Assembly: GCF_030294945.1 (NCBI RefSeq) | Contig: NZ_AP018448.1 | Location: 10,016,501 to 10,080,500 of the forward strand | DNA: 64,000 bases | Direction of reading: 5' to 3' | From: Streptomyces graminofaciens | Lineage (GTDB): Bacteria > Actinomycetota > Actinomycetes > Streptomycetales > Streptomycetaceae | Made by a program: the position numbers and the translations under genes | Notes under the pieces: generated by a model | Seen by the model: the letters and a program-made list of their open reading frames with translations, nothing else | The model's database searches: none | Told to the model about the DNA's origin: nothing | In this document: positions 1 through 64,000 of the stretch, piece by piece | Position numbering within the stretch: the stretch's first letter is position 1 | How the letters are laid out: the number at the start of each line of letters is the position of its first letter

Positions 1-570
1 ACCTTCGACTTCACGGCTTGCTCGGGCGCCCGAACGGGTGATGTTCTGGCCAACCAGCTGGGCCCGCTCAGCAGTTCGACGGGCCTGGTCTCGATCAGCG
101 TCGGCGGCAACGACGCGGGCTTCGCCGACGTCATGACCACCTGCGTGCTCCAGGGCGACAGCGCCTGCCTCGCCCGCATCGACACGGCCAAGGCGTACGT
201 CGACTCGACCCTGCCCGGACAGCTCGACAAGGTCTACTCGGCGATCAGCGCGAAGGCACCGGCCGCCCATGTGGTGGTCCTCGGCTACCCCCGCTTCTAC
301 AAACTCGGCGGCACCTGCGCCGGCCTGTCCCAGACCAAGCGGTCCGCCATCAACAGCGCGGCCGACTACCTCAACACCGCCCTCGCCAAGCGCGCCGCCG
401 ACCACGGCTTCACCTTCGGCGACGTCCGCCCCACCTTCACCGGGCACGAACTGTGCTCGGGCAGCGCCTGGCTGCACAGCCTCAACCTGCTGAACATCGG
501 CGAGTCGTACCACCCGACGGCCGCCGGCCAGTCGGGTGGCTATCTGCCGGTGCTCAGGAACGTGGCCTGA
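1..570 (+). CDS. Secreted SGNH-family lipase/esterase (5' end cut by window)
   Basis: The reading frame is open from base 1, so the N-terminus, signal peptide and the catalytic-serine block lie outside the window. About 189 residues are visible. They contain the block III motif GGNDAGF (oxyanion-hole Asn) and a C-terminal SYHPTAAGQ stretch supplying the catalytic His, both typical of SGNH/GDSL hydrolases. Several spaced cysteines (CSGA, TTCV, SAC, GTC, ELC) match the disulphide-rich extracellular lipases of Streptomyces. Expected role is hydrolysis of lipid or other esters outside the cell. The 3' end overlaps the convergent kinase gene by 17 bp. Confidence 0.85.
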   Translation, partial: TFDFTACSGARTGDVLANQLGPLSSSTGLVSISVGGNDAGFADVMTTCVLQGDSACLARIDTAKAYVDSTLPGQLDKVYSAISAKAPAAHVVVLGYPRFYKLGGTCAGLSQTKRSAINSAADYLNTALAKRAADHGFTFGDVRPTFTGHELCSGSAWLHSLNLLNIGESYHPTAAGQSGGYLPVLRNVA

Positions 571-2266
571 CCGCCCCGTCGTAGGACCCGGCCCCGGCCC
601 CGGCCCCGTCGTCGGAACCGCCGGAGCCGCCGGAGCCGCCGTCCGAGTCATCCGAGTCCGAGGGGGAGGTCCCGCCCGTGGTCGGGGCGTCCCCCTCACA
701 GGTCACCGAGAACGGCACGGAGTTGGACGTCGTCTCGACCGGGCCGCGCACCTCGACGCTGATCTCGTCCTTGTACGTACCGGCCGAGGCGTACGTCGTG
801 ACGACGATCTGGTTCTGCTTGCTCTTCTCCCCGTCCGACGGGAACGACAGCGTCCTCCAGTCGGTGTCCGGGGCGTCCTTGCTCTTGGTCACCCAGCGGT
901 AGTCGACCTCCACGGGCACCTGGCCCACGGTGAACGTCGCCGTGAAACGGGGCGCGCCGCTCTCGGGCAGGGGACAGGCGCCGGAGTAGTCGGTGTTCTC
1001 ACCCGCGACCGAGACCTTCACGGACTGGGCGGGCGGCTTGCTGGTCGTCCCGCCGTCGTCGGGCGTGCCGGGCGGGGTGTCACCGCCGTCGCCGGTCGCG
1101 TCGTTGCCGCCGCCCTCCGTCTCCTCGTCACCCGTCCGGCCACCCACCGTGCTCTGGCCGTTGGTGGTGTCGTTCCCCGAACCGCCGTCCCCGCCGTCGT
1201 CACGGTTCACCAGCGCGTACGTCAGCCCGGCGACGGCGAACGCGATGGCGGCCACGCCCGCGATCAGGAAGACCAGGGCGCGGCGGTTGCGGTCCGGGGG
1301 AGGGGCGGTGGCGGACGGTCCCGGAGGGGGCGTGGGCGGTGGCCCGAACCCGCCTGTGCCGGGCCCCAGGTCCGGGCTGGGAACGGTGGACACCGTGGGG
1401 GTGTACGGAGCGGAGGCAACCGTGTCGGCGCGCGGGGTGCCACCCGCGCCGATGATCCGCAGGTCCTGCTCCGCCTGCGCGGCGCCGACGCGTTCGGCCG
1501 GATCCTTGCGCAGCAGCCCCTCGATCACCGGGGCCAGCGGGCCCGCCCGGCGCGGCGGCGGCAACTCCTCGTCGACGACCGCCCGCAGGGTGCTCAGCGG
1601 CGTGTTCTGCCGGAACGGGGAGTTGCCCTCGACCGCCGCGTACAGCAGCACGCCGAGCGACCACAGGTCCGACTCCGGGCCCGGCGTACGCCCCAGCGCC
1701 CGCTCCGGGGCGAGGAACTCGGGCGAGCCGATGACCTCGCCGGTCATGGTCAGCGCCGAGCTGCCCTCCACCGTGGCGATACCGAAGTCGGTGAGGACCA
1801 CACGGCCGTCGTTGGAGATGAGCACGTTGGCCGGCTTCACATCGCGGTGCAGGACCCCGGCCTCGTGCGCGGCGCGCAGCGCGGCCAGCACCTCGGCGCC
1901 GATGTGTGCCGCGTGCTGCGGGGACAGCGGGCCCTCGGAGTCCAGCAGATCGGCCAGCGACAGCCCGCGGACCAGCTCCATCACGACCCAGGGGCGGCCC
2001 TCCTCCATCGCCACGTCGTACACCGTGACGACGTTGCGGTTGGTGACCCGGGCCGCCGCCCAGGCCTCCCGCTCCAGGCGCGCGTACAGCCGCTCGATCT
2101 CGGACGCCGGCAGCCCGGCAGGGGCGCGCACCTCCTTGACGGCGACCTCGCGGTGCAGGACCTCGTCGCGGGCCCGCCACACCGTGCCCATCCCGCCCTC
2201 GCCGAGCGGGGTGAGCAGCCGGTAGCGGTCCGCGATCAGACGTTCACGGCCCGGTTCTTCGGACAC
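554..2266 (-). CDS. Membrane Ser/Thr protein kinase (PknB-like, Hanks type)
   Basis: 570 residues. The kinase domain fills about residues 14-275: glycine loop GEGGMGTV, catalytic Lys in VAVKEV, HRDVKPAN catalytic loop, DFG, and SPEFLAPE activation-segment end. A Pro-rich linker leads to one membrane helix (about 330-355, RRALVFLIAG onward), then a Gly/Asp/Thr-rich outer segment and a roughly 110-residue Ig-like extracellular region with two cysteines. There are no PASTA repeats, so the sensor type is not PknB proper. The start is GTG at 2266, directly preceded by the palindrome GGGGGACCCCC rather than a normal Shine-Dalgarno. Substrate and signal are unknown. Confidence 0.9.
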   Translation of the reverse strand: MSEEPGRERLIADRYRLLTPLGEGGMGTVWRARDEVLHREVAVKEVRAPAGLPASEIERLYARLEREAWAAARVTNRNVVTVYDVAMEEGRPWVVMELVRGLSLADLLDSEGPLSPQHAAHIGAEVLAALRAAHEAGVLHRDVKPANVLISNDGRVVLTDFGIATVEGSSALTMTGEVIGSPEFLAPERALGRTPGPESDLWSLGVLLYAAVEGNSPFRQNTPLSTLRAVVDEELPPPRRAGPLAPVIEGLLRKDPAERVGAAQAEQDLRIIGAGGTPRADTVASAPYTPTVSTVPSPDLGPGTGGFGPPPTPPPGPSATAPPPDRNRRALVFLIAGVAAIAFAVAGLTYALVNRDDGGDGGSGNDTTNGQSTVGGRTGDEETEGGGNDATGDGGDTPPGTPDDGGTTSKPPAQSVKVSVAGENTDYSGACPLPESGAPRFTATFTVGQVPVEVDYRWVTKSKDAPDTDWRTLSFPSDGEKSKQNQIVVTTYASAGTYKDEISVEVRGPVETTSNSVPFSVTCEGDAPTTGGTSPSDSDDSDGGSGGSGGSDDGAGAGAGSYDGAVRPRS

Positions 2267-2277
2267 GGGGGTCCCCC
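2267..2277 (-). repeat. GGGGGACCCCC palindrome abutting the kinase start codon
   Basis: Read on the minus strand, GGGGGACCCCC ends at the base before the kinase GTG. The same core (GGGGGGACCCCCAT) ends the 34-bp insertion at 37716-37749. It may be part of a short dispersed repeat that lands at start codons; its effect on translation is unknown. Confidence 0.45.
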
Positions 2278-2332
2278 ATCATTCGCATCCGCGTGAAATC
2301 TCCACTCCGAGCGATTTCTCCACAAAAGTAGC

Positions 2333-4150
2333 TCAGCCGAGTGCGGATACCGCACCCCTGAGCACCAAACCAGCCCCCAGGGCGACGACCACCAGCGCCG
2401 AGGCCAGCGGCATGGTCCTGCGCACCAGCGCCGCGGTCGGCCCGCCGAGCCGGCCCTCGCCCTTGTCCATCATCCGCGTGGCCCAGCCGCCCGCCTTCAC
2501 CACGGCGTACCCGGCCGCCGTCAGGGTGAGCGCCAGCCCGATGCCGTACGCCAACACGAGCAGCAGCCCGAACCACGCCTTGCCGAGCGCCGCCGCGCCG
2601 ACCAGCACGACCACCGCCGAGGGGCTCGGCACCATGCCGCCCGCGAACCCGAGCAGGATCGTGCCCCGCAGGGTGGGCGCGGTGGGGTGGGTGTGGGTGA
2701 AGCCGCCGTGGGTGTGGGTGACACCGCCACCGAAGAGAGAGCGCTTCTCGGTGTGGCTGTGGCTGTGGCCCTGGTCGTGCACGTGGTCATGGTCATGGCC
2801 GTGATCGTGATCGTGATCGTGTGTGTGGGCCTTGGTGGGGGCGTGCTCGTGAGTGTGAGCCTCGGCCGACGTGTGCGTGTGCGTCTGGGTGTGGGCGAGG
2901 ACGAGTTCCTTGGCGGGCTCAGGCCTGTGGTCGTGCGTGTGGGAGTGCGCGCCCTCATGACCGTGGTCGTGGTCGTGGCTGTGGGAGTGCCCGTGCCCGT
3001 GCCCGTGACTGTGCCCGTGACTGTGGTCGTGGTCGTGATCGTGACTGTGACCATGTGCGTGGTCGCGCCCGTGCTCGTGTCCGTGCCCGTGTCCCTGCCC
3101 CTGACTCTGCATCAGCGCGAGCTTGCGGTTCTGCCAGGCGCGTCGGGTGAGCGTCACGCCCGCCGCCAGTACGAAGAGTCCGCTCGCGATGCCCAGCCAG
3201 GTGATCACGGACGGCGCGGCGGCCGAACCGGCGAGGACGAGCAGGCCGAGTGCGACGACGCCCAGGGTGTGCGTGACCGTCACGGAGGCGGCCATGGGCA
3301 GTACGTCGCGCATCCGGGCCCGGTCGCGGGCGGCGGCCGTGGCGGCCATCAGGGTCTTGCCGTGGCCCGGGCCGAGGGCGTGCATCGCGCCGAGGAACAT
3401 GGCGATCACGAAGGCCAGGGCGCCGAAGCCGAGCGTGAGGTCGTGGCTGGAGACCAGGTCGTCGAGGGCCTGGGTCCAGCGGTCCGCGCCGCGCGGGAGG
3501 ATGGAGGAGGCGGGCGCGTCCCGCTCGTCGTCGGAGGCCAGCGCGGGCCCGCCGGGCCGCACCTGGAGGGACGCCGCCGCCGTGTCCTTCGGCGACTGCA
3601 ACAGATCGGCGGGGTAGACGGTGAGTTGCCTGGACACCGACTCCTCGGGCACGTCCGACCCGGTCAGCGTCATCCGGTCGCCCCGGGCGGTGACCTCGCG
3701 CCAGCCGGGGCCGGAGTCCACGGCCGCGTGGAAGCGTACGTCAGAGGCCCGGTCCGGCAGCGGAGCCGTCAGCCGGCACTCCACGCGCAGGGTCTTCAGC
3801 CCCGCCTGCCCCGGCCGCTGCTCGGCCGAGCTCGACCCGACCTTCAGCGCGACGGCGTTCCCGTCGACGGTGACCTCACTGCGCTCGGCGGCCGTCGCGC
3901 ACCGCTCCTCGGCCCAGCTCTCCATGCCCTGCCGCTTGATCGCGGGCTTGGCCTGGGTCGCCGGAATCTCCGCGAGGTCCTCCACATGGAAGACCTTCAG
4001 CTTCCCAGGGGCGGCCACCAGCCCGTCGTACCGGTTGACGGTGAAGTTGCCGAGAGGGTGCGCGCTCGCGGCCCCGGCGGGGAGGAGCAGCAGGGCGAGG
4101 ACGGCCAGCAGGACCGTCGTGGCGGAGGCGAGAACGCGTCGGCGGGACAT
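2333..4150 (-). CDS. NicO/RcnA-type divalent metal exporter with giant His-rich loop
   Basis: 605 residues. A signal peptide (MSRRRVLAS..., cleavage near AASAHP) precedes a roughly 170-residue extracytoplasmic domain. A first NicO module follows, with the signature HALGPGHGKT and about three helices. Next is a cytoplasmic loop of well over 120 residues made mostly of HGH, HDHDH and HTHTH runs, then a second helical module (GGMVPSPSAVVVLVG). The family moves Ni(II)/Co(II) and similar ions across the membrane; the His loop presumably binds metal. The start is fixed by a TGATG junction with the upstream TPR gene, implying translational coupling. Metal specificity and direction are inferred. The loop gives long GTG/CAC-rich low-complexity DNA and spurious antisense ORFs. 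Confidence 0.85.
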   Translation of the reverse strand: MSRRRVLASATTVLLAVLALLLLPAGAASAHPLGNFTVNRYDGLVAAPGKLKVFHVEDLAEIPATQAKPAIKRQGMESWAEERCATAAERSEVTVDGNAVALKVGSSSAEQRPGQAGLKTLRVECRLTAPLPDRASDVRFHAAVDSGPGWREVTARGDRMTLTGSDVPEESVSRQLTVYPADLLQSPKDTAAASLQVRPGGPALASDDERDAPASSILPRGADRWTQALDDLVSSHDLTLGFGALAFVIAMFLGAMHALGPGHGKTLMAATAAARDRARMRDVLPMAASVTVTHTLGVVALGLLVLAGSAAAPSVITWLGIASGLFVLAAGVTLTRRAWQNRKLALMQSQGQGHGHGHEHGRDHAHGHSHDHDHDHSHGHSHGHGHGHSHSHDHDHGHEGAHSHTHDHRPEPAKELVLAHTQTHTHTSAEAHTHEHAPTKAHTHDHDHDHGHDHDHVHDQGHSHSHTEKRSLFGGGVTHTHGGFTHTHPTAPTLRGTILLGFAGGMVPSPSAVVVLVGAAALGKAWFGLLLVLAYGIGLALTLTAAGYAVVKAGGWATRMMDKGEGRLGGPTAALVRRTMPLASALVVVALGAGLVLRGAVSALG

Positions 4151-5838
4151 CACTTGTCGGCCTCCGCAGCCTTGAGAGCCTTCAGGGTCCTGCGGGCTTC
4201 CTTGGCGCCGAGCGGCGAGAAGCCGGGGTTGAGGTCGAGGGCGGCCGTCAGCCGGGCGCGCGCCTCCTTCTTGTCGCCGGCCGCGTACTCGATCATGCCG
4301 CGGTGGTAGAGGAAGGTCGCGTCCTGGTAGCCGGTGGCCGTGGCCCGGCGGGCGTACGGCAGGGCCTCCTCGTCCTTGCCGTTGACGTGCAGTGCCCAGG
4401 CGAGGGCGTCGGCCGTGTGGACCGTCTCCCGGCGCTGCCACTCGGCGCGGGCCGCGCGCAGGGCGGCCTTCTTGTCGCCGTGGTCGGCGGCGGCGAGCGC
4501 GGTGTCGAGGTCGGCGTTGACGCCGTTGGCGCGGGCGATCGAGGTCCACGCGTTCACGAGGGCGTACTGATCGCGCGCCTCGGTCGTCCGGCCCTCGGCC
4601 TCGTACAGCTCGCCGAGCACGACGAGCGGTCCCGGCAGCGGATAGCCGGACACGACCTGTTCGAGCCCGGTGACCGCGTCCTCGGTGTCCCCGCTCGCGG
4701 CCTGGGCGCGGGCCCGGCCCTCCAGGGCGGGGAGGTAGGTGTCGTCGGCGGCGAGGGCGCGCGCGTAGTAGTCGAGGGAGGTCTTGTAGTCGCCCTGCTT
4801 CCAGGCGAGCTGGCCGAGCTGGGTGGCGACGTACGCCATGTCACCGGGCGCCGTGGAGGTGGCGAGGGCCTGCTTGAGCACCCGCCGGGCGGTCTTCACA
4901 TCGCCGCGCAGCTCGTGGACGTACGCGTACCGGGTGAAGACGGGGACGCCGGGCTGCCGTGAGTCGGCGAGCTTCGCGGCCTTCAACGCCTCGTCGTAGC
5001 GGCCGAGTTCGACCAGGGCGTCGATACGGGTGGACAGCGCGCGCTCGCTGTACGGGTTCACCTTCAGCGCCCGGTCCGCGTCCTTGAGCGCCTTCTCGAA
5101 CTGGTGCCGGGCGGCGGCGAGCGCGGCCCGCGCGGCGAGCGCCTGGTCGTTGTCCGGGCGCAGCTCCAGCGAGCGTTCGACGGCCTTCTCGGCCTGGGGG
5201 TAGCGGGAGGGGTCGCCCTTGGTGCGGGCCTGCTCGACATAGGCGAGCCCGAGCGTGGACCAGGAGCCGAAGTCCCGCGGCTGCTGCTTGAGATGGGCCT
5301 GCAGCGCGCGCACCGTCGAGTCGAGATCACCACGCGCGAGCTGCGCCGCCGAGATCCCGCCCGAGGAGGAGAGACTCACCCCCGGACCGTCGTCCCGCCC
5401 CCCGAGAGCGATGGCGCCCCCGGTGAACGCGACGGCCAGCGCGGCCGCACAGGCGACGAAGCTCAGCACCCGGCGCCGGGCGGGTTCGGGGCGGGTGGCG
5501 CCGGTGCCCCGGGGGCCGGGAACACGAGCCGCCGTCGACGTCCTGTCTCGGCTGGTGGCCGCCGCCGACGACGCGGAGCCACCCGGCTCACCCGCGCCGA
5601 CCGCCTCTGCCGTCGGGGTGGTCCCCGGCTGGTCCGCGCTGGTGTCCCCGCCCGCCAGGGCGTCGCCCGGCCGGTCTTCGGCGGTGGCCTTCCCCGGTCG
5701 GCCGTCGTCGGCCGCCTCGGTCACCTCGATGACCTCGGCTCCCTCGGCGACAGCCGACTCACTCGGTTCCTGGGCCGGAGCGGGCGTGTCCGGGTCCGTG
5801 TCCTTCTCCGGCGCGCTCTCGTTCGTACGCGGGGACAT
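4150..5838 (-). CDS. Membrane-anchored tetratricopeptide-repeat protein
   Basis: 562 residues. An acidic, low-complexity N-terminal segment (about 1-120) precedes one membrane helix (RRRVLSFVACAAALAVAF) and then a long array of TPR helices to the C-terminus (for example ALKADPxxxxA-type LKVNPYSERALSTR, LELRPDNDQAL). ATG at 5838 is preferred over GTG at 5844 because GAGGAG lies at normal spacing before it. The topology places the TPRs outside. It is the middle gene of DUF4331-TPR-NicO, a gene order I have seen conserved in streptomycetes, and is probably a scaffold for that system. Function is not established. Confidence 0.85.
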   Translation of the reverse strand: MSPRTNESAPEKDTDPDTPAPAQEPSESAVAEGAEVIEVTEAADDGRPGKATAEDRPGDALAGGDTSADQPGTTPTAEAVGAGEPGGSASSAAATSRDRTSTAARVPGPRGTGATRPEPARRRVLSFVACAAALAVAFTGGAIALGGRDDGPGVSLSSSGGISAAQLARGDLDSTVRALQAHLKQQPRDFGSWSTLGLAYVEQARTKGDPSRYPQAEKAVERSLELRPDNDQALAARAALAAARHQFEKALKDADRALKVNPYSERALSTRIDALVELGRYDEALKAAKLADSRQPGVPVFTRYAYVHELRGDVKTARRVLKQALATSTAPGDMAYVATQLGQLAWKQGDYKTSLDYYARALAADDTYLPALEGRARAQAASGDTEDAVTGLEQVVSGYPLPGPLVVLGELYEAEGRTTEARDQYALVNAWTSIARANGVNADLDTALAAADHGDKKAALRAARAEWQRRETVHTADALAWALHVNGKDEEALPYARRATATGYQDATFLYHRGMIEYAAGDKKEARARLTAALDLNPGFSPLGAKEARRTLKALKAAEADK

Positions 5839-5986
5839 GCCCACTCCTCAACATCCTTGCCGAGCACAGTCGTTGCGGTAAGTCGGTGGATCGGTGGGGC
5901 GCGGCCCGCGCCGTGGGGGATGGGTACGAGCGGGCCGCGCCGGTCTGTGGACCGGGCCCCTGGGGAGCGGGCCCGGCCGGGGTGGA

Positions 5987-7513
5987 CTAGTAGTACGCCC
6001 GGTCGTTCCGGCGACGCCACCACAGCAGACCGGCGCCGATGAGCAGCACGCCGCCCGCGCCCGCGCCCGCCGAGGCCGCGATCAGCGTGGTGTCGTCGGA
6101 GCCGCTGCCCGTCTCCACGCCGCTGCCGAGCGCGCTACGGACGCTGTTCGTGGTGTTGCCCTTGACGGTCTTGCCCCGGGAACCGGCCGTCGGCAGACCG
6201 ACGTACGGGAAGGAGTGGCCGAACTTCTTGTCGTTCTTGTTGACCGCGTCACCCAGGTCGTTCTTCGTGCCGAGCAGCTCGCCCTCGACGACCTGCAGCG
6301 AGATGTCGATCACGTCGTCGGTGAGCCGGCGCCCGTTCGGGAAGCCCGCGTTGTCACCGTCGAGCACACCGAGCCGCTTCGGCTTGGCGGACGGCTTGAT
6401 CGAGGTGTTGAGGCGCAGCTCCTCCGACGCCCGCACCTTCGGCGGCTGGTTGAGGCCCTTGACGCCCTTCAGGAACACGTCGACGAGGTCGTTGCGCGGC
6501 TCGGCGGGCGCCTTGATCTTGTAGATCGCCTCGATGAGCTTCGGCAGCTCCGGCTCGGTGACGTTGTCCAGGAACTGTCCGTCGTTCCAGGGCTGCGACG
6601 CGTTGAACGTGTCCTTGTCCTCGATCGGGTTGACCACCTCGTTGACCAGCGGCATACCGAGCCGTGAGACCTGGTGGAACTGCCCGTTGGCGCCCCGGCG
6701 CTGCGTCGTGGACCAGATGCCGACGATCGGCTGGTCCTTCGACTCGGTGATCATGTCGCTCGGCAGCTGCAGGGCGATCGAGTTGACGTTGTAGCCCTTC
6801 AGCGTGTCCCGCCCGACCTCGGAGAGGTCACCGCCGTACAGCAGATCGAAGACGCGCAGGTCCAGGAAGAACGGGTCGTCGGCCTGGCCGGCGAACGTCT
6901 CCGCGCCGCCCGCCGTCTTGTAGATGGCCTGGTCCCGCAGCTTCTTGTAGTTCGGCATCGACGCCTTGCCGACGTTCGACGGCGCCACCGGCACGTCGTC
7001 CGCGAGCTTCGTCTTCGAGACGATCCGCTGGTTCCGCAGCTTGAGGACCTCGAGGTCGTACGTCTGCGTGATGTTCAGGTCCTGGTCGTCGAGACTCTCG
7101 ACCACGCCCGTGTTGTAGAGGAACGTCTTCTTGTTCTTGGTGTCCGTGTCGAAGGTGTAGCGGAAGACCAACTCACCCTGTGCGTCACCGTTGTTGTCGA
7201 TGTGGATGTCGTACTGCGCGTCCTCGGCGAACGGGAAGAAGTTCGGTCCGCCCGCGGGCTCCTCGAACGGGATCCAGTTCGCCACGATGGTCGTGGTGTC
7301 CGGCTTGTCCGGGCTGACGAACGCGTACACGTCGGTGTTGTCGTACTGGGGGGTCCCCGAGATCAGCGGGGCCTCCCGGTGGCTGGAGGCGGAGGCCGCC
7401 CCCGGTTCCAGCACGGTCACGCCGGCGGCTGCGAGCCCTCCGGCGGCCAGCGAACCACAGATGAGGGCCGCGATGCTCCTGCGCCCCGCGCCGCTCCTGG
7501 AAGTAGGTGTCAT
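5987..7513 (-). CDS. Secreted DUF4331 protein
   Basis: 508 residues. An N-terminal signal peptide cleaves near ASASSHREAP; SSHREAP and DNTDVYAFVSPD are hallmarks of DUF4331. The C-terminus has a Gly/Ala-rich membrane helix and a WWRRR tail, so the mature protein is anchored outside. ATG at 7513 is chosen; an upstream TTG in frame has no support. No enzymatic motif is recognised and the family has no settled function. A SigK-like promoter lies about 40 bp upstream, so it is probably the first gene of a SigK-controlled operon with the TPR and NicO genes. Confidence 0.88.
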   Translation of the reverse strand: MTPTSRSGAGRRSIAALICGSLAAGGLAAAGVTVLEPGAASASSHREAPLISGTPQYDNTDVYAFVSPDKPDTTTIVANWIPFEEPAGGPNFFPFAEDAQYDIHIDNNGDAQGELVFRYTFDTDTKNKKTFLYNTGVVESLDDQDLNITQTYDLEVLKLRNQRIVSKTKLADDVPVAPSNVGKASMPNYKKLRDQAIYKTAGGAETFAGQADDPFFLDLRVFDLLYGGDLSEVGRDTLKGYNVNSIALQLPSDMITESKDQPIVGIWSTTQRRGANGQFHQVSRLGMPLVNEVVNPIEDKDTFNASQPWNDGQFLDNVTEPELPKLIEAIYKIKAPAEPRNDLVDVFLKGVKGLNQPPKVRASEELRLNTSIKPSAKPKRLGVLDGDNAGFPNGRRLTDDVIDISLQVVEGELLGTKNDLGDAVNKNDKKFGHSFPYVGLPTAGSRGKTVKGNTTNSVRSALGSGVETGSGSDDTTLIAASAGAGAGGVLLIGAGLLWWRRRNDRAYY

Positions 7514-7550
7514 GCCGTCCGTCCTCTGTCCCAACTTGCCTGACGAACGC

Positions 7551-7579
7551 CATTCGGAGCGGTCGGCAGGGTGGATTGG
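7551..7579 (-). promoter_or_regulatory. SigK-like promoter of the DUF4331 operon
   Basis: On the minus strand, CCAATCC (7579-7573), 15 nt, then CCGAATG (7557-7551). This closely resembles the CATCC-spacer-CCGAATG promoter described for mycobacterial SigK. The -10 ends about 37 bp from the ATG. The divergent sigma gene has a near-identical element with the same 15-nt spacer. Confidence 0.6.
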
Positions 7580-7699
7580 TCGAATCCCAAACGTTCTTAC
7601 GGAGCGTTTGAATGGTTGTCTCAGTGGAGAGCGGGATTCGTTGATCGAGTTCTGATCCGACGACGGACGGCCCGCGTTTTGGGCAGGCTCATCCGTAAC

Positions 7700-7728
7700 C
7701 CCATCCGGAGGTGGGTTGGTTGCGAATG
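7700..7728 (+). promoter_or_regulatory. SigK-like autoregulatory promoter of the sigma gene
   Basis: CCCATCC (7700-7706), 15 nt, GCGAATG (7722-7728). It matches the divergent element in spacing and at both boxes. It overlaps the possible upstream starts at 7711 and 7726, which argues that translation begins further down at GTG 7777. Confidence 0.55.
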
Positions 7729-7776
7729 CCTTACGCGCGGGGATGGCCGTGCTCGGCCGGAGGCGAGGGGGAGCGA

Positions 7777-8319
7777 GTGGAGGCGGACAAGCTTCTGGTC
7801 CAGGTGGCCGGAGGTGACCAGAGGGCGTTCGAGGAGCTGTACGGACTGGTGTCCGGCCCGGTGTTCGGGCTGGTGCGCCGGGTCGTACGGGATCCCGCGC
7901 AGTCGGAGGAGGTGGCTCAGGAGGTGCTGCTCGAACTCTGGCGTTCCGCGGGCCGGTTCGACCCCGGCCGCGGCAGCGCCCTGTCCTGGATCCTCACCCT
8001 CGCCCACCGCCGCGCGGTCGACCGGGTGCGCAGCGCCCGCGCCGCCACCGAGCGCGAGCAGCGCGAGGGCTACAAGGCCCACCACCCCGCCTTCGACCAG
8101 GTCGCCGAGGAGGTCGAGGCCGGCCTCGAACGCCAGTGGGTGCGCCACTGCCTGGAGAAGCTCACCAACCTCCAGCGCGAGTCCGTCACCCTCGCCTACT
8201 ACGACGGCTACACCTACCGAGAAGTGGCCGAGCGGCTCTCGCTGCCGCTCGGCACGGTCAAGACCCGCATGCGCGACGGACTCACACGGCTGCGCGAATG
8301 CCTGGGAGGAGTCGCATGA
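7777..8319 (+). CDS. sigK: ECF RNA polymerase sigma factor, SigK-like
   Basis: 180 residues from GTG 7777, which has GGGGAG just upstream; the longer frame from 7711 would run through its own promoter. Region 2 contains RDPAQSEEVAQEVLLELWR and HRRAVDRVRSA; region 4 contains ESVTLAYYDGYTYREVAERLSLPLGTVKTRMRDG, split here only for description. These match the SigK branch of ECF sigmas. It is followed by a coupled 28-codon ORF and an anti-sigma gene, and diverges from the DUF4331 operon that carries a matching promoter. Likely role is envelope or metal stress response; the signal is unknown. Confidence 0.88.
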   Translation: MEADKLLVQVAGGDQRAFEELYGLVSGPVFGLVRRVVRDPAQSEEVAQEVLLELWRSAGRFDPGRGSALSWILTLAHRRAVDRVRSARAATEREQREGYKAHHPAFDQVAEEVEAGLERQWVRHCLEKLTNLQRESVTLAYYDGYTYREVAERLSLPLGTVKTRMRDGLTRLRECLGGVA

Positions 8320-8402
8320 GCGCGCAGTTCGGCCCCACGGAACGCAGGGCCGCGATCGGCCTCGTGACACATGAGGCGCGTCAGGGCGGTGGTGCCGCAT
8401 GA
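8316..8402 (+). CDS. 28-residue ORF coupled between sigma and anti-sigma genes
   Basis: Starts MSAQFGPTERR and ends RQGGGAA. Its ATG overlaps the sigma stop (ATGA, 8316-8319) and its stop overlaps the anti-sigma start (ATGA, 8399-8402). GGGAGGAG lies 4-5 nt before its ATG. Such double overlaps are typical of translational coupling. It has no hydrophobic segment or recognised motif. It may be a real peptide or simply a translational bridge setting sigma/anti-sigma stoichiometry. Confidence 0.5.
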   Translation: MSAQFGPTERRAAIGLVTHEARQGGGAA

Positions 8403-9211
8403 GTCTGTTCCGTCGCGAGGACCTCCACTCCCTCGCCGCCCCCTACGCCCTCGACGCCCTGGAGCCCGACGAGCGGCGCCGCTTCGAGAAGCACCTGGAG
8501 CGCTGCGACCGCTGTCCCGCCGAGGTGCGCGCCCTGTCCGAGGACGCCGTCCGCCTCGCCTGGTCGACGGCGGCCCCCGCGCCGGCCGCGATGCGCGACC
8601 GGGTCTTCGCCGCCGTACGCAACACACCCCAGGAGAGCCAGTCCTGGGGTGCGCGGCAGGCGCGGCCGCAGCATCTGCCGCGGCATGTGTGGGGCACCGA
8701 GCCGCCGCCGAAGGCGCGCGCCCGTGCGCCCCGGTTGCGTCCTTTGTTCGCGCCGCTGGCCACCGCGACGGCCGCGGCCGCGCTCGTCGTCGCCTCGCTC
8801 TTCGCCGTGCAGGCCGACCGAACCCAGGACCAGCTGGACGCCGAGCGTGCCCAGGCACGTGAGATCGCCCACGTTCTCACCGCGCCGGACGCCCGCACCA
8901 CCAGTGAACGGGACGCTCGGGGCAATGGAATCGGAGTGATCGCTTCCGCAAAGGAGGGGAGTGCGATCGTGACCCTCAGCGGATTCGAGGACCTCCCGGG
9001 CGACCAGGTGCATCAGCTCTGGCTCATGCGCCCCAACGTGCAACCGCGCTCCCTCGGTCTCTTCGACGGCGACACGCCCTTGGTCACCAGCGGGATGAAA
9101 GCCGACGCGACGTCACTCGCCGTGACCGTCGAGCCCGACGGAGGATCACAACAACCCACCAGCCAGCCAGTTGTCCAACTCGCCCTGGAATCGGTTGGAT
9201 TCGGAGAGTAG
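8399..9211 (+). CDS. Anti-sigma factor, RskA family
   Basis: 270 residues. The N-terminal anti-sigma domain (about 1-75) has LHSLAAPYALDALEPDE and the HLERCDRCPAEV zinc-like HxxxCxxC motif. One membrane helix (about 120-143, LATATAAAALVVASLFAV) follows, then an extracytoplasmic RskA domain (about 150-270) with VHQLWLM and a Gly-rich fold. It should hold SigK inactive at the membrane until proteolysis. The start is defined by ATGA overlap with the 28-codon ORF. Confidence 0.88.
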   Translation: MSLFRREDLHSLAAPYALDALEPDERRRFEKHLERCDRCPAEVRALSEDAVRLAWSTAAPAPAAMRDRVFAAVRNTPQESQSWGARQARPQHLPRHVWGTEPPPKARARAPRLRPLFAPLATATAAAALVVASLFAVQADRTQDQLDAERAQAREIAHVLTAPDARTTSERDARGNGIGVIASAKEGSAIVTLSGFEDLPGDQVHQLWLMRPNVQPRSLGLFDGDTPLVTSGMKADATSLAVTVEPDGGSQQPTSQPVVQLALESVGFGE

Positions 9212-9326
9212 TCAACAACCTCGTTACAGGGAAGGGGAATACCAACGGCGGGATACACGAGTGCTCGGGCGGGGCGATATGGTTACGCTGCCCGGGCCGG
9301 GTGGACTCGTACGGGTGGGGAGTGAC

Positions 9327-9593
9327 ATGGAACAGATAACAGTGCGCAGGGCGCGAGTCCCTGCGATCACCTGCGGGAGCAGCGCGACCAGTTCGCGCCT
9401 CGACCGCCATCTCTCGGTGCTGAGCGGCCCCGCCGTGCCACAGCGTGAGACGGCCGAGGCGACCTCCCTGATGCGCGAGATAACGTCACGTTCCCCGCAG
9501 GAGCGTCGCGACAGCAAGGACACGCGCGTCGGCCGGGTCTCGCTGTTCGCGCCCCTGAAGCGGCTGCGCCGCTCGCTGTTCGGCAGCCGCTAG
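9327..9593 (+). CDS. Small basic conserved hypothetical protein
   Basis: 88 residues from ATG 9327, with GGGGAG five nt upstream. Starts MEQITVRRARVPAI and ends LKRLRRSLFGSR. No signal peptide, helix or known domain is visible; it is Arg/Ser-rich with a basic tail. I recall similar short proteins in other streptomycetes but no function. Longer in-frame starts at 9171 and 9279 are less likely because they overlap the anti-sigma end or lack a ribosome site. Confidence 0.6.
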   Translation: MEQITVRRARVPAITCGSSATSSRLDRHLSVLSGPAVPQRETAEATSLMREITSRSPQERRDSKDTRVGRVSLFAPLKRLRRSLFGSR

Positions 9594-9623
9594 CACCAAG
9601 GTCCTTTTGTAGGAGGCCCGCGC

Positions 9624-10832
9624 TCAGGCGACCACGCCTTCCCGGCGCAACGCTGCGATCTCGTCGTCCGTCATCCCCACGGCACGCAGCAGCGATCCGG
9701 TGTGCTCCCCGAGCGCGGGCACGGCCCCCATCCGCGCCTCGTCCCCGCCCGGCAGCGTGATCGGCGGCAGCAACGCCCTGAGCGGCCCCACCGGTGACCC
9801 CACTTCCCGCCATCGGTCCCGGGCTGCCAGCTGCGGATGCTCCGCCACCTCCCGTACGTCCCTGAGGCGTGCGCAGGCGATCCCGGCCGCCTCCAGCCGC
9901 GCCACCGCCTCGTCGGCGTCCAGCAGGCCCAGCGCCCGCGCGACCAGCTCGTCCGTACGTTCCCGGTGCTCGACCCGGGCCGGATTCGTCGCGAACGCCG
10001 GATCGTCCGCCAACTCCGGCCGTCCCAGTACCTGTTGGGCGAGCCGTCGCCACTCCCGGTCGTTCTGCACCGACAACAGCACCCGCCCGCCGTCCGCCGT
10101 CGGATAGGCGTCGTACGGCGCGATCACGGCGTGCGCGAGCCCGGTCCGCACCGGAGGCGTCCCGTCGTGCATCGCGTGGTGCAGCGGATGTCCCATCCAC
10201 TCCGCCAGCGCGTCCAGCATCGACACCTCCACCGGCCCGCCCCGCCCGGTCGTGCCCCGGCGTACGAGCGCCGCGAGCACCCCTGAGAACGCGTACATCC
10301 CGGCGGCGATGTCCGCCGCCGGGATCCCGGCCTTCACCGGCTGCTCCGGCGTCCCCGTCACCGACACCAGCCCCGCCTCGCACTGCACGAGCATGTCGTA
10401 CGCCCGCTTGCCCGCGTACGGCCCCGACGCCCCGTACCCCGAGATGTCCACCGCGACCAGCCGGGGGTGCGCGGCGCACAGCGTGGCGGCGTCCAGGCCG
10501 AGCCGGGCCGCCGCGCCGTGCGCGAGGTTCTGCACGAACACGTCCGCGTCCGCCACCAGCCGCCGTACGACCTCAAGGCCCCGCGGGTCCTTGAGGTCCA
10601 CCGCCAGGGACTCCTTGCCCCGGTTGCACCACACGAAGTGCGAGGCCAGGCCCTGGGCGGCCGTGTCGTAGCCGCGGGCGAAGTCACCGCCGTCCACCCG
10701 CTCGACCTTGACGACGCGGGCACCGAGGTCGGCGAGCTGCCGGGTGGCGAAGGGCGCGGCGACGGCCTGCTCGACGGCCACGACGGTGATGCCCTCCAGG
10801 GGCAGCGGGAGACGGTCCATGGGGTGGATCAT
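9624..10832 (-). CDS. CaiB/BaiF family class III CoA-transferase
   Basis: 402 residues. The N-terminus has VVAVEQAVAAPFATRQLADLGARVVKVE, typical of the family, followed by FVWCNRGKESLAVDL. The catalytic Asp should be the one in RAYDMLVQCEAG. The fold transfers CoA between carboxylic acids; the substrate cannot be read from sequence. It stands alone between the sigK region and the ABC transporter. ATG 10832 is used; ATG 10820 is possible, and neither has a strong ribosome site. Confidence 0.9.
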   Translation of the reverse strand: MIHPMDRLPLPLEGITVVAVEQAVAAPFATRQLADLGARVVKVERVDGGDFARGYDTAAQGLASHFVWCNRGKESLAVDLKDPRGLEVVRRLVADADVFVQNLAHGAAARLGLDAATLCAAHPRLVAVDISGYGASGPYAGKRAYDMLVQCEAGLVSVTGTPEQPVKAGIPAADIAAGMYAFSGVLAALVRRGTTGRGGPVEVSMLDALAEWMGHPLHHAMHDGTPPVRTGLAHAVIAPYDAYPTADGGRVLLSVQNDREWRRLAQQVLGRPELADDPAFATNPARVEHRERTDELVARALGLLDADEAVARLEAAGIACARLRDVREVAEHPQLAARDRWREVGSPVGPLRALLPPITLPGGDEARMGAVPALGEHTGSLLRAVGMTDDEIAALRREGVVA

Positions 10833-10867
10833 GTCCCGTGGGTGCCGGAACTGTCAGCAGGCCCGCG

Positions 10868-11650
10868 TCACCGGTCGGTGCGCGCGTACCTGCGGACGGC
10901 GAGCGTGCCGCACACGCCGATCAGCACCGCGCACCACGCGAGCGACCCGGCGACCGGGTGCGCCACCGGCCAGGCGGCCCCCTCCGGGACGGGCGCGTTG
11001 CCGAAGAGGTCCCGTACGGCCGTGGTGACCGCGCTGATCGGGTTCCACTCGGCGACCGTGCGCAGCCAGCCGGGCATGCCGTCGACCGGGATGTACGCGT
11101 TGGACAGCAGCGGCAGCATGAACGTCGCGCCGCCCAGCTGACCGGCCGCCTCCTCGCTCCGCGAGGCGAGGCCCAGCAGGATGCCGACCCAGGTGGCGGC
11201 GAGACGGAAGAGCAGCAGCAGGCCGAAGGCAGCCACCGCCGCGAGCCACCCGCCCTCCGCCCGCCAGCCCATCGCGAGCCCCACCAGCAGCAGCGGGACC
11301 AGCCCGACCGCCGTCACCAGCAGGTCGGCCGCCGCCTGGCCGACCGGGACCGCGGACCGGCTCATGGGCAGGGTGCGGAAGCGGTCCATCACCCCGCGGT
11401 GGGAGTCCTGGGCGGCGGTGAACATCCCGGTCATGACGCCGTTCGCGACGGTCGCCACCAGCATCCCGGGCACCAGGAACGCGCGGTACTCCTCGCCCGG
11501 CATGGCGAGGGCGCTGCCGAAGACGTACCCGAAGAACAGCAGGAACACGATCGGCATCGTCTGCGTCATGACCGTGATCGCGGGCGCGTGCCGGACCTTC
11601 CGCAGGTGGCGGCCCAGGACCGCCGTGCCGTCGTGGATCACCGCGCTCAT
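10868..11650 (-). CDS. ABC-2 type drug-efflux permease (DrrB-like)
   Basis: 260 residues with about six hydrophobic segments and the ABC-2 layout: FLVPGMLVATVANGVMTGM and a later RTVAEWNPISAVTTAVRDLFGN, a motif common to DrrB-type permeases. The ATG overlaps the ATPase stop by 4 bp (11647-11650), so the two are translationally coupled and form one exporter. The exported compound is unknown; the divergent TetR gene suggests induction by a small toxic molecule. Confidence 0.88.
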   Translation of the reverse strand: MSAVIHDGTAVLGRHLRKVRHAPAITVMTQTMPIVFLLFFGYVFGSALAMPGEEYRAFLVPGMLVATVANGVMTGMFTAAQDSHRGVMDRFRTLPMSRSAVPVGQAAADLLVTAVGLVPLLLVGLAMGWRAEGGWLAAVAAFGLLLLFRLAATWVGILLGLASRSEEAAGQLGGATFMLPLLSNAYIPVDGMPGWLRTVAEWNPISAVTTAVRDLFGNAPVPEGAAWPVAHPVAGSLAWCAVLIGVCGTLAVRRYARTDR

Positions 11651-12594
11651 GCGGCGACCTCCTCTCGTGGGATGAGGCGCAGGAACACCTCGTCGAGGGT
11701 GGGTGGGCGCAGGCCGACGTCGACGACCGGCACCCGGCCCGCGTCGAGTTCGCGGACGACGTGGGGGAGCGTGAGGTCCGGGTCGAGGACGACGGCCCCC
11801 GCGGTGCGTCGTTCGTGGTCGAGCACCGGCTGTGCGCCGGTCAGCTGGTCGAGGACCACGGCGGCCGCGTGCAGCGCCGGTGTGCCGCCGTCCTCGGCGA
11901 CGACCACCTCGGCGTACCGCCCGATCTGCGCCTTGAGCTCGGCCGGCGTGCCCTGGTGCGCGGCCCGGCCCTCGTCGATCAGCACGACACGGTCGGCCAG
12001 CCGGTCGGCCTCCTCCAGATACTGCGTGGTCAGCAGCACGGTCGTGCCCTCGCCCACCAACTCCCGTACGGCGTTCCAGATCTCGTTCCTGCTGTGCGGG
12101 TCGAGCCCGGTCGTCGGCTCGTCCAGGAAGAGCACCGCGGGCCGGGTGACCAGGCTCGCGGCGAGGTCCAGCCGGCGGCGCATCCCGCCGGAGTAGGTGC
12201 GCGCGGGCCGGTCGGCGGCGTCGGCCAGGCCGAATCGTTCCAACAGTTCGTCGGCGCGGGCCCGGGGCGCCCGCAGCAGCCGTGCGAACAGACGCAGGTT
12301 CTCGGCGCCGGTGAGGTCGCCGTCCACCGAGGCGTACTGCCCGGTCACCGCGATCCGGCGGCGGACCTTCGCCGCCTCGCGCACCACGTCGTACCCGGCG
12401 ACCCGGGCCGTCCCCGCGTCCGGCCGCAGCAGCGTGGTCAGCACCCGGACGGCGGTCGTCTTCCCCGCGCCGTTCGGCCCGAGCAGCCCGCAGACCGTGC
12501 CCTCCTCGACCGCGAGGTCCAGCCCGCGCAGTGCCCGCACCTCGCGAAAGCGCCGCTCCAGCCCCTTACTAAGTACAGCGTACGTAGAAGTCAT
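11647..12594 (-). CDS. ABC transporter ATPase (DrrA-like)
   Basis: 315 residues from ATG 12594. Walker A GPNGAGKTT, signature YSGGMRRRLDLA, Walker B AVLFLDEPTTGLDP and the H-loop region LLTTQYLEEAD are all present. The C-terminal 90 residues are the DrrA-type extension. It pairs with the coupled permease. A GTG at 12612 would add six residues. One operator copy (12570-12586) lies inside the first codons of this gene, which points to tight repression by the divergent TetR. Confidence 0.9.
   Translation of the reverse strand: MTSTYAVLSKGLERRFREVRALRGLDLAVEEGTVCGLLGPNGAGKTTAVRVLTTLLRPDAGTARVAGYDVVREAAKVRRRIAVTGQYASVDGDLTGAENLRLFARLLRAPRARADELLERFGLADAADRPARTYSGGMRRRLDLAASLVTRPAVLFLDEPTTGLDPHSRNEIWNAVRELVGEGTTVLLTTQYLEEADRLADRVVLIDEGRAAHQGTPAELKAQIGRYAEVVVAEDGGTPALHAAAVVLDQLTGAQPVLDHERRTAGAVVLDPDLTLPHVVRELDAGRVPVVDVGLRPPTLDEVFLRLIPREEVAA
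12570..12586. promoter_or_regulatory. TetR operator copy 1
   Basis: TAAGTACAGCGTACGTA: inverted arms TA(A/C)GTAC and GTACGTA around a 3-bp centre, one mismatch. Lies within the first codons of the ABC ATPase gene. Same design as copy 2. Confidence 0.6.
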
Positions 12595-12612
12595 ACGGCC
12601 ACGGTACCCCAC

Positions 12613-12629
12613 TACGTACGGTGTACGTA
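12613..12629. promoter_or_regulatory. TetR operator copy 2
   Basis: TACGTACGGTGTACGTA is a perfect 7-bp inverted repeat with a 3-bp centre, between the divergent ABC and TetR genes. Its start is 43 bp from that of copy 1, about four helical turns. Confidence 0.7.
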
Positions 12630-12656
12630 ACTACGATGGTGGGGAGGTGATGATCA

Positions 12657-13376
12657 ATGGCGGGCCGAGCGGCCGAACCCGAGGTGATCTGGGCGCGCCC
12701 CGAGCGCACGGGCCGTGGCCCGAAACCCGCGTACAGCCGTGCGGACATCGCGGCGGCGGCGGTGCGCATCGCCGACGCGGACGGGCTGGACGCGGTGTCG
12801 ATGCGGCGGGTGGCGGCCGAGATCGGCTGCGGCACGATGTCGCTCTACAACTACGTGCCGCGCAAGGAGGACCTGTACGAGCTGATGGTCGACCTGATCA
12901 GCGGCGAGTACGACCTGTCCGGTGAGCCCAGCGGTGACTGGCGCGCGGACATGACGGACCTGGCCCGCCAGGCCCTCGGCATCATGCGCCGCCACCCCTG
13001 GGTGGTCCGGGTGATGTCGACCGTCTACAGCGTCAGCCCGAACGCCCTGCGCGTTCTCGATCGGGTCCTGGGCTCTCTGGAGGGCCTCGACGTGCCGCCC
13101 GGCACGAAGCTGGAGCTGTTCGGGATGATCAACGGGTCGGTCATGACGTACGTCGCCAACGAGCAGGCGATCGCCGAGCGGACGCGGTCGGTGCCGTGGT
13201 CGGCGGAGCGGGAGGAGGCGGTGCGCGGCGCCTACATGATGAGCAGGGTCATGACGGGGGAGTATCCGCACCTGGCGGCGCTGTTCGCGCAGGGGGTGGC
13301 TCCGCCGGACGATCCGGAGGCGGCGTTCGATCGGATGCTGACGAGGTTGCTGGACTCCTTCGAGCCCCAGGGCTAG
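12657..13376 (+). CDS. TetR-family repressor of the ABC exporter (TetR_C type)
   Basis: 239 residues. The N-terminal HTH covers about residues 26-72 (ADIAAAAVRIADADGLDAVSMRR, then GTMSLYNYVPRKEDLYELM), followed by a larger TetR_C ligand domain. GGGGAGG precedes ATG 12657. Divergent from drrAB-like genes with two operator copies between, so it probably represses both. Its end overlaps the convergent downstream gene by 4 bp (13373-13376). Confidence 0.9.
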   Translation: MAGRAAEPEVIWARPERTGRGPKPAYSRADIAAAAVRIADADGLDAVSMRRVAAEIGCGTMSLYNYVPRKEDLYELMVDLISGEYDLSGEPSGDWRADMTDLARQALGIMRRHPWVVRVMSTVYSVSPNALRVLDRVLGSLEGLDVPPGTKLELFGMINGSVMTYVANEQAIAERTRSVPWSAEREEAVRGAYMMSRVMTGEYPHLAALFAQGVAPPDDPEAAFDRMLTRLLDSFEPQG

Positions 13377-14530
13377 ATCAAGCCCAACTGGCCTTCTGGA
13401 CCTTCCTCGTGGTGGTCCAGGACCGAGGCCGGCTTCCTTGCTCCATCCGGTACCGGGAGCACTCCCGCCTCCCGCAGCTCCGCCGCCGTGATCGGTGATG
13501 TCACCGTCAACTCGTCCTGCTGCCGGCCGGCTTCGGCGATCAACGCCAGGATCGTGATCAGCTCCAGCAGCTCCGACGTCCACGACTGCGGCCAGGTCGC
13601 CGGGCGGATCGCCGACAGTGTGCCCGGCTCGGGTTCCGCCGCGCGCCTCGTGAACCACTCCTCCAGGACGCGGACCCCGTTCACCTCGAAGTCCCAGGCC
13701 TGCGGCGGCACCGGGGAGACACGGCCCTCGTCGAGGTGGAGGGTCTCCTCGTCGCGGTCGTAGTGGAGGGTGTGGGGGCGTGGCGGGAGGGGGGCCCGGA
13801 CGTAGGGGCGGCGGCCTCCCGGGAGCTTGGGGCGGTCGCCGTTGCGGCGCATCAGCCACAGGAGGCGGTGCCCCGACCCGGTGCCCCGGGACCAGAGTTC
13901 GGGGTCCTCGGTGAGGGGGACGGTGAGGTCGGGGCGGACGGCCGTGAGCGTCCAGGCCAGTACGTCCAGGGGCGACACGGGGTGGCCGAGCCGGGAGCCC
14001 AGGTGTTCCAGCAGGCCCGGTGCCAGGTTCGGTTCCTCGCCGCCCGGACGCCGGTACAGCGGGCGGATGCGGCCGGGGCGGACCAGCGGGAGCAGGGAGG
14101 TGGCGATCAGCAGCGGGCCGGGGCCGCCGCCCGTCTCGGTCACGAAGACCTGCTGCCCGTCCGCCACCCGCCACAGCTCGGGCCGGGCCGCGTCGATCAG
14201 ACGGTGGTCGGGGATGAGCCACTGTTCGTCATAGGGGGCGGCGAGGACCCGTACGGGGTCGGGGCAGGGGCCGCCGGCGCGGGCGAGCTTCTCCGTGCCG
14301 CCCGTCCGGCCCGGCAGCTGTCCGACCGCCGAGCGCAGGGTGCGGGAGCGCGTCGGCTCGAACAGGGCCTCCCGGTCCGGGCCCTCGGCCTTCAGCAAGG
14401 TGTCCCAGCGGGCCTTCAGGGAGGCCGCGTCGGGTGCCGTCGGCCACCCCCGGCCCAGCCGGGGCGGTGCGACGGACCACGGCATGAGGTCCGCGAGCGG
14501 CGGAGCGTCGTCGTGCGTCACGCTGGGCAT
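13373..14530 (-). CDS. Orphan C-terminal (specificity) domain of a type ISP restriction enzyme
   Basis: 385 residues. Phrases such as DEQWLIPDHRLIDAARPELWRV, GRIRPLYRRPGGEEPNLAPGLL, LDVLAWTLTAVRPDLTVPL and DPELWSRG match the C-terminal region of type ISP restriction-modification proteins. The helicase, nuclease and methyltransferase parts are absent, and none is encoded nearby. It starts only 5 bp after the gntR stop, so it is probably co-transcribed with gntR and hmgA. It may be an adopted or decayed fragment; a restriction role is unlikely without partners. Confidence 0.7.
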   Translation of the reverse strand: MPSVTHDDAPPLADLMPWSVAPPRLGRGWPTAPDAASLKARWDTLLKAEGPDREALFEPTRSRTLRSAVGQLPGRTGGTEKLARAGGPCPDPVRVLAAPYDEQWLIPDHRLIDAARPELWRVADGQQVFVTETGGGPGPLLIATSLLPLVRPGRIRPLYRRPGGEEPNLAPGLLEHLGSRLGHPVSPLDVLAWTLTAVRPDLTVPLTEDPELWSRGTGSGHRLLWLMRRNGDRPKLPGGRRPYVRAPLPPRPHTLHYDRDEETLHLDEGRVSPVPPQAWDFEVNGVRVLEEWFTRRAAEPEPGTLSAIRPATWPQSWTSELLELITILALIAEAGRQQDELTVTSPITAAELREAGVLPVPDGARKPASVLDHHEEGPEGQLGLI

Positions 14531-14535
14531 CGTAG

Positions 14536-15285
14536 TCAGTCGGCCTCGAGGGTGACCGTGAAGGAGAAGCGGTCGCCGCGGTAGTGGATGACCGCCACGT
14601 CCAGGACACGGCCGCTGTCGTCGTACGTCACGCCCGTGTAGTGCAGGATCGGGCTGAGCAGGGGCACCCGCAGCAGCCGGGCCGTCTCCGGGTCCGCGAG
14701 GCGGGCCTCCACGGTGTCGGTGATCCGGCTGATGCGCACGCCCACCACATCGCGCAGCACCTTCGTCATCGGCCAGCGGACCAGGTCCTCGCGGTCGATG
14801 CGTTCGGCCAGTTCGGGGCGGACGTAGTTGCGGGCGTGGTTGGTGGGCTCGCCGGTCTTCTCGTCGCCGCGCAGCCGGTGGTACGTCGCCACCTCCGTCA
14901 AGTCCGGGAAGTAGTCGGAGAGTTCACTCGACAGGGGGGCCCTGCCCTGGTCCAGCAGCTCGGTCGTCATACCGGACTGCTGGGCCACGATCGCGTCGAC
15001 CGAGCCCAGCAGCCGCACCGGCGCGCCCCGCCGCGCGCTCGGCTCGATGAACGTGCCGCGGCGGCGGTGCCGGGTGATCAGCCCCTCGTCCTCCAACTCC
15101 TTCAGCGCCTGCCGCATGGTCAGCACACTCACCCCGTAGTGCCCGGCGAGCTGCTCCTCGGTGGGCAGCCGCAGCGGGTCCTGGGGCGAGCGGCCCAGTA
15201 TCGAGGCGCGCAGGGACTGCGAGACCTGATACCAGAGCGGCAGTTTGCGGTTCAGGACGATCGAGTCCGGAGCGAAGGAGGTCAC
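14536..15285 (-). CDS. GntR-family regulator with UTRA domain (HutC type)
   Basis: 249 residues. The winged helix covers about 18-85 (LPTEEQLAGHYGVSVLTMRQALKELEDEGLI). The UTRA ligand domain (about 100-245) ends with VIHYRGDRFSFTVTLEAD. It lies 28 bp downstream of hmgA on the same strand, so it may sense a phenylacetate/tyrosine-pathway metabolite and control homogentisate breakdown; that link rests on position only. Confidence 0.88.
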   Translation of the reverse strand: MTSFAPDSIVLNRKLPLWYQVSQSLRASILGRSPQDPLRLPTEEQLAGHYGVSVLTMRQALKELEDEGLITRHRRRGTFIEPSARRGAPVRLLGSVDAIVAQQSGMTTELLDQGRAPLSSELSDYFPDLTEVATYHRLRGDEKTGEPTNHARNYVRPELAERIDREDLVRWPMTKVLRDVVGVRISRITDTVEARLADPETARLLRVPLLSPILHYTGVTYDDSGRVLDVAVIHYRGDRFSFTVTLEAD

Positions 15286-15313
15286 GACGGTATCCGTACC
15301 CGGCGGGACGCTC

Positions 15314-16642
15314 TCAGTGCAACGGGTGGCCGAAGTGACGGCTGAGGCCCGACCACACGTCGTCGTACCCCTGCTGCCGGTGTTCCGCCCGGGCCGCCTG
15401 TCCGGTGGTGAGGAGCGGCCAGCGTGTCTCGAACATGAACGCGAGGCCGTCGTCCACCTTCTGGGGCTTCAGCTCGGCCGCGCTCGCCTTGTCGAAGGTC
15501 TCCCGGTCCGGGCCGTGCGCCGACATCATGTTGTGCAGCGAGCCGCCGCCCGGCACGAAGCCCCCTTTTCCGGCCGTCTTCGCGTCGTACGCGCCCTCGA
15601 TCAGGCCCATGTACTCGCTCATCACGTTCCGGTGGAAGTACGGCGGCCGGAACGTGTCCTCGCCCACCAGCCAGCGCGGCGCGAAGAGCACGAAGTCCAC
15701 GCCGGCGAGCCCCGGGGTGTCGCTCGGCGAGGTCAGCACCGTGAAGATCGACGGGTCCGGGTGGTCGTAGGAGATCGTGCCGATGACGTTGAAACGGCGC
15801 AGGTCGTAGACGTACGGCGGGTGGTTGCCGTGCCAGGCGACCACGTCGAGCGGTGAGTGGTCGTACGTGGCCGTCCAGAGGTTGCCGCAGAACTTGTTCA
15901 CCACCTCCACCGGGCCCTCGACGTCCTCGTACGCGGCGACCGGTGCCCGGAAGTCGCGGGCGTTCGCGAGGCCGTTGGCGCCGATCGGGCCGAGGTCGGG
16001 GAGGCGGAAGGGGGCGCCGTAGTTCTCGCAGACGTAGCCGCGGGCCGAGGAGTCCAGGAGGTCGACGCGGAAGCGGACGCCACGGGGGATCAGGGCGATC
16101 TCGCCGGGCCGCGCGTGCAGCAGGCCGAACTCCGTGCGCAGGAGGAGGCCGCCGCGTTCCGGAACGATCAGCAGTTCGCCGTCCGCGTCGCTGAAGACGC
16201 GGTCCATGGAGGTGTTGGCGTGGTAGAGGTGCACGGCCATGCCGCTGCGCTGGGCCGCGTCGCCGTTGCCGCCGAGGGTCCACAGGCCGCCCACGAAGTC
16301 CGTGCCCTCGGGGGGCGCCGGGAGCGGGTTCCAGCGCAGGCGGTTGGGGTCGGGGACCGTCTCCGTGAAGGGGGCCGTGCGCAGGCTGCCGTTGTCCGCG
16401 CGCACGAAGGCGGGGTGGGCGGCCGAGGGGCGGATCCGGTACAGCCACGAGCGGAGGTTGTGCGACCTCGGCTCGGTGAACGCCGAGCCGCTGAGCTGCT
16501 CCGCGTACAGGCCGAGCGGGGCGCGCTGGGGCGAGTTGCGGCCGTGCGGCAGAGCGCCCGGGAGCGCCTCCGAGGCGTGCTCGTTGCCGAAACCGGAGAG
16601 GTACTCCAGCCCTTCGGCGGTCTTCCTCGCGTCCCCGCTCAT
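15314..16642 (-). CDS. hmgA: Homogentisate 1,2-dioxygenase
   Basis: 442 residues, the usual length. [20 protein letters not shown] at the N-terminus and [21 protein letters not shown] are diagnostic. Iron ligands should be in [12 protein letters not shown] (His, Glu) and [12 protein letters not shown] (His). It opens the ring of homogentisate to maleylacetoacetate in tyrosine/phenylalanine degradation. GAGGGAG lies about seven nt before the ATG. The other pathway genes (hppD, fumarylacetoacetase) are not in this window. Confidence 0.96.
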
Positions 16643-16929
16643 GATTGCTCCCTCGTCCCAGCCGATTCCTATGCTTCACCGTAGGATTCAGGTGGGCCGG
16701 CCCGCAAGAGCAGTGGTTGAGAACTGGACGACTGGGGTGGGGGTGAGGGGTGGGGGAGGGCGGGGACGAGAACCCGATCCGGAGGGGATTCGTCTGTCGG
16801 CGGGGTGCTCTACTCTCGCCGACAGGCCGTGGACGTGCGACGGTCCGCCGTACGCGCCCGCTGAGGGGGAGCGGCGGCACCGGCCGTACCGAATACGGAA
16901 GGCTCACCGGACCTCGGCGGAAAGGCATC

Positions 16930-17547
16930 ATGAAGCCCGTGCCCCAGGCGACCTCCTTGCGCCGCGCCCCCGTGCAGCGACGCAGTGCCGAACGACTGAC
17001 CAGGATCCTCGACGCCTGTGCCGACCTCCTCGACGAGGTGGGCTACGACGCGCTGAGCACCCGGGCCGTGGCCCTGCGCGCCGGTGTGCCCATCGGCTCC
17101 GTCTACCGGTTCTTCGGCAACAAGCGCGCGATGGCCGACGCGCTCGCCGAGCGCAACCTCGACCGCTTCACCGAGCGCGTCACCCGCCGCCTCCAGGACG
17201 CGGGCGGGGGTGGCTGGCGCATGGCCATGGACGCCGTCCTCGACGAGTACCTCGACATGAAGCGCAATGCCCCCGGCTTCGCCCTCGTCGACTTCGGGAA
17301 CCAGATTCCGGTGGGCGGGCGTCGGGCCGAGCCGAATCACCGCGTGGCTGATCGGTTGACCGCGCTGCTCTCCGCGTACATCGACCGGGCGCCGGACGAG
17401 GATCTGCGGCGGGCCTTCCTCATCGCCGTGGAGGCCGCCGACACGCTTGTGCATCTTGCGTTCCGGGTCGCTCCGGAGGGGGACGCGAAGGTCATAGAGG
17501 AGACGCGGCAGTTGCTTCGGGCGTATCTGGCCCGGGTGCTGGACTAG
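16930..17547 (+). CDS. TetR-family regulator
   Basis: 205 residues from ATG 16930 (GGAAAGG upstream). HTH at about 15-65: RLTRILDACADLLDEVGYDALS, then GVPIGSVYRFFGNKRAMADAL. The ligand domain is generic. Its TAG stop (17545-17547) lies in the CTAG that begins the inverted-repeat element at 17544. It is divergent from hmgA and upstream of a molybdenum oxidoreductase whose promoter carries a perfect palindrome, so either may be its target. Confidence 0.87.
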   Translation: MKPVPQATSLRRAPVQRRSAERLTRILDACADLLDEVGYDALSTRAVALRAGVPIGSVYRFFGNKRAMADALAERNLDRFTERVTRRLQDAGGGGWRMAMDAVLDEYLDMKRNAPGFALVDFGNQIPVGGRRAEPNHRVADRLTALLSAYIDRAPDEDLRRAFLIAVEAADTLVHLAFRVAPEGDAKVIEETRQLLRAYLARVLD

Positions 17548-17722
17548 GGCGTGTTTCGAAAGTGGCGTCGTCCGCCCGGAGGGCGGGGCCCGCGGCGTCT
17601 GGTGCGGTGCGTCGCAAGGCGGAGGGTCGTCCGCGTTGGGCGTACGCGGACGATCCCGACAACGCGGCGAGGTGCCGTGCCAGGCGTCGCGGGGCAGACG
17701 GGACTTTCGAAACACGCCCTAG
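17544..17722. mobile_element. 179-bp MITE-like element with perfect 20-bp terminal inverted repeats
   Basis: Left end CTAGGGCGTGTTTCGAAAGT (17544-17563) is the exact reverse complement of 17703-17722. CTAG at both ends looks like the target duplication used by some IS5/IS4-related elements. The interior has no credible ORF. Shorter relatives occur at 30002-30034 and 61559-61643. The TetR stop codon TAG is inside the left CTAG. Confidence 0.75.
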
Positions 17723-17766
17723 GGCCCTTCCGATGGGTCTCCGCGGCGATCCATCGGAAGGGGCCC
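17722..17766. terminator. Hairpin next to the MITE-like element
   Basis: GGGCCCTTCCGATGG (17722-17736) pairs with CCATCGGAAGGGGCCC (17751-17766), one bulged base, 14-nt loop. It could terminate the TetR transcript or be a second short palindromic element. The rest of 17548-17962 holds the 179-bp element and the operator at 17905; no gene is seen. Confidence 0.5.
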
Positions 17767-17904
17767 GGCTCTCGCCGTCGAGGGTGCGGTGGGTGTGCGG
17801 TGGGTGGCCGGCAGCGGGTTCGTCGTGGCCGGTCGCCCGGTTCCCCGCGCCCCTTCGGGGCGCTTCGGATCATCGGCGCCTCGGACGTACCCCCTCCCGC
17901 TCAT

Positions 17905-17922
17905 GCATACCGGTCGGTATGC
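17905..17922. promoter_or_regulatory. Perfect palindrome, likely TetR operator, before molybdenum oxidoreductase
   Basis: GCATACCGGTCGGTATGC has 8-bp arms and a 2-bp centre, 40 bp before the GTG start. The half-site CATACCG also occurs in the longer operators at 28589, 45715 and 49725, but with a different centre. Confidence 0.6.
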
Positions 17923-17962
17923 TCGGGGTCGTCCGAGCGCCGCCGCCCCTTCGGGAGGACCC

Positions 17963-20218
17963 GTGTCCACCACTGCCGACTCCCGCACCGCCCTGCGGAT
18001 CTGCCCGCTCTGCGAGGCCACCTGTGGGCTGACCCTCACCATCGAGGGCACCCGGGTGACCAAGGCGCGCGGAGACCGGGACGATGTGTTCAGCAAGGGG
18101 TTCATCTGCCCCAAGGGCGCCTCCTTCGGGGCGGCCGACGGCGACCCGGACCGGCTGCGCACCCCGCTGGTCCGCAAGGACGGGGAGCTGCGCGAGGCCA
18201 CCTGGGAGGAGGCCTTCGACGCCGTCGCCGCCGGGCTCCGGCCCGTCGTCGAGGCCCACGGGCCGGACGCCGTCGGCCTCGTCTTCGGCAACCCGAACGT
18301 GCACACCATGGCCGGCGGTCTCTATCCGCCGGTCCTCATCGGCGGCCTCGGCACCCGCAGCCTGTTCAGCGCCTCCACGGTCGACCAGATGCCCAAGCAC
18401 GTCTCCAGCGGACTGCTCTTCGGCGACGCGAACGCCATCGCCGTGCCCGACCTCGACCACACCGACCACCTGCTGCTCCTCGGCGCCAACCCGCTGGAGT
18501 CGAACGGCAGTCTGTGCACCGCGCCCGACTTCCCCGGCAAGCTCAAGGCCCTCAAGGCGCGCGGCGGCACCCTGACCGTCGTCGACCCCCGGCTGACCCG
18601 CACGGCCAAGCTCGCCGACCGCCATGTGGCGATCCGGCCCGGAACGGACGCGCTGCTGCTCGCGGCGATGGCCCACGTGCTGTTCGAGGAAGGCCTCGTC
18701 GACCTCGGGGACCTCGCCCCGCATGTGCTGGGGACGGAGGAACTCGCCGCCGCTGTACGGGAGTTCACACCCGAGGCCGCCGCCGGGGCCTGCGACGTCG
18801 ACGCGGAGACGATCCGCCTGATGGCCCGCGAGCTCGCCGCCGCGCCCACGGCCGCCGTCTACGGCCGCATCGGCAGCTGCACCGTCCCGCACGGCACCCT
18901 CGCCAGCTGGCTCGTCGATGTGCTCAACATCCTCACCGGCAACCTGGACCGGCCCGGCGGCGCGCTCTTCCCGCTGTCCGCCACCGACAGGGCGCCCCGG
19001 CCCGCCGGGCCCGGCCGCGGCTTCGACCTCGGGCGGTGGCGCAGCCGGGTCAGCGGCCACCCCGAGGCGAAGAGCGAACTGCCGCTGTCCGCGCTCGCCG
19101 AGGAGATCGACACCGCCACTCCCGAGGGCACCCCGATCCGCGCCCTCGTGGCCGTCGCCGCCAACCCCGTGCTCTCCGCACCCGACGGCGACCGCCTCGA
19201 CAAGGCGCTCGGCTCACTGGACTTCATGGTCAGCGTCGACCCGTACCTGAACGAGACCGCGCGCCACGCCGACGTCGTCCTGCCCCCGCCCCCGCCCTCT
19301 CAGGCCCCGCACTACGACTTCTCGTTCAACGCCTTCGCCGTGCGCAACCAGGCCCGCTACAGCCCCGCCTCCGTCCCCCTGGAGGACGGCCGGATGCCCG
19401 AGACGGAGATCCTCGCCCGGCTCACGCTCGCCGCCACCGGCATGCACGGCGCCGACCCGTCCGCCGTGGACGACATGGTCATCGGCCAGACCCTCGGCAA
19501 GTCGGTGAAGGAGGCCCACTCACCCGTCCACGGCCGGAATCCCCAGGAGCTGGCGGCTCAGCTGACCGGCGACAGCGGCCCCGAGCGCCGGCTCGACATG
19601 ATGCTGCGCCTCGGCCCGTACGGCGACGGCTTCGGCGTACGGCCGGACGGGCTGACGCTGGAGAAGCTGCGCGCCCACCCGCACGGCATCGACCTCGGGC
19701 CGCTGAAGCCGCGGCTGCCGCAGCCGCTGAAGACGGTGAGCGGCAAGGTCGAGCTGCTGCCGCGGCCGATCGTCGACGATCTGCCGAGGCTCCGGCAGGC
19801 CCTGCGCGAGCGCCCGGACGGACTCGTCCTCATCGGACGCCGGCATCTGCGGTCCAACAACAGCTGGCTGCACAACATCCCCGCACTCACCGGCGGCACG
19901 AACCGCTGCACCCTGCACATCCACCCCGAGGACGCCGAACGGCTCGGACTCGCCGACGGGGACGCCGTACGGATCAAGGGCGCCGGGGGAGAGGTGACGG
20001 CTCCCGCCGAGCTCACCGACGTTGTCCGCCGGGGTGTCGTGAGCCTCCCGCACGGCTGGGGACACGACCGGCCCGGCACCCGCATGAGCCACGCGGCGCT
20101 CGACCCCGGGGTGAACGTCAACCAGCTCCTCGACGGCTCCCAGCTCGATCCGCTGTCGGGCAACGCGGTCCTGAATGGCATCCCCGTCGAGCTCGCCCGA
20201 GCAGGCGCAACGCTGTGA
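17963..20218 (+). CDS. Molybdopterin bis-MGD oxidoreductase with one 4Fe-4S cluster
   Basis: 751 residues from GTG 17963 (GGGAGG upstream). An N-terminal CPLCEATC...FICPKG binds the 4Fe-4S cluster. The body has the four Mo/bis-MGD domains: GLVFGNPNVHT, SASTVDQMPKH, LLLLGANPLESNG and TVVDPRLTRTAKLAD. The C-terminal MGD-binding domain begins RPDGLVLIGRRHLRSNNSW. There is no Tat signal, so it is cytoplasmic. The substrate is unknown; it resembles formate-dehydrogenase/nitrate-reductase-like proteins that stand alone in actinomycetes. No FeS or cytochrome partner is adjacent. Confidence 0.88.
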   Translation: MSTTADSRTALRICPLCEATCGLTLTIEGTRVTKARGDRDDVFSKGFICPKGASFGAADGDPDRLRTPLVRKDGELREATWEEAFDAVAAGLRPVVEAHGPDAVGLVFGNPNVHTMAGGLYPPVLIGGLGTRSLFSASTVDQMPKHVSSGLLFGDANAIAVPDLDHTDHLLLLGANPLESNGSLCTAPDFPGKLKALKARGGTLTVVDPRLTRTAKLADRHVAIRPGTDALLLAAMAHVLFEEGLVDLGDLAPHVLGTEELAAAVREFTPEAAAGACDVDAETIRLMARELAAAPTAAVYGRIGSCTVPHGTLASWLVDVLNILTGNLDRPGGALFPLSATDRAPRPAGPGRGFDLGRWRSRVSGHPEAKSELPLSALAEEIDTATPEGTPIRALVAVAANPVLSAPDGDRLDKALGSLDFMVSVDPYLNETARHADVVLPPPPPSQAPHYDFSFNAFAVRNQARYSPASVPLEDGRMPETEILARLTLAATGMHGADPSAVDDMVIGQTLGKSVKEAHSPVHGRNPQELAAQLTGDSGPERRLDMMLRLGPYGDGFGVRPDGLTLEKLRAHPHGIDLGPLKPRLPQPLKTVSGKVELLPRPIVDDLPRLRQALRERPDGLVLIGRRHLRSNNSWLHNIPALTGGTNRCTLHIHPEDAERLGLADGDAVRIKGAGGEVTAPAELTDVVRRGVVSLPHGWGHDRPGTRMSHAALDPGVNVNQLLDGSQLDPLSGNAVLNGIPVELARAGATL

Positions 20219-20341
20219 CCTGGAGTTCTGCGCTTATTGCTCGCATGTCAACGTCTTGTTAAGACTTGTGGAGCCGCCCTAACGTCGTCGCACCGCCGGT
20301 GCCCTGGTGGGAGTTCAAGGGCGAACGTTAGGTATCCACAC

Positions 20342-21793
20342 ATGTTGACCATCCTCGGCTTCGCCATGATCGCGACCTTCCTGGTCCTGATCATGCTGAA
20401 GAAGATGTCGCCGATCGCGGCGCTCGTGCTGATCCCGGCACTTTTCTGCGTGTTCGTCGGAAAGGGTGCCCATCTCGGCGACTACGTCATCGAGGGGGTG
20501 GGCAACCTCGCGCCCACCGCCGCGATGCTGATGTTCGCCATCGTCTACTTCGGCGTCATGATCGACGTCGGCCTCTTCGACCCGATCGTTCGAGGGATCC
20601 TGAAGTTCTGCAAGGCCGACCCGCTGCGCATCGTCGTCGGCACGGCCCTGCTCGCCGCGATCGTCTCGCTGGACGGCGACGGCTCCACCACCTTCATGAT
20701 CACCGTCTCGGCGATGTACCCGCTGTACAAGCGACTGAAGATGAGCCTGGTCGTGATGACCGGTGTCGCCGCCACCGCCAACGGCGTGATGAACACCCTG
20801 CCCTGGGGCGGCCCGACGGCGCGCGCCGCCACCGCGCTCAAGCTCGACGCGGCCGACATCTTCGTCCCGATGATCCCGGCGCTCCTCGTCGGCCTCCTCT
20901 TCGTCTTCATCCTCGCCTACGGCCTCGGCCTGCGGGAGCGCAAGCGCCTCGGTGTGCTGAGCCTGGAAGAGGTCCTGCAGCAGGAGAAGATCGTCAAGGA
21001 CGAGGAGAAGTCCGAGTCCGACGAGACCGTCCTCGTCGGCGCGGGCGCCTCCGCCGCCTCCGGCTCCGGTGACGACAAGGTCCGTACGGCGAAGAGCGTC
21101 GGCGGCTCCGGCACCGACGCCTCCGAGGACGACGACATCGAGGACGTCCGCCTCCAGGGTCTGGACCCCAACCGCCCGACACTGCGCCCCAAGCTGTACT
21201 GGTTCAACGCGCTGCTCACGGTCTCGCTGCTCACCGCCATGATCATGGAGTGGCTGCCCATCCCGGTGCTGTTCCTGCTCGGCGCCGCACTCGCCCTGAC
21301 GGTCAACTTCCCCCACATCCCCGACCAGAAGGCCCGCCTCGCGGCCCACGCCGACAACGTCCTCAACGTCTCCGGCATGGTCTTCGCCGCCGCTGTTTTC
21401 ACCGGCGTCCTCCAGGGCACCGGCATGGTCGACTCGATGGCCAAGTGGATCGTCGACGGCATCCCCTCCGGCATGGGCCCGCACATGGCCCTCGTCACCG
21501 GCTTCCTGAGCCTTCCGCTCACGTACTTCATGTCGAACGACGGCTTCTACTTCGGTGTCCTGCCGGTGCTCGCCGAGGCCGGCGCCGCCCACGGTGTCTC
21601 GTCGCTGGAGATCGCCCGCGCCTCGCTCGTCGGCCAGCCGCTGCACATGTCCAGCCCGCTCGTCCCGGCCGTGTACGTGCTGGTCGGTATGGCGAAGGTC
21701 GAGTTCGGCGACCACACCCGCTTCGTGGTGAAGTGGGCGGCGGTCACCTCGCTGATCATCCTCGGCTCGGGCATCCTGTTCGGCATCATCTGA
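20342..21793 (+). CDS. CitMHS-family citrate-metal:proton symporter
   Basis: 483 residues with about 12 hydrophobic segments. Starts MLTILGFAMIATFLVLIMLKK; LDGDGSTTFMITVSAMYPLY and the repeat-like YFMSNDGFYFGVLPVL and LVGQPLHMSSPLVPAVYVLV match CitMHS carriers, which import citrate complexed with Mg or Ca. An acidic cytoplasmic loop (about residues 215-280) is longer than usual. ATG 20342 is chosen because hydrophobic sequence starts at once; the Shine-Dalgarno is weak. The imperfect repeat GTCTTGTTAAGAC at 20253-20265 lies upstream. Confidence 0.88.
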   Translation: MLTILGFAMIATFLVLIMLKKMSPIAALVLIPALFCVFVGKGAHLGDYVIEGVGNLAPTAAMLMFAIVYFGVMIDVGLFDPIVRGILKFCKADPLRIVVGTALLAAIVSLDGDGSTTFMITVSAMYPLYKRLKMSLVVMTGVAATANGVMNTLPWGGPTARAATALKLDAADIFVPMIPALLVGLLFVFILAYGLGLRERKRLGVLSLEEVLQQEKIVKDEEKSESDETVLVGAGASAASGSGDDKVRTAKSVGGSGTDASEDDDIEDVRLQGLDPNRPTLRPKLYWFNALLTVSLLTAMIMEWLPIPVLFLLGAALALTVNFPHIPDQKARLAAHADNVLNVSGMVFAAAVFTGVLQGTGMVDSMAKWIVDGIPSGMGPHMALVTGFLSLPLTYFMSNDGFYFGVLPVLAEAGAAHGVSSLEIARASLVGQPLHMSSPLVPAVYVLVGMAKVEFGDHTRFVVKWAAVTSLIILGSGILFGII

Positions 21794-21871
21794 TCCGCGA
21801 AGCCCGACTCCCACTGTCCGGAGTGCACTTCCTTCGAACCGGCGTGAACTTCCTTCAAGGAGGACCGCATC

Positions 21872-23128
21872 GTGAGGCCCGGTAGGAACCGCGGCTGGCT
21901 GCTCCGTCTCGTCATCGCCTTCAGCTTCGCGCAGGGGGCGGTGTCGATGGCCAGGCCCGCCGTCTCCTACCGGGCCCTCGCGCTGGGCGCCGACGAGCGG
22001 GCGGTCGGCGTGATCGCGGGGGTCTACGCCCTGCTCCCGCTGTTCGTCGCCGTACCCCTCGGCCGCAGAACCGACCAGGGCCGGTGCGCGCCCCTGCTGC
22101 CCGTCGGCGTCGTCCTCATCGCGGGCGGCTGCGCCATGAGCGGCCTCGCCGACTCGCTGATCGCGATGGCGGTGTGGAGCGGGGTGATGGGCCTCGGGCA
22201 TCTGTCGTTCGTCATCGGCGCCCAGTCCCTCGTGGCCCGGCAGTCCGCACCGCACGAACACGACCGCAACTTCGGCCACTTCACCATCGGCGCCTCCCTC
22301 GGCCAGTTGATCGGCCCGATCGCCGCGGGCGCCCTGATCGGCGGCCCGGACATGGCGGGCACGAGCGCACTGGCCCTGGTCGTGGCGGGCGCGGGCGCCG
22401 CGGTCGCGTTCACCTCGCTGTGGCGGATAGAGGACCGTACGGCGGTCAGGTCCCGTACGGGGCAGGGTGATCGCGTTCCGGTCCACCGCATCCTGCGTAC
22501 CCGGGGCGTGGCCGGGGGCATCTTCATCAGCCTCGCCGTGCTGTCCGCGACCGACATCCTCACCGCGTACCTTCCGGTGGTCGGCGAACAGCGGGGTATC
22601 GCGCCGTCCGTGATCGGGCTGCTGCTGAGCCTGCGCGCGGCGGCGACCATCGCCTGCCGCCTCGTCATGACGCCCATGCTGCGGCTGCTCGGCCGTACCG
22701 CGTTGCTCACCGTGACCTGTGTGGCCGGGGCCGTCCTGTGTGCCGGGATCGCGCTGCCCGTGCCCGTGTGGGCGCTGGCGGTGATACTCGCCGTGCTCGG
22801 GTTCTGTCTGGGGGTCGGGCAGCCGCTGTCCATGACCACGGTCGTGCAGGCGGCGCCGAGCGAGGCCCGCTCCACCGCCCTCGCGCTACGGCTCACCGGC
22901 AACCGGCTCGGACAGGTCGCGGCGCCCGCCGGGGCGGGTCTGGTGGCCGGGGTCGCGGGCGTGGCCGCGCCGTTCGTGATGCTCGGCGGGCTGTTGCTGC
23001 TGTCGTCGGGGATGGCGCTGCGGTCGCCCGCCGAGCCGGAGCAAGGGGAGGACGGGGACGAGGGGGAGGGGGCGCCGGGCCCGGCCCCGCGGTCCGGGGC
23101 GGGGATGGGCCGGAAGGGGGACATCTGA
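21872..23128 (+). CDS. MFS transporter
   Basis: 418 residues, about 12 helices, with VPLGRRTDQGR in the loop after helix 2 matching the MFS GxxxDxxGRR pattern. GTG 21872 follows AAGGAGG. It lies 78 bp after the citrate carrier on the same strand and may be co-transcribed. Substrate is not evident; it resembles drug-efflux type members. The C-terminal 35 residues are a disordered Gly/Glu-rich tail. Confidence 0.85.
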   Translation: MRPGRNRGWLLRLVIAFSFAQGAVSMARPAVSYRALALGADERAVGVIAGVYALLPLFVAVPLGRRTDQGRCAPLLPVGVVLIAGGCAMSGLADSLIAMAVWSGVMGLGHLSFVIGAQSLVARQSAPHEHDRNFGHFTIGASLGQLIGPIAAGALIGGPDMAGTSALALVVAGAGAAVAFTSLWRIEDRTAVRSRTGQGDRVPVHRILRTRGVAGGIFISLAVLSATDILTAYLPVVGEQRGIAPSVIGLLLSLRAAATIACRLVMTPMLRLLGRTALLTVTCVAGAVLCAGIALPVPVWALAVILAVLGFCLGVGQPLSMTTVVQAAPSEARSTALALRLTGNRLGQVAAPAGAGLVAGVAGVAAPFVMLGGLLLLSSGMALRSPAEPEQGEDGDEGEGAPGPAPRSGAGMGRKGDI

Positions 23129-23175
23129 CGGGGGGTGAGGCGCGGCTCCCACAGATGACGCACGGATGTGACAAA

Positions 23176-23217
23176 GAGTCAGATGAACGCGCGATTTGTG
23201 TGAAAATCATCTGACTC
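23176..23217 (+). promoter_or_regulatory. 10-bp inverted repeat abutting the ribosome-binding site
   Basis: GAGTCAGATG (23176-23185) and CATCTGACTC (23208-23217) are exact reverse complements separated by 22 nt. The right arm touches GGAGG, the ribosome site of the gene at 23228. It could be an operator or an RNA hairpin that gates translation. Confidence 0.55.
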
Positions 23218-23227
23218 GGAGGTTCTG

Positions 23228-23863
23228 ATGCTCACCTCGTCCCGTCCACGGCGCGCAGGAGCGCGCGCGAGCGCCGCCGCTCTCGCGGCACTCACCGCCA
23301 CGGGAGCCGCCCTCGTCGCCGCACCGGCCGCCGTCGCGGCGCCGGGCGACAACGGAGACGTCAAGATCCACGCGATGACCAGGGAATTCGACGACCCGAG
23401 CAACGATCCGAAGGTCTGCGACTTCTACCTCGCCGCCTTCAACTTCGACACGATCCAGCGGATCAAGTGGGAGATCGTGACCCAGCCGCTGGTCGTGGGA
23501 GGGCCCACCGTCGGCGGTGACCTCGTCCTCGCGACCGGTACCGGGGTCACCGAGCCCGTGCGGCTCAGGAACGGGACGGCGTTGCCCAACGGGCAGTACA
23601 AGCTGACCTGGCAGATCGTCCAGGACGACGGCACCGTCCGGGGCACGGGCAAGCAGAAGGTCTTCAAGGTCGACTGCCCGGGCGGCACCAACGGCGGCCC
23701 CGGTGCCACGGGCGGACCCCACGGCGGTCCTCCGGCGGGCGGCGGCGGTCTCGCGGGCCAGGACTTCTCGCCGGTCGCGGGTGCGGCCGCCGTGGGCCTC
23801 GTCGCCGTCGGCGGAGCGGTCTATCTCCGGCTGCGCCGTCGCCGCCCCGATGGCGCCGCGTAG
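23228..23863 (+). CDS. Secreted, C-terminally anchored protein paired with sortase F
   Basis: 211 residues. Signal peptide cleaves near VAAPGD. A compact domain of about 120 residues has two cysteines (VCDFYL, VDCPGG), followed by a Gly/Pro linker. The C-terminus has a helix (AAAVGLVAVGGAVYL) and an RLRRRR tail, the layout of a sortase-sorting signal, but there is no LPxTG; QDFSPVAG sits where it would be. The downstream sortase gene overlaps by 14 bp, which strengthens the idea that this is its substrate or partner. Fold and function unknown. Confidence 0.8.
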   Translation: MLTSSRPRRAGARASAAALAALTATGAALVAAPAAVAAPGDNGDVKIHAMTREFDDPSNDPKVCDFYLAAFNFDTIQRIKWEIVTQPLVVGGPTVGGDLVLATGTGVTEPVRLRNGTALPNGQYKLTWQIVQDDGTVRGTGKQKVFKVDCPGGTNGGPGATGGPHGGPPAGGGGLAGQDFSPVAGAAAVGLVAVGGAVYLRLRRRRPDGAA

Positions 23864-25019
23864 ACGTGCCCCGAGGCCCTGGTACCGGACGCGCGCCTAC
23901 CGTCTGACGCGCACGGTCGCGGTCACCGTCTCGCTGGTGGTGGGCGGCGTCTCGTGGGCTCAGGACGACGAGCCCGCCGACTCCCTCGCCGGGGCCACGC
24001 GGGCGCGCGGCGCGGGGACACCGCGCGCCTCGGCGCCCCCGCGCACGACACCGGCGCCCGGCCCGACCCCGAGCGCCGTGGCGTCCGGTCGGGCGGGGGC
24101 GGGGCGAGGGCTGCCGGAGGGTGCGCCGGGGAGGGCTGTGGAGTCGGCGCCTGTCGGGGGTGCGGGGGGTGCCATGGCTGGTGGTGCCGGTGGTGCCGGT
24201 GGTGCCGCCGGGCCGTCCGCGCAGCCGCCGGGTGCCGGGAAGCCGGGTGCGGCTCGGCCCGGGCAGGGACACCCTGCCGAGTCGGCGAAGCCGGGGGCCG
24301 CGCGGCCCGGGCAGCCGCAGCGTCCCGAGCCCACGAAGCCGGGAGCGGTCCCGCCGGGGAGGTCCGGCCCTGTCGAGTCCGTGCGGCCGGGGGAGCGGGG
24401 GCCTGCCGGGCCCGACCGCGCCGACAAGCCGACTCCGGGCAGGCCCGCCCCGCCCGCACCACTTGCCCCGTCCGCCGAACCACGCCGCCCCGCTGACCCC
24501 GCCCAGCCACCCCGCCCCGACCCCGCCGGCCCCCGTACGCTCCCGCCCTCCCCGGCGAGAACGCTCACCATCCGCTACCTCGGCATCAAGGCGGCCCCGG
24601 TGACCGGGCTGCGCCTCGACCGCGAGCGGCGCCTTCCCGCGCCCCCGGCGGACTCCCCCGAGCTGGTCGGCTGGTACGCGGACGGCCCCTCCCCGGGTGG
24701 GCCCGGCACCGCCGTCGTCGTCGGCCACCGGGACACCAGGACCGGCCCCGCCGTCTTCGCCGGCCTGGAGGCGATCCGCCCAGGCCGCCTCGTGGAGGTC
24801 GCCCGCGCCGACGGCCGCACCGCCGTGTACACCGTCTACCGCGTGGAGACGTACGAGAAGGCCCGCTTCCCCGACAAGGAGGTGTACGGCCCCCGCAGCC
24901 GCCCCGAACTGCGCCTGATCACCTGCGGCGGGACCTACCACCGGAGAACCGGCTACGCGGGCAACGTCGTGGTCTTCGCCCACCTGACCGCGACGCGCGG
25001 CCCGAAGCGCCGGAACTGA
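23850..25019 (+). CDS. Class F sortase with long Pro-rich stalk
   Basis: 389 residues. An N-terminal helix (about 15-35) anchors it. Residues about 40-230 are Pro/Gly/Ala-rich with repeated KPGAARPGQ-like units. The sortase domain follows, with His293 (GHRDT), Cys359 (LITCGG) and Arg365 or Arg366, the catalytic triad. Class F enzymes attach or process surface proteins in actinobacteria. Its start overlaps the preceding gene. Its last codons lie in a 28-bp tandem repeat. Confidence 0.88.
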   Translation: MAPRRRAPRPWYRTRAYRLTRTVAVTVSLVVGGVSWAQDDEPADSLAGATRARGAGTPRASAPPRTTPAPGPTPSAVASGRAGAGRGLPEGAPGRAVESAPVGGAGGAMAGGAGGAGGAAGPSAQPPGAGKPGAARPGQGHPAESAKPGAARPGQPQRPEPTKPGAVPPGRSGPVESVRPGERGPAGPDRADKPTPGRPAPPAPLAPSAEPRRPADPAQPPRPDPAGPRTLPPSPARTLTIRYLGIKAAPVTGLRLDRERRLPAPPADSPELVGWYADGPSPGGPGTAVVVGHRDTRTGPAVFAGLEAIRPGRLVEVARADGRTAVYTVYRVETYEKARFPDKEVYGPRSRPELRLITCGGTYHRRTGYAGNVVVFAHLTATRGPKRRN

Positions 25020-25066
25020 GACGCGCGGCCCGGAGCGCCAGAACTGAAGCGCGGCCCGACGCGCCG
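24993..25066 (+). repeat. 28-bp tandem repeat spanning the sortase stop codon
   Basis: Units at 24993-25020 and 25021-25048 differ at a few bases, and a partial third unit runs to about 25066. Core ACGCGCGGCCCG, then GCGCC, then GAACTGA. The period is not a multiple of three and the TGA stop lies in unit one. The region from 25067 to 25318 is GC-rich; I see no gene in it. Confidence 0.65.
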
Positions 25067-25318
25067 CCCCTCCCCGTGCGGCGTGGGAGATCGGGTGGCG
25101 TGCGAGATCGGGCGGCGTGCCCGGCGCGAAGGACGAGAAGCATGGCGTGGTGTCCACGGTGTCCACCACCCGACGCCCGGCCCGGCGCGCGAGCCGTGAG
25201 CCGGGGCGCCGGGTACGGCAGTCGTGCCCGGGCGTGATCCAGGGGCGCACGGACGCACGCGCGGCCCGCCCGGCGCGTCAGCATGATCCGGAGGCGGGGC
25301 ACCGCTAGAGCTGGACGT

Positions 25319-25804
25319 ATGACCATGACCTTGACCTTGCGTTTCACCCGTACCCGGGTCGCCGTGGCGAGCGCCGCACTCCTCCTCGCCGCCGGTGCCC
25401 CGACCGCGTACGCCACGCTCGCCGACGACTCCTCCACCGGAACCACCAAAACCGTGGTCGCGCCGACGCGCGGGGCGCCGTACGTCGAGACCAGTCTGTT
25501 CTTCGGCACCGAACGGCCCGACGGCGGACCGGCCGTCACCGACGAGCAGTTCATGGCCTTCGTCGACAGGGAGGTCACGCCGAGCTTCCCGGACGGGCTC
25601 ACCGTGCGGCAGGGGCGCGGGCAGTGGCGGGACGCGAGCGGGGCCATCGAGAAGGAGCGGTCGTACGAGCTGATCCTGCTGTATCCGGTCGCGGCCGCGC
25701 GGACGAACGACCCGAAGATCGAGGAGATCCGCAGCGACTACCGGAAAGCGTTCGCACAGGAGGCCGTGGCGCGTGTCGACGACCGGACGCGGGTGGACTT
25801 CTGA
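25319..25804 (+). CDS. Secreted DUF3574 protein
   Basis: 161 residues from ATG 25319. A signal peptide cleaves near APTAYATLADD. ETSLFFGTERPDGG, FVDREVTPSFPDGLTV and EKERSYELILLYP are typical of DUF3574. Function is not known. ATG 25283 and 25325 are alternative starts; no clear ribosome site is present at any of them. Confidence 0.8.
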   Translation: MTMTLTLRFTRTRVAVASAALLLAAGAPTAYATLADDSSTGTTKTVVAPTRGAPYVETSLFFGTERPDGGPAVTDEQFMAFVDREVTPSFPDGLTVRQGRGQWRDASGAIEKERSYELILLYPVAAARTNDPKIEEIRSDYRKAFAQEAVARVDDRTRVDF

Positions 25805-25857
25805 GAGGCCCCGAGTCCTGAGGGCCCCGTGCCGCCGGCCTTCCACTCTGGTGCCGG

Positions 25858-25878
25858 AAAACTATCAGGGCTAGTTTT
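25858..25878. promoter_or_regulatory. TetR-type operator before aldehyde dehydrogenase
   Basis: AAAACTA, 7-bp centre, TAGTTTT: perfect 7-bp arms, 52 bp before the ALDH start. The same left half and spacing recur at 30702-30722 between a TetR gene and acyl-CoA dehydrogenase. Confidence 0.6.
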
Positions 25879-25930
25879 TGGTGCGTACGGCGTGCGATGC
25901 GACGGCACGCCCCGCTCGGGAGGCAGCAGG

Positions 25931-27319
25931 ATGAAGGCACACGACGGCATGTACATCGACGGCGCTTGGCGGCCCGCCGCCGGTGCCGACGCGATCGAGG
26001 TCGTGAACCCGGCCGACGAGCAGGTGATCGGCCGGGTCCCGGCGGGCACCGCCGAGGACGTCGACGCCGCCGTACGCGCCGCCCGTGCCGCCCTCCCCGG
26101 CTGGGCCGCGACCCCGCCCGCCGAGCGCGGCGCGCTCATCGGCGCCCTGCGCGACGTCCTCGTGGCCCGCAAGGACGAGATCGCGGAGACGGTCACCGTC
26201 GAGCTCGGCTCGCCCCTGAAGTTCTCCGAGAACGTCCACGCCGCCGTACCCGTCGCGGTCGCGGGCTCGTACGCGGAACTGGCGGCGACGTACGCCTTCG
26301 AGGAGAAGGTCGGCAACTCGGTCGTCCACCACGAGCCGATCGGGGTCGTCGGCGCGATCACCCCCTGGAACTACCCGCTGCACCAGATCGTCGCCAAGGT
26401 CGCCCCGGCGCTGGCGGCCGGCTGCACGGTCGTTCTGAAGCCCGCCGAGGACACCCCGCTCGTGGCCCAGCTCTTCGCGGAGGCCGTCCACGAGGCGGGA
26501 CTGCCCGCCGGGGTGTTCAACCTGGTCACCGGGCTCGGCCCGGTCGCGGGCCAGGCGCTCGCCGAGCACGAGGGCGTGGACCTGGTGTCGTTCACGGGTT
26601 CCACGGCGGTGGGCCGGCACATCGCCGCGACCGCCGGGGCCGCCATCAAGAAGGTGGCCCTGGAGCTGGGCGGCAAGTCCGCCAACGTCATCCTGCCGAG
26701 CGCCGACCTCGCCAAGGCCGTGAACGTCGGCGTCGCCAACGTCATGTCCAACTCCGGCCAGACGTGCAGCGCGTGGACGCGGATGCTGGTCCACCGCGAT
26801 CAGTACGACGAGGCGGTCGAGCTGGCCGCGACGGCCGCCGCGAAGTACGGCGACCGCATCGGCCCGGTGGTCAACGGCAAGCAGCGGGAGCGGGTGCGGG
26901 GGTACATCGAGAAGGGTGTCGCGGAGGGCGCGCGCCTCGTCGCGGGCGGCCCGGAATCCCCGCGCGAGCAGGGCTACTTCATCTCCCCGACCGTCTTCGC
27001 GGACGTCACCCCCGACATGACGATCGCGCAGGAGGAGATCTTCGGCCCGGTCCTGTCGATCCTCCGCTACGAGGACGAGGAGGACGCCCTGCGGATCGCC
27101 AACGGCACGGTCTACGGCCTCGCGGGCGCCGTCTGGGCCGGCGACGAGACGGAGGCCGTCGCCTTCGCCCGCCGTCTGGAGACCGGCCAGGTCGACATCA
27201 ACGGCGGCCGCTTCAACCCGCTCGCCCCCTTCGGCGGCTACAAGCAGTCGGGCGTCGGCCGCGAACTCGGCACGCACGGCTTCGCCGAGTACCTCCAGAC
27301 CAAGTCCCTGCAGTTCTGA
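25931..27319 (+). CDS. NAD(P)-dependent aldehyde dehydrogenase
   Basis: 462 residues. [14 protein letters not shown]-type [11 protein letters not shown], the Glu in [10 protein letters not shown], Cys in [11 protein letters not shown] and [10 protein letters not shown] identify an ALDH-superfamily enzyme oxidising an aldehyde to an acid. GGGAGG precedes ATG 25931. The next gene is a zinc alcohol dehydrogenase, so the pair may oxidise an alcohol stepwise to the acid. The operator at 25858 suggests repression by the TetR at 30031. Confidence 0.93.
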
Positions 27320-27377
27320 GCAGTCCCGACCAGTCCCGACCAGTCCTGGCCAGTCCCGAGCAGTGCCGATCCTTCCC
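27318..27377 (+). repeat. Six tandem 10-bp repeats between ALDH and ADH genes
   Basis: Consecutive 10-mers gagcagtccc, gaccagtccc, gaccagtcct, ggccagtccc, gagcagtgcc, gatccttccc begin inside the ALDH stop codon. A 10-bp period matches one DNA turn. Copy number may vary between strains. Confidence 0.7.
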
Positions 27378-27393
27378 GAGTAGGAGCCCTCAC

Positions 27394-28476
27394 GTGGTTC
27401 GCGCAGCCGTCCTTCCCGCCGTGGGCGCCCCCCTGGAGGTCACGGACATCGACCTCCCCGAACCCGGCGCGGGCCAGGTGCGTGTCCGCCTCGCCGCCGC
27501 CGGGGTCTGCCACTCCGACCTGTCCCTGTCCAACGGCACCATGCGGGTGCCGGTCCCGGCGGTCCTCGGCCACGAGGGCGCGGGCACGGTCGTATCGGTC
27601 GGCGAGGGCGTCACCCATGTCGCGCCCGGCGACGGAGTCGTCCTCAACTGGGCCCCGGCGTGCGGCAGTTGCCATGCCTGCTCGCTGGGGGAGGTGTGGC
27701 TGTGCGCCAACGCGCTGAGCGGGTCGGCCGACGTGTACGCCCGGCGCGCCTCCGACGGCACCGACCTCCACCCCGGTCTGAACGTGGCCGCCTTCGCGGA
27801 GGAGACGGTCGTGGCCGCCGGGTGCGTGCTCCCGGCGCCCGAGGGCGTCCCGCTCACCGACGCGGCACTCCTCGGCTGTGCCGTCCTCACCGGCTACGGC
27901 GCGATCCACCACGCGGCGCGGGTCCGGCCGGGCGAGACCGTCGCGGTGTTCGGCGTCGGCGGAGTCGGCCTGGCCACGCTGCAGTCGGCGCGTATCGCGG
28001 GGGCGTCCGAGATCATCGCCGTGGACGTCTCCCCGGCGAAGGAGGAGCTGGCGCGCGCGGCGGGTGCCACGCAGTACGTGATCGCCTCGGAGAACACATC
28101 CCGCGAACTGCGCGCGCTCACGGCCAAGCAGGGCGTGGACGTGGCCGTCGAGTGCGTGGGCCGGGCGGAGACCATCCGCGCGGCCTGGGACGGCACCAGG
28201 CGCGGCGGCCGGACCGTCGTCGTCGGCATCGGCGGCAAGGACCAGCAGGTCACCTTCAACGCCCTGGAGATCTTCCACTGGGGCCGCACCCTCTCCGGCT
28301 GTGTCTACGGCAACTGCGACCCGGCCCGCGACCTGCCCGTCCTCGCCGAACACGTCAGGAGCGGTCAACTGGACCTGGGCGCCCTGGTCACGGAACGCAT
28401 CTCCCTGGAGGGCATCCCGGCGGCCTTCGAGAACATGCTGGCGGGCAAGGGCGGACGAGCACTGGTCGTCTTCTGA
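27394..28476 (+). CDS. Zinc-dependent alcohol dehydrogenase
   Basis: 360 residues from GTG 27394 (AGGAG upstream). GVCHSDLSLSNG supplies catalytic zinc ligands, GHEGAG follows, and CGSCHACSLGEVWLC is the structural zinc site. The Rossmann motif is VFGVGGVGLATLQ. Oxidises or reduces an alcohol/aldehyde with NAD; the neighbouring ALDH suggests a common pathway. A strong hairpin follows the stop. Confidence 0.92.
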   Translation: MVRAAVLPAVGAPLEVTDIDLPEPGAGQVRVRLAAAGVCHSDLSLSNGTMRVPVPAVLGHEGAGTVVSVGEGVTHVAPGDGVVLNWAPACGSCHACSLGEVWLCANALSGSADVYARRASDGTDLHPGLNVAAFAEETVVAAGCVLPAPEGVPLTDAALLGCAVLTGYGAIHHAARVRPGETVAVFGVGGVGLATLQSARIAGASEIIAVDVSPAKEELARAAGATQYVIASENTSRELRALTAKQGVDVAVECVGRAETIRAAWDGTRRGGRTVVVGIGGKDQQVTFNALEIFHWGRTLSGCVYGNCDPARDLPVLAEHVRSGQLDLGALVTERISLEGIPAAFENMLAGKGGRALVVF

Positions 28477-28482
28477 GCCACC

Positions 28483-28506
28483 GGCTCCGAGCCGCGGCTC
28501 GGAGCC
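28483..28506 (+). terminator. Hairpin after alcohol dehydrogenase
   Basis: GGCTCCGAGCC (28483-28493) pairs perfectly with GGCTCGGAGCC (28496-28506), 2-bp centre, 6 bp after the stop codon. No T-run, as usual in streptomycetes. Confidence 0.65.
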
Positions 28507-28588
28507 GCCACTCCTGCCCGTCGGCGGCGCACCCGGCGTGCGAACGAAAATCAGCTGTGCGAACCCATACGCGCACGACCGTTGACCG

Positions 28589-28610
28589 ACATACCGTCCG
28601 GTCAGTATGT
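28589..28610. promoter_or_regulatory. TetR-type operator before MHS transporter
   Basis: ACATACCGTCC followed directly by GGTCAGTATGT; 9 of 11 pairs match. It ends 38 bp before the start codon. Related sites lie at 45715 and 49725. Confidence 0.6.
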
Positions 28611-28648
28611 TCCCCGGAACGTCCCCGCACCCATCGGAGTGTGCACGT

Positions 28649-29977
28649 ATGGACACCGCTCCCTCCCCAAGCCCCCAGCAGTCCACCACCGCTCCCGGAG
28701 CCCGACACCGCCGCAAGGTGGCCACGGCGGCGGCACTCGCCTCGGCCGTGGAGTGGTACGACTACTTCGTCTTCGGCATAGCCGCGGCCCTCGTCCTCGG
28801 CGACCTCTACTTCCCCGCCGGCAGCGCCTCCGCCGGCGTCCTCGCCGCGTTCGCCACCTTCGCCGTCGGCTTCCTGGCCCGCCCCCTCGGCGGGATCATC
28901 GCCGGTCACCTCGGCGACAAGCGCGGCCGCAAGCCCATGCTGGTCCTCGCCCTCACCCTGATGGGCCTGGCCACGACCGGCATCGGCCTCCTCCCCACGT
29001 ACGAGACGATCGGGATCGCCGCTCCGGTCCTGCTCGTCCTCCTCCGGGTCGTCCAGGGCGTCGCCGTCGGCGCCCAGTGGGGCGGCGCGATGCTGCTGGC
29101 CACCGAGTACGCCCCCGAGGGCAAGCGCGGCGTCTACGGCAGCTTCGTCCAACTCGGCGTTCCCATCGGTGTGGTGAGCGCCAACTCGGTGTTCCTGGTC
29201 ATGGGCGCGACCACCAGCGAGAGCGGGTTCGCGGCCTGGGGCTGGCGCGTGCCGTTCCTGATCGGCCTGTTCGTCCTCGGGCTCGCCTGGTACATCCACC
29301 GCCACGTCGAGGAGACCCCCGAGTTCCGGGCGGCGGAGCGGGCGCTGGCGGAGAAGGAGAAGAGCGAGAAGGGCTCCCCGCTGCGCACGATCCTCCGCGG
29401 CCACCTCGGCACGGTCTTCCTCGCCGGCGGCTCCTTCGCCGTGAACACCGCGACCTTCTACATCCTCATCACCGGCGTCCTCGACTACACCACCCGCGAA
29501 CTGGACATGAACCGCGGCGCCGTCCTCACCGTCTCCCTCTGCGTCAGCCTCACCCAGCTGGTGCTGATCCCCGCCGCCGCGGCCCTCTCCGACCGCGTCG
29601 GCCGCATCAGGATCTACGCGTTCGGCGCGGTCGGTATCGCCCTCTGGGCCGTGCCCCTGTTCCTCCTCATCGACACCGGCTCACTGCTGTGGCTGGCCGT
29701 CGGCACATTCGTCGCCAGCTGCTTCCTCAGCATCATGTACGGCCCGCAAGCCGCCCTGTTCGCGGAGCTGTTCACCCCCGAGATGCGGTACACGGGAGCC
29801 TCCCTCGGCTACCAGATCGCCGCGGTCCTCGGCGGCGGCCTGGCCCCCTTCCTGATGGTCCTGCTCCTGGAGGCGACGGGCACGTCCATGGCGGTCTCCG
29901 CGTACATCATCGGCCTCGCGGTGATCGCCCTCGTATCGATCAAGGTCCTTGCGGGAAGGGCGAGTTCACAGTCGTAA
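28649..29977 (+). CDS. Metabolite:H+ symporter (MHS subfamily of MFS)
   Basis: 442 residues, 12 predicted helices. RRKVATAAALASAVEWYDYFVFG at the N-terminus, HLGDKRGRKPML after helix 2 and RVVQGVAVGAQWGGA are hallmarks of the MHS family, which imports carboxylates, shikimate, betaine and similar solutes with protons. It lies downstream of the ALDH/ADH pair and carries its own operator. Its end is followed by a short palindrome derived from the MITE-like family. Confidence 0.88.
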   Translation: MDTAPSPSPQQSTTAPGARHRRKVATAAALASAVEWYDYFVFGIAAALVLGDLYFPAGSASAGVLAAFATFAVGFLARPLGGIIAGHLGDKRGRKPMLVLALTLMGLATTGIGLLPTYETIGIAAPVLLVLLRVVQGVAVGAQWGGAMLLATEYAPEGKRGVYGSFVQLGVPIGVVSANSVFLVMGATTSESGFAAWGWRVPFLIGLFVLGLAWYIHRHVEETPEFRAAERALAEKEKSEKGSPLRTILRGHLGTVFLAGGSFAVNTATFYILITGVLDYTTRELDMNRGAVLTVSLCVSLTQLVLIPAAAALSDRVGRIRIYAFGAVGIALWAVPLFLLIDTGSLLWLAVGTFVASCFLSIMYGPQAALFAELFTPEMRYTGASLGYQIAAVLGGGLAPFLMVLLLEATGTSMAVSAYIIGLAVIALVSIKVLAGRASSQS

Positions 29978-30001
29978 CCGTCGGCAGCCGGGGCGGCGCC
30001 C

Positions 30002-30034
30002 AGGGCGTGTTTCGAATTTCGAAACACGCCCTAG
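30002..30034. mobile_element. Solo palindrome of the MITE-like family (also a likely terminator)
   Basis: AGGGCGTGTTTCGAA and TTCGAAACACGCCCT flank a single T (30002-30032), then AG completes CTAG (30031-30034). These are two abutted copies of the 17544 element ends without the interior. The TetR stop (minus strand TAG, 30031-30033) is inside the CTAG. Between two convergent genes it should also act as a bidirectional terminator. Confidence 0.65.
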
Positions 30035-30675
30035 GAAATCCGCCGCCCCACCTGCTCGTACTGCAGGGCCAGCCCGTCCAGCAGCGCGCTCAACCCCACC
30101 TCGAACGCCCGCTCGTCCACCTTCTCCTGCTGCTCGGCCAGCAGATGGGCCTGCCCGAGATGCGGATAGTCGGCGGGGTCGTACGCACTCTCGTCGTCCA
30201 CGAACCCCCCGGCGAACGACCCCAGCGCCGCCCCCATGATGAAGTACCGCATCAACGCCCCGATGGACGTGGCCTGCGACGGCGGCCACCCCGCCGCGAC
30301 CATCGCCCCGAACACCGCGTCCGCGACCCGCAGTCCGGCCGGTCGCCGCCCGGGTCCGCGTGCGAGCACCGGCACGATGTTCGGGTGGTCGCGCAGGGCG
30401 GCGCGGTACGACATCGCCCAGTCGTGCAGCGCGCTCCGCCAGTCCCGTCCGTCCTCGAACATCGACAGGTCGATCTGCGCGCTCACCGAGTCCGCCACCG
30501 CTTCCAGGATCTGGTCCTTGGTGCGGAAGTGGTTGTAGAGGGAGGGCCCGCTCACCCCCAGCTCGGCGGCGAGCCGGCGCGTCGAGACGGCCGCCAGCCC
30601 CTCCGCGTCCACCAGCGCCCGCGCCGTGTCGACGATCCGGTCGGTGCTCAGCAAGGGCTTGCGCGGTCGGGCCAT
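30031..30675 (-). CDS. TetR-family regulator
   Basis: 214 residues from MARPRKPLLS; an ATG nine bases upstream (30684) is possible, and neither has a Shine-Dalgarno. HTH at about 8-60 (RIVDTARALVDAEGLAAVSTRR, then GVSGPSLYNHFRTKDQIL). Divergent from an acyl-CoA dehydrogenase with the AAAACTA operator between; the same operator precedes the ALDH gene at 25931, so it may control both. Confidence 0.87.
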   Translation of the reverse strand: MARPRKPLLSTDRIVDTARALVDAEGLAAVSTRRLAAELGVSGPSLYNHFRTKDQILEAVADSVSAQIDLSMFEDGRDWRSALHDWAMSYRAALRDHPNIVPVLARGPGRRPAGLRVADAVFGAMVAAGWPPSQATSIGALMRYFIMGAALGSFAGGFVDDESAYDPADYPHLGQAHLLAEQQEKVDERAFEVGLSALLDGLALQYEQVGRRIS

Positions 30676-30701
30676 GGCGCACATAGTAGGGCTGCGCCGT
30701 T

Positions 30702-30722
30702 AAAACTAGCGGTGGTAATTAA
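30702..30722. promoter_or_regulatory. TetR-type operator, second AAAACTA site
   Basis: AAAACTA, 7-bp centre, TAATTAA. The left half and spacing equal the site at 25858; the right half is degenerate. Lies between the divergent TetR and acyl-CoA dehydrogenase genes. Confidence 0.5.
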
Positions 30723-30743
30723 AAGGTCGAAGGGCGGGGTGCC

Positions 30744-31895
30744 ATGAACCTGGGGCTCAGCGAGGAGCAGACCGCCGTCCGCGCGCTCGCCAGGGACTTC
30801 GTCGAACGCGAGATCACCCCGAACGTCATCGCCTGGGACCGCGCGGAGAACGTCGACCGCGCCATCGTCAAGAAACTCGGCGAGGTCGGCTTCCTCGGGC
30901 TCACGATCGACGAGGAGTACGGCGGCTCGGGCGGTGACCACCTCGCGTACTGCCTGGTCACCGAGGAGCTCGGCCGCGGCGACTCCTCCGTGCGCGGCAT
31001 CGTCTCCGTCTCCCTCGGCCTCGTCGCGAAGACGATCGCGGCCTGGGGCGACGAGGACCAGAAGCGCCGTTGGCTGCCGGGGCTGACGGCGGGGGAGTAC
31101 GTCGGCTGCTTCGGCCTCACCGAACCGGGCACCGGCTCGGACGCGGGCAACCTCGCCACCCGCGCGGTCCGTGACGGCGACGACTACGTCATCAGCGGCA
31201 CCAAGATGTTCATCACGAACGGCACCTGGGCCGACGTCGTCGTGCTCTTCGCCCGTTCGACCGACGCCCCCGGCCACAAGGGCGTCACCGCCTTCCTCGT
31301 GCCCACGGACACCCCCGGCCTGACCCGCCGCCCCATCCACGGCAAGCTCGGCCTGCGCGGCCAGGCCACCGCCGAGCTGGTGCTCCAGGACGTCCGGGTC
31401 CCGGCCTCCGCGATGCTCGGCCCGGAGGGCAAGGGCTTCACCGTCGCCATGTCCGCGCTTGCCAAGGGGCGGATGTCGGTCGCCGCGGGCTGTGTCGGCA
31501 TCGCGCAGGCCGCGCTCGACGCGGCGGTGCGGTACGCGGGCGAACGCGACCAGTTCGGCAAGTCGATCGCCCACCACCAGCTCGTCCAGGAACTCCTCAG
31601 CGACATCGCCGTCGACGTCGACGCGGCCCGGCTGCTCACCTGGCGCGTCGCCGACCTCGTCGACCGGGGCCTGCCCTTCGCCACCGAGGCGAGCAAGGCC
31701 AAGCTCTTCGCCTCCGAGGCCGCCGTACGCGCCGCGAACAACGCCCTCCAGGTCTTCGGCGGCTACGGCTACATCGACGAGTACCCCGTCGGCAAACTGC
31801 TGCGCGACGCCCGCGTGATGACCCTGTACGAGGGCACCAGCCAGATCCAGAAGCTGCTCATCGGGCGGGCGCTGACAGGTGTGTCGGCCTTCTGA
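30744..31895 (+). CDS. Acyl-CoA dehydrogenase
   Basis: 383 residues. CFGLTEPGTGSDAGN, FITNGTWADVVVLFAR, KLGLRGQATAELVLQDVRVP and a C-terminal FGGYGYIDEYPVGKLLRDARVMTLYEGTSQIQ-type ending (given in parts here) identify an FAD-dependent short/medium-chain acyl-CoA dehydrogenase. The catalytic base is expected as the Glu in YEGTS. It carries out the first oxidation of acyl-CoA breakdown. Its promoter holds the AAAACTA operator shared with the ALDH gene. Confidence 0.93.
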   Translation: MNLGLSEEQTAVRALARDFVEREITPNVIAWDRAENVDRAIVKKLGEVGFLGLTIDEEYGGSGGDHLAYCLVTEELGRGDSSVRGIVSVSLGLVAKTIAAWGDEDQKRRWLPGLTAGEYVGCFGLTEPGTGSDAGNLATRAVRDGDDYVISGTKMFITNGTWADVVVLFARSTDAPGHKGVTAFLVPTDTPGLTRRPIHGKLGLRGQATAELVLQDVRVPASAMLGPEGKGFTVAMSALAKGRMSVAAGCVGIAQAALDAAVRYAGERDQFGKSIAHHQLVQELLSDIAVDVDAARLLTWRVADLVDRGLPFATEASKAKLFASEAAVRAANNALQVFGGYGYIDEYPVGKLLRDARVMTLYEGTSQIQKLLIGRALTGVSAF

Positions 31896-31965
31896 GTACA
31901 TCGGAGCCCCCACCTGAGTATCCCGGCGGATGTGGCCGGGGCCACAGCCGCCGACGCTTGTCCCC

Positions 31966-32253
31966 ATGAGTGAGACACCCGTCAAGCAGCAGAGCACGAC
32001 GGCCTTCTACGGCCAGGCCGTCGCCTCCTTCGCCGTCGCCATCGCGGCCACCGCCATCGGCATCTACAACCTGGACGCCAACGCCTGGGTCCGCTCCTTC
32101 CTGGCCATCGCGGTCCTCTACCTGGTGACCTCGTCGTTCACCCTCGCCAAGGTGATCCGCGACCGGCAGGAGGCCGGGCAGATCGTCAGCCGGGTGGACC
32201 AGGCACGGCTGGAGAAGCTGCTGGCCGAGCACGACCCCTTCGAGAAGCTCTGA
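31966..32253 (+). CDS. YiaA/YiaB-family small membrane protein
   Basis: 95 residues with two membrane helices (about 16-36 and 44-63: FAVAIAATAIGIYNL, SFLAIAVLYLVTSSFTL) and a charged C-terminal helix ending KLLAEHDPFEKL. This two-helix arrangement matches the YiaAB domain. Function is unknown. No Shine-Dalgarno precedes ATG 31966. Confidence 0.8.
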   Translation: MSETPVKQQSTTAFYGQAVASFAVAIAATAIGIYNLDANAWVRSFLAIAVLYLVTSSFTLAKVIRDRQEAGQIVSRVDQARLEKLLAEHDPFEKL

Positions 32254-32292
32254 GCACCCCGATCCCGTACGGCACCGTGCTGAGCGGGCACG

Positions 32293-32308
32293 CTAAGCGG
32301 TCGCTCAC
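32293..32308. promoter_or_regulatory. TetR-type operator CTAAGCG/CGCTCAC
   Basis: CTAAGCG-GT-CGCTCAC, near-palindromic, 47 bp before the TetR start at 32355. A perfect relative, CTAAGCA-AC-TGCTTAG, precedes the MaoC gene at 35588. Confidence 0.55.
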
Positions 32309-32354
32309 CTTCGACGGTATGGTGGTGTCAGCCATGGGAAGGGGCGAACGAGCG

Positions 32355-32981
32355 ATGAGTACGGCGGAGGAGACGGCCGGCGGCGAGCCGCAGCCGTGGA
32401 GCGAGGTCACCCCGGACGCGGCCCGGCGGCTGCTCGTGGCCGCCGTGGAGGCCTTCGCCGAGCGTGGCTACCACGCGACGACGACCCGTGACATCGCGGG
32501 CCGCGCAGGCATGAGCCCGGCCGCGCTCTACATCCACTTCAAGACCAAGGAAGAGCTGCTCCACCGGATCAGCCGCATCGGTCACGAGAAGGCGCTCGAG
32601 GTGCTGCGCTCGGCCGCCCGCGCCGAGGGCGGCCCCGCCGAGCGGCTCGCCGAGGCCGTGCGCTCCTTCGTCCGCTGGCACGCCGGACAGCACATGGTCG
32701 CCCGTGTCGTGCAGTACGAACTGGACGCCCTCGGCCCCGAGGCGCGCGCCGAGATCGTGGCCCTGCGCCGCCAGAACGACGCGGCCGTACGCGGCATCAT
32801 CGAGGACGGCGTCGCGGCCGGCGACTTCGACGTCCTCGACGTGAAGGGCACCACGCTGGCCGTCCTGTCCCTGTGCATCGATGTCGCCCGCTGGTTCAAC
32901 GTCGACGGTCCCCGCACTCCCGAGGAGGTCGGGTCCCTGTACGCCGACCTCGTGCTGCGGATGGTGGGGGCCAACAAGTAA
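32355..32981 (+). CDS. TetR-family regulator (acyl-CoA metabolism type)
   Basis: 208 residues from ATG 32355; ATG 32334 is an alternative. HTH about 20-70: RLLVAAVEAFAERGYHATTTRDIA, then GMSPAALYIHFKTKEELL. The ligand domain resembles the KstR2-like group of actinomycete fatty-acid/CoA regulators. The likely autoregulatory site is at 32293, and a related site upstream of the MaoC hydratase suggests that as a target. Confidence 0.86.
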   Translation: MSTAEETAGGEPQPWSEVTPDAARRLLVAAVEAFAERGYHATTTRDIAGRAGMSPAALYIHFKTKEELLHRISRIGHEKALEVLRSAARAEGGPAERLAEAVRSFVRWHAGQHMVARVVQYELDALGPEARAEIVALRRQNDAAVRGIIEDGVAAGDFDVLDVKGTTLAVLSLCIDVARWFNVDGPRTPEEVGSLYADLVLRMVGANK

Positions 32982-33017
32982 CCCTGGGCGCAAGGGAGTT
33001 CAGCCGCGCGTATCTCC

Positions 33018-33330
33018 GTGGTGGGCAGTCGGCCGGCCTTGGTAGCTCTCGGGTGGGTGATCGCGGCCGTGCCGGCGGGGTTGTCCACCGTCGTCACGAA
33101 CGCGATCACCGACATCGGCTCGACGGCCAAGGAGTACGTCACGGGCGGGCTCCAGGACGAAGTCCGCCATCAAGGTCGTCGATGTCACGCCGGTCGTGAC
33201 CAAGCGCTCGTCACCGCTGACCACGACCGCCATCGAGCCGCTCGGAGATGCTGGTGAAGGCCACCGTCGAGGATTACTACGTCGAATACCGGTTCCTGAC
33301 GGCAGCCTCGACGACTTGATCGGAGCCTTC
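33018..33330 (+). pseudogene. Decayed coding remnant in a 600-bp gap
   Basis: Codon-like protein sequence continues only if frames are switched twice: VALGWVIAAVPAGLSTVVTN with GSTAKEYVTGGLQDE, then VVDVTPVVTKRSSPLTTTA, then MLVKATVEDYYVEYRFL. No frame is intact. The gap 32982-33584 is less GC-rich than its surroundings, as expected for decayed or foreign DNA. Parent gene not recognised. Confidence 0.4.
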
Positions 33331-33348
33331 TTCGAAACATTCGAAGAA
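33328..33348. repeat. Perfect 9-bp inverted repeat in the decayed gap
   Basis: TTCTTCGAA, ACA, TTCGAAGAA. It lies 237 bp upstream of the xylanase start in AT-richer DNA and could be an operator or remnant element end. Confidence 0.4.
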
Positions 33349-33584
33349 TTCGTCCGGGGTGCCGATGTGCTATTTCCGGCCTGTTCGATCGGCGCTGATC
33401 CGGCATGGTGGCTATCCGGCGCTGACCAGTATGTATGTGCTCCGACAGGTCTCTTGGGCGATCGAATGTTTCGGAATTGATGCCGAAACCATTGACAGTT
33501 GGCAGGGGCAGACCAACACTGACGCCGTCGATAGTGCTTCGCCATACCCCACCGGCCTCACAAGGACGAGGAGGAAGCACGTAC

Positions 33585-34268
33585 ATGAACCACACACCCG
33601 CACAGCCCATGAGCCGCAGGACGTTCGTCAGCGGTGTAGGCGCCACGGCGCTGGCCGCCGCGGCCACGCTGGCCCTGCCCGGCACCGCTCACGCCGACAC
33701 GGTCGTCACCACGAACCAGACCGGCACCAACAACGGGTACTACTACTCGTTCTGGACCGACGCGCCGGGGACCGTCTCCATGACCCTCGGCTCCGGCGGC
33801 AACTACCGCACCTCATGGAGCAACACCGGCAACTTCGTCGCAGGCAAGGGCTGGAGCAACGGCAGCCGCCGGACCGTGAGCTACTCGGGCACCTTCAACC
33901 CCTCCGGCAACGCCTACCTGACGCTCTACGGCTGGACCTCGAACCCGCTCGTCGAGTACTACATCGTCGACAACTGGGGCACCTACCGGCCCACGGGCAC
34001 GTACAAGGGCACCGTCACCAGTGACGGCGGCACGTACGACATCTACCAGACGACGCGCTACAACGCCCCGTCCGTCGAAGGCACCAGGACCTTCAACCAG
34101 TACTGGAGCGTGCGGCAGTCGAAGCGGACCGGCGGCACCATCACCTCCGGCAACCACTTCGACGCCTGGGCCCGCGCCGGAATGACCCTGGGCAGCTTCC
34201 GCTACTACATGATCATGGCGACCGAGGGCTACCGAAGCAGCGGCAGCTCCAACATCACGGTGGGGTGA
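33585..34268 (+). CDS. xlnC: Secreted GH11 endo-1,4-beta-xylanase (XlnC-like, Tat)
   Basis: 227 residues. The twin-arginine signal MSRRTFVSG ends near GTAHA-DT (residue 37). The catalytic domain is a single jelly roll with nucleophile Glu124 ([11 protein letters not shown]) and acid/base Glu214 ([12 protein letters not shown]), matching Streptomyces lividans XlnC, a known Tat substrate. No carbohydrate-binding module. GAGGAGG lies upstream. The next gene, a polysaccharide deacetylase, begins at the stop codon, so the two form an operon that breaks down acetylated xylan outside the cell. Confidence 0.95.
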
Positions 34269-34270
34269 CG

Positions 34271-34966
34271 ATGAACTCCTCTTCCCCGCGACTGCCGTTA
34301 CGCCCCCTGGTCACAGGGTTGGCCGTCCTCGCGCTGGCCGCCGCCGGCACCCTCGCGACGAACTCCGCCGCCTCCGCGCGGGCCGCCGCCTGCAACGGCT
34401 ACGTCGGCCTCACCTTCGACGACGGACCGTCCGGCAGCACGCCGGCCCTGCTCAACGCACTGAGGCAGAACGGGCTGCGGGCCACGATGTTCAACCAGGG
34501 CCAGTACGCGGCCGCCAACCCGTCCCGGGTCCGGGCCCAGGTCGACGCCGGCATGTGGGTCGGCAACCACAGTTACACCCACCCGCATCTGACCCAGCAG
34601 AGCCAGTCGGTGATCGACTCGGAGATCTCCCGGACCCAGCAGGCCGTCGCGAACGCGGGCGGCGGCACGCCGAAGCTCTTCCGGCCGCCGTACGGCGAGA
34701 CCAACGCGACGGTGAAGTCGGTCGCGGCCAAGTACGGCCTGACCGAGATCATCTGGGATGTCGACTCGCAGGACTGGAACGGCGCCCGTACGGACGCGAT
34801 CGTGCAGGCCGCCGCCCGGCTCACCAACGGTCAGATCATCCTCATGCACGACTGGTCGGCGAACACGCTCGCCGCGATCCCGCGCATCGCGCAGGGGCTG
34901 GCCGGTCGCAACCTGTGCGCCGGAATGATCTCGCCGCGCACCGGCCGGGCCGTGGCCCCGGCGTGA
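34271..34966 (+). CDS. axeA: Secreted CE4 polysaccharide deacetylase (acetylxylan esterase AxeA-like)
   Basis: 231 residues. A signal peptide ends near ASARAAAC. NodB motifs: GLTFDDGP (metal Asp about 50-51), HSYTHPHL (metal His), RPPYGE, DVDSQDW and LMHDW. The S. lividans AxeA carries a C-terminal cellulose-binding domain; here the protein ends right after the catalytic domain (TGRAVAPA). It starts within 3 bp of the xylanase stop, so the pair should act together by removing acetyl groups from xylan. Confidence 0.92.
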   Translation: MNSSSPRLPLRPLVTGLAVLALAAAGTLATNSAASARAAACNGYVGLTFDDGPSGSTPALLNALRQNGLRATMFNQGQYAAANPSRVRAQVDAGMWVGNHSYTHPHLTQQSQSVIDSEISRTQQAVANAGGGTPKLFRPPYGETNATVKSVAAKYGLTEIIWDVDSQDWNGARTDAIVQAAARLTNGQIILMHDWSANTLAAIPRIAQGLAGRNLCAGMISPRTGRAVAPA

Positions 34967-34983
34967 GCGGAGCGCTCCACCCC

Positions 34984-35013
34984 GTGGCGCGGCGGCCGCG
35001 GCCGCCGCGCCAC
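34984..35013. terminator. Bidirectional terminator between axeA and maoC-like gene
   Basis: GTGGCGCGGCGGCC and its exact complement GGCCGCCGCGCCAC are separated by GC. A 14-bp perfect stem between convergent genes. Confidence 0.7.
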
Positions 35014-35067
35014 ATCACCGGCCGGGCAGCTGTCGGCTGTGTCCGGCAAGGGCGGTTCTCTCAGGGC

Positions 35068-35529
35068 TCAGAAGTAGTACCGGGACACCGACTCGGCCAC
35101 ACAGACCGGCTTGTCCCCACCCTCCCGCTCCACGACCACCGCGGCCGTCACCTGCACCCCGCCGCCCGCCTCCGTGACCTCCTGAAGCGTCGCCGTGGCC
35201 CGCAGACGCGACCCCACCGGCACCGGCGCCGGGAAACGCACCTTGTTCGTGCCGTAGTTGACGCCCATCTTGACGTTGTCGACCTTGAGGACCTGCGGCA
35301 CCAGCAGCGGCAGCAGCGACAAGGTGAGATAGCCGTGGGCGATGGTCGTGCCGAAGGGGCCGGCCGCCGCCTTCTCCGGGTCGACATGGATCCACTGGTG
35401 GTCGCCGGTGGCCTCCGCGAACAGGTCGATCCGCTTCTGGTCCACCTCCAGCCAGTCGCTGTACCCCAGCTGCTCGCCCACCGCCGCCTTGAGCTCCTCG
35501 GCGGACGTGAAGATCCTCGGCTCTGCCAT
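35068..35529 (-). CDS. MaoC-family (R)-enoyl-CoA hydratase
   Basis: 153 residues, a single hot-dog domain. The hydratase motif is FAEATGDHQWIHVDPEKA with catalytic Asp and His, followed by GPFGTTIAHGYLTLSLLP. GGGAGG precedes ATG 35529. It hydrates enoyl-CoA in fatty-acid or related metabolism. A perfect CTAAGCA-AC-TGCTTAG palindrome lies about 60 bp upstream, probably bound by the TetR at 32355. Confidence 0.92.
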   Translation of the reverse strand: MAEPRIFTSAEELKAAVGEQLGYSDWLEVDQKRIDLFAEATGDHQWIHVDPEKAAAGPFGTTIAHGYLTLSLLPLLVPQVLKVDNVKMGVNYGTNKVRFPAPVPVGSRLRATATLQEVTEAGGGVQVTAAVVVEREGGDKPVCVAESVSRYYF

Positions 35530-35587
35530 GTCCCGGCCTCCCGCATCCCGTGCGTATCCGCACCGTTGTCCACAGTTCCCGCTATGC

Positions 35588-35603
35588 CTAAGCAACTGCT
35601 TAG
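35588..35603. promoter_or_regulatory. TetR-type operator CTAAGCA-AC-TGCTTAG
   Basis: Perfect 7-bp inverted repeat with 2-bp centre, between divergent MaoC and SoxR genes. Same architecture as the site at 32293. It does not resemble the known SoxR box (CCTCAAG-type). Confidence 0.6.
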
Positions 35604-35669
35604 CATGCTCGGGTGTGCCCCACCTGTCAACGGATCAACGCGCCACCGGGTGTGGGTAAGGTCGGAGGG

Positions 35670-36188
35670 GTGCCCCAGATCCCTGAGAAGATCCACGAGT
35701 TGACCGTCGGCCAGCTGTCGGCCCGCAGCGGTGCCGCCGTCTCCGCCCTGCACTTCTACGAGGCCAAGGGGCTGATCAGCAGCCGCCGCACCTCGGGCAA
35801 CCAACGCCGCTACAGCCGTGACGCCCTGCGCCGCGTCGCCTTCGTCCGGGCCGCTCAGCGCGTCGGCATCCCGCTCGCCACGATCCGCGAGGCCCTCGCC
35901 GAACTGCCAGAGGAGCGCACCCCCACCCGCGAGGACTGGGCCAGGCTCTCCGAGGCCTGGCGCTCCGAGCTGGACGAGCGGATCAAGCAGCTCAACCGGC
36001 TGCGCGACCACCTCACCGACTGCATCGGCTGCGGCTGTCTGTCCCTGGCCACCTGCGTGCTGTCCAACCCCGACGACGTAGCCGGCGAACGGCAGACCGG
36101 CTCGCGCCTCATGGTGGAGCACCGGGGTCGTACGGCACTACGGCAGCGGCCACAGCCGGAAACGGAGGAGCCCGGGGACTGCTGCTGA
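35670..36188 (+). CDS. soxR: Redox-sensing MerR-family regulator SoxR
   Basis: 172 residues from GTG 35670 (GGAGG upstream). MerR winged helix about 10-80 ([26 protein letters not shown], split for description), dimer helix, then the [2Fe-2S] motif [12 protein letters not shown]. SoxR responds to redox-active compounds, in Streptomyces including its own pigments. Ends with a short Arg/Glu tail and CC. No SoxR-type operator was spotted nearby. Confidence 0.95.
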
Positions 36189-36256
36189 GCAGTCCCCGGG
36201 CGGCAGGCCCTAGGGCTTCACGAGTCCCCCGAAGATCCCGTGGTGCCCTGTCCCGT

Positions 36257-36287
36257 AGCCGGTGTCCGCCCCCGCCGGACACCGGCT
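36257..36287. terminator. Terminator between soxR and RNA ligase
   Basis: AGCCGGTGTCCG and CGGACACCGGCT form a perfect 12-bp stem with a 7-nt loop, between convergent genes. Confidence 0.7.
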
Positions 36288-36288
36288 C

Positions 36289-37365
36289 TCACTCGTACTC
36301 GGTCCCGCCCTTCCGGGTCAGATACGCCGGGCTGACGGCCTTCGCGATCGCCCGCCCGCCCGTCACCGGGCTGTACCGCTCGGTGGCCGGACGGATCACG
36401 ACGCCCTCGCGCAGATGCAGCTCCCGCCCGGAGAGCGTCTCCCGGCCCGAGGCCACCTCAAGCACACGCTCGACGGCGTACGGGCCCTCGTACAGCCTCG
36501 GTACCAGGGGCAGTTCACCGGCGAGCAGATCGTGCAGCTCGGCCGTGTCCAGCCAGCGGACGTGGCCGTCGATCTCCGCGGACACGTCGAACACCGCGAA
36601 CCCGAGCGTCTCGCGTCGGCCGTCGGCGCCGTACGTCAGGTCCTGCACCCCGGCGCCGTACACCTCTCCGAAGATCCCGACCCGGCGCGCCCCGAGGCGT
36701 TCGGCGAGCCGGGACGCGGCCTCGGTGACGCCGTGGCCGTGGACGGCGCGCCAGTACAGATTGCGCGGGTCCTCCTTGAGGGCGAGGGACTTCGAACCGA
36801 AGCCCTTCGACGACACCTGGACGCGGCCGTCCTCGGCGAAGTACGTCACCAGGCAGGCCGAGCCGTGCAGCTTCTCCGTCAGGACGACCGGCTCGCCCAG
36901 GGTGAAGATCTCCGGGTAGCGCTGGATGTTCTCGATGTCGACCCAGGGCAGGAGGTCGGGCGCGGACTCGACCTCTCCGTTCATCGTCGGCGGGATCGGC
37001 GGCACCCATTTCGTGATGCCGAGCCGTTCGGCGAAGTCGGTGCCGTCCGTGGCGGCCGCCGCCAGGTCCACGTCGGCCAGCGCCTTCGGCCGGCACACGA
37101 TGCCCTGTGACAGCTCGCCCCGCAGCCGTACCGCCCTGACCCGGTCCGACCTGCTCCCCGCCAGCCGTCCGGTCAGCCCCAGCTCCTCGATCAGCTCGGC
37201 CGGGAGCACGGACTGCTCGGGGATGTAGACGGCGGTGTCACCGGTGCGATAGGCGCCCTTGGCGACGACGGCCCGATACAGGCCCACCTGGGCCAGTTCG
37301 AGTGCGTCGGCGTTCGGATGGTCGTGGACGGTCAGCACTTCGGCGGTGACACGCAGCGTCGACAT
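36289..37365 (-). CDS. ATP-dependent RNA ligase, DraRnl (Rnl5) type
   Basis: 358 residues. An N-terminal OB-like domain (about 1-110) precedes the nucleotidyltransferase domain: motif I TEKLHGS with nucleophile Lys165, motif III IFGEVYG, motif IIIa FAVFDV, motif IV EGVVIRP and motif V AIAKAVSP. The layout and lysine position match Deinococcus DraRnl, which seals nicks having an RNA 3'-OH end. No RNA-repair partner (kinase, phosphatase, RtcA/RtcB) is adjacent, so the role is probably general repair. Confidence 0.9.
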   Translation of the reverse strand: MSTLRVTAEVLTVHDHPNADALELAQVGLYRAVVAKGAYRTGDTAVYIPEQSVLPAELIEELGLTGRLAGSRSDRVRAVRLRGELSQGIVCRPKALADVDLAAAATDGTDFAERLGITKWVPPIPPTMNGEVESAPDLLPWVDIENIQRYPEIFTLGEPVVLTEKLHGSACLVTYFAEDGRVQVSSKGFGSKSLALKEDPRNLYWRAVHGHGVTEAASRLAERLGARRVGIFGEVYGAGVQDLTYGADGRRETLGFAVFDVSAEIDGHVRWLDTAELHDLLAGELPLVPRLYEGPYAVERVLEVASGRETLSGRELHLREGVVIRPATERYSPVTGGRAIAKAVSPAYLTRKGGTEYE

Positions 37366-37524
37366 AGGGCTCTCCCTCGGGTGCTCAGCTCGGTTTCATC
37401 GTCCCCAACTGTCCGTACGGGAAAGGGGTGGAGCGAACGGATTTGGCGCTGGTAAGGTCGCGACCTTCGGCCGGCGGACGGCGACCTCGCCGCCCGGCAC
37501 GGAGTCCTGGCGGGACGAACTCCC

Positions 37525-38269
37525 TTGCTGTCACCCGCCCTTGAGGCCGCCCTCACCGACATCGACACGGCCTTCGACGGCTTCGCGAGCCCCGACGAGA
37601 CCGGCTGCGGCCGCTGCCATCTGCCCGAGGAGACCGCGTACCTGCGCACGCCCTCCACGCCCGTGCCGCTCGACGTCGTGGAGATGTACGTCTACGAGGT
37701 GTCCGACCTCCCCCAGTTCTCGACTTCGCTCGAACCGGGGGGACCCCCATGCCGACCACGCCGCCGTGATCCGCCGCCTGCTGCCGACGTGGGCGCGGGC
37801 GGTGGCGGGCGGTCGGCTGGAGCCGCTGGGCTGGAAGGCGCACGGGCTGCGCGAGCTGGACTGGCGCTCCTGGCCGGCCCGACAGACCGCCGCCGTCGAG
37901 GCCTTCGTGTGCGCCTGGTGGGCGGACGTCGTCGCGACGCCGGAGCCAGGGCGGTCGGTCGATGAGGTCTTCGAGGCCTGCGCATCGATCCTCGGGACGG
38001 CCGCACCGCTGCTGGAGCGGTGGCCGCCGGGGCCCGTCACCGACGCGCATCTGGTCAGCTGCGCCGACGGATGGATCGACGATCTGCTCCGCGACAGCCT
38101 GCCGTTCTTCCACAGCGACGACGAACTCGGGCTCGTCGTCGTGCCCGAACTCCAGGCGTGGCCCGCCCGGCAGGCCCCCGCCCGTATCGAGCCCCACGAC
38201 TACGGCCTCGCCGTACACGCGGGGTTGCTCGGCCTTCCGGAGGGGGAGCGCGGAGGCCGCCTGCACTGA
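37525..38269 (+). pseudogene. Conserved hypothetical gene frameshifted by a 34-bp repeat insertion
   Basis: Frame one (from TTG 37525) encodes MLSPALEAALTDIDTAFDGF, a CGRCH motif and VVEMYVYEVSDLP. The protein then resumes in another frame as HADHAAVIRRLLPTW through to RGGRLH at 38269. The break is exactly 37716-37749. Deleting those 34 bases joins ...DLP-HADHAAV in one open frame of about 236 residues. The function of the parent protein is unknown. Either the gene is dead or the two halves are separate. Confidence 0.75.
37716..37749 (+). repeat. 34-bp inserted short repeat with CCCCCA duplication
   Basis: Begins GTTCTCGACTTCGCTCG and ends GGGGGACCCCCA. CCCCCA flanks it on the left (37710-37715) and forms its right end (37744-37749). 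I recall very similar sequences placed before start codons in streptomycetes. Part of the core also abuts the kinase start at 2267. Confidence 0.65.
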
Positions 38270-38381
38270 ATCCTCACGACCTCACAGGTGAACCTGAAAC
38301 TGTGCCGCAACCGCTTGCGCGGAAACTGTGTCATGAACACGGGGGCACCCTGAGCAGGCCCCCCAAGAGGGAGGGGCGTCG

Positions 38382-38903
38382 ATGAGCGTCGTCGTATGTT
38401 CGCTGAAGTGGGACCGCGCGGAGGCGGGCGCGCAGAAGATCGCCTATGACTCGGACGGCTACCACCTGGTCCGCTTCCCGTACGACGCGAACGGCGAGTC
38501 GTACGACCCCTGGAAGATGCACGACCCGGCGAACGGCGGCACCGCCAAGTCCAAGTACCCCGACGCCCGCTCCGGACTGATCTGGCCCAGCCACGACGGC
38601 TGGGGCGTGCTGTCGGCGATGGTGTTCTGGGAGTCGGACCTCCAGACCCTGGAGTACCGCGCACGCTTCGTGCGCGACCCGCTGAACATGACGGCCAAGA
38701 AGTACGACTCGACGGGCACCACCGACAGCGCGCTCACCCCGGGTGGCCAGTACCGCACCTACCTGTGGCAGTTCTTCGTGAAGAAGGGCATGCCGCTCGG
38801 CCTGAAGGTGACCGCGCGCGGTCTGGGGGACACCAGACGGACCCCGGCGCTCACCCTTGCCGAGTTCAAGCTCGCCATCCACACGGACGTCGAGGAGCCC
38901 TAG
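38382..38903 (+). CDS. Conserved hypothetical protein
   Basis: 173 residues; GGGAGGGG precedes ATG 38382. Starts MSVVVCSLKWDRAEAG; rich in Tyr/Trp/Asp (YDSDGYHLVRFPYD, GWGVLSAMVFW, YLWQFFVKKG). No signal peptide or helix, and no domain recognised. A direct repeat AAACTGTG lies in the upstream region (about 38295 and 38330). Function unknown. Confidence 0.75.
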   Translation: MSVVVCSLKWDRAEAGAQKIAYDSDGYHLVRFPYDANGESYDPWKMHDPANGGTAKSKYPDARSGLIWPSHDGWGVLSAMVFWESDLQTLEYRARFVRDPLNMTAKKYDSTGTTDSALTPGGQYRTYLWQFFVKKGMPLGLKVTARGLGDTRRTPALTLAEFKLAIHTDVEEP

Positions 38904-38912
38904 CGGCAGCTC

Positions 38913-38978
38913 CGGCGTAGCACGCCGTACACGCACGGGGGTGCGGCATCCCCGGCGCACCCCCGCCGTGCTACGCCG
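38913..38978. terminator. Two-stem bidirectional terminator
   Basis: Outer stem CGGCGTAGCACG with CGTGCTACGCCG (38913-38924, 38967-38978); inner stem CGGGGGTGCG with CGCACCCCCG (38936-38945, 38956-38965). It overlaps the stop codon of the convergent gene. Confidence 0.7.
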
Positions 38979-39573
38979 ACACCAGCAGCCGTCCGCGCCT
39001 GGACTCCGCCAGGGCCTCGGGCGTCAGCACCGGTCGTGGCACCACGATTCCGCACTCCGTGCAGACCGGGCCCGACGAGGGTTCATGGGCCAGGTCGTAC
39101 TTCCAGACGAGGTGCTCTCCCTCGCACACCGGGCAGACCGCGCCCGGCTCGCGCTCCAGCGCGGCGATCAGGCGGCGCAGTACCTCCGCCAGTGGTTCAT
39201 CGGGATGGACGCCCGGGTCGTCGCACCAGGCGACGCCGAACCCGCCCCAGGTCAGCCGGTGCCAGTCGTCGACACTGCCCGGCCTGCGCAGCCCGTCGTG
39301 CTTCTCCTTCTTGCGGCGCTGCGCGAACTGCACCTCGTAGTCGAGCCAGACGGAGCGGGCCTCCTCCAACTCCTCCAGTGCGGCCACGAGCCGCGCTGGG
39401 TCGGGGTTGCGGTCCTCAGGACCGAACCCGGCCCGGGAGCACAAGTGGTCCCAGGTCGCCCGATGCCCGTAGGGGGCAAACCGTTCGAGGCACTTGCGCA
39501 GCGAATAGCGTCGCAGCGCCAGATCGCACCTCGGATCTCGCACCTGTCTTGCCAGACTCCGGAAACCGGCCAT
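38971..39573 (-). CDS. Conserved hypothetical with C-terminal zinc-ribbon-like motif
   Basis: 200 residues. Starts MAGFRSLARQVRDPRCDLALRRYSLRKCLERF, split here as description; acidic middle with ALEELEEARSVWLDYEVQFAQRRKK. The C-terminal CPVC...CTEC pair could bind zinc. No other domain recognised; cytoplasmic by sequence. The role is unknown. The 39574-40011 gap after it is AT-richer upstream DNA; I see no gene there. Confidence 0.7.
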   Translation of the reverse strand: MAGFRSLARQVRDPRCDLALRRYSLRKCLERFAPYGHRATWDHLCSRAGFGPEDRNPDPARLVAALEELEEARSVWLDYEVQFAQRRKKEKHDGLRRPGSVDDWHRLTWGGFGVAWCDDPGVHPDEPLAEVLRRLIAALEREPGAVCPVCEGEHLVWKYDLAHEPSSGPVCTECGIVVPRPVLTPEALAESRRGRLLVSA

Positions 39574-40011
39574 CGCCCTGCACCTCCGTCACACCTGCAC
39601 CTGTACTTCGGTCACTGCGGCGTCGTCGTACGGACGTCGCCGAATAGACGTATCGACACGCGATTCGGCTCCATCCGATTTCCGACGACCTCCATAAGCG
39701 TCCGTACGCCGTCCGTGGGCCCTCGGTACCCGGTCTTTCGGTACCTGCTCCTTCGGCCGTCTGCAGGCCGTGCGTAAGTCGTCTGTCGAACGGTTCATGA
39801 TCTGTCTCTGCTCATGTCTGACCTTCCCTGTCTGTTCCTGCCTATCTCTTCACGCTGTCAGTCGCCTGTCCGCTCACTCGGGCATTCATGCGATCTCGTG
39901 GCCGTCGCTCCCCAACGGCCTCTTGATGCCAAAGACGTGACGCATGTTCATCTTCAAACCCGGGGATACCGGCGGTAACATCCGACCCCGCCCCCGTCGG
40001 GAGGAGCAGCC
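39574..40011. other. 438-bp intergenic region, no gene seen
   Basis: Less GC-rich than its surroundings with pyrimidine-rich runs. It should hold the promoters of the divergent genes at 39573 and 40012. GGTACC occurs twice close together near 39726-39750. No convincing operator or RNA was found. Confidence 0.4.
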
Positions 40012-42816
40012 ATGTCACGGCGCACCCCACGCACCTCACGCACCACGCTCGACAGACGGAGAACTCCCCGCAGGTTCACGGAGTTCCTCAAGGCCGCATC
40101 CGTATGCGTGCTCATTGCCGGACTTTTGTCACCGCTTTCCCAGGCGATGGCAGCCGACACCGAAGCCGCGCAGGCGGCGGCCGTCACCGACTACTGCGGC
40201 GGCCAGTGTTCCGACATCCTGCCGCCCGGCCAGAACGGCAACGCCACCCTCGCCCAGATCCTGCTCAACCAGGCCTTCGGCAGCATGCCCGAGAACGCCA
40301 GCAACCAGCTCGGCCCCTACAACAACCTCGCCAAGGGCTACACCGGGCTCACCAACGCCACGATCAACAACTTCTTCAACGACGCGTCCTTCGGCGTCGC
40401 CTCCGACCAGGTCGCCTCGACCCTGAAGCCGGCCGGCCGCACCGACGTCACGATCGTCCGCGACAAGAAGACCGGTGTGCCGCACATCACGGGTACCACC
40501 CGCTACGGCACCGAGTTCGGCGCGGGTTACGCGGCCGCCCAGGACCGGCTGTGGCTGATGGACGTCTTCCGGCACGTGGGACGCGGGCAGCTCACCCCGT
40601 TCGCCGGCGGCGCGGCCTCCAACCAGGGCCTGGAGCAGGAGTTCTGGCGGCACGCGCCCTACACCGAGGCCGACCTCCAGGCCCAGATCGACAAGGCCGT
40701 CGCCGCCAACGGCGACCGCGGTCAGCTGGCCCTCTCCGACGTCAACGCCTACGTCGCCGGCATCAACGCCTACATCGACGCCTCCGACAGCGGCCGCTAC
40801 TTCCCCGGCGAGTACGTCCTCACCGGCCACAAGGACTCCGTCACCAACGCCGGCACCATCGACCACTTCAAGCCCACCGACCTGGTCGCACTGGCCTCCG
40901 TCATCGGCGCCCTCTTCGGCTCCGGGGGCGGCGGCGAGGTCAACAACGCCCTCTCGCTGCTGGCCGCCCAGTCCAAGTACGGTGTCACCGAGGGCACCAA
41001 GGTCTGGGAGTCCTTCCGCGAGCGCAACGACCCCGAGGCGGCCGTGACCGTCCACGACGGCAGCTTCCCGTACGCCACCAAGCCCGCCGACCCGCAGGGC
41101 ATGGCCCTGCCGGACTCCGGCTCGGTCGCCGAGGAACCGCTCGTCTACGACCGCACCGGCAGCGCGGCCACGGCGGCGTCGACGAGCGTCTCGGCGAAGA
41201 CGACCGACAGCGCCCTCAGCTCGGCCCGGCGGGGTATGTCCAACGCCCTCGTCGTCAGCGGCAAGCACACCGCCAGCGGCCACCCCGTCGCCGTCTTCGG
41301 CCCGCAGACCGGCTACTTCGCCCCGCAGCTGCTCATGCTCCAGGAGATCCAGGGCCCGGGCATCAGCGCCCGCGGCGCCTCCTTCGCGGGCCTGAGCATG
41401 TACGTCGAACTCGGCCGAGGCCAGGACTACGCCTGGAGCGCCACCACCTCCGGCCAGGACATCATCGACGCCTACGCCGTCGAGCTGTGCCAGGACGACA
41501 CGCACTACCTGTACCACGGCACCTGCACGGCCATGGAGAAGGTCGAGCAGACCAACTCCTGGAAGCCGACCACCGCCGACTCCACCGCGGCCGGCTCGTA
41601 CCGCATGCAGGTCTGGCGCACCAAGTACGGCCCGGTCACCCACCGCGCGACGGTCGGCGGCAAGAAGGTCGCCTACACCACGCTGCGCTCGTCGTACTTC
41701 AACGAGGCCGAGTCGATCATCGGCTTCCAGCTGCTGAACGACCCCGACTACGTCAAGGGCCCGGCGGACTTCCAGAAGGCCGCGGAGCACATCAACTACA
41801 CCTTCAACTGGTTCTACGCCGACTCCAGCCGCACCGCGTACTACAACAGCGGCGACAACCCCGTGCGCGCGACGGGCGTCGACGCCGAGTTCCCGGCCTG
41901 GGGACGGGCCGCGTACGAGTGGAAGAACTGGAACCCGACCACCAACGTCGCCGACTACACCCCGGCCTCCGAGCACCCCAACTCCGTCGACCAGGACTAC
42001 TACATCTCCTGGAACAACAAGCAGGCCAAGGACTACACCACCGCCCCCTGGGGCAACGGCTCGGTCCATCGCGGCAACCTGCTCGACGACCGCGTGCAGA
42101 AACTGGTCGCGACGGGCGGTGTCACCCGCGCCGCGCTGGTCAAGGCCATGGCCGAGGCCGCGCTCACCGACCTGCGGGCCGAGGACGTCCTCCCGGACCT
42201 GCTCAAGGTCGTCAACAGCAGTACGGTCACCGACTCCACGGCGGCCGCGGCGGTCAGCAAGCTCCAGGCCTGGGTGACGGCAGGCGCCAGACGCACGGAG
42301 ACCTCCGCGGGCTCCAAGGCGTACGCCAACGCCGAGGCGATCCGCATCCTGGACGCCTGGTGGCCCCTGCTGGTGAAGGCCGAGTTCGAACCCGGCCTCG
42401 GCAGCGGCCTGTACACCGCGATGACCGCCAACCTCCCCATCGACGAAGCCCCGTCGGCCGCGCACGGCCCCACCGGCGCCCACGCCGGAAGCTCCTTCCA
42501 GTACGGCTGGTGGTCCTACGTCGACAAGGACATCCGTACGGTGCTGGGGGAGTCGGTGCAGGGCGGCCTCGCCCGGACGTACTGCGGCGACGGCAGCCTC
42601 AGCGCGTGCCGGACCATCCTGATCAACACGCTGAAGGAGGCCGCGGGCAAGACGGCCGCCCAGGTCTACCCGGGTGACAGCTTCTGCTCGGCCGGCGACC
42701 AGTGGTGCGCCGACACGATCATCCAGCAGCCCCTGGGCGGCATCAAGCACGACAAGATCAGCTGGCAGAACAGGCCGACCTTCCAGCAGGTGGTGGAGTT
42801 CACCTCGCACAGGTGA
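40012..42816 (+). CDS. Secreted penicillin-acylase family Ntn hydrolase
   Basis: 934 residues. Signal peptide (helix about 25-45, cleavage near QAMAAD), alpha subunit region, then the autoprocessing site: GM-SNALVVSGKHTASG, with Ser410 the predicted N-terminal nucleophile of the beta subunit. GPQTGYFAPQLLMLQEIQGPGISARG and YAWSATTSGQDIIDAY follow, as in the acylases that deacylate acyl-homoserine lactones, cyclic lipopeptides or beta-lactams. GGGAGGAG precedes the ATG. The substrate cannot be read; quorum-signal or lipopeptide deacylation is plausible. Confidence 0.9.
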   Translation: MSRRTPRTSRTTLDRRRTPRRFTEFLKAASVCVLIAGLLSPLSQAMAADTEAAQAAAVTDYCGGQCSDILPPGQNGNATLAQILLNQAFGSMPENASNQLGPYNNLAKGYTGLTNATINNFFNDASFGVASDQVASTLKPAGRTDVTIVRDKKTGVPHITGTTRYGTEFGAGYAAAQDRLWLMDVFRHVGRGQLTPFAGGAASNQGLEQEFWRHAPYTEADLQAQIDKAVAANGDRGQLALSDVNAYVAGINAYIDASDSGRYFPGEYVLTGHKDSVTNAGTIDHFKPTDLVALASVIGALFGSGGGGEVNNALSLLAAQSKYGVTEGTKVWESFRERNDPEAAVTVHDGSFPYATKPADPQGMALPDSGSVAEEPLVYDRTGSAATAASTSVSAKTTDSALSSARRGMSNALVVSGKHTASGHPVAVFGPQTGYFAPQLLMLQEIQGPGISARGASFAGLSMYVELGRGQDYAWSATTSGQDIIDAYAVELCQDDTHYLYHGTCTAMEKVEQTNSWKPTTADSTAAGSYRMQVWRTKYGPVTHRATVGGKKVAYTTLRSSYFNEAESIIGFQLLNDPDYVKGPADFQKAAEHINYTFNWFYADSSRTAYYNSGDNPVRATGVDAEFPAWGRAAYEWKNWNPTTNVADYTPASEHPNSVDQDYYISWNNKQAKDYTTAPWGNGSVHRGNLLDDRVQKLVATGGVTRAALVKAMAEAALTDLRAEDVLPDLLKVVNSSTVTDSTAAAAVSKLQAWVTAGARRTETSAGSKAYANAEAIRILDAWWPLLVKAEFEPGLGSGLYTAMTANLPIDEAPSAAHGPTGAHAGSSFQYGWWSYVDKDIRTVLGESVQGGLARTYCGDGSLSACRTILINTLKEAAGKTAAQVYPGDSFCSAGDQWCADTIIQQPLGGIKHDKISWQNRPTFQQVVEFTSHR

Positions 42817-42828
42817 CCTCGGGCTGGT

Positions 42829-42859
42829 GGCGGGCCGGACTCAGGCGATACGGCCCGCC
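42829..42859. terminator. Hairpin between acylase and alpha/beta hydrolase
   Basis: GGCGGGCCG (42829-42837) pairs with CGGCCCGCC (42851-42859), 13-nt loop. It overlaps the final codons of the minus-strand gene. Confidence 0.5.
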
Positions 42860-44178
42860 GCCAGCACCACCTGGGCCAGTTCCCGGTGGCAGATGTCGCT
42901 GTGCGCCCCGGACGGCGGGCCGCCGCGCTTGACGACCGCCGTCACATCGATGTTCACGCAGCCGGAGGTGGGCAGCGGGGTCCGGAAGGCGTCGGCGAGC
43001 TTGCGCGTGTCCGTGCCCTTCACCGCCTGGACCCCGTCGTAGCCGAGCGCGCCCCACTTGCGGCCGAGGAGGCCGTTGACGCTGAGGCCCACCACCGCGC
43101 GCGAGTCGCCCGCCATCCGGGAGGCGAGCGGGTAGATCGTGCCGAGCGCCGAGTCGTGCCGGGAGTGGCAGCACACCAACGGGCCGGACACCCGCTTCTG
43201 CTGGCCGTGCAGCACCCCGCTCGCCCGGTTGTCGTGCGGCAGCCGCGCCGCGAACGCGTAGTGCGAGAAGGCCGCCTGGAGCAGTGTCACCGACTTCACC
43301 GTGCGCACACCCTCCGGCAGCCCGCGCAGCGCGAACGACACCAGACGTCCGCCGAAGCTGTGCCCCACGAGATGCACCCGTACCTCCGGCGCCGTCCGAG
43401 CGAGCTGCCCGAGGAACCGGCCGAGCCCGCGTTCGCCGACGGTGCCCGCGCGGCGCTTCATCGCGAAGTACGTGGCCTGACGCAGGAGTTCATGGGCGCC
43501 GTCCCACACCTCGGGAAGGAGCCCGTCGGCGGCGGCCGGATCGGCCGTGGCGCCCCCGCCCTCGATCTCGGCCAGCGCCGCCGCGAACTCCTGGCACACC
43601 ACCGCCGTGTCCCCGAACAGCATCTCGGGGTCGCCCGCAGGCACCCCCGCCGCCAGGGTGTCCGCCACGAACGCGCCCTGCGGCCCCTGCGGCGGCACCT
43701 CCACCAGCAGCCGCACCAGCCGCCCGAACTCCTCCAACGAAGCTCCCTCGTCGGGCCGTTGGTCCAGCAGCCGCGCGATCTGCTCCACGACCGTGGCCCG
43801 CCCCGGGAACACCTCCAGCAGCGCGTGCCGGGTGTTCTTGTCGAGGGCCGGGCCGCCACGCGCCGGGGCCACGGCCGGGGGCGCGGGCTTGAAGTCCGGG
43901 ATCGGCTCGTCGGAGAAGCGCATCGAGGGCCACAGCACGCCGACGTACCCCAGCCTCGCCTGGGGCGCGAGCGCCGGGAACGGGGCGAAGAAGCGGCTGT
44001 AGAGCCGGGTCGCGCCGGACCGGTCGCTGTTCCACCCGTGCGCGAAGACGACCAGATCCCGCACCTCGCGCTTGCCGACCCCCTCGGCCAGCCGGTCCCG
44101 CTGCCCGGCGTCCACGTCCCCGTCCGCGTCGAAGGTCAGTTCCCAGTAGGGAGTCACGCTCATTTCCGGATCCGCCAT
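42841..44178 (-). CDS. Alpha/beta-hydrolase fold serine hydrolase
   Basis: 445 residues from MADPEMSVTPYW (ATG 44178); ATG 44163 is possible. DLVVFAHGWNSD forms the oxyanion region and VHLVGHSFGGRLVSFAL the nucleophile elbow (Ser in GHSFG). An insert of about 150 residues precedes the elbow. C-terminal DICHRELAQ could supply the catalytic His. No signal peptide. Substrate unknown; a lipase or peptidase-like role is possible. Confidence 0.8.
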   Translation of the reverse strand: MADPEMSVTPYWELTFDADGDVDAGQRDRLAEGVGKREVRDLVVFAHGWNSDRSGATRLYSRFFAPFPALAPQARLGYVGVLWPSMRFSDEPIPDFKPAPPAVAPARGGPALDKNTRHALLEVFPGRATVVEQIARLLDQRPDEGASLEEFGRLVRLLVEVPPQGPQGAFVADTLAAGVPAGDPEMLFGDTAVVCQEFAAALAEIEGGGATADPAAADGLLPEVWDGAHELLRQATYFAMKRRAGTVGERGLGRFLGQLARTAPEVRVHLVGHSFGGRLVSFALRGLPEGVRTVKSVTLLQAAFSHYAFAARLPHDNRASGVLHGQQKRVSGPLVCCHSRHDSALGTIYPLASRMAGDSRAVVGLSVNGLLGRKWGALGYDGVQAVKGTDTRKLADAFRTPLPTSGCVNIDVTAVVKRGGPPSGAHSDICHRELAQVVLAAGRIA

Positions 44179-44313
44179 GACGAGCCCCCTTCGGCCCCCG
44201 TAGGTGGTGCGCTCAAGGCGCATGGTCCCGCCGACGGCGAAGAATGGCCATACATCGGGTAAGGGCCGGTCGAATCCGAATTGATGCCGTATCGGGCCGA
44301 CCGGGGAAAGGGG

Positions 44314-45546
44314 TCACCGGTACAGGAGGTACTCCGCGCGCACCCGCCGGAACGCCGCCAGCTCCGCCTGCCAGTCGGCCACGACGTCCTCGGTGCTCGC
44401 GCCGGCGTCGATGAGTGTGCGCACCCGGGCGGAGCCGGTCAGCTTGTCGATCCAGTTGTCCGAGCGCCAGGCGAAACCGCTCCACACCTTCTTGGCGGTC
44501 ACGAGGAGCGCGATCCCGGTGCGCACGGGGTCGAACGCGGCCCGGTCGTGGACGTGGAGCTGTACACCCCCGACCGTCTTCCCCTGGAACTTGGAGAACG
44601 TCGGGGCGAAGTACGCCTCCCTGAAGTGCACCCCCGGCAAGCCGAGTTCCTCGACGGCGGCCGCCCACCGCCGGTCGACGCCCTCCGCGCCGAGCAGCTC
44701 GAACGGCCGGGTGGTGCCGCGCCCCTCCGACACATTGGTCCCCTCGAACAGACACGTCCCGGCGTACACCAGCGCGGTGTCCGGGGTCGGCATGTTCGGG
44801 CTCGGCGGCACCCAGGGCAGGCCGTACGCGTCGTAGAACAGCGACCGCTTCCACCCGGACATCTGTACCGTCTCCAGGGGGACGGGCGTGGTCAGGAACT
44901 CCCCGTTGAACAGCCGCGCCAGCTCCGCCGCCGTCATCCCGTGCGCCTGCGCGATGGGCTGCCGCCCGACGAAGGTCGCGAACTCCTTGTGGAGGACGGG
45001 CCCGTGGGCCGCCCGGCCGGTCACCGGGTTCGGCCGGTCCAGCACCACGAAGCGCCTGCCGGCGAGGGCCGCCGCCTCCATGCAGTCGTACAGCGTCCAG
45101 ATGTAGGTGTAGAAGCGGGCGCCGACGTCCTGGATGTCGAAGACGATCGTGTCGACACCGGAGGCGGTGAAGACGTCCGCGAGCGGACGGCCGCTCTTGA
45201 GGTACGTGTCGTAGACCGGGAGGCCGGTCGCCGGGTCGTCGTAGCGGCCCTCGGAGCCACCGGCCTGGGCGGTGCCCCGAAATCCGTGCTCGGGGCCGAA
45301 GACGGCCCGCAGGTCCACGCGGTCGTCGGCGTGCATCACGTCGACGATGTGGCGTACGTCCCTGGTGACGCCGGTGGGGTTGGTGACGACGCCGACCTTT
45401 TGGCCGCCGAGGGTCCGGTAGCCGTTGGCGGCGAGGCGCTCGAAGCCGGTGCGGAGCCCTGGGCGGGCGGCCTGAGCGGGGTTCGAGGCGGTCAGGGTGG
45501 CCGCTGCGGGGGCAGCGGTGAGGAGGGTTCTGCGGGAGAGGCTCAT
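44314..45546 (-). CDS. namZ: Secreted exo-beta-N-acetylmuramidase NamZ (DUF1343, GH171)
   Basis: 410 residues from ATG 45546 (GGAGG upstream). Twin-arginine signal MSLSRRTLLTAAP. Family motifs VGVVTNPTGVTRD, AVFGPEHGFRG, FDIQDVGARFYTYIWTLYD and DRPNPVTG are intact. NamZ removes N-acetylmuramic acid from the non-reducing end of peptidoglycan fragments, so the protein probably recycles or degrades cell wall outside the cell. Confidence 0.92.
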   Translation of the reverse strand: MSLSRRTLLTAAPAAATLTASNPAQAARPGLRTGFERLAANGYRTLGGQKVGVVTNPTGVTRDVRHIVDVMHADDRVDLRAVFGPEHGFRGTAQAGGSEGRYDDPATGLPVYDTYLKSGRPLADVFTASGVDTIVFDIQDVGARFYTYIWTLYDCMEAAALAGRRFVVLDRPNPVTGRAAHGPVLHKEFATFVGRQPIAQAHGMTAAELARLFNGEFLTTPVPLETVQMSGWKRSLFYDAYGLPWVPPSPNMPTPDTALVYAGTCLFEGTNVSEGRGTTRPFELLGAEGVDRRWAAAVEELGLPGVHFREAYFAPTFSKFQGKTVGGVQLHVHDRAAFDPVRTGIALLVTAKKVWSGFAWRSDNWIDKLTGSARVRTLIDAGASTEDVVADWQAELAAFRRVRAEYLLYR

Positions 45547-45714
45547 GTGGGGGACCTCCGTGATGGTGGGGTACGGCGTCACTGCCAGCTAAGCGCTTCC
45601 GCGGGTGGTTCGTAGGGTGCGGGCTGTATGTGGCCGGTCGCGCCCACGCGGCGGAGCCGCACATGGATATGGCCCCGCGCCCTTGGGCGCGGCCGCCGTC
45701 ACCCCTTTCTTCCT

Positions 45715-45736
45715 ACATACCGACTGGTTAGTCTGG
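45715..45736. promoter_or_regulatory. TetR-type operator before SDR gene
   Basis: ACATACCGACT then GGTTAGTCTGG. The left half fits the ACATACCGACC/GGTCGGTATGT family; the right half is degenerate. It ends 47 bp before the SDR start. Confidence 0.5.
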
Positions 45737-45783
45737 TCCTTGAAAGTCGAGCCGTTCTTGTTGTGCCGCGTCGAAGGAGACCG

Positions 45784-46548
45784 ATGGTGGGAGCCGTGCA
45801 GGATGCCGGAGTGGTCGTCACCGGAGCCGGCGGTGGGATCGGGGCCGCGCTGGCCCGGCGGTTCGCCGACGAAGGGGCCCGGGTCGTCGTGAACGATCTC
45901 GATGCCGAGCGGGCTCAGGCCGTCGCCGACGAGATCGGTGGGATCGCGGTGCCCGGGGACGCGTCCGAGATCGTCGGCCCGGCCCGGGACGCACTCGGCG
46001 GAACGGTGGACGTCTACTGCGCCAACGCGGGCCTCGGCTCCGCCGGCACGGAGGCGGCCGACGAGCAGGTCTGGGCGGCTGCCTGGGACGTGAACGTGAT
46101 GGCGCATGTACGGGCGGCCCACCAGTTGCTCCCGGCCTGGTTGGAGCGCGGCAGCGGCCGTTTCGTGTCCACGGTGTCGGCGGCGGGGCTGCTCACGATG
46201 ATCGGCGCCGCCCCCTACAGCGTCACCAAGCACGGCGCCTACGCCTTCGCCGAGTGGCTCTCCCTCACCTACCGCCACCGCGGTCTGAAGGTCCACGCGA
46301 TCTGCCCCCAGGGCGTACGCACCGACATGCTGACGGCGTCGGGCAGCGCGGGCGAGCTGGTGCTGGCGCCGACCGCGATCGAGCCGTCGGATGTCGCCGA
46401 CGCGTTGTTCAAGGGGATCGAGGAGGACCGCTTCCTGATCCTTCCGCACCCCGAGGTGGCCGGTTACTACCAGGCGCGGGCCGCCGAGCCGGACCGCTGG
46501 CTGACGAACATGAACCACATCCAGCAGAGGTGGGAAGAGGCCCGCTGA
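45784..46548 (+). CDS. Short-chain dehydrogenase/reductase
   Basis: 254 residues from ATG 45784 (AAGGAG upstream). TGAGGGIGAALARRF binds NAD(P); NAG in CANAGLG; catalytic S-Y-K from STVSAAG and YSVTKHG. The substrate is undefined. It is followed by a TetR gene and, convergent beyond that, an acyl-CoA dehydrogenase with a phosphotransferase whose promoter carries a related operator, suggesting a shared CoA/lipid regulon. Confidence 0.9.
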   Translation: MVGAVQDAGVVVTGAGGGIGAALARRFADEGARVVVNDLDAERAQAVADEIGGIAVPGDASEIVGPARDALGGTVDVYCANAGLGSAGTEAADEQVWAAAWDVNVMAHVRAAHQLLPAWLERGSGRFVSTVSAAGLLTMIGAAPYSVTKHGAYAFAEWLSLTYRHRGLKVHAICPQGVRTDMLTASGSAGELVLAPTAIEPSDVADALFKGIEEDRFLILPHPEVAGYYQARAAEPDRWLTNMNHIQQRWEEAR

Positions 46549-46681
46549 TCAGCCCTGCTCGGCGGGCCGGGGCCGACGAGTGGGATGATCCTCCGGCGAA
46601 AGCGCGTTTCCGTATCGGCGGGGAACCAAGGACCGGCCGGCGGACGACCAGTAGGCGAACAGCGAAAACCATGGAAGGCAG

Positions 46682-47284
46682 GTGGCGGCAGTGCCCAGGA
46701 CGACGGACGCGGACGGCACGCCCGTCCCGCAGCGGCTGCTGGCCGCCGCCACCCGGCTCTTCGCCGAGCAGGGCTACGACCGCACCTCGGTGCAGGAGAT
46801 CGTCGAGGCGGCGGGCGTCACCAAGGGGGCGCTGTACCACTACTTCGGTTCCAAGGACGACCTGCTGCACGAGGTGTACGCGCGCGTGCTGCGCATCCAG
46901 CAGGAGCGGCTGGACTCGTTCGCGGGGGCCGACGCGCCGGTGGAGGAGCGGCTGCGGCGTGCTGCCGCCGATGTCGTCGTCACGACCATCGACAACCTCG
47001 ACGACGCGATGATCTTCTTCCGCTCGATGCACCATCTGAGCCCCGAGAAGAACAAGCAGGTGCGTGCCGAGCGACGCCGCTACCACGAGCGCTTCCGTGC
47101 GCTGATCGAGGAGGGTCAGGAGTCGGGGGTCTTCTCGAAGGCGACCCCCGCGGACCTGGTCGTGGACTACCACTTCGGCTCCGTCCACCACCTCTCGACG
47201 TGGTACCGCCCGGACGGCCCGATGCCTCCCCAGGAGGTCGCCGACCACTTGGCAGACCTGCTGTTGCGAGCCCTGCGCCCCTGA
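46682..47284 (+). CDS. TetR-family regulator (fatty-acid type)
   Basis: 200 residues. HTH about 15-62: QRLLAAATRLFAEQGYDRTSVQEIVEAAG (in parts), then KGALYHYFGSKDDLL. GTG 46682 or 46691 may start it. Flanked by SDR and acyl-CoA dehydrogenase/phosphotransferase genes that carry ACATACCGACC-type operators, so it is the best candidate to bind them. Confidence 0.87.
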   Translation: MAAVPRTTDADGTPVPQRLLAAATRLFAEQGYDRTSVQEIVEAAGVTKGALYHYFGSKDDLLHEVYARVLRIQQERLDSFAGADAPVEERLRRAAADVVVTTIDNLDDAMIFFRSMHHLSPEKNKQVRAERRRYHERFRALIEEGQESGVFSKATPADLVVDYHFGSVHHLSTWYRPDGPMPPQEVADHLADLLLRALRP

Positions 47285-47352
47285 AAGGTGCGCGGGGAAC
47301 TGCGCGACAAGCCCCCACCGACCCGCGGACGAACAACCAACCCTCGGGGGGG

Positions 47353-47371
47353 CTGGGGGCACAGCCCCCAG
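47353..47371. terminator. Terminator between TetR and acyl-CoA dehydrogenase
   Basis: CTGGGGGC, ACA, GCCCCCAG: perfect 8-bp stem between convergent genes, a common streptomycete form. Confidence 0.65.
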
Positions 47372-47431
47372 GGATGGGACGGGCAGGGGCGGCGGGGGCG
47401 AAAAGGCCCCTCCGCGCACCCCCGCCGGCGG

Positions 47432-48646
47432 TCACACGTACCGCTTCAGCTCCCGCCGAGCCAACGAGCGCTGATGCACCTCGTCCGGCCCGTCCGCGAT
47501 CATCAGCGTCCGCGCCCCCGCGTACAGCTCCGCCAACGGGAAGTCCTGACTCACCCCACCCGCACCATGCAACTGGATCGCCCGGTCGATGATGTCGACA
47601 ACCGTCCGCGGCGTCGCGATCTTGATCGCCTGGATCTCGGCGTGAGCACCCTTGTTCCCGACCGTGTCCATCATCCAGGCCGTCTTCAGCACCAGCAGCC
47701 GCAGCTGCTCCACCGCCACCCGCGCGTCCGCGATCCAGTTGTGCACCACCCCCTGCTGGGCCAGCGCCTTGCCGAACGCCTCCCGCGCCACCGCCCGCCG
47801 GCACATCAGCTCGATCGCCCGCTCGGCCATCCCGATGAGCCGCATGCAGTGGTGGATACGGCCGGGACCGAGCCGCGCCTGGGCGATCGCGAAACCGCCG
47901 CCCTCCTCGCCGATCAGGTTCGACGCCGGCACCCGAGCGCCCTCGAAGACCACCTCGGCGTGGCCGCCGTGGTAGTGGTCCTCGTAGCCGAAGACCCGCA
48001 TCGCCCGCTTCACCGTGACACCGGGCGTGTCACGCGGGACCAGGATCATCGACTGCTGGCGGCGGATGTCGGCCCCGTCCGGGTCCGTCTTGCCCATCAC
48101 GATGAAGATCTTGCAGTCGGGGTTCATCGCCCCGGAGATGTACCACTTGCGGCCCGTGATGACGTAGTCGTCGCCGTCCCGCTCGATGAGCGTGGTGATG
48201 TTCGTGGCGTCCGAGGAGGCCACCTCCGGCTCGGTCATCGCGAACGCCGAGCGGATCTCACCGGCCAGCAGCGGCTCCAGCCACTGCTTCCGCTGCGCCT
48301 CGTCGCCGAACTGGCTGAGCACCTCCATGTTGCCGGTGTCGGGCGCCGCGCAGTTCAGCGCCGTCGGCGCCAGCTGCGGCGAACGCCCGGTGATCTCGGC
48401 GAGCGGCGCGTACTGGAGGTTGGTCAGCCCGGCCCCGTACTCGGAGTCGGGAAGGAACAGGTTCCACAGGCCCTGCCTGCGGGCCTCGGCCTTCAGCTCC
48501 TCCACCACGGCCGGCGTGTCCCACGGCGAGGCCAGCTCCGCCCGCTGCTCCTCGGCCACGGCCTCGGCCGGGTAGACGTACTCGTCCATGAAGGCGAGGA
48601 GCTTGGCGCGCAGCTCCTCCGTGCGGGCGTCGAATGCGAAGTCCAT
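47432..48646 (-). CDS. Acyl-CoA dehydrogenase (ACAD10/11-like)
   Basis: 404 residues. FAMTEPEVASSDATNI, WYISGAMNPDCKIFIVMGKTD, EVVFEGARVPASNLIGEEGGGF and C-terminal GAGGVSQDFPLAELY identify the branch found beside aminoglycoside-phosphotransferase-like proteins. The gene follows the phosphotransferase by 6 bp in one operon; in eukaryotic ACAD10/11 the two domains are fused and act on 4-hydroxy fatty acids, so a similar role is plausible. Confidence 0.92.
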   Translation of the reverse strand: MDFAFDARTEELRAKLLAFMDEYVYPAEAVAEEQRAELASPWDTPAVVEELKAEARRQGLWNLFLPDSEYGAGLTNLQYAPLAEITGRSPQLAPTALNCAAPDTGNMEVLSQFGDEAQRKQWLEPLLAGEIRSAFAMTEPEVASSDATNITTLIERDGDDYVITGRKWYISGAMNPDCKIFIVMGKTDPDGADIRRQQSMILVPRDTPGVTVKRAMRVFGYEDHYHGGHAEVVFEGARVPASNLIGEEGGGFAIAQARLGPGRIHHCMRLIGMAERAIELMCRRAVAREAFGKALAQQGVVHNWIADARVAVEQLRLLVLKTAWMMDTVGNKGAHAEIQAIKIATPRTVVDIIDRAIQLHGAGGVSQDFPLAELYAGARTLMIADGPDEVHQRSLARRELKRYV

Positions 48647-48652
48647 GGCGGA

Positions 48653-49690
48653 TCAGCCCTCCTGGAGGCCGGTACGAAGAGTCGTCAGGCCGTGTTCGAT
48701 GAAGACGGGGACCAGTTCGCCTATGCGGTCGAAGCCCCGGCCGACCGTCTGGCCGAGTGTGTAGCGGTAGTGGATGCCCTCCAGGATCACGGCGAGCTTG
48801 AACCACGCGAACGCCGTGTACCAGGCGACGGCGGAGACGTCGCGGCCCGAGCGCTCCGCGTACCGCGCGACGATCTCCGCCGGGTCCGGGTGGCCGGGGG
48901 CCGCCGCGGTCGTGGAGACGGGGGAGTCGGGCAGCCCGAGCGGCACGCTGTACATCACCAGCAGGCCCAGGTCGGTCAGCGGATCGCCGAGCGTGGACAT
49001 CTCCCAGTCGAGGATCGCCCTGATCCGGTCGTCCGGGCCGAGCAGCACGTTGTCGAGGCGGTAGTCGCCGTGCACCACGGCGGGCGCGGGGGAGTGCGGC
49101 AGCTCCCGGCCCAGCGCCGCGTGCAGCTCGTCGATCCCGGCCAGCTCGCGGTTGCGGGACGCGTCCAGCTGCTTGCCCCAGCGGCGCAGCTGCCGGTCGA
49201 GGAAGCCCTCGGGGCGCCCGAAGTCGGCGAGGCCCACCTCGGCGGGGTCCACCGCGTGCAGCTCGACCAGGGTGTCCACCAGCCCGAGCACCGCCGCCCG
49301 GGTGCGCTCGGCGCCGATCGGGGCGAGCTGCTCGGCGGTGCGGTACGGGGTGCCGTCCACGAAGTCCATGACGTAGAAGGGCGCCCCGAGCACGTCCTCG
49401 TCCTCGCACAGCAGCACGGGCCGCGGCACCGGCACGCTCGTCGGGTGCAGGGCGCTGATCACCCGGTGCTCGCGCCTCATGTCGTGCGCGGTCGCCAGTA
49501 CATGGCCGAGCGGCGGCCGCCGGACCACCCACTTCGCGACGCCGTCCGTGACCTCGTACGTCAGGTTCGACCGTCCGCCCTCGATCAGCCGGCCGGTGAG
49601 CGGGCCCGCCACCAGTCCGGGCCGCTCGGTGTCGAGCAGGGCGCGGAGCCGGTCGGGATCGAGACCTGGTGGATGGTCTGGGCGCATCAT
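48653..49690 (-). CDS. APH-family phosphotransferase (ACAD10/11 kinase-domain homologue)
   Basis: 345 residues. SNLTYEVTDG near the N-terminus, HGDYRLDNVLLG (catalytic Asp loop) and ILDWEMSTLGDPLTDLG (metal-binding) match the choline/aminoglycoside kinase fold in acyl-CoA metabolism. First gene of the operon with acyl-CoA dehydrogenase. An ACATACCGACC-type operator lies 35 bp upstream. Together they may phosphorylate and eliminate 4-hydroxyacyl-CoA. Confidence 0.9.
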   Translation of the reverse strand: MMRPDHPPGLDPDRLRALLDTERPGLVAGPLTGRLIEGGRSNLTYEVTDGVAKWVVRRPPLGHVLATAHDMRREHRVISALHPTSVPVPRPVLLCEDEDVLGAPFYVMDFVDGTPYRTAEQLAPIGAERTRAAVLGLVDTLVELHAVDPAEVGLADFGRPEGFLDRQLRRWGKQLDASRNRELAGIDELHAALGRELPHSPAPAVVHGDYRLDNVLLGPDDRIRAILDWEMSTLGDPLTDLGLLVMYSVPLGLPDSPVSTTAAAPGHPDPAEIVARYAERSGRDVSAVAWYTAFAWFKLAVILEGIHYRYTLGQTVGRGFDRIGELVPVFIEHGLTTLRTGLQEG

Positions 49691-49724
49691 GGCTCCTACA
49701 CGCGGGTTACCGGGACCCGACTCA

Positions 49725-49746
49725 TGATGCCGACCGGTCGGTATGT
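49725..49746. promoter_or_regulatory. TetR-type operator before phosphotransferase/ACAD operon
   Basis: TGATGCCGACC then GGTCGGTATGT. The right half is the consensus; the left has three changes. Related to 45715 and 28589. Confidence 0.6.
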
Positions 49747-49838
49747 AGTCCAGTGGGCGTGAACAAAGTGATCGGCATCTCGACGGGATCCGGCCGTACG
49801 GGCCGGATCCCGATGACGCTACCGGTCTCTGAGGGGTG

Positions 49839-50750
49839 TCACGCGTGGCAGGTCATCATCTCTCCGCCGTTGATGGTCGCCATGTCCATGAATCCCGCGA
49901 ACGGGTCCACACCCTCCCCTTCGGGTGCCCCGTCCAGCTCGGCGTACGCCCGGTGCAGGTTGGCCACCAGCCGCTCGCTCTCCGGCAGCGCGGCGAACTC
50001 CCCGAGGTCGGTGCTCCGGGCCGCCTCCAGTGGCGTCAGCCCCGACGCGTGCGACTTCTCGGCGACCTCGGCCACGAACCGGATGTACCGCTCGGCCTTG
50101 TCGAACGCCGACGGGTCGGTGACCGGCCCGTGCCCCGGCACGACGGTCTCCGCGCCCAGCTCGCGCAGCAGCGCCAGCGCCCGCAGTGAACCGCTCAGCG
50201 ACCCCATGAGGAAGAAGGGGGTCCCGCCCTCGAAGACCAGGTCCCCCGCGAACAGCACCCGCCGGTGCGGCAGCCAGACCACCGAGTCGCCGACCGTGTG
50301 CGAGATCCCCGGGTGGATGATCTGCGCCTCGATGTCACCGACGTGCACGGTCATCCGGTCGTCGTACGTGAGGTCCGCGCCCTTGATGCTGACGTCCCCG
50401 TAGTCGGTCTGCGGCCACAGCAGATGCAGATGCTGTCCGCTGGCCAGGGCCTCGCGGCGGCAGGCCGAGTGCGAGACGAGCGTGGCGGCCGGCGTGAAGA
50501 AGCCGTTGCCGTAGGTGTGGTCCCCGTGGTGGTGGGTGTTCACCAGGAGACGCGGCGCCGGGACGCCGGTCGCGTCCAGCGCGGCGCCCAGGGCCCGGGT
50601 CCGGCGCTCGGTGGCCGCGGTGTCGACGAGCAGGGTGGTCGTCCCGTCGCTCACGAAGCCGGAGTTGTTCAGACACCAGCCGCCGTCCGGCTGTACGTAT
50701 GCGTACACGTCGTCGGCCAGCTCGACGGTGTACGGCTCTTCTGCGGTCAT
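49839..50750 (-). CDS. Metallo-beta-lactamase fold hydrolase
   Basis: 303 residues. THHHGDHTYGN (residues about 72-82) is the metal motif; AGDLVFEGG and VPGHGPVTD supply further ligands. GAGGGGG precedes ATG 50750. The reaction is unknown; enzymes of this fold act as glyoxalases, lactonases and thioesterases. Stands alone downstream of the His-repeat peptide region. Confidence 0.88.
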   Translation of the reverse strand: MTAEEPYTVELADDVYAYVQPDGGWCLNNSGFVSDGTTTLLVDTAATERRTRALGAALDATGVPAPRLLVNTHHHGDHTYGNGFFTPAATLVSHSACRREALASGQHLHLLWPQTDYGDVSIKGADLTYDDRMTVHVGDIEAQIIHPGISHTVGDSVVWLPHRRVLFAGDLVFEGGTPFFLMGSLSGSLRALALLRELGAETVVPGHGPVTDPSAFDKAERYIRFVAEVAEKSHASGLTPLEAARSTDLGEFAALPESERLVANLHRAYAELDGAPEGEGVDPFAGFMDMATINGGEMMTCHA

Positions 50751-50876
50751 AGTGACCCCCTCTTCCCCCGAATCATCGCCAACTGGTGGTCAGAGCCTGC
50801 CAGTCGACGACGATCCGAGAGGAACCGGGGTCCGCGGAAACGACGAGAGCGGCCGGGCCGCCGCTCGATCGTTGCG

Positions 50877-51173
50877 TTAGTGATCGTCCCAGTGGCCGTC
50901 GTGCGCCGCGTGCCGATGCCCGTCGTGGACGTAGTCGACGTGGTCCCCGTGCGCCACCGCCTGGTGCCCGCAGTCCTCGCCGTGGTCATGCGCGTGCCCG
51001 TCGTGCGCGGTGTGCCCGCTCGGCTCGCACTCGTCCCAGTGTCCGGAGTGCTCGCGGTGCAGATGCCCGTCGTGCGCGTAGTCGGTGTGGTCGCCGTGCG
51101 ATACGGCGGTGTGTCCGCAGGCCGGGCCGTGGCTGTGCTCGTGGACGGGGTGTTCCTGGTGGAGCGTGGTCAT
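50877..51173 (-). CDS. Histidine-repeat small protein, probable metal binder
   Basis: 98 residues, about a third His and Asp. It consists of two near-identical repeats of about 31 residues (CGH-AV-HGDH-DY-HDGH-H--H-GHWD), residues about 19-50 and 67-98. There are no membrane segments and only a few Cys (CGH twice, DEC). Probably binds zinc, nickel or copper. Similar proteins occur in many actinomycetes without known function. No Zur-type box was seen upstream. Confidence 0.7.
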   Translation of the reverse strand: MTTLHQEHPVHEHSHGPACGHTAVSHGDHTDYAHDGHLHREHSGHWDECEPSGHTAHDGHAHDHGEDCGHQAVAHGDHVDYVHDGHRHAAHDGHWDDH

Positions 51174-51279
51174 GGTGCTCGCCTTCAGGTGGTGCGGGGT
51201 GACTTGCCCAGGCTAGTCACAGAACGCACGCTTATCCCTTTTTGAAACCCATGCCGAGGCCAAGCCTTCATCCGCACGA

Positions 51280-51627
51280 TCAAGAACTGGTCTGGGACAC
51301 CAGCGCCGCCCCGCACACGGCGAGCGCGACCGTGCACAGCGCCGCCGTCGTGGCGATCCGGGGCGCGAGCGCGGGCGGAGGGGGTGTGGTCAGGGCGCGG
51401 ATACGGCGGTGGGCGAGGCCCAGGAAGGCCAGCCACAGTGCCGCGCAGACGGCTGCCGCCAGTACGGCGGGTGCCGTCGGGCCGCCGTGCAGCGCGGACT
51501 TCGTGGCGAGTACGGCGACCACGGCGCCGGTGAGGGTCGTACGCCGCCAGGCGAGCCGGGTCCGCTCCGGCTGGAGCCCCGGATCGCGCGGGGCCGTCCG
51601 CCGTGTGGGAGGCACGCCGGGTGTCAC
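51280..51627 (-). CDS. DUF202 small membrane protein
   Basis: 115 residues from GTG 51627, overlapping the upstream DUF202 stop (GTGA). RTRLAWRRTTLTGAVVAVLATK is the DUF202 start motif; three helices follow. Coupled with the next entry; function unknown. Confidence 0.8.
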   Translation of the reverse strand: MTPGVPPTRRTAPRDPGLQPERTRLAWRRTTLTGAVVAVLATKSALHGGPTAPAVLAAAVCAALWLAFLGLAHRRIRALTTPPPPALAPRIATTAALCTVALAVCGAALVSQTSS

Positions 51628-52016
51628 CCCTCCCAGCCGAGCAGTACGACGGCGACCATGGCCACGGCGACGACGGCGACCACGAGGCTGAGCGCGGCCG
51701 GGAAGCGTGACACCGGCAGATCCTCGCCCTTCCGCATCGCCCGCTCGCACCGCACCCAGTGGTTCACCGCACGGAGCGCGCACAGCACACCTGCCGCGAG
51801 CAGCGCCAGCGCGAGCCCGACGCGCCAGCCCCAGCGGAGGTCCGGCAGGAACTGGTCCACCGCGAAGCCGCCGCCGATGAGGGCGAGCGAGGTGCGCAGC
51901 CAAGCCAGGAAGGTTCGTTCGTTCGCCAGGGAGAAGCGGTAGTCGGGGGTGCGGCCCTCCTCCCGGACCTCCTCGGGTTCGAACCAGAGTCGGACGTTCC
52001 GTGCAAATTCGATCAC
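51624..52016 (-). CDS. DUF202/YidH-family membrane protein
   Basis: 130 residues. PDYRFSLANERTFLAWLRTSLALI is the family signature; three helices to the C-terminus. GTG 52016 is in frame, without a good Shine-Dalgarno. Translationally coupled to the shorter DUF202 gene, as is common for this pair. Confidence 0.82.
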   Translation of the reverse strand: MIEFARNVRLWFEPEEVREEGRTPDYRFSLANERTFLAWLRTSLALIGGGFAVDQFLPDLRWGWRVGLALALLAAGVLCALRAVNHWVRCERAMRKGEDLPVSRFPAALSLVVAVVAVAMVAVVLLGWEG

Positions 52017-52067
52017 ATGTAGGACACTACCGGTCGGCTTCGGGTGGCAAGTCCTCAGAGTCGGGCG

Positions 52068-52604
52068 TCAGCCCCTACCGCTTTGCCGCCCGTCCGTTCC
52101 GCGAAGCGCTCTCAGCCGCTCGTAGGCCGCCAGCCCGTCCGGGACCCACTCCCACTCGCCCAGCCGCCGCTCCACCTCGTCCTCGGTGAGGAAGGCGTGC
52201 CAGGCCACCTCCTCCACCTGCGGCCTGACCGGCAGCTCGCAGCGGACCTCGTACACGGCCGACCACCAGCTCGGTCCGGCCCCGTCGGCGTACAGGAACT
52301 TGAAGAGCGGGACGGGGCGTGGCAGTCCGGAGACGCCGAGTTCCTCCTCCGCCTCGCGCAGGGCCGCCTCGTCGTAGGACTCGCCCGCGCCGACCACCCC
52401 GCCGACGAACATGTCGTAGAGGGAGGGGAAGACCAGCTTCGCCGGTGTACGGCGATGGATGAAGAGCCGCCCCTCGACGTCCCTGGCCAGGACGAGCACG
52501 ATCCGATGGCACAGCCCACGCGCGTACGCCTCCCCGCGCGGGGCCTGCCCGATGACCTGATCGTTCTCGTCCACGATGTCGAGGATCTCGTCGGCGGCAC
52601 TCAT
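52068..52604 (-). CDS. Nudix hydrolase
   Basis: 178 residues. The Nudix box GAGESYDEAALREAEEELGV (G-x5-E-x7-REAxEELGV) is intact. DEILDIVDENDQVIGQAPRGEA at the N-terminus resembles the isopentenyl-diphosphate-isomerase-like Nudix group. Hydrolyses some nucleoside diphosphate derivative; substrate not predictable. ATG 52604. Confidence 0.9.
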   Translation of the reverse strand: MSAADEILDIVDENDQVIGQAPRGEAYARGLCHRIVLVLARDVEGRLFIHRRTPAKLVFPSLYDMFVGGVVGAGESYDEAALREAEEELGVSGLPRPVPLFKFLYADGAGPSWWSAVYEVRCELPVRPQVEEVAWHAFLTEDEVERRLGEWEWVPDGLAAYERLRALRGTDGRQSGRG

Positions 52605-52729
52605 GCCCTCATCCAAGCAGGGGTGGGTGGTGGAAGGCTTGTGGCCGCACGACCCGCCCATCTCGCGCTGCGTGGGCTGCCGGTCCGTCGCGGCCTTGCC
52701 TCGGCGCAGGCCCCTCGGCGCTGAGGTTC

Positions 52730-54856
52730 TCAGCCGAGAGTCCAGTCGACGGTGTCGGTGTACGTGGAGCCGTTGACGGTCGCGGTCACCACGACGGTGT
52801 TCCGCCCCGGCCTCAGTGTGATGGTGGCCCACCTGAAGACGCGGTTGCTGCTGCTCACGGTGCCCAGGGAGGTGCCGTTGAGGGTGGCGGTGACCCTGTC
52901 CGCGTTGGAATAGACCTTCAGTTCGGTGGTGGCGTCGGTTCGCTGGGTCCAGCGGCGGCTGGTGATGTAGAGGGTCGGAGTGCTCGCCCAGTTGGCCTTG
53001 TACCAGTAGAAGGCGTCCTTGCGGATCTGCCGGTCGCGGGTGACCAGGCCCTTGTCGTTGATACCGGGCTGTCCTCCTTCGTTGCGGCCGTCGGAGGGGA
53101 AGTCGAACATGGCCCAGACGTACGTGCCCCAGATGTAGGGACGGCCTGCGAGCTGCTGCCAGGCCGCTTCGTGGAAGAGCGCCTGGTACTCCTCCGGGTG
53201 CCAGGAACCCCCCGGTGTGGGCCTGGGTGGGTTGAGGGCGTGCTGGGTGGTGTTGGCGCCGGCTCCGTACTCCGAGATGCCGATCCTGCGGGACGGGGAG
53301 TTCTTGTGCAGGTTGTCGGCCCATGCGCCGAGTTCGCTGTCCTTCGAGCCGTAGTACCAGCCGAGGTACTTGTTGAAGCCCGTGGTTCGCGTGTGCAGCC
53401 CTGCCTGCGCGCCGTCGGGGTCTTCGCTGCGCACCGCGTAGGTGGAGAGCCGGTCCGGGTCCTCGGCGTCGACGATGCCGGCCAGTGAGTCGAGCAGCCT
53501 GTTCGTGGCGCCGCCGTTGTAATCGGTCAGTTCGTTGCCGATGCCCCAGAAAGCGATCGACGGGTGGTTGTAGTTCTGCCGGATCAGCTCACGCAGTTGG
53601 TTCTGGGCGTTGGCGGTGAAGGCGGTCGAGTCGGTGACGGAGTTGACCAGCGGGATCTCCGCCCACACGATCAGCCCGCGTTCGTCGGCCAGTTCGTAGT
53701 CCTTCTGGTCGTGCTGGTAGTGCGCCATCCGGATGGCGCTGGCTCCGAGTTCCCGGATGAGATCGAAGTCCCGTACATGGTCGGCGTCGGTTGCCGCCCA
53801 GCCTCTGACGCCTTGGTCCTGGTGCAGGTTCACGCCGTGCAGACCAATGGGTTCGCCGTTGAGGTGGAAGCCGGTGTCGGCGTCGACGGCGAAGGCGCGC
53901 AGGCCCAGTCGTTCGGTCACCACGTCCGTGATCCGGTCCGCGCCCGCGGTGACGTCGTGGATCTCGGAGCTGGCGTTGTAGAGGTACGGGTCCGCCAGGC
54001 CGTTCCACAGGCGTGGGCGGTCGATGACGACGGTCAGCCTGATCTCGGCGCCGGCGGCCGCGGGGACAGCCTGCGCGGTACTGCCGGCCTCCGCGACGAC
54101 GTTCCCGTTCCTGTCGGCGATGACGGTACGGACAACCACCGATCTGGTGGTACCGCTGTCGTTCCACAGCTTCGTTGTCACGGTCACGGTGGCCGACTCC
54201 GCGGTCACATCGCTCTGACGCAGGTAGACGCCGGGACCTGCGTAGTCCTCCATCCGGACATGGAGCGGGTCGGTGGCCCACAGGCTCACATTGCGGTAGA
54301 TGCCGCCCTCGAAGGTGTAGTCCGCGCTCACCGGTGCGATGCCGGTATCACGGGCGTTGGTCACCCTTACCGCGATCACATTGTCCTTGCCCGGGACGAG
54401 CACGGTGTCGGCGGCGAACCTGAACCGGGAGTATCCACCTCGGTGCTGCCCGAGATGCGTACCGTTGATCCAGACGTCGGCGACCTGGTCGACCCCGGCG
54501 AACTGCAGGTACAACCTCTTGCCGGCCAGGTCGGACGGCACGGTGTAATGGCGGCGGTACCAGCCCACGCCGCGGTAGTAGTTGTCGCCGCCATCGGCAC
54601 CGTCGCCGGCGTTCCATGTGTGGGGCGTATTCACCGACGTCCATCCGGAGTCGTCGAACCCAGGCGTTTCAGCGCCTGTGACGTCTGTCCTGACGAATCT
54701 CCACCCCTTGTTGAGATCGATGCGCACACGCGGATTCGGCGCTGTGTACGTCGCAGCCGCGGAGGCGGCATCGGCCTGCGCGAGCCCCGCCAGCGAGGCC
54801 AGCAGTCCTCCAGCCGTACCGCTCAGCACCTGTCGGCGAGTAGGGGAACCCGTCAT
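52730..54856 (-). CDS. Secreted GH2 glycosidase (beta-galactosidase-like)
   Basis: 708 residues from ATG 54856; GTG 54868 is possible. Signal with TRRQVLSGTAGG (possible Tat). Domains: sugar-binding jelly roll (about 45-220), Ig-like (220-320), TIM barrel from about 330. Acid/base Glu in FWGIGNELTD; nucleophile Glu in GISEYGAGA. A C-terminal Ig-like domain ends VDWTLG. It removes a terminal beta-sugar from plant or other glycans outside the cell. The 54857-55412 gap upstream holds two 28-bp repeats with TGACCGCGCGGTCA. Confidence 0.9.
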   Translation of the reverse strand: MTGSPTRRQVLSGTAGGLLASLAGLAQADAASAAATYTAPNPRVRIDLNKGWRFVRTDVTGAETPGFDDSGWTSVNTPHTWNAGDGADGGDNYYRGVGWYRRHYTVPSDLAGKRLYLQFAGVDQVADVWINGTHLGQHRGGYSRFRFAADTVLVPGKDNVIAVRVTNARDTGIAPVSADYTFEGGIYRNVSLWATDPLHVRMEDYAGPGVYLRQSDVTAESATVTVTTKLWNDSGTTRSVVVRTVIADRNGNVVAEAGSTAQAVPAAAGAEIRLTVVIDRPRLWNGLADPYLYNASSEIHDVTAGADRITDVVTERLGLRAFAVDADTGFHLNGEPIGLHGVNLHQDQGVRGWAATDADHVRDFDLIRELGASAIRMAHYQHDQKDYELADERGLIVWAEIPLVNSVTDSTAFTANAQNQLRELIRQNYNHPSIAFWGIGNELTDYNGGATNRLLDSLAGIVDAEDPDRLSTYAVRSEDPDGAQAGLHTRTTGFNKYLGWYYGSKDSELGAWADNLHKNSPSRRIGISEYGAGANTTQHALNPPRPTPGGSWHPEEYQALFHEAAWQQLAGRPYIWGTYVWAMFDFPSDGRNEGGQPGINDKGLVTRDRQIRKDAFYWYKANWASTPTLYITSRRWTQRTDATTELKVYSNADRVTATLNGTSLGTVSSSNRVFRWATITLRPGRNTVVVTATVNGSTYTDTVDWTLG

Positions 54857-55020
54857 TCGAGAACTCACTTCCGCAAAGGTCGAGGAGAAGGGGGACGTGC
54901 TGCGGCGTTACGCCGACGACCGGGAAGGTGTGTCCGGTCGCGCTTCGCGTCCGGTCGGCGGTTCTCCCGGCACCGTGTCGTGCTGCTGCGGTGGGCATGT
55001 ATCGATCCAGGTCACCTGTA

Positions 55021-55076
55021 TGACCGCGCGGTCATGTTCATGTATCCATGACCGCGCGGTCACATTTATGTATCCG
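55021..55076. promoter_or_regulatory. Tandem 28-bp repeats, each with a TGACCGCGCGGTCA palindrome
   Basis: Palindromes at 55021-55034 and 55049-55062 are perfect. Each is followed by a similar ATGTATCC tail, so the whole 28-bp unit is duplicated. Reads as a doubled TetR-type operator, 165-220 bp upstream of the GH2 gene. No TetR gene is adjacent. The remainder of 54857-55412 shows no gene. Confidence 0.6.
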
Positions 55077-55412
55077 GAGGGGCGTGCGTCAAGAGAACCG
55101 ACAGCATCAGTTGTGTCCCGCCCGACCTGTTCGAGGTCGCGAACGTGCGCCGACGATCGACGCGCTCGGCTTACCGAGGCCGCTCTGCCGACGCCGCCGG
55201 TGCGATGCGACAGCGCGCTGCCGGGCAGTGGAGGACGAGGTGCGTGACGCCGTACATCCCGAGCGGGGTGTAATCCCCCGCTCTTCAAGGGTGCGGGGCT
55301 GTGACCTGTGCGGCTCCGCCGCGTGGGCGCGAGCAACCACGACCCACCCGCACCCGCCGCGCGACACGCGCTCTCGACCTCCGAGGCTCCGGAGCCGAGG
55401 CGACCGCGCACC

Positions 55413-56306
55413 TCACCGTCGCTGCAGTTCTCCCACCCGCGCCGCCCCGGTGACGTTGCACGGCATGGCCGGATGCATCCCGAGCAGCACCACCCCGGCC
55501 ACGATCCCGACGAGCCCCAGCGCCTCCCAGGTCAGCGCACCCGCGTCGGTGCGCAGCCGGTCGCCGAGGAAGCCGACCCCGCACAGGATCCCGGCCAGCG
55601 GCTGCGCCGCGGTGAGCGCGGGCAGCGACATCCGCAGCGGGGCCGTCTCGAAGGCGCTCTGCACCAGCACGAGCCCCGTCACACCCAGCAGCAGCACACC
55701 GTACGGCTGCCAGGAGGTGATCAGCGCGGTCCAGCCGCCGGCGGCGAAGTTCTGTCCGCTGACCCGGGTGAGCGCGTCCTGGACGCCGTACAGCAGCCCG
55801 GCCGCCACCGCCAGCAGCACCGGCCCGGCACTCAGCCGCGAGCGCTTCGCGTAGGCGGTGAGGAGCAGGGCCAGGCCGAGCATCGCGCCGATGATCAGCC
55901 AGTGGCGGAAGGGGTCGCCGACCGCCTCGCCGCCCTCGGGCCGCCCGGCCACGATGAACGCCGTCACCCCGCCCGCGAGCAGCAGGAGGCCCGCCCAGCC
56001 CTGGCGGCCCAGCGGCTGTTTGGTCCGGCGGCGGGAGAGGGCGAGGGCGAAGAGGAGGTTCGTCGCGAGGAGCGGTTCCACGAGCGTGACCTCGCCCTCG
56101 CTGAGCGCGACCGCGCCGAGCGCCATGCCGCACACCATCAGTCCGATGCCGCCTAGCCAGCGCGGTACCCGGATCAGGTCGAGAAGCAGCCGGGGTGAGA
56201 GGAAGTCGCTGAGGGGCGCGTGGGCGGCGGCCTGCTGCTGGAGGACGAAACCGGAGCCCAGACAGCAGGCAGCACTCACGGCGAGGATCAGGACGAGAAC
56301 CGACAC
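55413..56306 (-). CDS. DMT-superfamily (EamA-type) transporter
   Basis: 297 residues with nine to ten hydrophobic segments in two repeats. FVLQQQAAAHAPLSDFLSPRLL, MVCGMALGAVALSEGEVTLVEPLLATN and the second-half TALITSWQPYGVLLLGV fit DMT exporters/NIPA-like proteins. Substrate unknown. No close operon partner. Confidence 0.82.
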   Translation of the reverse strand: MSVLVLILAVSAACCLGSGFVLQQQAAAHAPLSDFLSPRLLLDLIRVPRWLGGIGLMVCGMALGAVALSEGEVTLVEPLLATNLLFALALSRRRTKQPLGRQGWAGLLLLAGGVTAFIVAGRPEGGEAVGDPFRHWLIIGAMLGLALLLTAYAKRSRLSAGPVLLAVAAGLLYGVQDALTRVSGQNFAAGGWTALITSWQPYGVLLLGVTGLVLVQSAFETAPLRMSLPALTAAQPLAGILCGVGFLGDRLRTDAGALTWEALGLVGIVAGVVLLGMHPAMPCNVTGAARVGELQRR

Positions 56307-56550
56307 GCTGGATTACCTCGGATGATCGACAGGGGGCATAACGGGCAAGTCGCGTATCAAGGGACTCTAACGACCCGGCCGTGGGCTGTCCGTAAGAGGG
56401 AACACATCCGCGCAGTTGACTAGCTCACTCCTTCTGCCGAAGGATCAGTCCCCAAAGCTGCTGACCGGCCAGTAACAAAGCGTCCCGGCAGGCCCTCGCA
56501 TGCCTGGTCCGCCGCATCCACGTTGCCCCGTTCCCGAGAGGACGTCCTCC

Positions 56551-58206
56551 ATGTCGTACGACGCAGATGTGATCGTGATCGGGGCGGGCCTCGCCGGGCT
56601 CGCGGCGACCGCGGAGCTCGTCGACGCGGGCCGCAAGGTGATCCTCCTCGACCAGGAGCCGGAGCAGTCGATCGGCGGTCAGGCGCACTGGTCCTTCGGC
56701 GGACTCTTCTTCGTCGACTCGCCCGAGCAGCGCCGCCTGCGGATCAAGGACAGCCACGCCCTCGCCCTCCAGGACTGGATGGGCACGGCCGCCTTCGACC
56801 GCGAGGAGGACCACTGGCCGCGCAAGTGGGCCGAGGCGTACGTGAACTTCGCGGCCGGTGAGAAGCGGTCCTGGCTGTACCAGCAGGGCGTCCGGTTCTT
56901 CCCGGTGGTCGGCTGGGCCGAGCGCGGCGGCTACGACGCCAACGGCCACGGCAACTCCGTCCCCCGCTTCCACATCACCTGGGGCACCGGCCCGGGGCTC
57001 GTCGCGCCCTTCGAGCGCCGGGTACGGGAGGGCGTGGCCCGGGGCCTGGTCCAGCTGAAGTTCCGGCACCGCGTGACCGGCCTTTCGCGCAGCGCGGGCG
57101 CCGTCGACACCGTCACCGGCGAGATCCTGGAGCCGTCGGGCATCGAGCGCGGCCAGGCCAGCAGCCGCGAGGTCACCGGCGCCTTCGAACTGAAGGCCCA
57201 GGCCGTGATCGTCACCTCCGGCGGCATCGGTGGCAACCACGACCTCGTCCGCGCCAACTGGCCCGAGCGCCTCGGCAACCCCCCGGAGAAGATGATCTCC
57301 GGCGTGCCCGCGCACGTCGACGGCAAGATGCTCGCCATCGCCGAGGAGGCGGGCGCGCACCTCATCAACCGCGACCGCATGTGGCACTACACCGAGGGCA
57401 TCCAGAACTGGAACCCCATCTGGGAGAACCACGGCATCCGCGTCCTGCCCGGCCCGTCCTCGCTCTGGCTGGACGCGCGCGGCAAGCGGCTCCCCGTCCC
57501 GCTCTTCCCGGGCTTCGACACCCTCGGCACGCTCGAGCACATCATGAAGACCGGCTACGACTACACGTGGTTCGTGCTCGACCAGAAGATCATCGGCAAG
57601 GAGTTCGCGCTCTCCGGCTCCGAGCAGAACCCCGACCTCACCGGCAAGTCCATCAAGGACGTCTTCATCCGGGCCCGTGCGGACGTCCCCGGCCCGGTGA
57701 AGGCCTTCATGGACCACGGGGTCGACTTCGTCGTGGAGAAGGACCTCGGCTCCCTGGTGCGCGGCATGAACGCGCTCACGAAGGAACCGCTGATCGACGA
57801 GGCCGAACTGCGCCGCGAGATCGTCTCCCGGGACCGCGAGGTCGCCAACCCCTTCACCAAGGACCTCCAGGTCATGGCCATCCGGGGCGCCCGCAACTAC
57901 CTCGGCGACAAGCTGATCCGCACCGCGAGCCCGCACCGCATCCTCGACCCCAAGGCCGGCCCCCTCATCGCCGTCCGCCTCAACATCCTCACCCGCAAGA
58001 CCCTCGGCGGCCTGGAGACCGACCTCTCCTCCCGCGTCCTCACCGAGGGCGGCGACCCGCTGGAGGGCGTGTACGCGGCGGGCGAGGCGGCCGGCTTCGG
58101 CGGCGGCGGTGTCCACGGCTACCGCTCCCTGGAGGGCACCTTCCTCGGCGGCTGCCTGTTCTCGGGGCGTACGGCGGGTCGGGCGGCGGCGAAGGCGACG
58201 GCCTGA
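56551..58206 (+). CDS. FAD-binding dehydrogenase (KstD/fumarate-reductase flavoprotein family)
   Basis: 551 residues from ATG 56551 (GAGAGGA upstream). FAD dinucleotide motif VIVIGAGLAGLAATAELVDAGRKVILLDQE (in parts) and C-terminal GGVHGYRSLEGTFLGGCLFSGR complete the fold. EQSIGGQAHWSFGGLFFVDSPEQ resembles proteins annotated as FAD-binding dehydrogenases near 3-ketosteroid dehydrogenase. The substrate is unknown. The downstream molybdoenzyme pair starts 82 bp later. Confidence 0.88.
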   Translation: MSYDADVIVIGAGLAGLAATAELVDAGRKVILLDQEPEQSIGGQAHWSFGGLFFVDSPEQRRLRIKDSHALALQDWMGTAAFDREEDHWPRKWAEAYVNFAAGEKRSWLYQQGVRFFPVVGWAERGGYDANGHGNSVPRFHITWGTGPGLVAPFERRVREGVARGLVQLKFRHRVTGLSRSAGAVDTVTGEILEPSGIERGQASSREVTGAFELKAQAVIVTSGGIGGNHDLVRANWPERLGNPPEKMISGVPAHVDGKMLAIAEEAGAHLINRDRMWHYTEGIQNWNPIWENHGIRVLPGPSSLWLDARGKRLPVPLFPGFDTLGTLEHIMKTGYDYTWFVLDQKIIGKEFALSGSEQNPDLTGKSIKDVFIRARADVPGPVKAFMDHGVDFVVEKDLGSLVRGMNALTKEPLIDEAELRREIVSRDREVANPFTKDLQVMAIRGARNYLGDKLIRTASPHRILDPKAGPLIAVRLNILTRKTLGGLETDLSSRVLTEGGDPLEGVYAAGEAAGFGGGGVHGYRSLEGTFLGGCLFSGRTAGRAAAKATA

Positions 58207-58287
58207 CCCGTGTCGCACGGGTGAGTAGTTCCGATGAATTTCCGCCGTCCCTGGCCGAACCGGGGCGGCGGATGTTCGAATCAAGGG

Positions 58288-59034
58288 GTGAACCCTGAAG
58301 TACCCGACGCCTCCGGAGAACGCGAACCGGAGCGGGGCAAGCCCATCGGCCGCCGCATCTTCCTCGGCACCCTCGGCCTCGGCGCCCTGGGTGTGGTCTC
58401 CGCGCCAGTCCTCCAGCGTGGCCTGGAGGGCTTCCTCGGCGAGGCCGCCCAGAAGGACCCCACCGGCCTGACCGGACTGCTCCCCAACGGCGGCGGCTTC
58501 CGCTACTACTCGGTGACGGCCTCCGTCCCCCGCAAGACCGCCAAGAACTACCGCCTCACCGTCGACGGCCTGGTCGACAAGCCCACCTCGTACACCCTCG
58601 CCGACCTGCGTGCCCTGCCGCAGACCCGGATGGTCAAGGACGTCCAGTGCGTCACGGGCTGGCGGGTGCCGGACACACCGTTCGAGGGCGTACGGCTCTC
58701 CGCGCTGCTGGACGCCGCCGGGGTGCGCTCCTCGGCCGGCGCGGTCCGCTTCACCTGCTTCGACGGGGCGTACACCGAGAGCCTCACGCTGGAGCAGGCC
58801 CGCCGCTCCGACGTCCTGGTGGCGCTGCGCATGCAGGACAAGGACATCGGCCACAACCACGGCGGCCCGGTACGCCTGTACGTGGCCCCCATGTACTTCT
58901 ACAAGTCGGCCAAGTGGCTCTCCGGCATCACCGTCACGGAGAAGGTCGAGCCCGGCTACTGGGAGGAGCGGGGCTACGACATCGACGCTTGGGTCGGCCG
59001 ATCGAACGGGCGGGACGATGAACCCACGACTTGA
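58288..59034 (+). CDS. Tat-exported sulfite-oxidase-fold molybdopterin enzyme (MsrP-like)
   Basis: 248 residues. RRIFLGTLGLGALGVV is a Tat signal. The Mo-binding domain has VKDVQCVTGWRVPDTPFEGV, where Cys should ligate Mo, and HNHGGPVRLYVAPMYFYKSAKW. The start is uncertain (GTG 58288, poor ribosome site; ATG 58234 would extend). It overlaps the cytochrome gene. The pair resembles MsrPQ-type systems that repair or oxidise substrates outside the membrane; the substrate is not known. Confidence 0.85.
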   Translation: MNPEVPDASGEREPERGKPIGRRIFLGTLGLGALGVVSAPVLQRGLEGFLGEAAQKDPTGLTGLLPNGGGFRYYSVTASVPRKTAKNYRLTVDGLVDKPTSYTLADLRALPQTRMVKDVQCVTGWRVPDTPFEGVRLSALLDAAGVRSSAGAVRFTCFDGAYTESLTLEQARRSDVLVALRMQDKDIGHNHGGPVRLYVAPMYFYKSAKWLSGITVTEKVEPGYWEERGYDIDAWVGRSNGRDDEPTT

Positions 59035-59644
59035 CGAGGCTCCGCCGATGGCCGCCGACACCCGCGTCCGGCGCTTCACGGCCGCCGAGCGCTGGATCCA
59101 CCGGACCACGGCGGCCCTGATGGGCGTCTGCGTGCTGACGGCGGCCTGCCTCTACATCCCCGCCCTCGCCGAGCTGGTCGGTCGCCGGGCCCTGGTGGTC
59201 ACGGTCCACGAGTGGACGGGCCTGCTGCTGCCGCTCCCGGTCCTCGCGGGCCTCGCCTCCCGCGCGTTCCGCGCCGACGTCGGCCGGCTGAACCGCTGGG
59301 GCCCGCACGACCGCCTCTGGCTCCGCGCGGCCCGGCGTCGCGTGCCAGGCCGTCGCCCGGCGGCCAAGTTCAACGCGGGGCAGAAGATCTACGCCGCCTG
59401 GATCAGCGGCGCGACCCTCGTCATGCTCGCCACGGGCCTGATGATGTGGTTCACCCACCTCACCCCGCTGATGTGGCGCACCAGCGCGACCTTCGTCCAC
59501 GACTGGCTGGCCCTGACCATCGGCGTCGTCCTGGCCGGCCACATCGGCATGGCCCTGGGCGACCCGGAGGCGAGACGGGGACTGCGGACGGGCCTGGTCA
59601 GCCGGGAGTGGGCGGACCGCGAGCACCCGCTGTGGCGGCCGTAG
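59018..59644 (+). CDS. Cytochrome b561-like membrane subunit of the molybdoenzyme
   Basis: 208 residues, four membrane helices, with heme-ligand candidates in ERWIHRTT, VTVHEWTG, FVHDWLAL and AGHIGMAL. Overlaps the end of the molybdoenzyme gene by 17 bp, so it should pass electrons between quinone pool and that enzyme, as FdnI/MsrQ-type subunits do. Confidence 0.85.
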   Translation: MNPRLDEAPPMAADTRVRRFTAAERWIHRTTAALMGVCVLTAACLYIPALAELVGRRALVVTVHEWTGLLLPLPVLAGLASRAFRADVGRLNRWGPHDRLWLRAARRRVPGRRPAAKFNAGQKIYAAWISGATLVMLATGLMMWFTHLTPLMWRTSATFVHDWLALTIGVVLAGHIGMALGDPEARRGLRTGLVSREWADREHPLWRP

Positions 59645-59669
59645 AGCCCACAACACCCGAGACGAGCCC

Positions 59670-60698
59670 TCACCAGGATCCGAAGTCCAGCAGCACCTTG
59701 CACGCCAGGCTCCGGTCAGCCGCCAGCGCGAACGCCGACTCCGCCTCCCGCACCGGCACCACCGCGCTCACCAGCCCGTCGAAGCGGGACTCGGCGGCCA
59801 GCAGGGCCAAGGCCTCGTCGAACTCGGTGTCGAAGCGGAACGCCCCGCGCAGCTCGATCTCGCGGGCGACCACGAGGTTGCCCGCGAAGGGGCTCTGGCC
59901 GGGCGGCAGCATGCCCAGCTGCACCACGACCCCGCCACGCCGTACGAGCCGCAGACAGGTGTCGAGCCCGGCGGCCACCCCGGACGCCTCGACGGCCACG
60001 TCGACCTCGGCCGGCCACCCGGCGTCGCCCGGATCGTCGGCCCGTACGACCGTGTCGGCGCCCGCGGCCTCGGCGTACCGCAGGGCCTGCGGCAGAAGGT
60101 CGGTGACGGTGATGCGCGCCGCGCCCGCCGCCCGGGCCGCCGCGACGACCAGGCAGCCGATCGGGCCCGCGCCGGTGACGAGGATGTGTCGTCCGGCCAC
60201 CTCCCCGGCCCGCCGCACCGCGTGCAGCGCGACGGACAGCGGCTCGGCGAGCACGGCCCGGCGGGGGTGCAGTCCCGGCGGAAGAGCCCTCAACTGCTCG
60301 GCGGGTACGGCCACTTGAGCCGCGAAGCCGCCCTGTACATGCGGGTGGCGGGCCGCGCTGCCGAGGTAGCGCGTGTCCCGGCAGACATTGCGCCGGCCGT
60401 CCACGCACTCCGGGCAGACCCCGCACGGCGTCGCCGGGTGCACGGCGACCGCCGTACCCACCGCCGGGCCCGACGCCCCCTCGCCGTAGGCGAGCACCTC
60501 GCCCACGATCTCGTGCCCCAGGACCATCGGCTCCCTCAGCCGGAAGTCACCGACCCCGCCGTGCCGCCAGTAGTGCAGATCCGAGCCGCACACACCGCCG
60601 TACCGTACGGCCACCAGCGCCTGCCCGGGACCGGCCGTCGGCACCGGCAACTGCTCGACCCGCAGGTCGTCCTGACCGTGGATCACACAACCCAGCAT
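59670..60698 (-). CDS. idnD: L-idonate 5-dehydrogenase (zinc MDR)
   Basis: 342 residues from ATG 60698 (GGAAGGAAG upstream). Zinc ligand CGSDLHYW, GHEIVGE and structural CGVCPECVDGRRNVC; Rossmann VTGAGPIGCLV. Sequence and position beside idnO-like SDR, gluconate permease and kinase fit oxidation of L-idonate to 5-ketogluconate. Sorbitol or other polyol activity is possible. Confidence 0.85.
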   Translation of the reverse strand: MLGCVIHGQDDLRVEQLPVPTAGPGQALVAVRYGGVCGSDLHYWRHGGVGDFRLREPMVLGHEIVGEVLAYGEGASGPAVGTAVAVHPATPCGVCPECVDGRRNVCRDTRYLGSAARHPHVQGGFAAQVAVPAEQLRALPPGLHPRRAVLAEPLSVALHAVRRAGEVAGRHILVTGAGPIGCLVVAAARAAGAARITVTDLLPQALRYAEAAGADTVVRADDPGDAGWPAEVDVAVEASGVAAGLDTCLRLVRRGGVVVQLGMLPPGQSPFAGNLVVAREIELRGAFRFDTEFDEALALLAAESRFDGLVSAVVPVREAESAFALAADRSLACKVLLDFGSW

Positions 60699-60721
60699 GG
60701 GATCTGCTTCCTTCCAGGGGT

Positions 60722-61483
60722 TCACAGCACACTCGTCATGCCGCCGTCGACGTACAGCACCTGCCCGCTGACGAAGTCCGCGGCGGGCGAGGCGAGGAAC
60801 AGCACCCCGCCGACCAGATCCTCGGTGCGGCCCCAGCGCCCGGCCGGAGTGCGCCGCCGCACCCACGCGCTGAACTCGGCGTTGTCCACCAGGGGCTTGG
60901 TCAGCTCGGTCTCGATGTAGCCCGGCCCGAGCCCGTTGACCTGCACGCCGTACGGTCCCCAGTCCGCGCACATGCCCTTGGTGAGCATCTTCAGCGCGCC
61001 CTTGGTGGCGGCGTAGGGCGCGATACCGGGCCGTACGATCTCGCTCTGCAGCGAGCAGATGTTGATGATCTTTCCGTGGCCGCGTTCGGTCATGTGCCGG
61101 GCGGTCTCGCGGCCGACCAGGAACGCGCTGGTGAGATTGGTGTTCAGGATGAGGTGCCAGTCGGCGTCGGTGAACTCCAGCAGCGGCGACCGCAGTTGCA
61201 TGCCCGCGTTGTTGACCAGGATGTCCAGCGGGCCGACCCGCTCCTCTACGTCCGCGATCCCGGCGGCGACCGAGGGCCCGTCGGTCACGTCGAACGCGGC
61301 CGTGTGGACGTCACCGGGCAGTTCGGCGGCGGCCTTGGTGAGCCGCTCGCCGTCGCGGCCGTTGAGGACGACCGTGCAGCCCGCCTCCGACAGGGCCCGG
61401 GCGAGGGCGAGGCCGATGCCCCGGCTGGAGCCGGTGACCAGGGCGATCCGGCCGCTGATGTCGAACAGGGGATGAGCCGTCAT
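60722..61483 (-). CDS. idnO: Gluconate 5-dehydrogenase (SDR)
   Basis: 253 residues. FDISGRIALVTGSSRGIGLALA at the N-terminus, NNAGMQLRSPLLEF and YAATKGALKMLTKGMC with catalytic Tyr-Lys are typical of the gluconate 5-dehydrogenase group, which reduces 5-ketogluconate to gluconate. Followed by idnD on the same strand. Confidence 0.9.
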   Translation of the reverse strand: MTAHPLFDISGRIALVTGSSRGIGLALARALSEAGCTVVLNGRDGERLTKAAAELPGDVHTAAFDVTDGPSVAAGIADVEERVGPLDILVNNAGMQLRSPLLEFTDADWHLILNTNLTSAFLVGRETARHMTERGHGKIINICSLQSEIVRPGIAPYAATKGALKMLTKGMCADWGPYGVQVNGLGPGYIETELTKPLVDNAEFSAWVRRRTPAGRWGRTEDLVGGVLFLASPAADFVSGQVLYVDGGMTSVL

Positions 61484-61558
61484 CGTCGCACTCCCGACTT
61501 CGTCGTCGCAGTCCCGAACTTCATCGTCGTACTCCCGACTTCCGTCGTGTCGCGGTGG

Positions 61559-61643
61559 CTAGGGGTGTTTTGGATGTCCGGTGCGGCGAGGGTGCGTGCC
61601 GGGCGCCGTGGGTGCTGTGCGGGATTTTCAAAACACCCTCTAG
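61559..61643. mobile_element. 85-bp MITE-like element between gntP and idnO
   Basis: CTAGGGGTGTTTTGGA at the left and, reversed, CTAGAGGGTGTTTTGAA at the right. It is an 85-bp relative of the 17544 element (shared GGG-GT-TTT-GA). The gntP stop (TAG on minus strand, 61640-61642) is inside the right CTAG. It may be a terminator in transcription of gntP. Confidence 0.65.
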
Positions 61644-63037
61644 ATCACCAAGGACAGCAGCAGCACGATCGCCCCGGCGACCACCGAGATGATCGTCTCC
61701 ATGACCGACCAGCTCTTGATGGTCTGGCCGACGCTCATGCCGAAGTACTCCTTGACCATCCAGAAGCCGGCGTCGTTGACATGGCTGAAGAAGAGCGAGC
61801 CCGCGCCGATCGCCAGCACCAGCAGCGCGGTGTGGGTGGTCGACATGTCGGCGGCCAGGGGTGCCACGAGACCGGCGGCCGAGATCGTGGCGACCGTCGC
61901 CGAGCCCGTCGCCAGACGGATCGCGACCGCGATCAGCCAGGCCAGTACGAGGGCCGGTATCGACCAGTCCTCGGAGATGTCGAGGATCATCCGGCCGACA
62001 CCGGAGTCGATCAGGGTCTGCTTGAAGCCGCCGCCGGCGCCGACGATCAGCAGGATGCCCGCGATCGGCGCGAGGGAGGTCTCGACGGTCGTCGACAGCC
62101 GCCCCTTGCTGAACCCGGCCGCCCGGCCGAGGGTGAACATCCCCACGATCACGGCCGAGAGCAGGGCGATCAGCGGCGAGCCGGCGACGTCGAAGACCCG
62201 CTGGACCATGTTCTCCGGATCGTCGACGACGATGTCCACCAGTGCCTTGGCCAGCATCAGCACGACCGGCAGCAGCACGGTGGCGATGGTCGCGCCGAAC
62301 CCGGGACGCTTCCGAAGCTCCTCCGAGGCCCGCACCGGAACCATGCGCTCGGGGACGGGCACGTCCACCCAGCGGGCCGCGTACTTCGAGAACAGCGGAC
62401 CGGCGATGACCACGGTGGGTATCGCGACGAGCAGACCGAGGGCCAACGTCACCCCCAGGTTGGCCTGCACCGCGTCGATCGCGACCAGCGGGCCCGGATG
62501 CGGCGGGATCAGCCCGTGCATGACGGACAGACCGGCGAGGGCCGGAACGCCGATACGCATCAGCGAGTAGCCGCCGCGCTGGGCGACCATCAGCACCACC
62601 GGGATCAGCAGCACGATCCCCACCTCGAAGAACAGCGGCAGCCCGATCACGGAGGCGATCAGCACCATCGCCCACGGCATCGCACGCCCGCCCGCCTTCG
62701 CGAGAATGGTGTCGACGACCTGGTCGGCGCCCCCGGAGTCCGCGAGCAGCTTGCCGAGGATCGCGCCCAGCGCGATGAGCACGCCCACCCCGGCCACGGT
62801 CGCCCCGAGCCCGGTGGTGAAGCTCGCGATCGCCTTGTCCAGCGGAGCCCCGGCGAACGCGCCCAGCGCGAGCGAGCCGATGGTCAGCGCCAGAAAGGCA
62901 TGGACCTTGAACCGGGTGATGAGCAGGACGATGACGGCGATGCCCGCCAGTACGGCGATGCCCAGCTGCGCGTGCCCCGCCGAGGTGATCGGCTCGACGG
63001 GGTCCGCTGCCAGCATCTCGACGCTGAGTCTGGTCAC
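61640..63037 (-). CDS. gntP: Gluconate:H+ symporter (GntP family)
   Basis: 465 residues, about 12-14 helices. IALGAILGKLLADSGGADQVV, GLPLFFEVGIVLLIPVVLMVAQRGG and SHVNDAGFWMVKEYFGMSVGQTIKSWSV (in parts) are diagnostic of GntP carriers. It lies between gntK and idnO, one minus-strand gluconate operon. Its amber stop lies inside the MITE-like end at 61640. Confidence 0.95.
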   Translation of the reverse strand: MTRLSVEMLAADPVEPITSAGHAQLGIAVLAGIAVIVLLITRFKVHAFLALTIGSLALGAFAGAPLDKAIASFTTGLGATVAGVGVLIALGAILGKLLADSGGADQVVDTILAKAGGRAMPWAMVLIASVIGLPLFFEVGIVLLIPVVLMVAQRGGYSLMRIGVPALAGLSVMHGLIPPHPGPLVAIDAVQANLGVTLALGLLVAIPTVVIAGPLFSKYAARWVDVPVPERMVPVRASEELRKRPGFGATIATVLLPVVLMLAKALVDIVVDDPENMVQRVFDVAGSPLIALLSAVIVGMFTLGRAAGFSKGRLSTTVETSLAPIAGILLIVGAGGGFKQTLIDSGVGRMILDISEDWSIPALVLAWLIAVAIRLATGSATVATISAAGLVAPLAADMSTTHTALLVLAIGAGSLFFSHVNDAGFWMVKEYFGMSVGQTIKSWSVMETIISVVAGAIVLLLSLVI

Positions 63038-63088
63038 GGTGAGTCCTTGTATGGTGAATTGCCTGGTGGGGAGGGGGAGTCGGAGCGT

Positions 63089-63616
63089 TTACGTCGACGC
63101 CGGGTCGATCCCCCGCAGCGCGGCCAGCGCCCGCACGGCCCGCTCGGTGATCTCCTCCGGGCCGCTGGAGACATCGACGGTGACACCCGCCTCGTCCGCC
63201 GCGAGCGGCTGGAGCGTGGCGAACTGCGAGTCGAGCAGCGCGGTCGGCATGAAGTGCCCCCGGCGGTGCGACATGCGCTCCTCGACAAGCGCGCGGTCAC
63301 CGGCGAGATGCACGAAGACGAGGCCCGGCGCCGCCGTCCGCAGCCGGTCCCGGTAGGCGCGCTTCAGGGCCGAGCAGCCGGCCACCCCGCCGAGCCCGGC
63401 CCGGTCGTGCGCCCAGGCGCCGATGGCGTCCAGCCACGGCCACCGGTCCGCGTCGTCCAGCGGGGTCCCGGCCGACATCTTGGCGATGTTGGCCTCGGGG
63501 TGGAAGTCGTCGCCCTCGGCGTACGGAACGCCGAGCCGGGCCGCGAGCAGGGGGCCGACCGTGGTCTTCCCGGTGCCTGCCACGCCCATCACCACGACGA
63601 CGGGAGGGGTGCCCAT
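63089..63616 (-). CDS. gntK: Gluconokinase
   Basis: 175 residues. P-loop GVAGTGKTT (about 11-19), EGDDFHPEANIAKMSAGTPLDD and HRRGHFMPTALLDSQFATLQ are typical of short gluconokinases. Phosphorylates gluconate to 6-phosphogluconate. Divergent from gntR. Confidence 0.96.
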   Translation of the reverse strand: MGTPPVVVVMGVAGTGKTTVGPLLAARLGVPYAEGDDFHPEANIAKMSAGTPLDDADRWPWLDAIGAWAHDRAGLGGVAGCSALKRAYRDRLRTAAPGLVFVHLAGDRALVEERMSHRRGHFMPTALLDSQFATLQPLAADEAGVTVDVSSGPEEITERAVRALAALRGIDPAST

Positions 63617-63714
63617 CGCTACCTCGCTGTCCTCGTCGACATCGGTGACACCGCCCGACCGAGCCCGTCCGAGCCCGCCGAGAATCCGGCGCCGACGACA
63701 CTGAACCTCATTAG

Positions 63715-63753
63715 GTCAGATGATTTCAAGATTCCTGCTTCATTAAGTCTGAC
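63715..63753. promoter_or_regulatory. Inverted GTCAGA/TCTGAC pair in the gntK-gntR promoter region
   Basis: GTCAGA (63715-63720) and TCTGAC (63748-63753) face each other in low-GC DNA, 27 bp apart. GTCTGAC (63747-63753) is itself a small palindrome. Likely operators for the FadR-type GntR protein. Confidence 0.5.
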
Positions 63754-63790
63754 TTTTTCTTCGCGAGGTCCGCCTCGTACCCTGATCCCC

Positions 63791-64000
63791 ATGAGCACAC
63801 CGGGCCGGGGGCTGCACGGCCGAGTTCTGGACACCCTCGGGCCGGCGATCACCGCGGGGGACTACCCGCCGGGAAGCGTGCTGCGCACCGACGAACTCGC
63901 CCAGACCTTCGATGTGTCGCGCTCGGTGATGCGCGAGGCCGTCCGGGTCCTTGAGTCCATGCACCTCGTGGAGTCCCGCCGCCGGGTCGGCGTGACGGTC
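63791..64000 (+). CDS. gntR: GntR-family (FadR subfamily) gluconate regulator, 3' end cut by window
   Basis: The first 70 residues are visible: MSTPGRGLHGRVLD, then the winged helix (GSVLRTDELAQTFDVSRSVMREAVRVLESMHLVESRRRVGVTV, given as position about 26-70). The ligand domain is outside the window. Divergent from gntK-gntP-idnOD, so it is probably the gluconate-responsive repressor. Confidence 0.9.
   Translation, partial: MSTPGRGLHGRVLDTLGPAITAGDYPPGSVLRTDELAQTFDVSRSVMREAVRVLESMHLVESRRRVGVTV

Follow-up and report, generated by a model that had tools for sequence, protein, structure and literature searches.

A SigK-associated DUF4331-TPR-NicO gene module in Streptomyces graminofaciens and a putative amino-terminal metal site in DUF4331 proteins

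Related systems and layout of the locus

The promoter consensus of the mycobacterial sigma factor SigK is CCATCC/CGAAT. In the mycobacterial SigK-RskA regulon (mpt70/mpt83 etc.; PMC7509140), an ECF sigma factor with two cysteines 50 residues apart is paired with a membrane anti-sigma factor, its targets are surface proteins, and in Mycobacterium tuberculosis the oxidation state of the SigK cysteines (C133/C183) governs RskA binding. The locus described here shares the sigma/anti-sigma pair, the cysteine spacing and the surface-protein targets, and differs in its target operon, which is DUF4331-TPR-NicO. A second point of comparison is the nickel superoxide dismutase SodN, whose nickel hook lies at a freed N-terminus, as the candidate metal site here would. 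For the sodN-sodX-sodT set, PMC4284471 proposes that a NicO-type permease supplies metal beside the enzyme; SodN, however, is not a DUF4331 protein, whereas the protein here combines a predicted X-X-His start with export by a signal peptide, and no dedicated protease gene was recognised at the DUF4331 locus. The Ni/Co exporter RcnA shares NicO-superfamily segments and a His-rich loop with the permease of this locus, but the latter falls below the RcnA cut-off and carries an extra exported N-domain. Permeases of the HupE/UreJ_2 type, one N-domain of which is Cu-bound in PDB entry 9gce, offer the nearest fold to the predicted NicO N-domain and are the permeases of pseudomonadotan DUF4331 loci, again with a predicted mature start with His, but their N-domains have no detectable sequence similarity to that of NicO. 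The DUF4331 family itself (PF14224) is matched over its full length by the protein of this locus, and a search of an open-access library found no paper naming DUF4331 or PF14224.

The window analysed here is the whole stretch of 64,000 nucleotides at 10.02 Mb on the 11.6-Mb chromosome, the close relatives of which are Streptomyces. DUF4331, TPR and NicO lie in tandem on the minus strand, with sigK-rskA divergent from them (Table 1) and base 4150 common to the TPR stop and the NicO start (TGATG). The gene row, the 1-base overlap and the divergent sigma/anti-sigma pair had all been claimed in the original prediction, and all are confirmed. Stop/start coupling between TPR and NicO in relatives was counted crudely and dropped as evidence, the pattern being frequent by chance. 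No sigma-70-type promoters or terminators were found in the region.

Table 1. Features of the sigK-DUF4331 region, in window coordinates
Feature	Position	Strand	Evidence
NicO-family permease	2333-4150	-	PF03824 43.3 bits, cut-off 27.7
NicO exported N-domain (about residues 31-210)	3521-4060	-	predicted fold nearest to PDB 9gce (Cu-bound)
NicO His-rich loop	2666-3124	-	48 His in 153 residues, borders included
TPR protein	4150-5838	-	Pfam TPR models (many), hydropathy
DUF4331 protein: signal peptide, 421-position domain and C-terminal membrane anchor	5987-7513	-	PF14224, hydropathy
Codons Ser43-Ser44-His45 (predicted mature N-terminus, X-X-His)	7379-7387	-	A-S-A|S-S-H context
SigK-type promoter of DUF4331 operon, CCAATCC-N16-CGAATG	7551-7579	-	
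SigK-type promoter of sigK-rskA, CCCATCC-N16-CGAATG	7700-7728	+	
SigK, ECF sigma factor, GTG start	7777-8319	+	NF007228 300 bits
RskA-type anti-sigma factor, HxxxCxxC and one membrane segment	8399-9211	+	PF10099 110 bits

The SigK gene is the only one in the genome above the NF007228 cut-off of 226 bits, the runner-up scoring 133 bits. Its GTG start is the likely one, because the -10 element of the sigK promoter takes in the ATG at 7726. Cysteines 124 and 174 (numbered from codon 2) are spaced 50 apart, as is a Cys pair in the SigK of all 63 relatives. The anti-sigma protein belongs with RskA both by its RskA_C domain and by RskA_N (PF22618, 34.4 bits), and its HxxxCxxC motif is of the zinc type. 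A redox or metal input to SigK-RskA is plausible.

Promoter motifs and conservation of the gene set

The motif CCNATCC-N16-CGAATG occurs exactly twice in the window, as CCAATCC...CCGAATG ahead of DUF4331 and CCCATCC...GCGAATG ahead of sigK (0.01 expected; none of 100 shuffles reached two), and these two places, both in the DUF4331/sigK gap, are also the only exact matches in the whole genome, which confirms the matching promoter pair of the original prediction. With one mismatch permitted, 28 places are found in the genome against 7 for a reversed control, and a lone near-match therefore carries little meaning. The variant CCAATCC-N16-CGAAY has four sites in this genome (control zero): one precedes DUF4331, one the gene of a DUF4394 protein, one an anti-sigma-like gene (zf-HC2 19.1 bits, below the cut-off of 22.2), and the fourth is without an obvious target. 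Across 150 Streptomyces genomes at least one exact site was found in 84, and the reversed control in 3; 29 of these sites were examined in their loci, mostly by eye and with no domain search, and their targets include DUF4331, sigK-type genes, a lone anti-sigma gene and other genes.

At least 10 of the 11 motif positions (spacing 16 or 17) were found ahead of DUF4331 at 62 of 63 SigK-adjacent loci, that is, those with a tblastn score above 200 bits, weaker SigK-like loci (e.g. L119, L205, L206 and L232) being placed in the other class. The count comprises 18/18 drawn and 44/45 named loci and becomes 61/62 with one doubly sampled locus removed (present as L085 and again as L214); the exception, L249, has 9/11 positions. 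Shuffled DUF4331 upstreams reached the same threshold in 9 cases of 2,800. It was reached by none of the 59 TPR and 58 NicO upstreams at SigK-adjacent loci, and by none of the 125 TPR and 103 NicO upstreams over all loci, counting only upstreams whose match scored at least 100 bits. Because the motif precedes DUF4331, and not TPR or NicO, at SigK-adjacent loci, SigK would very likely control the DUF4331 operon, in line with the original prediction; a SigK gene also lies within 3 kb of 55 of the 62 main-class DUF4331 genes (61 genomes). Among relatives, the sigK gene's own site varies more than that of DUF4331. In the class without an adjacent SigK, 2/42 drawn and 16/35 named DUF4331 upstreams have at least 10/11 positions. 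Four Streptomyces loci without SigK keep the full site (L210, L215, L228, L231) and four others retain 7 to 9 of 11 positions (L086 and L102-L104), while Nocardioides loci L191, L192 and L196 have 10/11 positions and no SigK neighbour. Sites kept without an adjacent SigK would fit control from a distance.

DUF4331 is present in 87 of 147 genomes of the order and 68 of 396 of the phylum. A search for co-occurrence of the five genes, the check suggested with the original prediction, found all of them together at 58 of the 63 SigK-adjacent loci; over the 60 drawn loci, TPR lies near DUF4331 at 56, NicO at 49 and both at 49. The 80 named loci have TPR nearby in 74 cases and NicO in 65, with both at 65 (61/65 where more than 5 kb was available), many of the lacking ones being short contigs. 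Wherever NicO was found in these two sets, it lies at most 3.9 kb from DUF4331 (114/114 loci).

The three-gene DUF4331-TPR-NicO set reaches far deeper than the five-gene set. A Nostoc plasmid (L290) carries it in the same order, with an HPLGNFT start and a His loop in NicO. DUF4331 matches were found in 34 plasmid records, of which 14 were read, including 11 of the 20 pseudomonadotan ones; TPR and HupE/UreJ-type genes adjoin DUF4331 in 8 of these 11, the TPR call being weak in four of the eight (L286 and L292 under Pfam cut-offs; L287 and L309 at 51 and 40 tblastn bits). At L308 the TPR-HupE pair lies ahead of DUF4331, four of five annotated pseudomonadotan loci have a small gene between DUF4331 and TPR, and an ECF sigma/anti-sigma pair stands immediately ahead of DUF4331 in two Pseudoalteromonas records. 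The remaining three, Rhodobacterales plasmids, have T2SS genes in place of TPR/HupE, and Adhaeribacter (L291) and Miltoncostaea (L294) have TPR alone. DUF4331-TPR-NicO is thus an old module, found across Actinomycetota and in Nostoc.

The DUF4331 amino terminus, its export and its partners

In an amino-terminal X-X-His, the ligands of Cu(II) or Ni(II) are the terminal amine, the His ring and two backbone amides, and a freed N-terminus with a conserved, loose X-X-His in an exact position has the look of such a site. The window DUF4331 protein (542 bits to PF14224, positions 1-421) has His45 in third place after the predicted cleavage. The His of X-X-His is invariant in all 123 alignment rows. 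Two lists, each drawn from the best 120 of 7,996 scored proteins, give 239 in all, and in 238 of them (120/120 close and 118/119 diverse) signal-peptidase-compatible residues stand immediately ahead of X-X-His, the triplet being SSH, rarely ASH. A cut two residues later, which would leave a free His, also satisfies the cleavage rules in those proteins, but it disagrees with the starts of cytosolic members. All four signal-less proteins of L120-L123 start with Met-Ser-Ser-His, and members of a divergent signal-less branch (about 340-380 residues) with Met-Ser-His-His, Met-Ser-Asn-His or Met-Ala-Asp-His, two of them having GTG/TTG starts that lead into Pro-Asp-His or Ser-Asp-His; the exported Nostoc protein reads A|Ser-Asp-His. 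A model of the window ectodomain is confident overall (pLDDT 87.2) but loose in some loops, in the tail and over the first ~8 residues; residues 1-10 have a pLDDT of 46, yet are among the most conserved positions. We lean towards the view that the mature N-terminus of DUF4331 is an amino-terminal metal site, putatively of the Cu/Ni type.

At the other end of the window protein, a hydropathy peak at 477-495 is followed by Arg, so that the anchored DUF4331 of the original prediction stands for this protein, but the anchor is missing, by eye, from many relatives. Anchoring by sortase was considered and rejected: the tail reads GVETG, but of 120 close proteins only the window's own and one other have G[VI]xTG, and the model for class F sortase substrates (GVDTG tail, NF058571) gave the window protein 15.7 bits against a cut-off of 29.

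None of the 22 classed signal-less DUF4331 loci has TPR or NicO/HupE, and 118 of 144 exported loci have both (Fisher p 1.9e-14, not corrected for descent). Rows L118, L127, L134, L255 and L284 are unclassed and stand outside these counts, the ambiguous L110, L111, L113 and L289 are counted as exported, and L110 makes up two rows, with L111 duplicating its locus. A thinned set comprises 22 cytosolic loci, all lacking the two genes, and exported loci of which 55 have both, 8 have TPR alone and 3 have neither. The divergent loci were read with ~4 kb per flank, one flank being shorter at L280 and at L283 (1.2 kb for L283); NicO would have shown up in ~4-kb flanks, because its distance from DUF4331 is no more than 3.9 kb at all 114 loci mentioned above. 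A DUF4331 tree was built without nine near-copies, L118, L274 and 70 of the 80 named loci; at least three changes of state are required on it to account for the signal-less proteins. Loci L120-L123 nest among exported relatives and have no signal, TPR or NicO, with X-X-His kept; conversely, L285 lies within the cytosolic branch, is exported and has TPR and NicO, its placement being less sure on a long branch. The TPR protein and the permease would most likely serve exported DUF4331, and we think it probable that all three proteins work together on the exported form. The predicted X-X-His mature start, the apparently cytosolic branches and the suggested link between export and the TPR/permease genes go beyond the original prediction.

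The outward TPR scaffold of that prediction is upheld in part. The TPR protein has one membrane segment (residues 127-145, hydropathy), flanked by Arg on the N-terminal side as judged by eye, and some TPR relatives in Nostoc and Pseudomonadota open, by eye, with signal-peptide-like sequence; the TPR part would face outside. NicO has a cleavable-type signal, an exported N-domain that begins with His-Pro-Leu-Gly-Asn and about six membrane segments. It belongs to PF03824 as a whole protein, while a single stretch in a six-frame genome search gave 21.4 bits, under the cut-off. All 34 NicO relatives have HxxxPGHxK and 33 have HPLGNF[TS], and their His peak ranges from 7 to 39 per 100 residues, so that the massive His loop of the original prediction, although present here, is not general; the loop is predicted to lie on the cytoplasmic side. 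Ni/Co export by NicO, also part of that prediction, is no more than a candidate role: the window NicO scored 121 bits on the RcnA exporter model (NF007454; cut-off 195), and the direction of transport is not legible in sequence.

The window NicO has no match to HupE/UreJ_2 (PF13795) at E up to 0.1; the permease proteins of L287, L288 and L292 do match this family. The best fold match of the NicO N-domain model is the Cu-bound HupE/UreJ-2 domain of PDB 9gce; the four VIA rows that follow are two of ZrgA, one apo and one with bound zinc, and two of PA4063, both with zinc. Comparison of NicO and HupE N-domains by hhalign gave a probability of 0.1, with a shallow 4-row profile, and sequence queries against the PDB, with two HupE proteins as well as the NicO N-domain, returned nothing convincing.

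A proposed mechanism and its alternatives

In the mechanism we propose, SigK, restrained by RskA, would activate sigK-rskA and DUF4331-TPR-NicO from the two matching promoters. DUF4331 would be exported and cut by signal peptidase right ahead of Ser-Ser-His, and this cleavage would free an amino-terminal X-X-His able to take Cu(II) or Ni(II). The outward-facing TPR protein may be an assembly scaffold, and the NicO permease (of HupE/UreJ type in Pseudomonadota), whose predicted mature front end also starts with His, may handle metal for exported DUF4331 by supply or by clearance. The chances seem to us evenly balanced that DUF4331 is a metalloprotein run by SigK, with a putative Cu/Ni-type site at its amino terminus and with the TPR protein and the permease serving it outside the membrane. 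That the permease supplies metal rather than exports it is a tentative proposal, a little short of that balance. We are more doubtful of the broadest reading, in which DUF4331 would be a new class of metalloprotein with an X-X-His rebuilt through signal peptidase (outside) or methionine aminopeptidase (inside), and TPR with NicO/HupE would be an extracytoplasmic metallation machine for the exported members only, in several phyla, run by SigK in Streptomyces. The original prediction of a stress-induced envelope or metal-handling machine keeps its SigK control and its co-occurrence; stress induction and Ni/Co export are at most candidate features, and the His loop and the anchor are not general. 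DUF4331 is widespread. The conserved front end, the export-linked permease and the promoter pair together would give it a first testable function, that of a metal site created by processing and provided with a transporter of its own. If the mechanism is true, metal would be inserted into a protein by a further route beyond the membrane, and the SigK switch, best known from mycobacteria, would gain another use.

Several features would also suit efflux or buffering, with NicO and its cytosolic His loop expelling Ni/Co, DUF4331 and TPR forming an external sink, and SigK answering metal or redox envelope stress: the NicO transmembrane halves without the loop weakly resemble RcnA (46 and 32 bits), Streptomyces relatives have up to 39 His per 100 residues in the loop, the RcnA exporter of cable bacteria is reported to have an expanded putative cytoplasmic His loop (PMC11247825), and the SigK Cys pair is kept throughout. 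We regard this as unlikely, since the His peak is merely 7-20 per 100 residues in 13 of the 34 relatives that retain the module, the permease place in Pseudomonadota is held by HupE/UreJ relatives, and the lack of NicO and TPR in cytosolic DUF4331 branches is better fitted by service to an exported protein. Somewhat less likely again is a role without metal, in which X-X-His would be a docking or processing tag and the TPR protein and a LysE/DsbD-like permease would help to fold, redox-treat or place DUF4331 at the surface. Here a weak DsbD_2 match in the window NicO (22.2 bits, below the cut-off of 24.9; 35.1 bits in the Nostoc protein) and the presence of other exported DUF4331 proteins beside a sortase cluster (L110/L111, L119, L125, L129) or the T2SS genes of the three Rhodobacterales plasmids have to be set against the retention of the His in cytosolic branches with no TPR or permease neighbour, and against the indications of metal given by NicO family membership and by the fold match of the N-domain. 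That SigK drives a general envelope regulon in which DUF4331, TPR and NicO are merely co-transcribed neighbours is very improbable: SigK-type sites do also precede the DUF4394 protein and the anti-sigma-like gene, but the set is found again in other phyla and is lacking at loci without export.

Among recurrent neighbour clusters of the DUF4331 loci, those tested with Pfam, the sortase and sigma/anti-sigma clusters aside (33, 35, 40, 70 and 83), occur at no more than three loci each; of the others, cluster 17 was seen at 6 loci and cluster 11 at 14.

Genes flanking the block

The NicO-TPR-DUF4331 and SigK-RskA block is flanked by a Ser/Thr kinase gene, which still adjoins it in SigK-bearing Streptomyces relatives, and by a CoA-transferase gene, which does so in some of them. 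Elsewhere in the S. graminofaciens genome, SigK-type promoters lie upstream of a gene for a secreted DUF4394 protein (assigned at 240 bits) and of an anti-sigma-like gene located 3' of a different ECF sigma gene, in which zf-HC2 scores 19.1 bits, below the cut-off. A similar site and gene occur at two further loci (L153 and L173).

Flanking genes and further SigK-type promoters
Feature	Window	Locus	Own genome (C1)	Strand
Ser/Thr kinase gene	554-2266
CoA-transferase gene	9624-10832
Promoter, DUF4394 gene		L304:4885-4912	8669884-8669911
Promoter, anti-sigma-like gene		L303:6178-6205	10740177-10740204	minus

Secretion and sortase genes at DUF4331 loci

On Rhodobacterales plasmids (L289, L293, L295), DUF4331 is flanked by a prepilin-peptidase-like gene on one side and type II secretion genes on the other, which suggests that these DUF4331 proteins are dedicated secreted substrates. 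Genes of one sortase cluster (c20) accompany DUF4331 at L110/L111, L119, L122, L125 and L129 (checked by Pfam at L110 and L125, and for class F at L110). The DUF4331 tails read GGVGAGxGG or GGVAAGGGG at L110, L125 and L129, the sortase lies ~6 kb from DUF4331 at L119, and the DUF4331 at L122 is signal-less.

Divergent DUF4331 front ends

The paralogues at L266-L284 are cytosolic and start Met-Ser-His-His or Met-Ser-Asn-His; common neighbours were found by clustering solely within two locus pairs (L280/L281 and L282/L283). At L117, a divergent DUF4331 is exported, with a predicted mature start of Gly-Gly-His (SQA|GGH).
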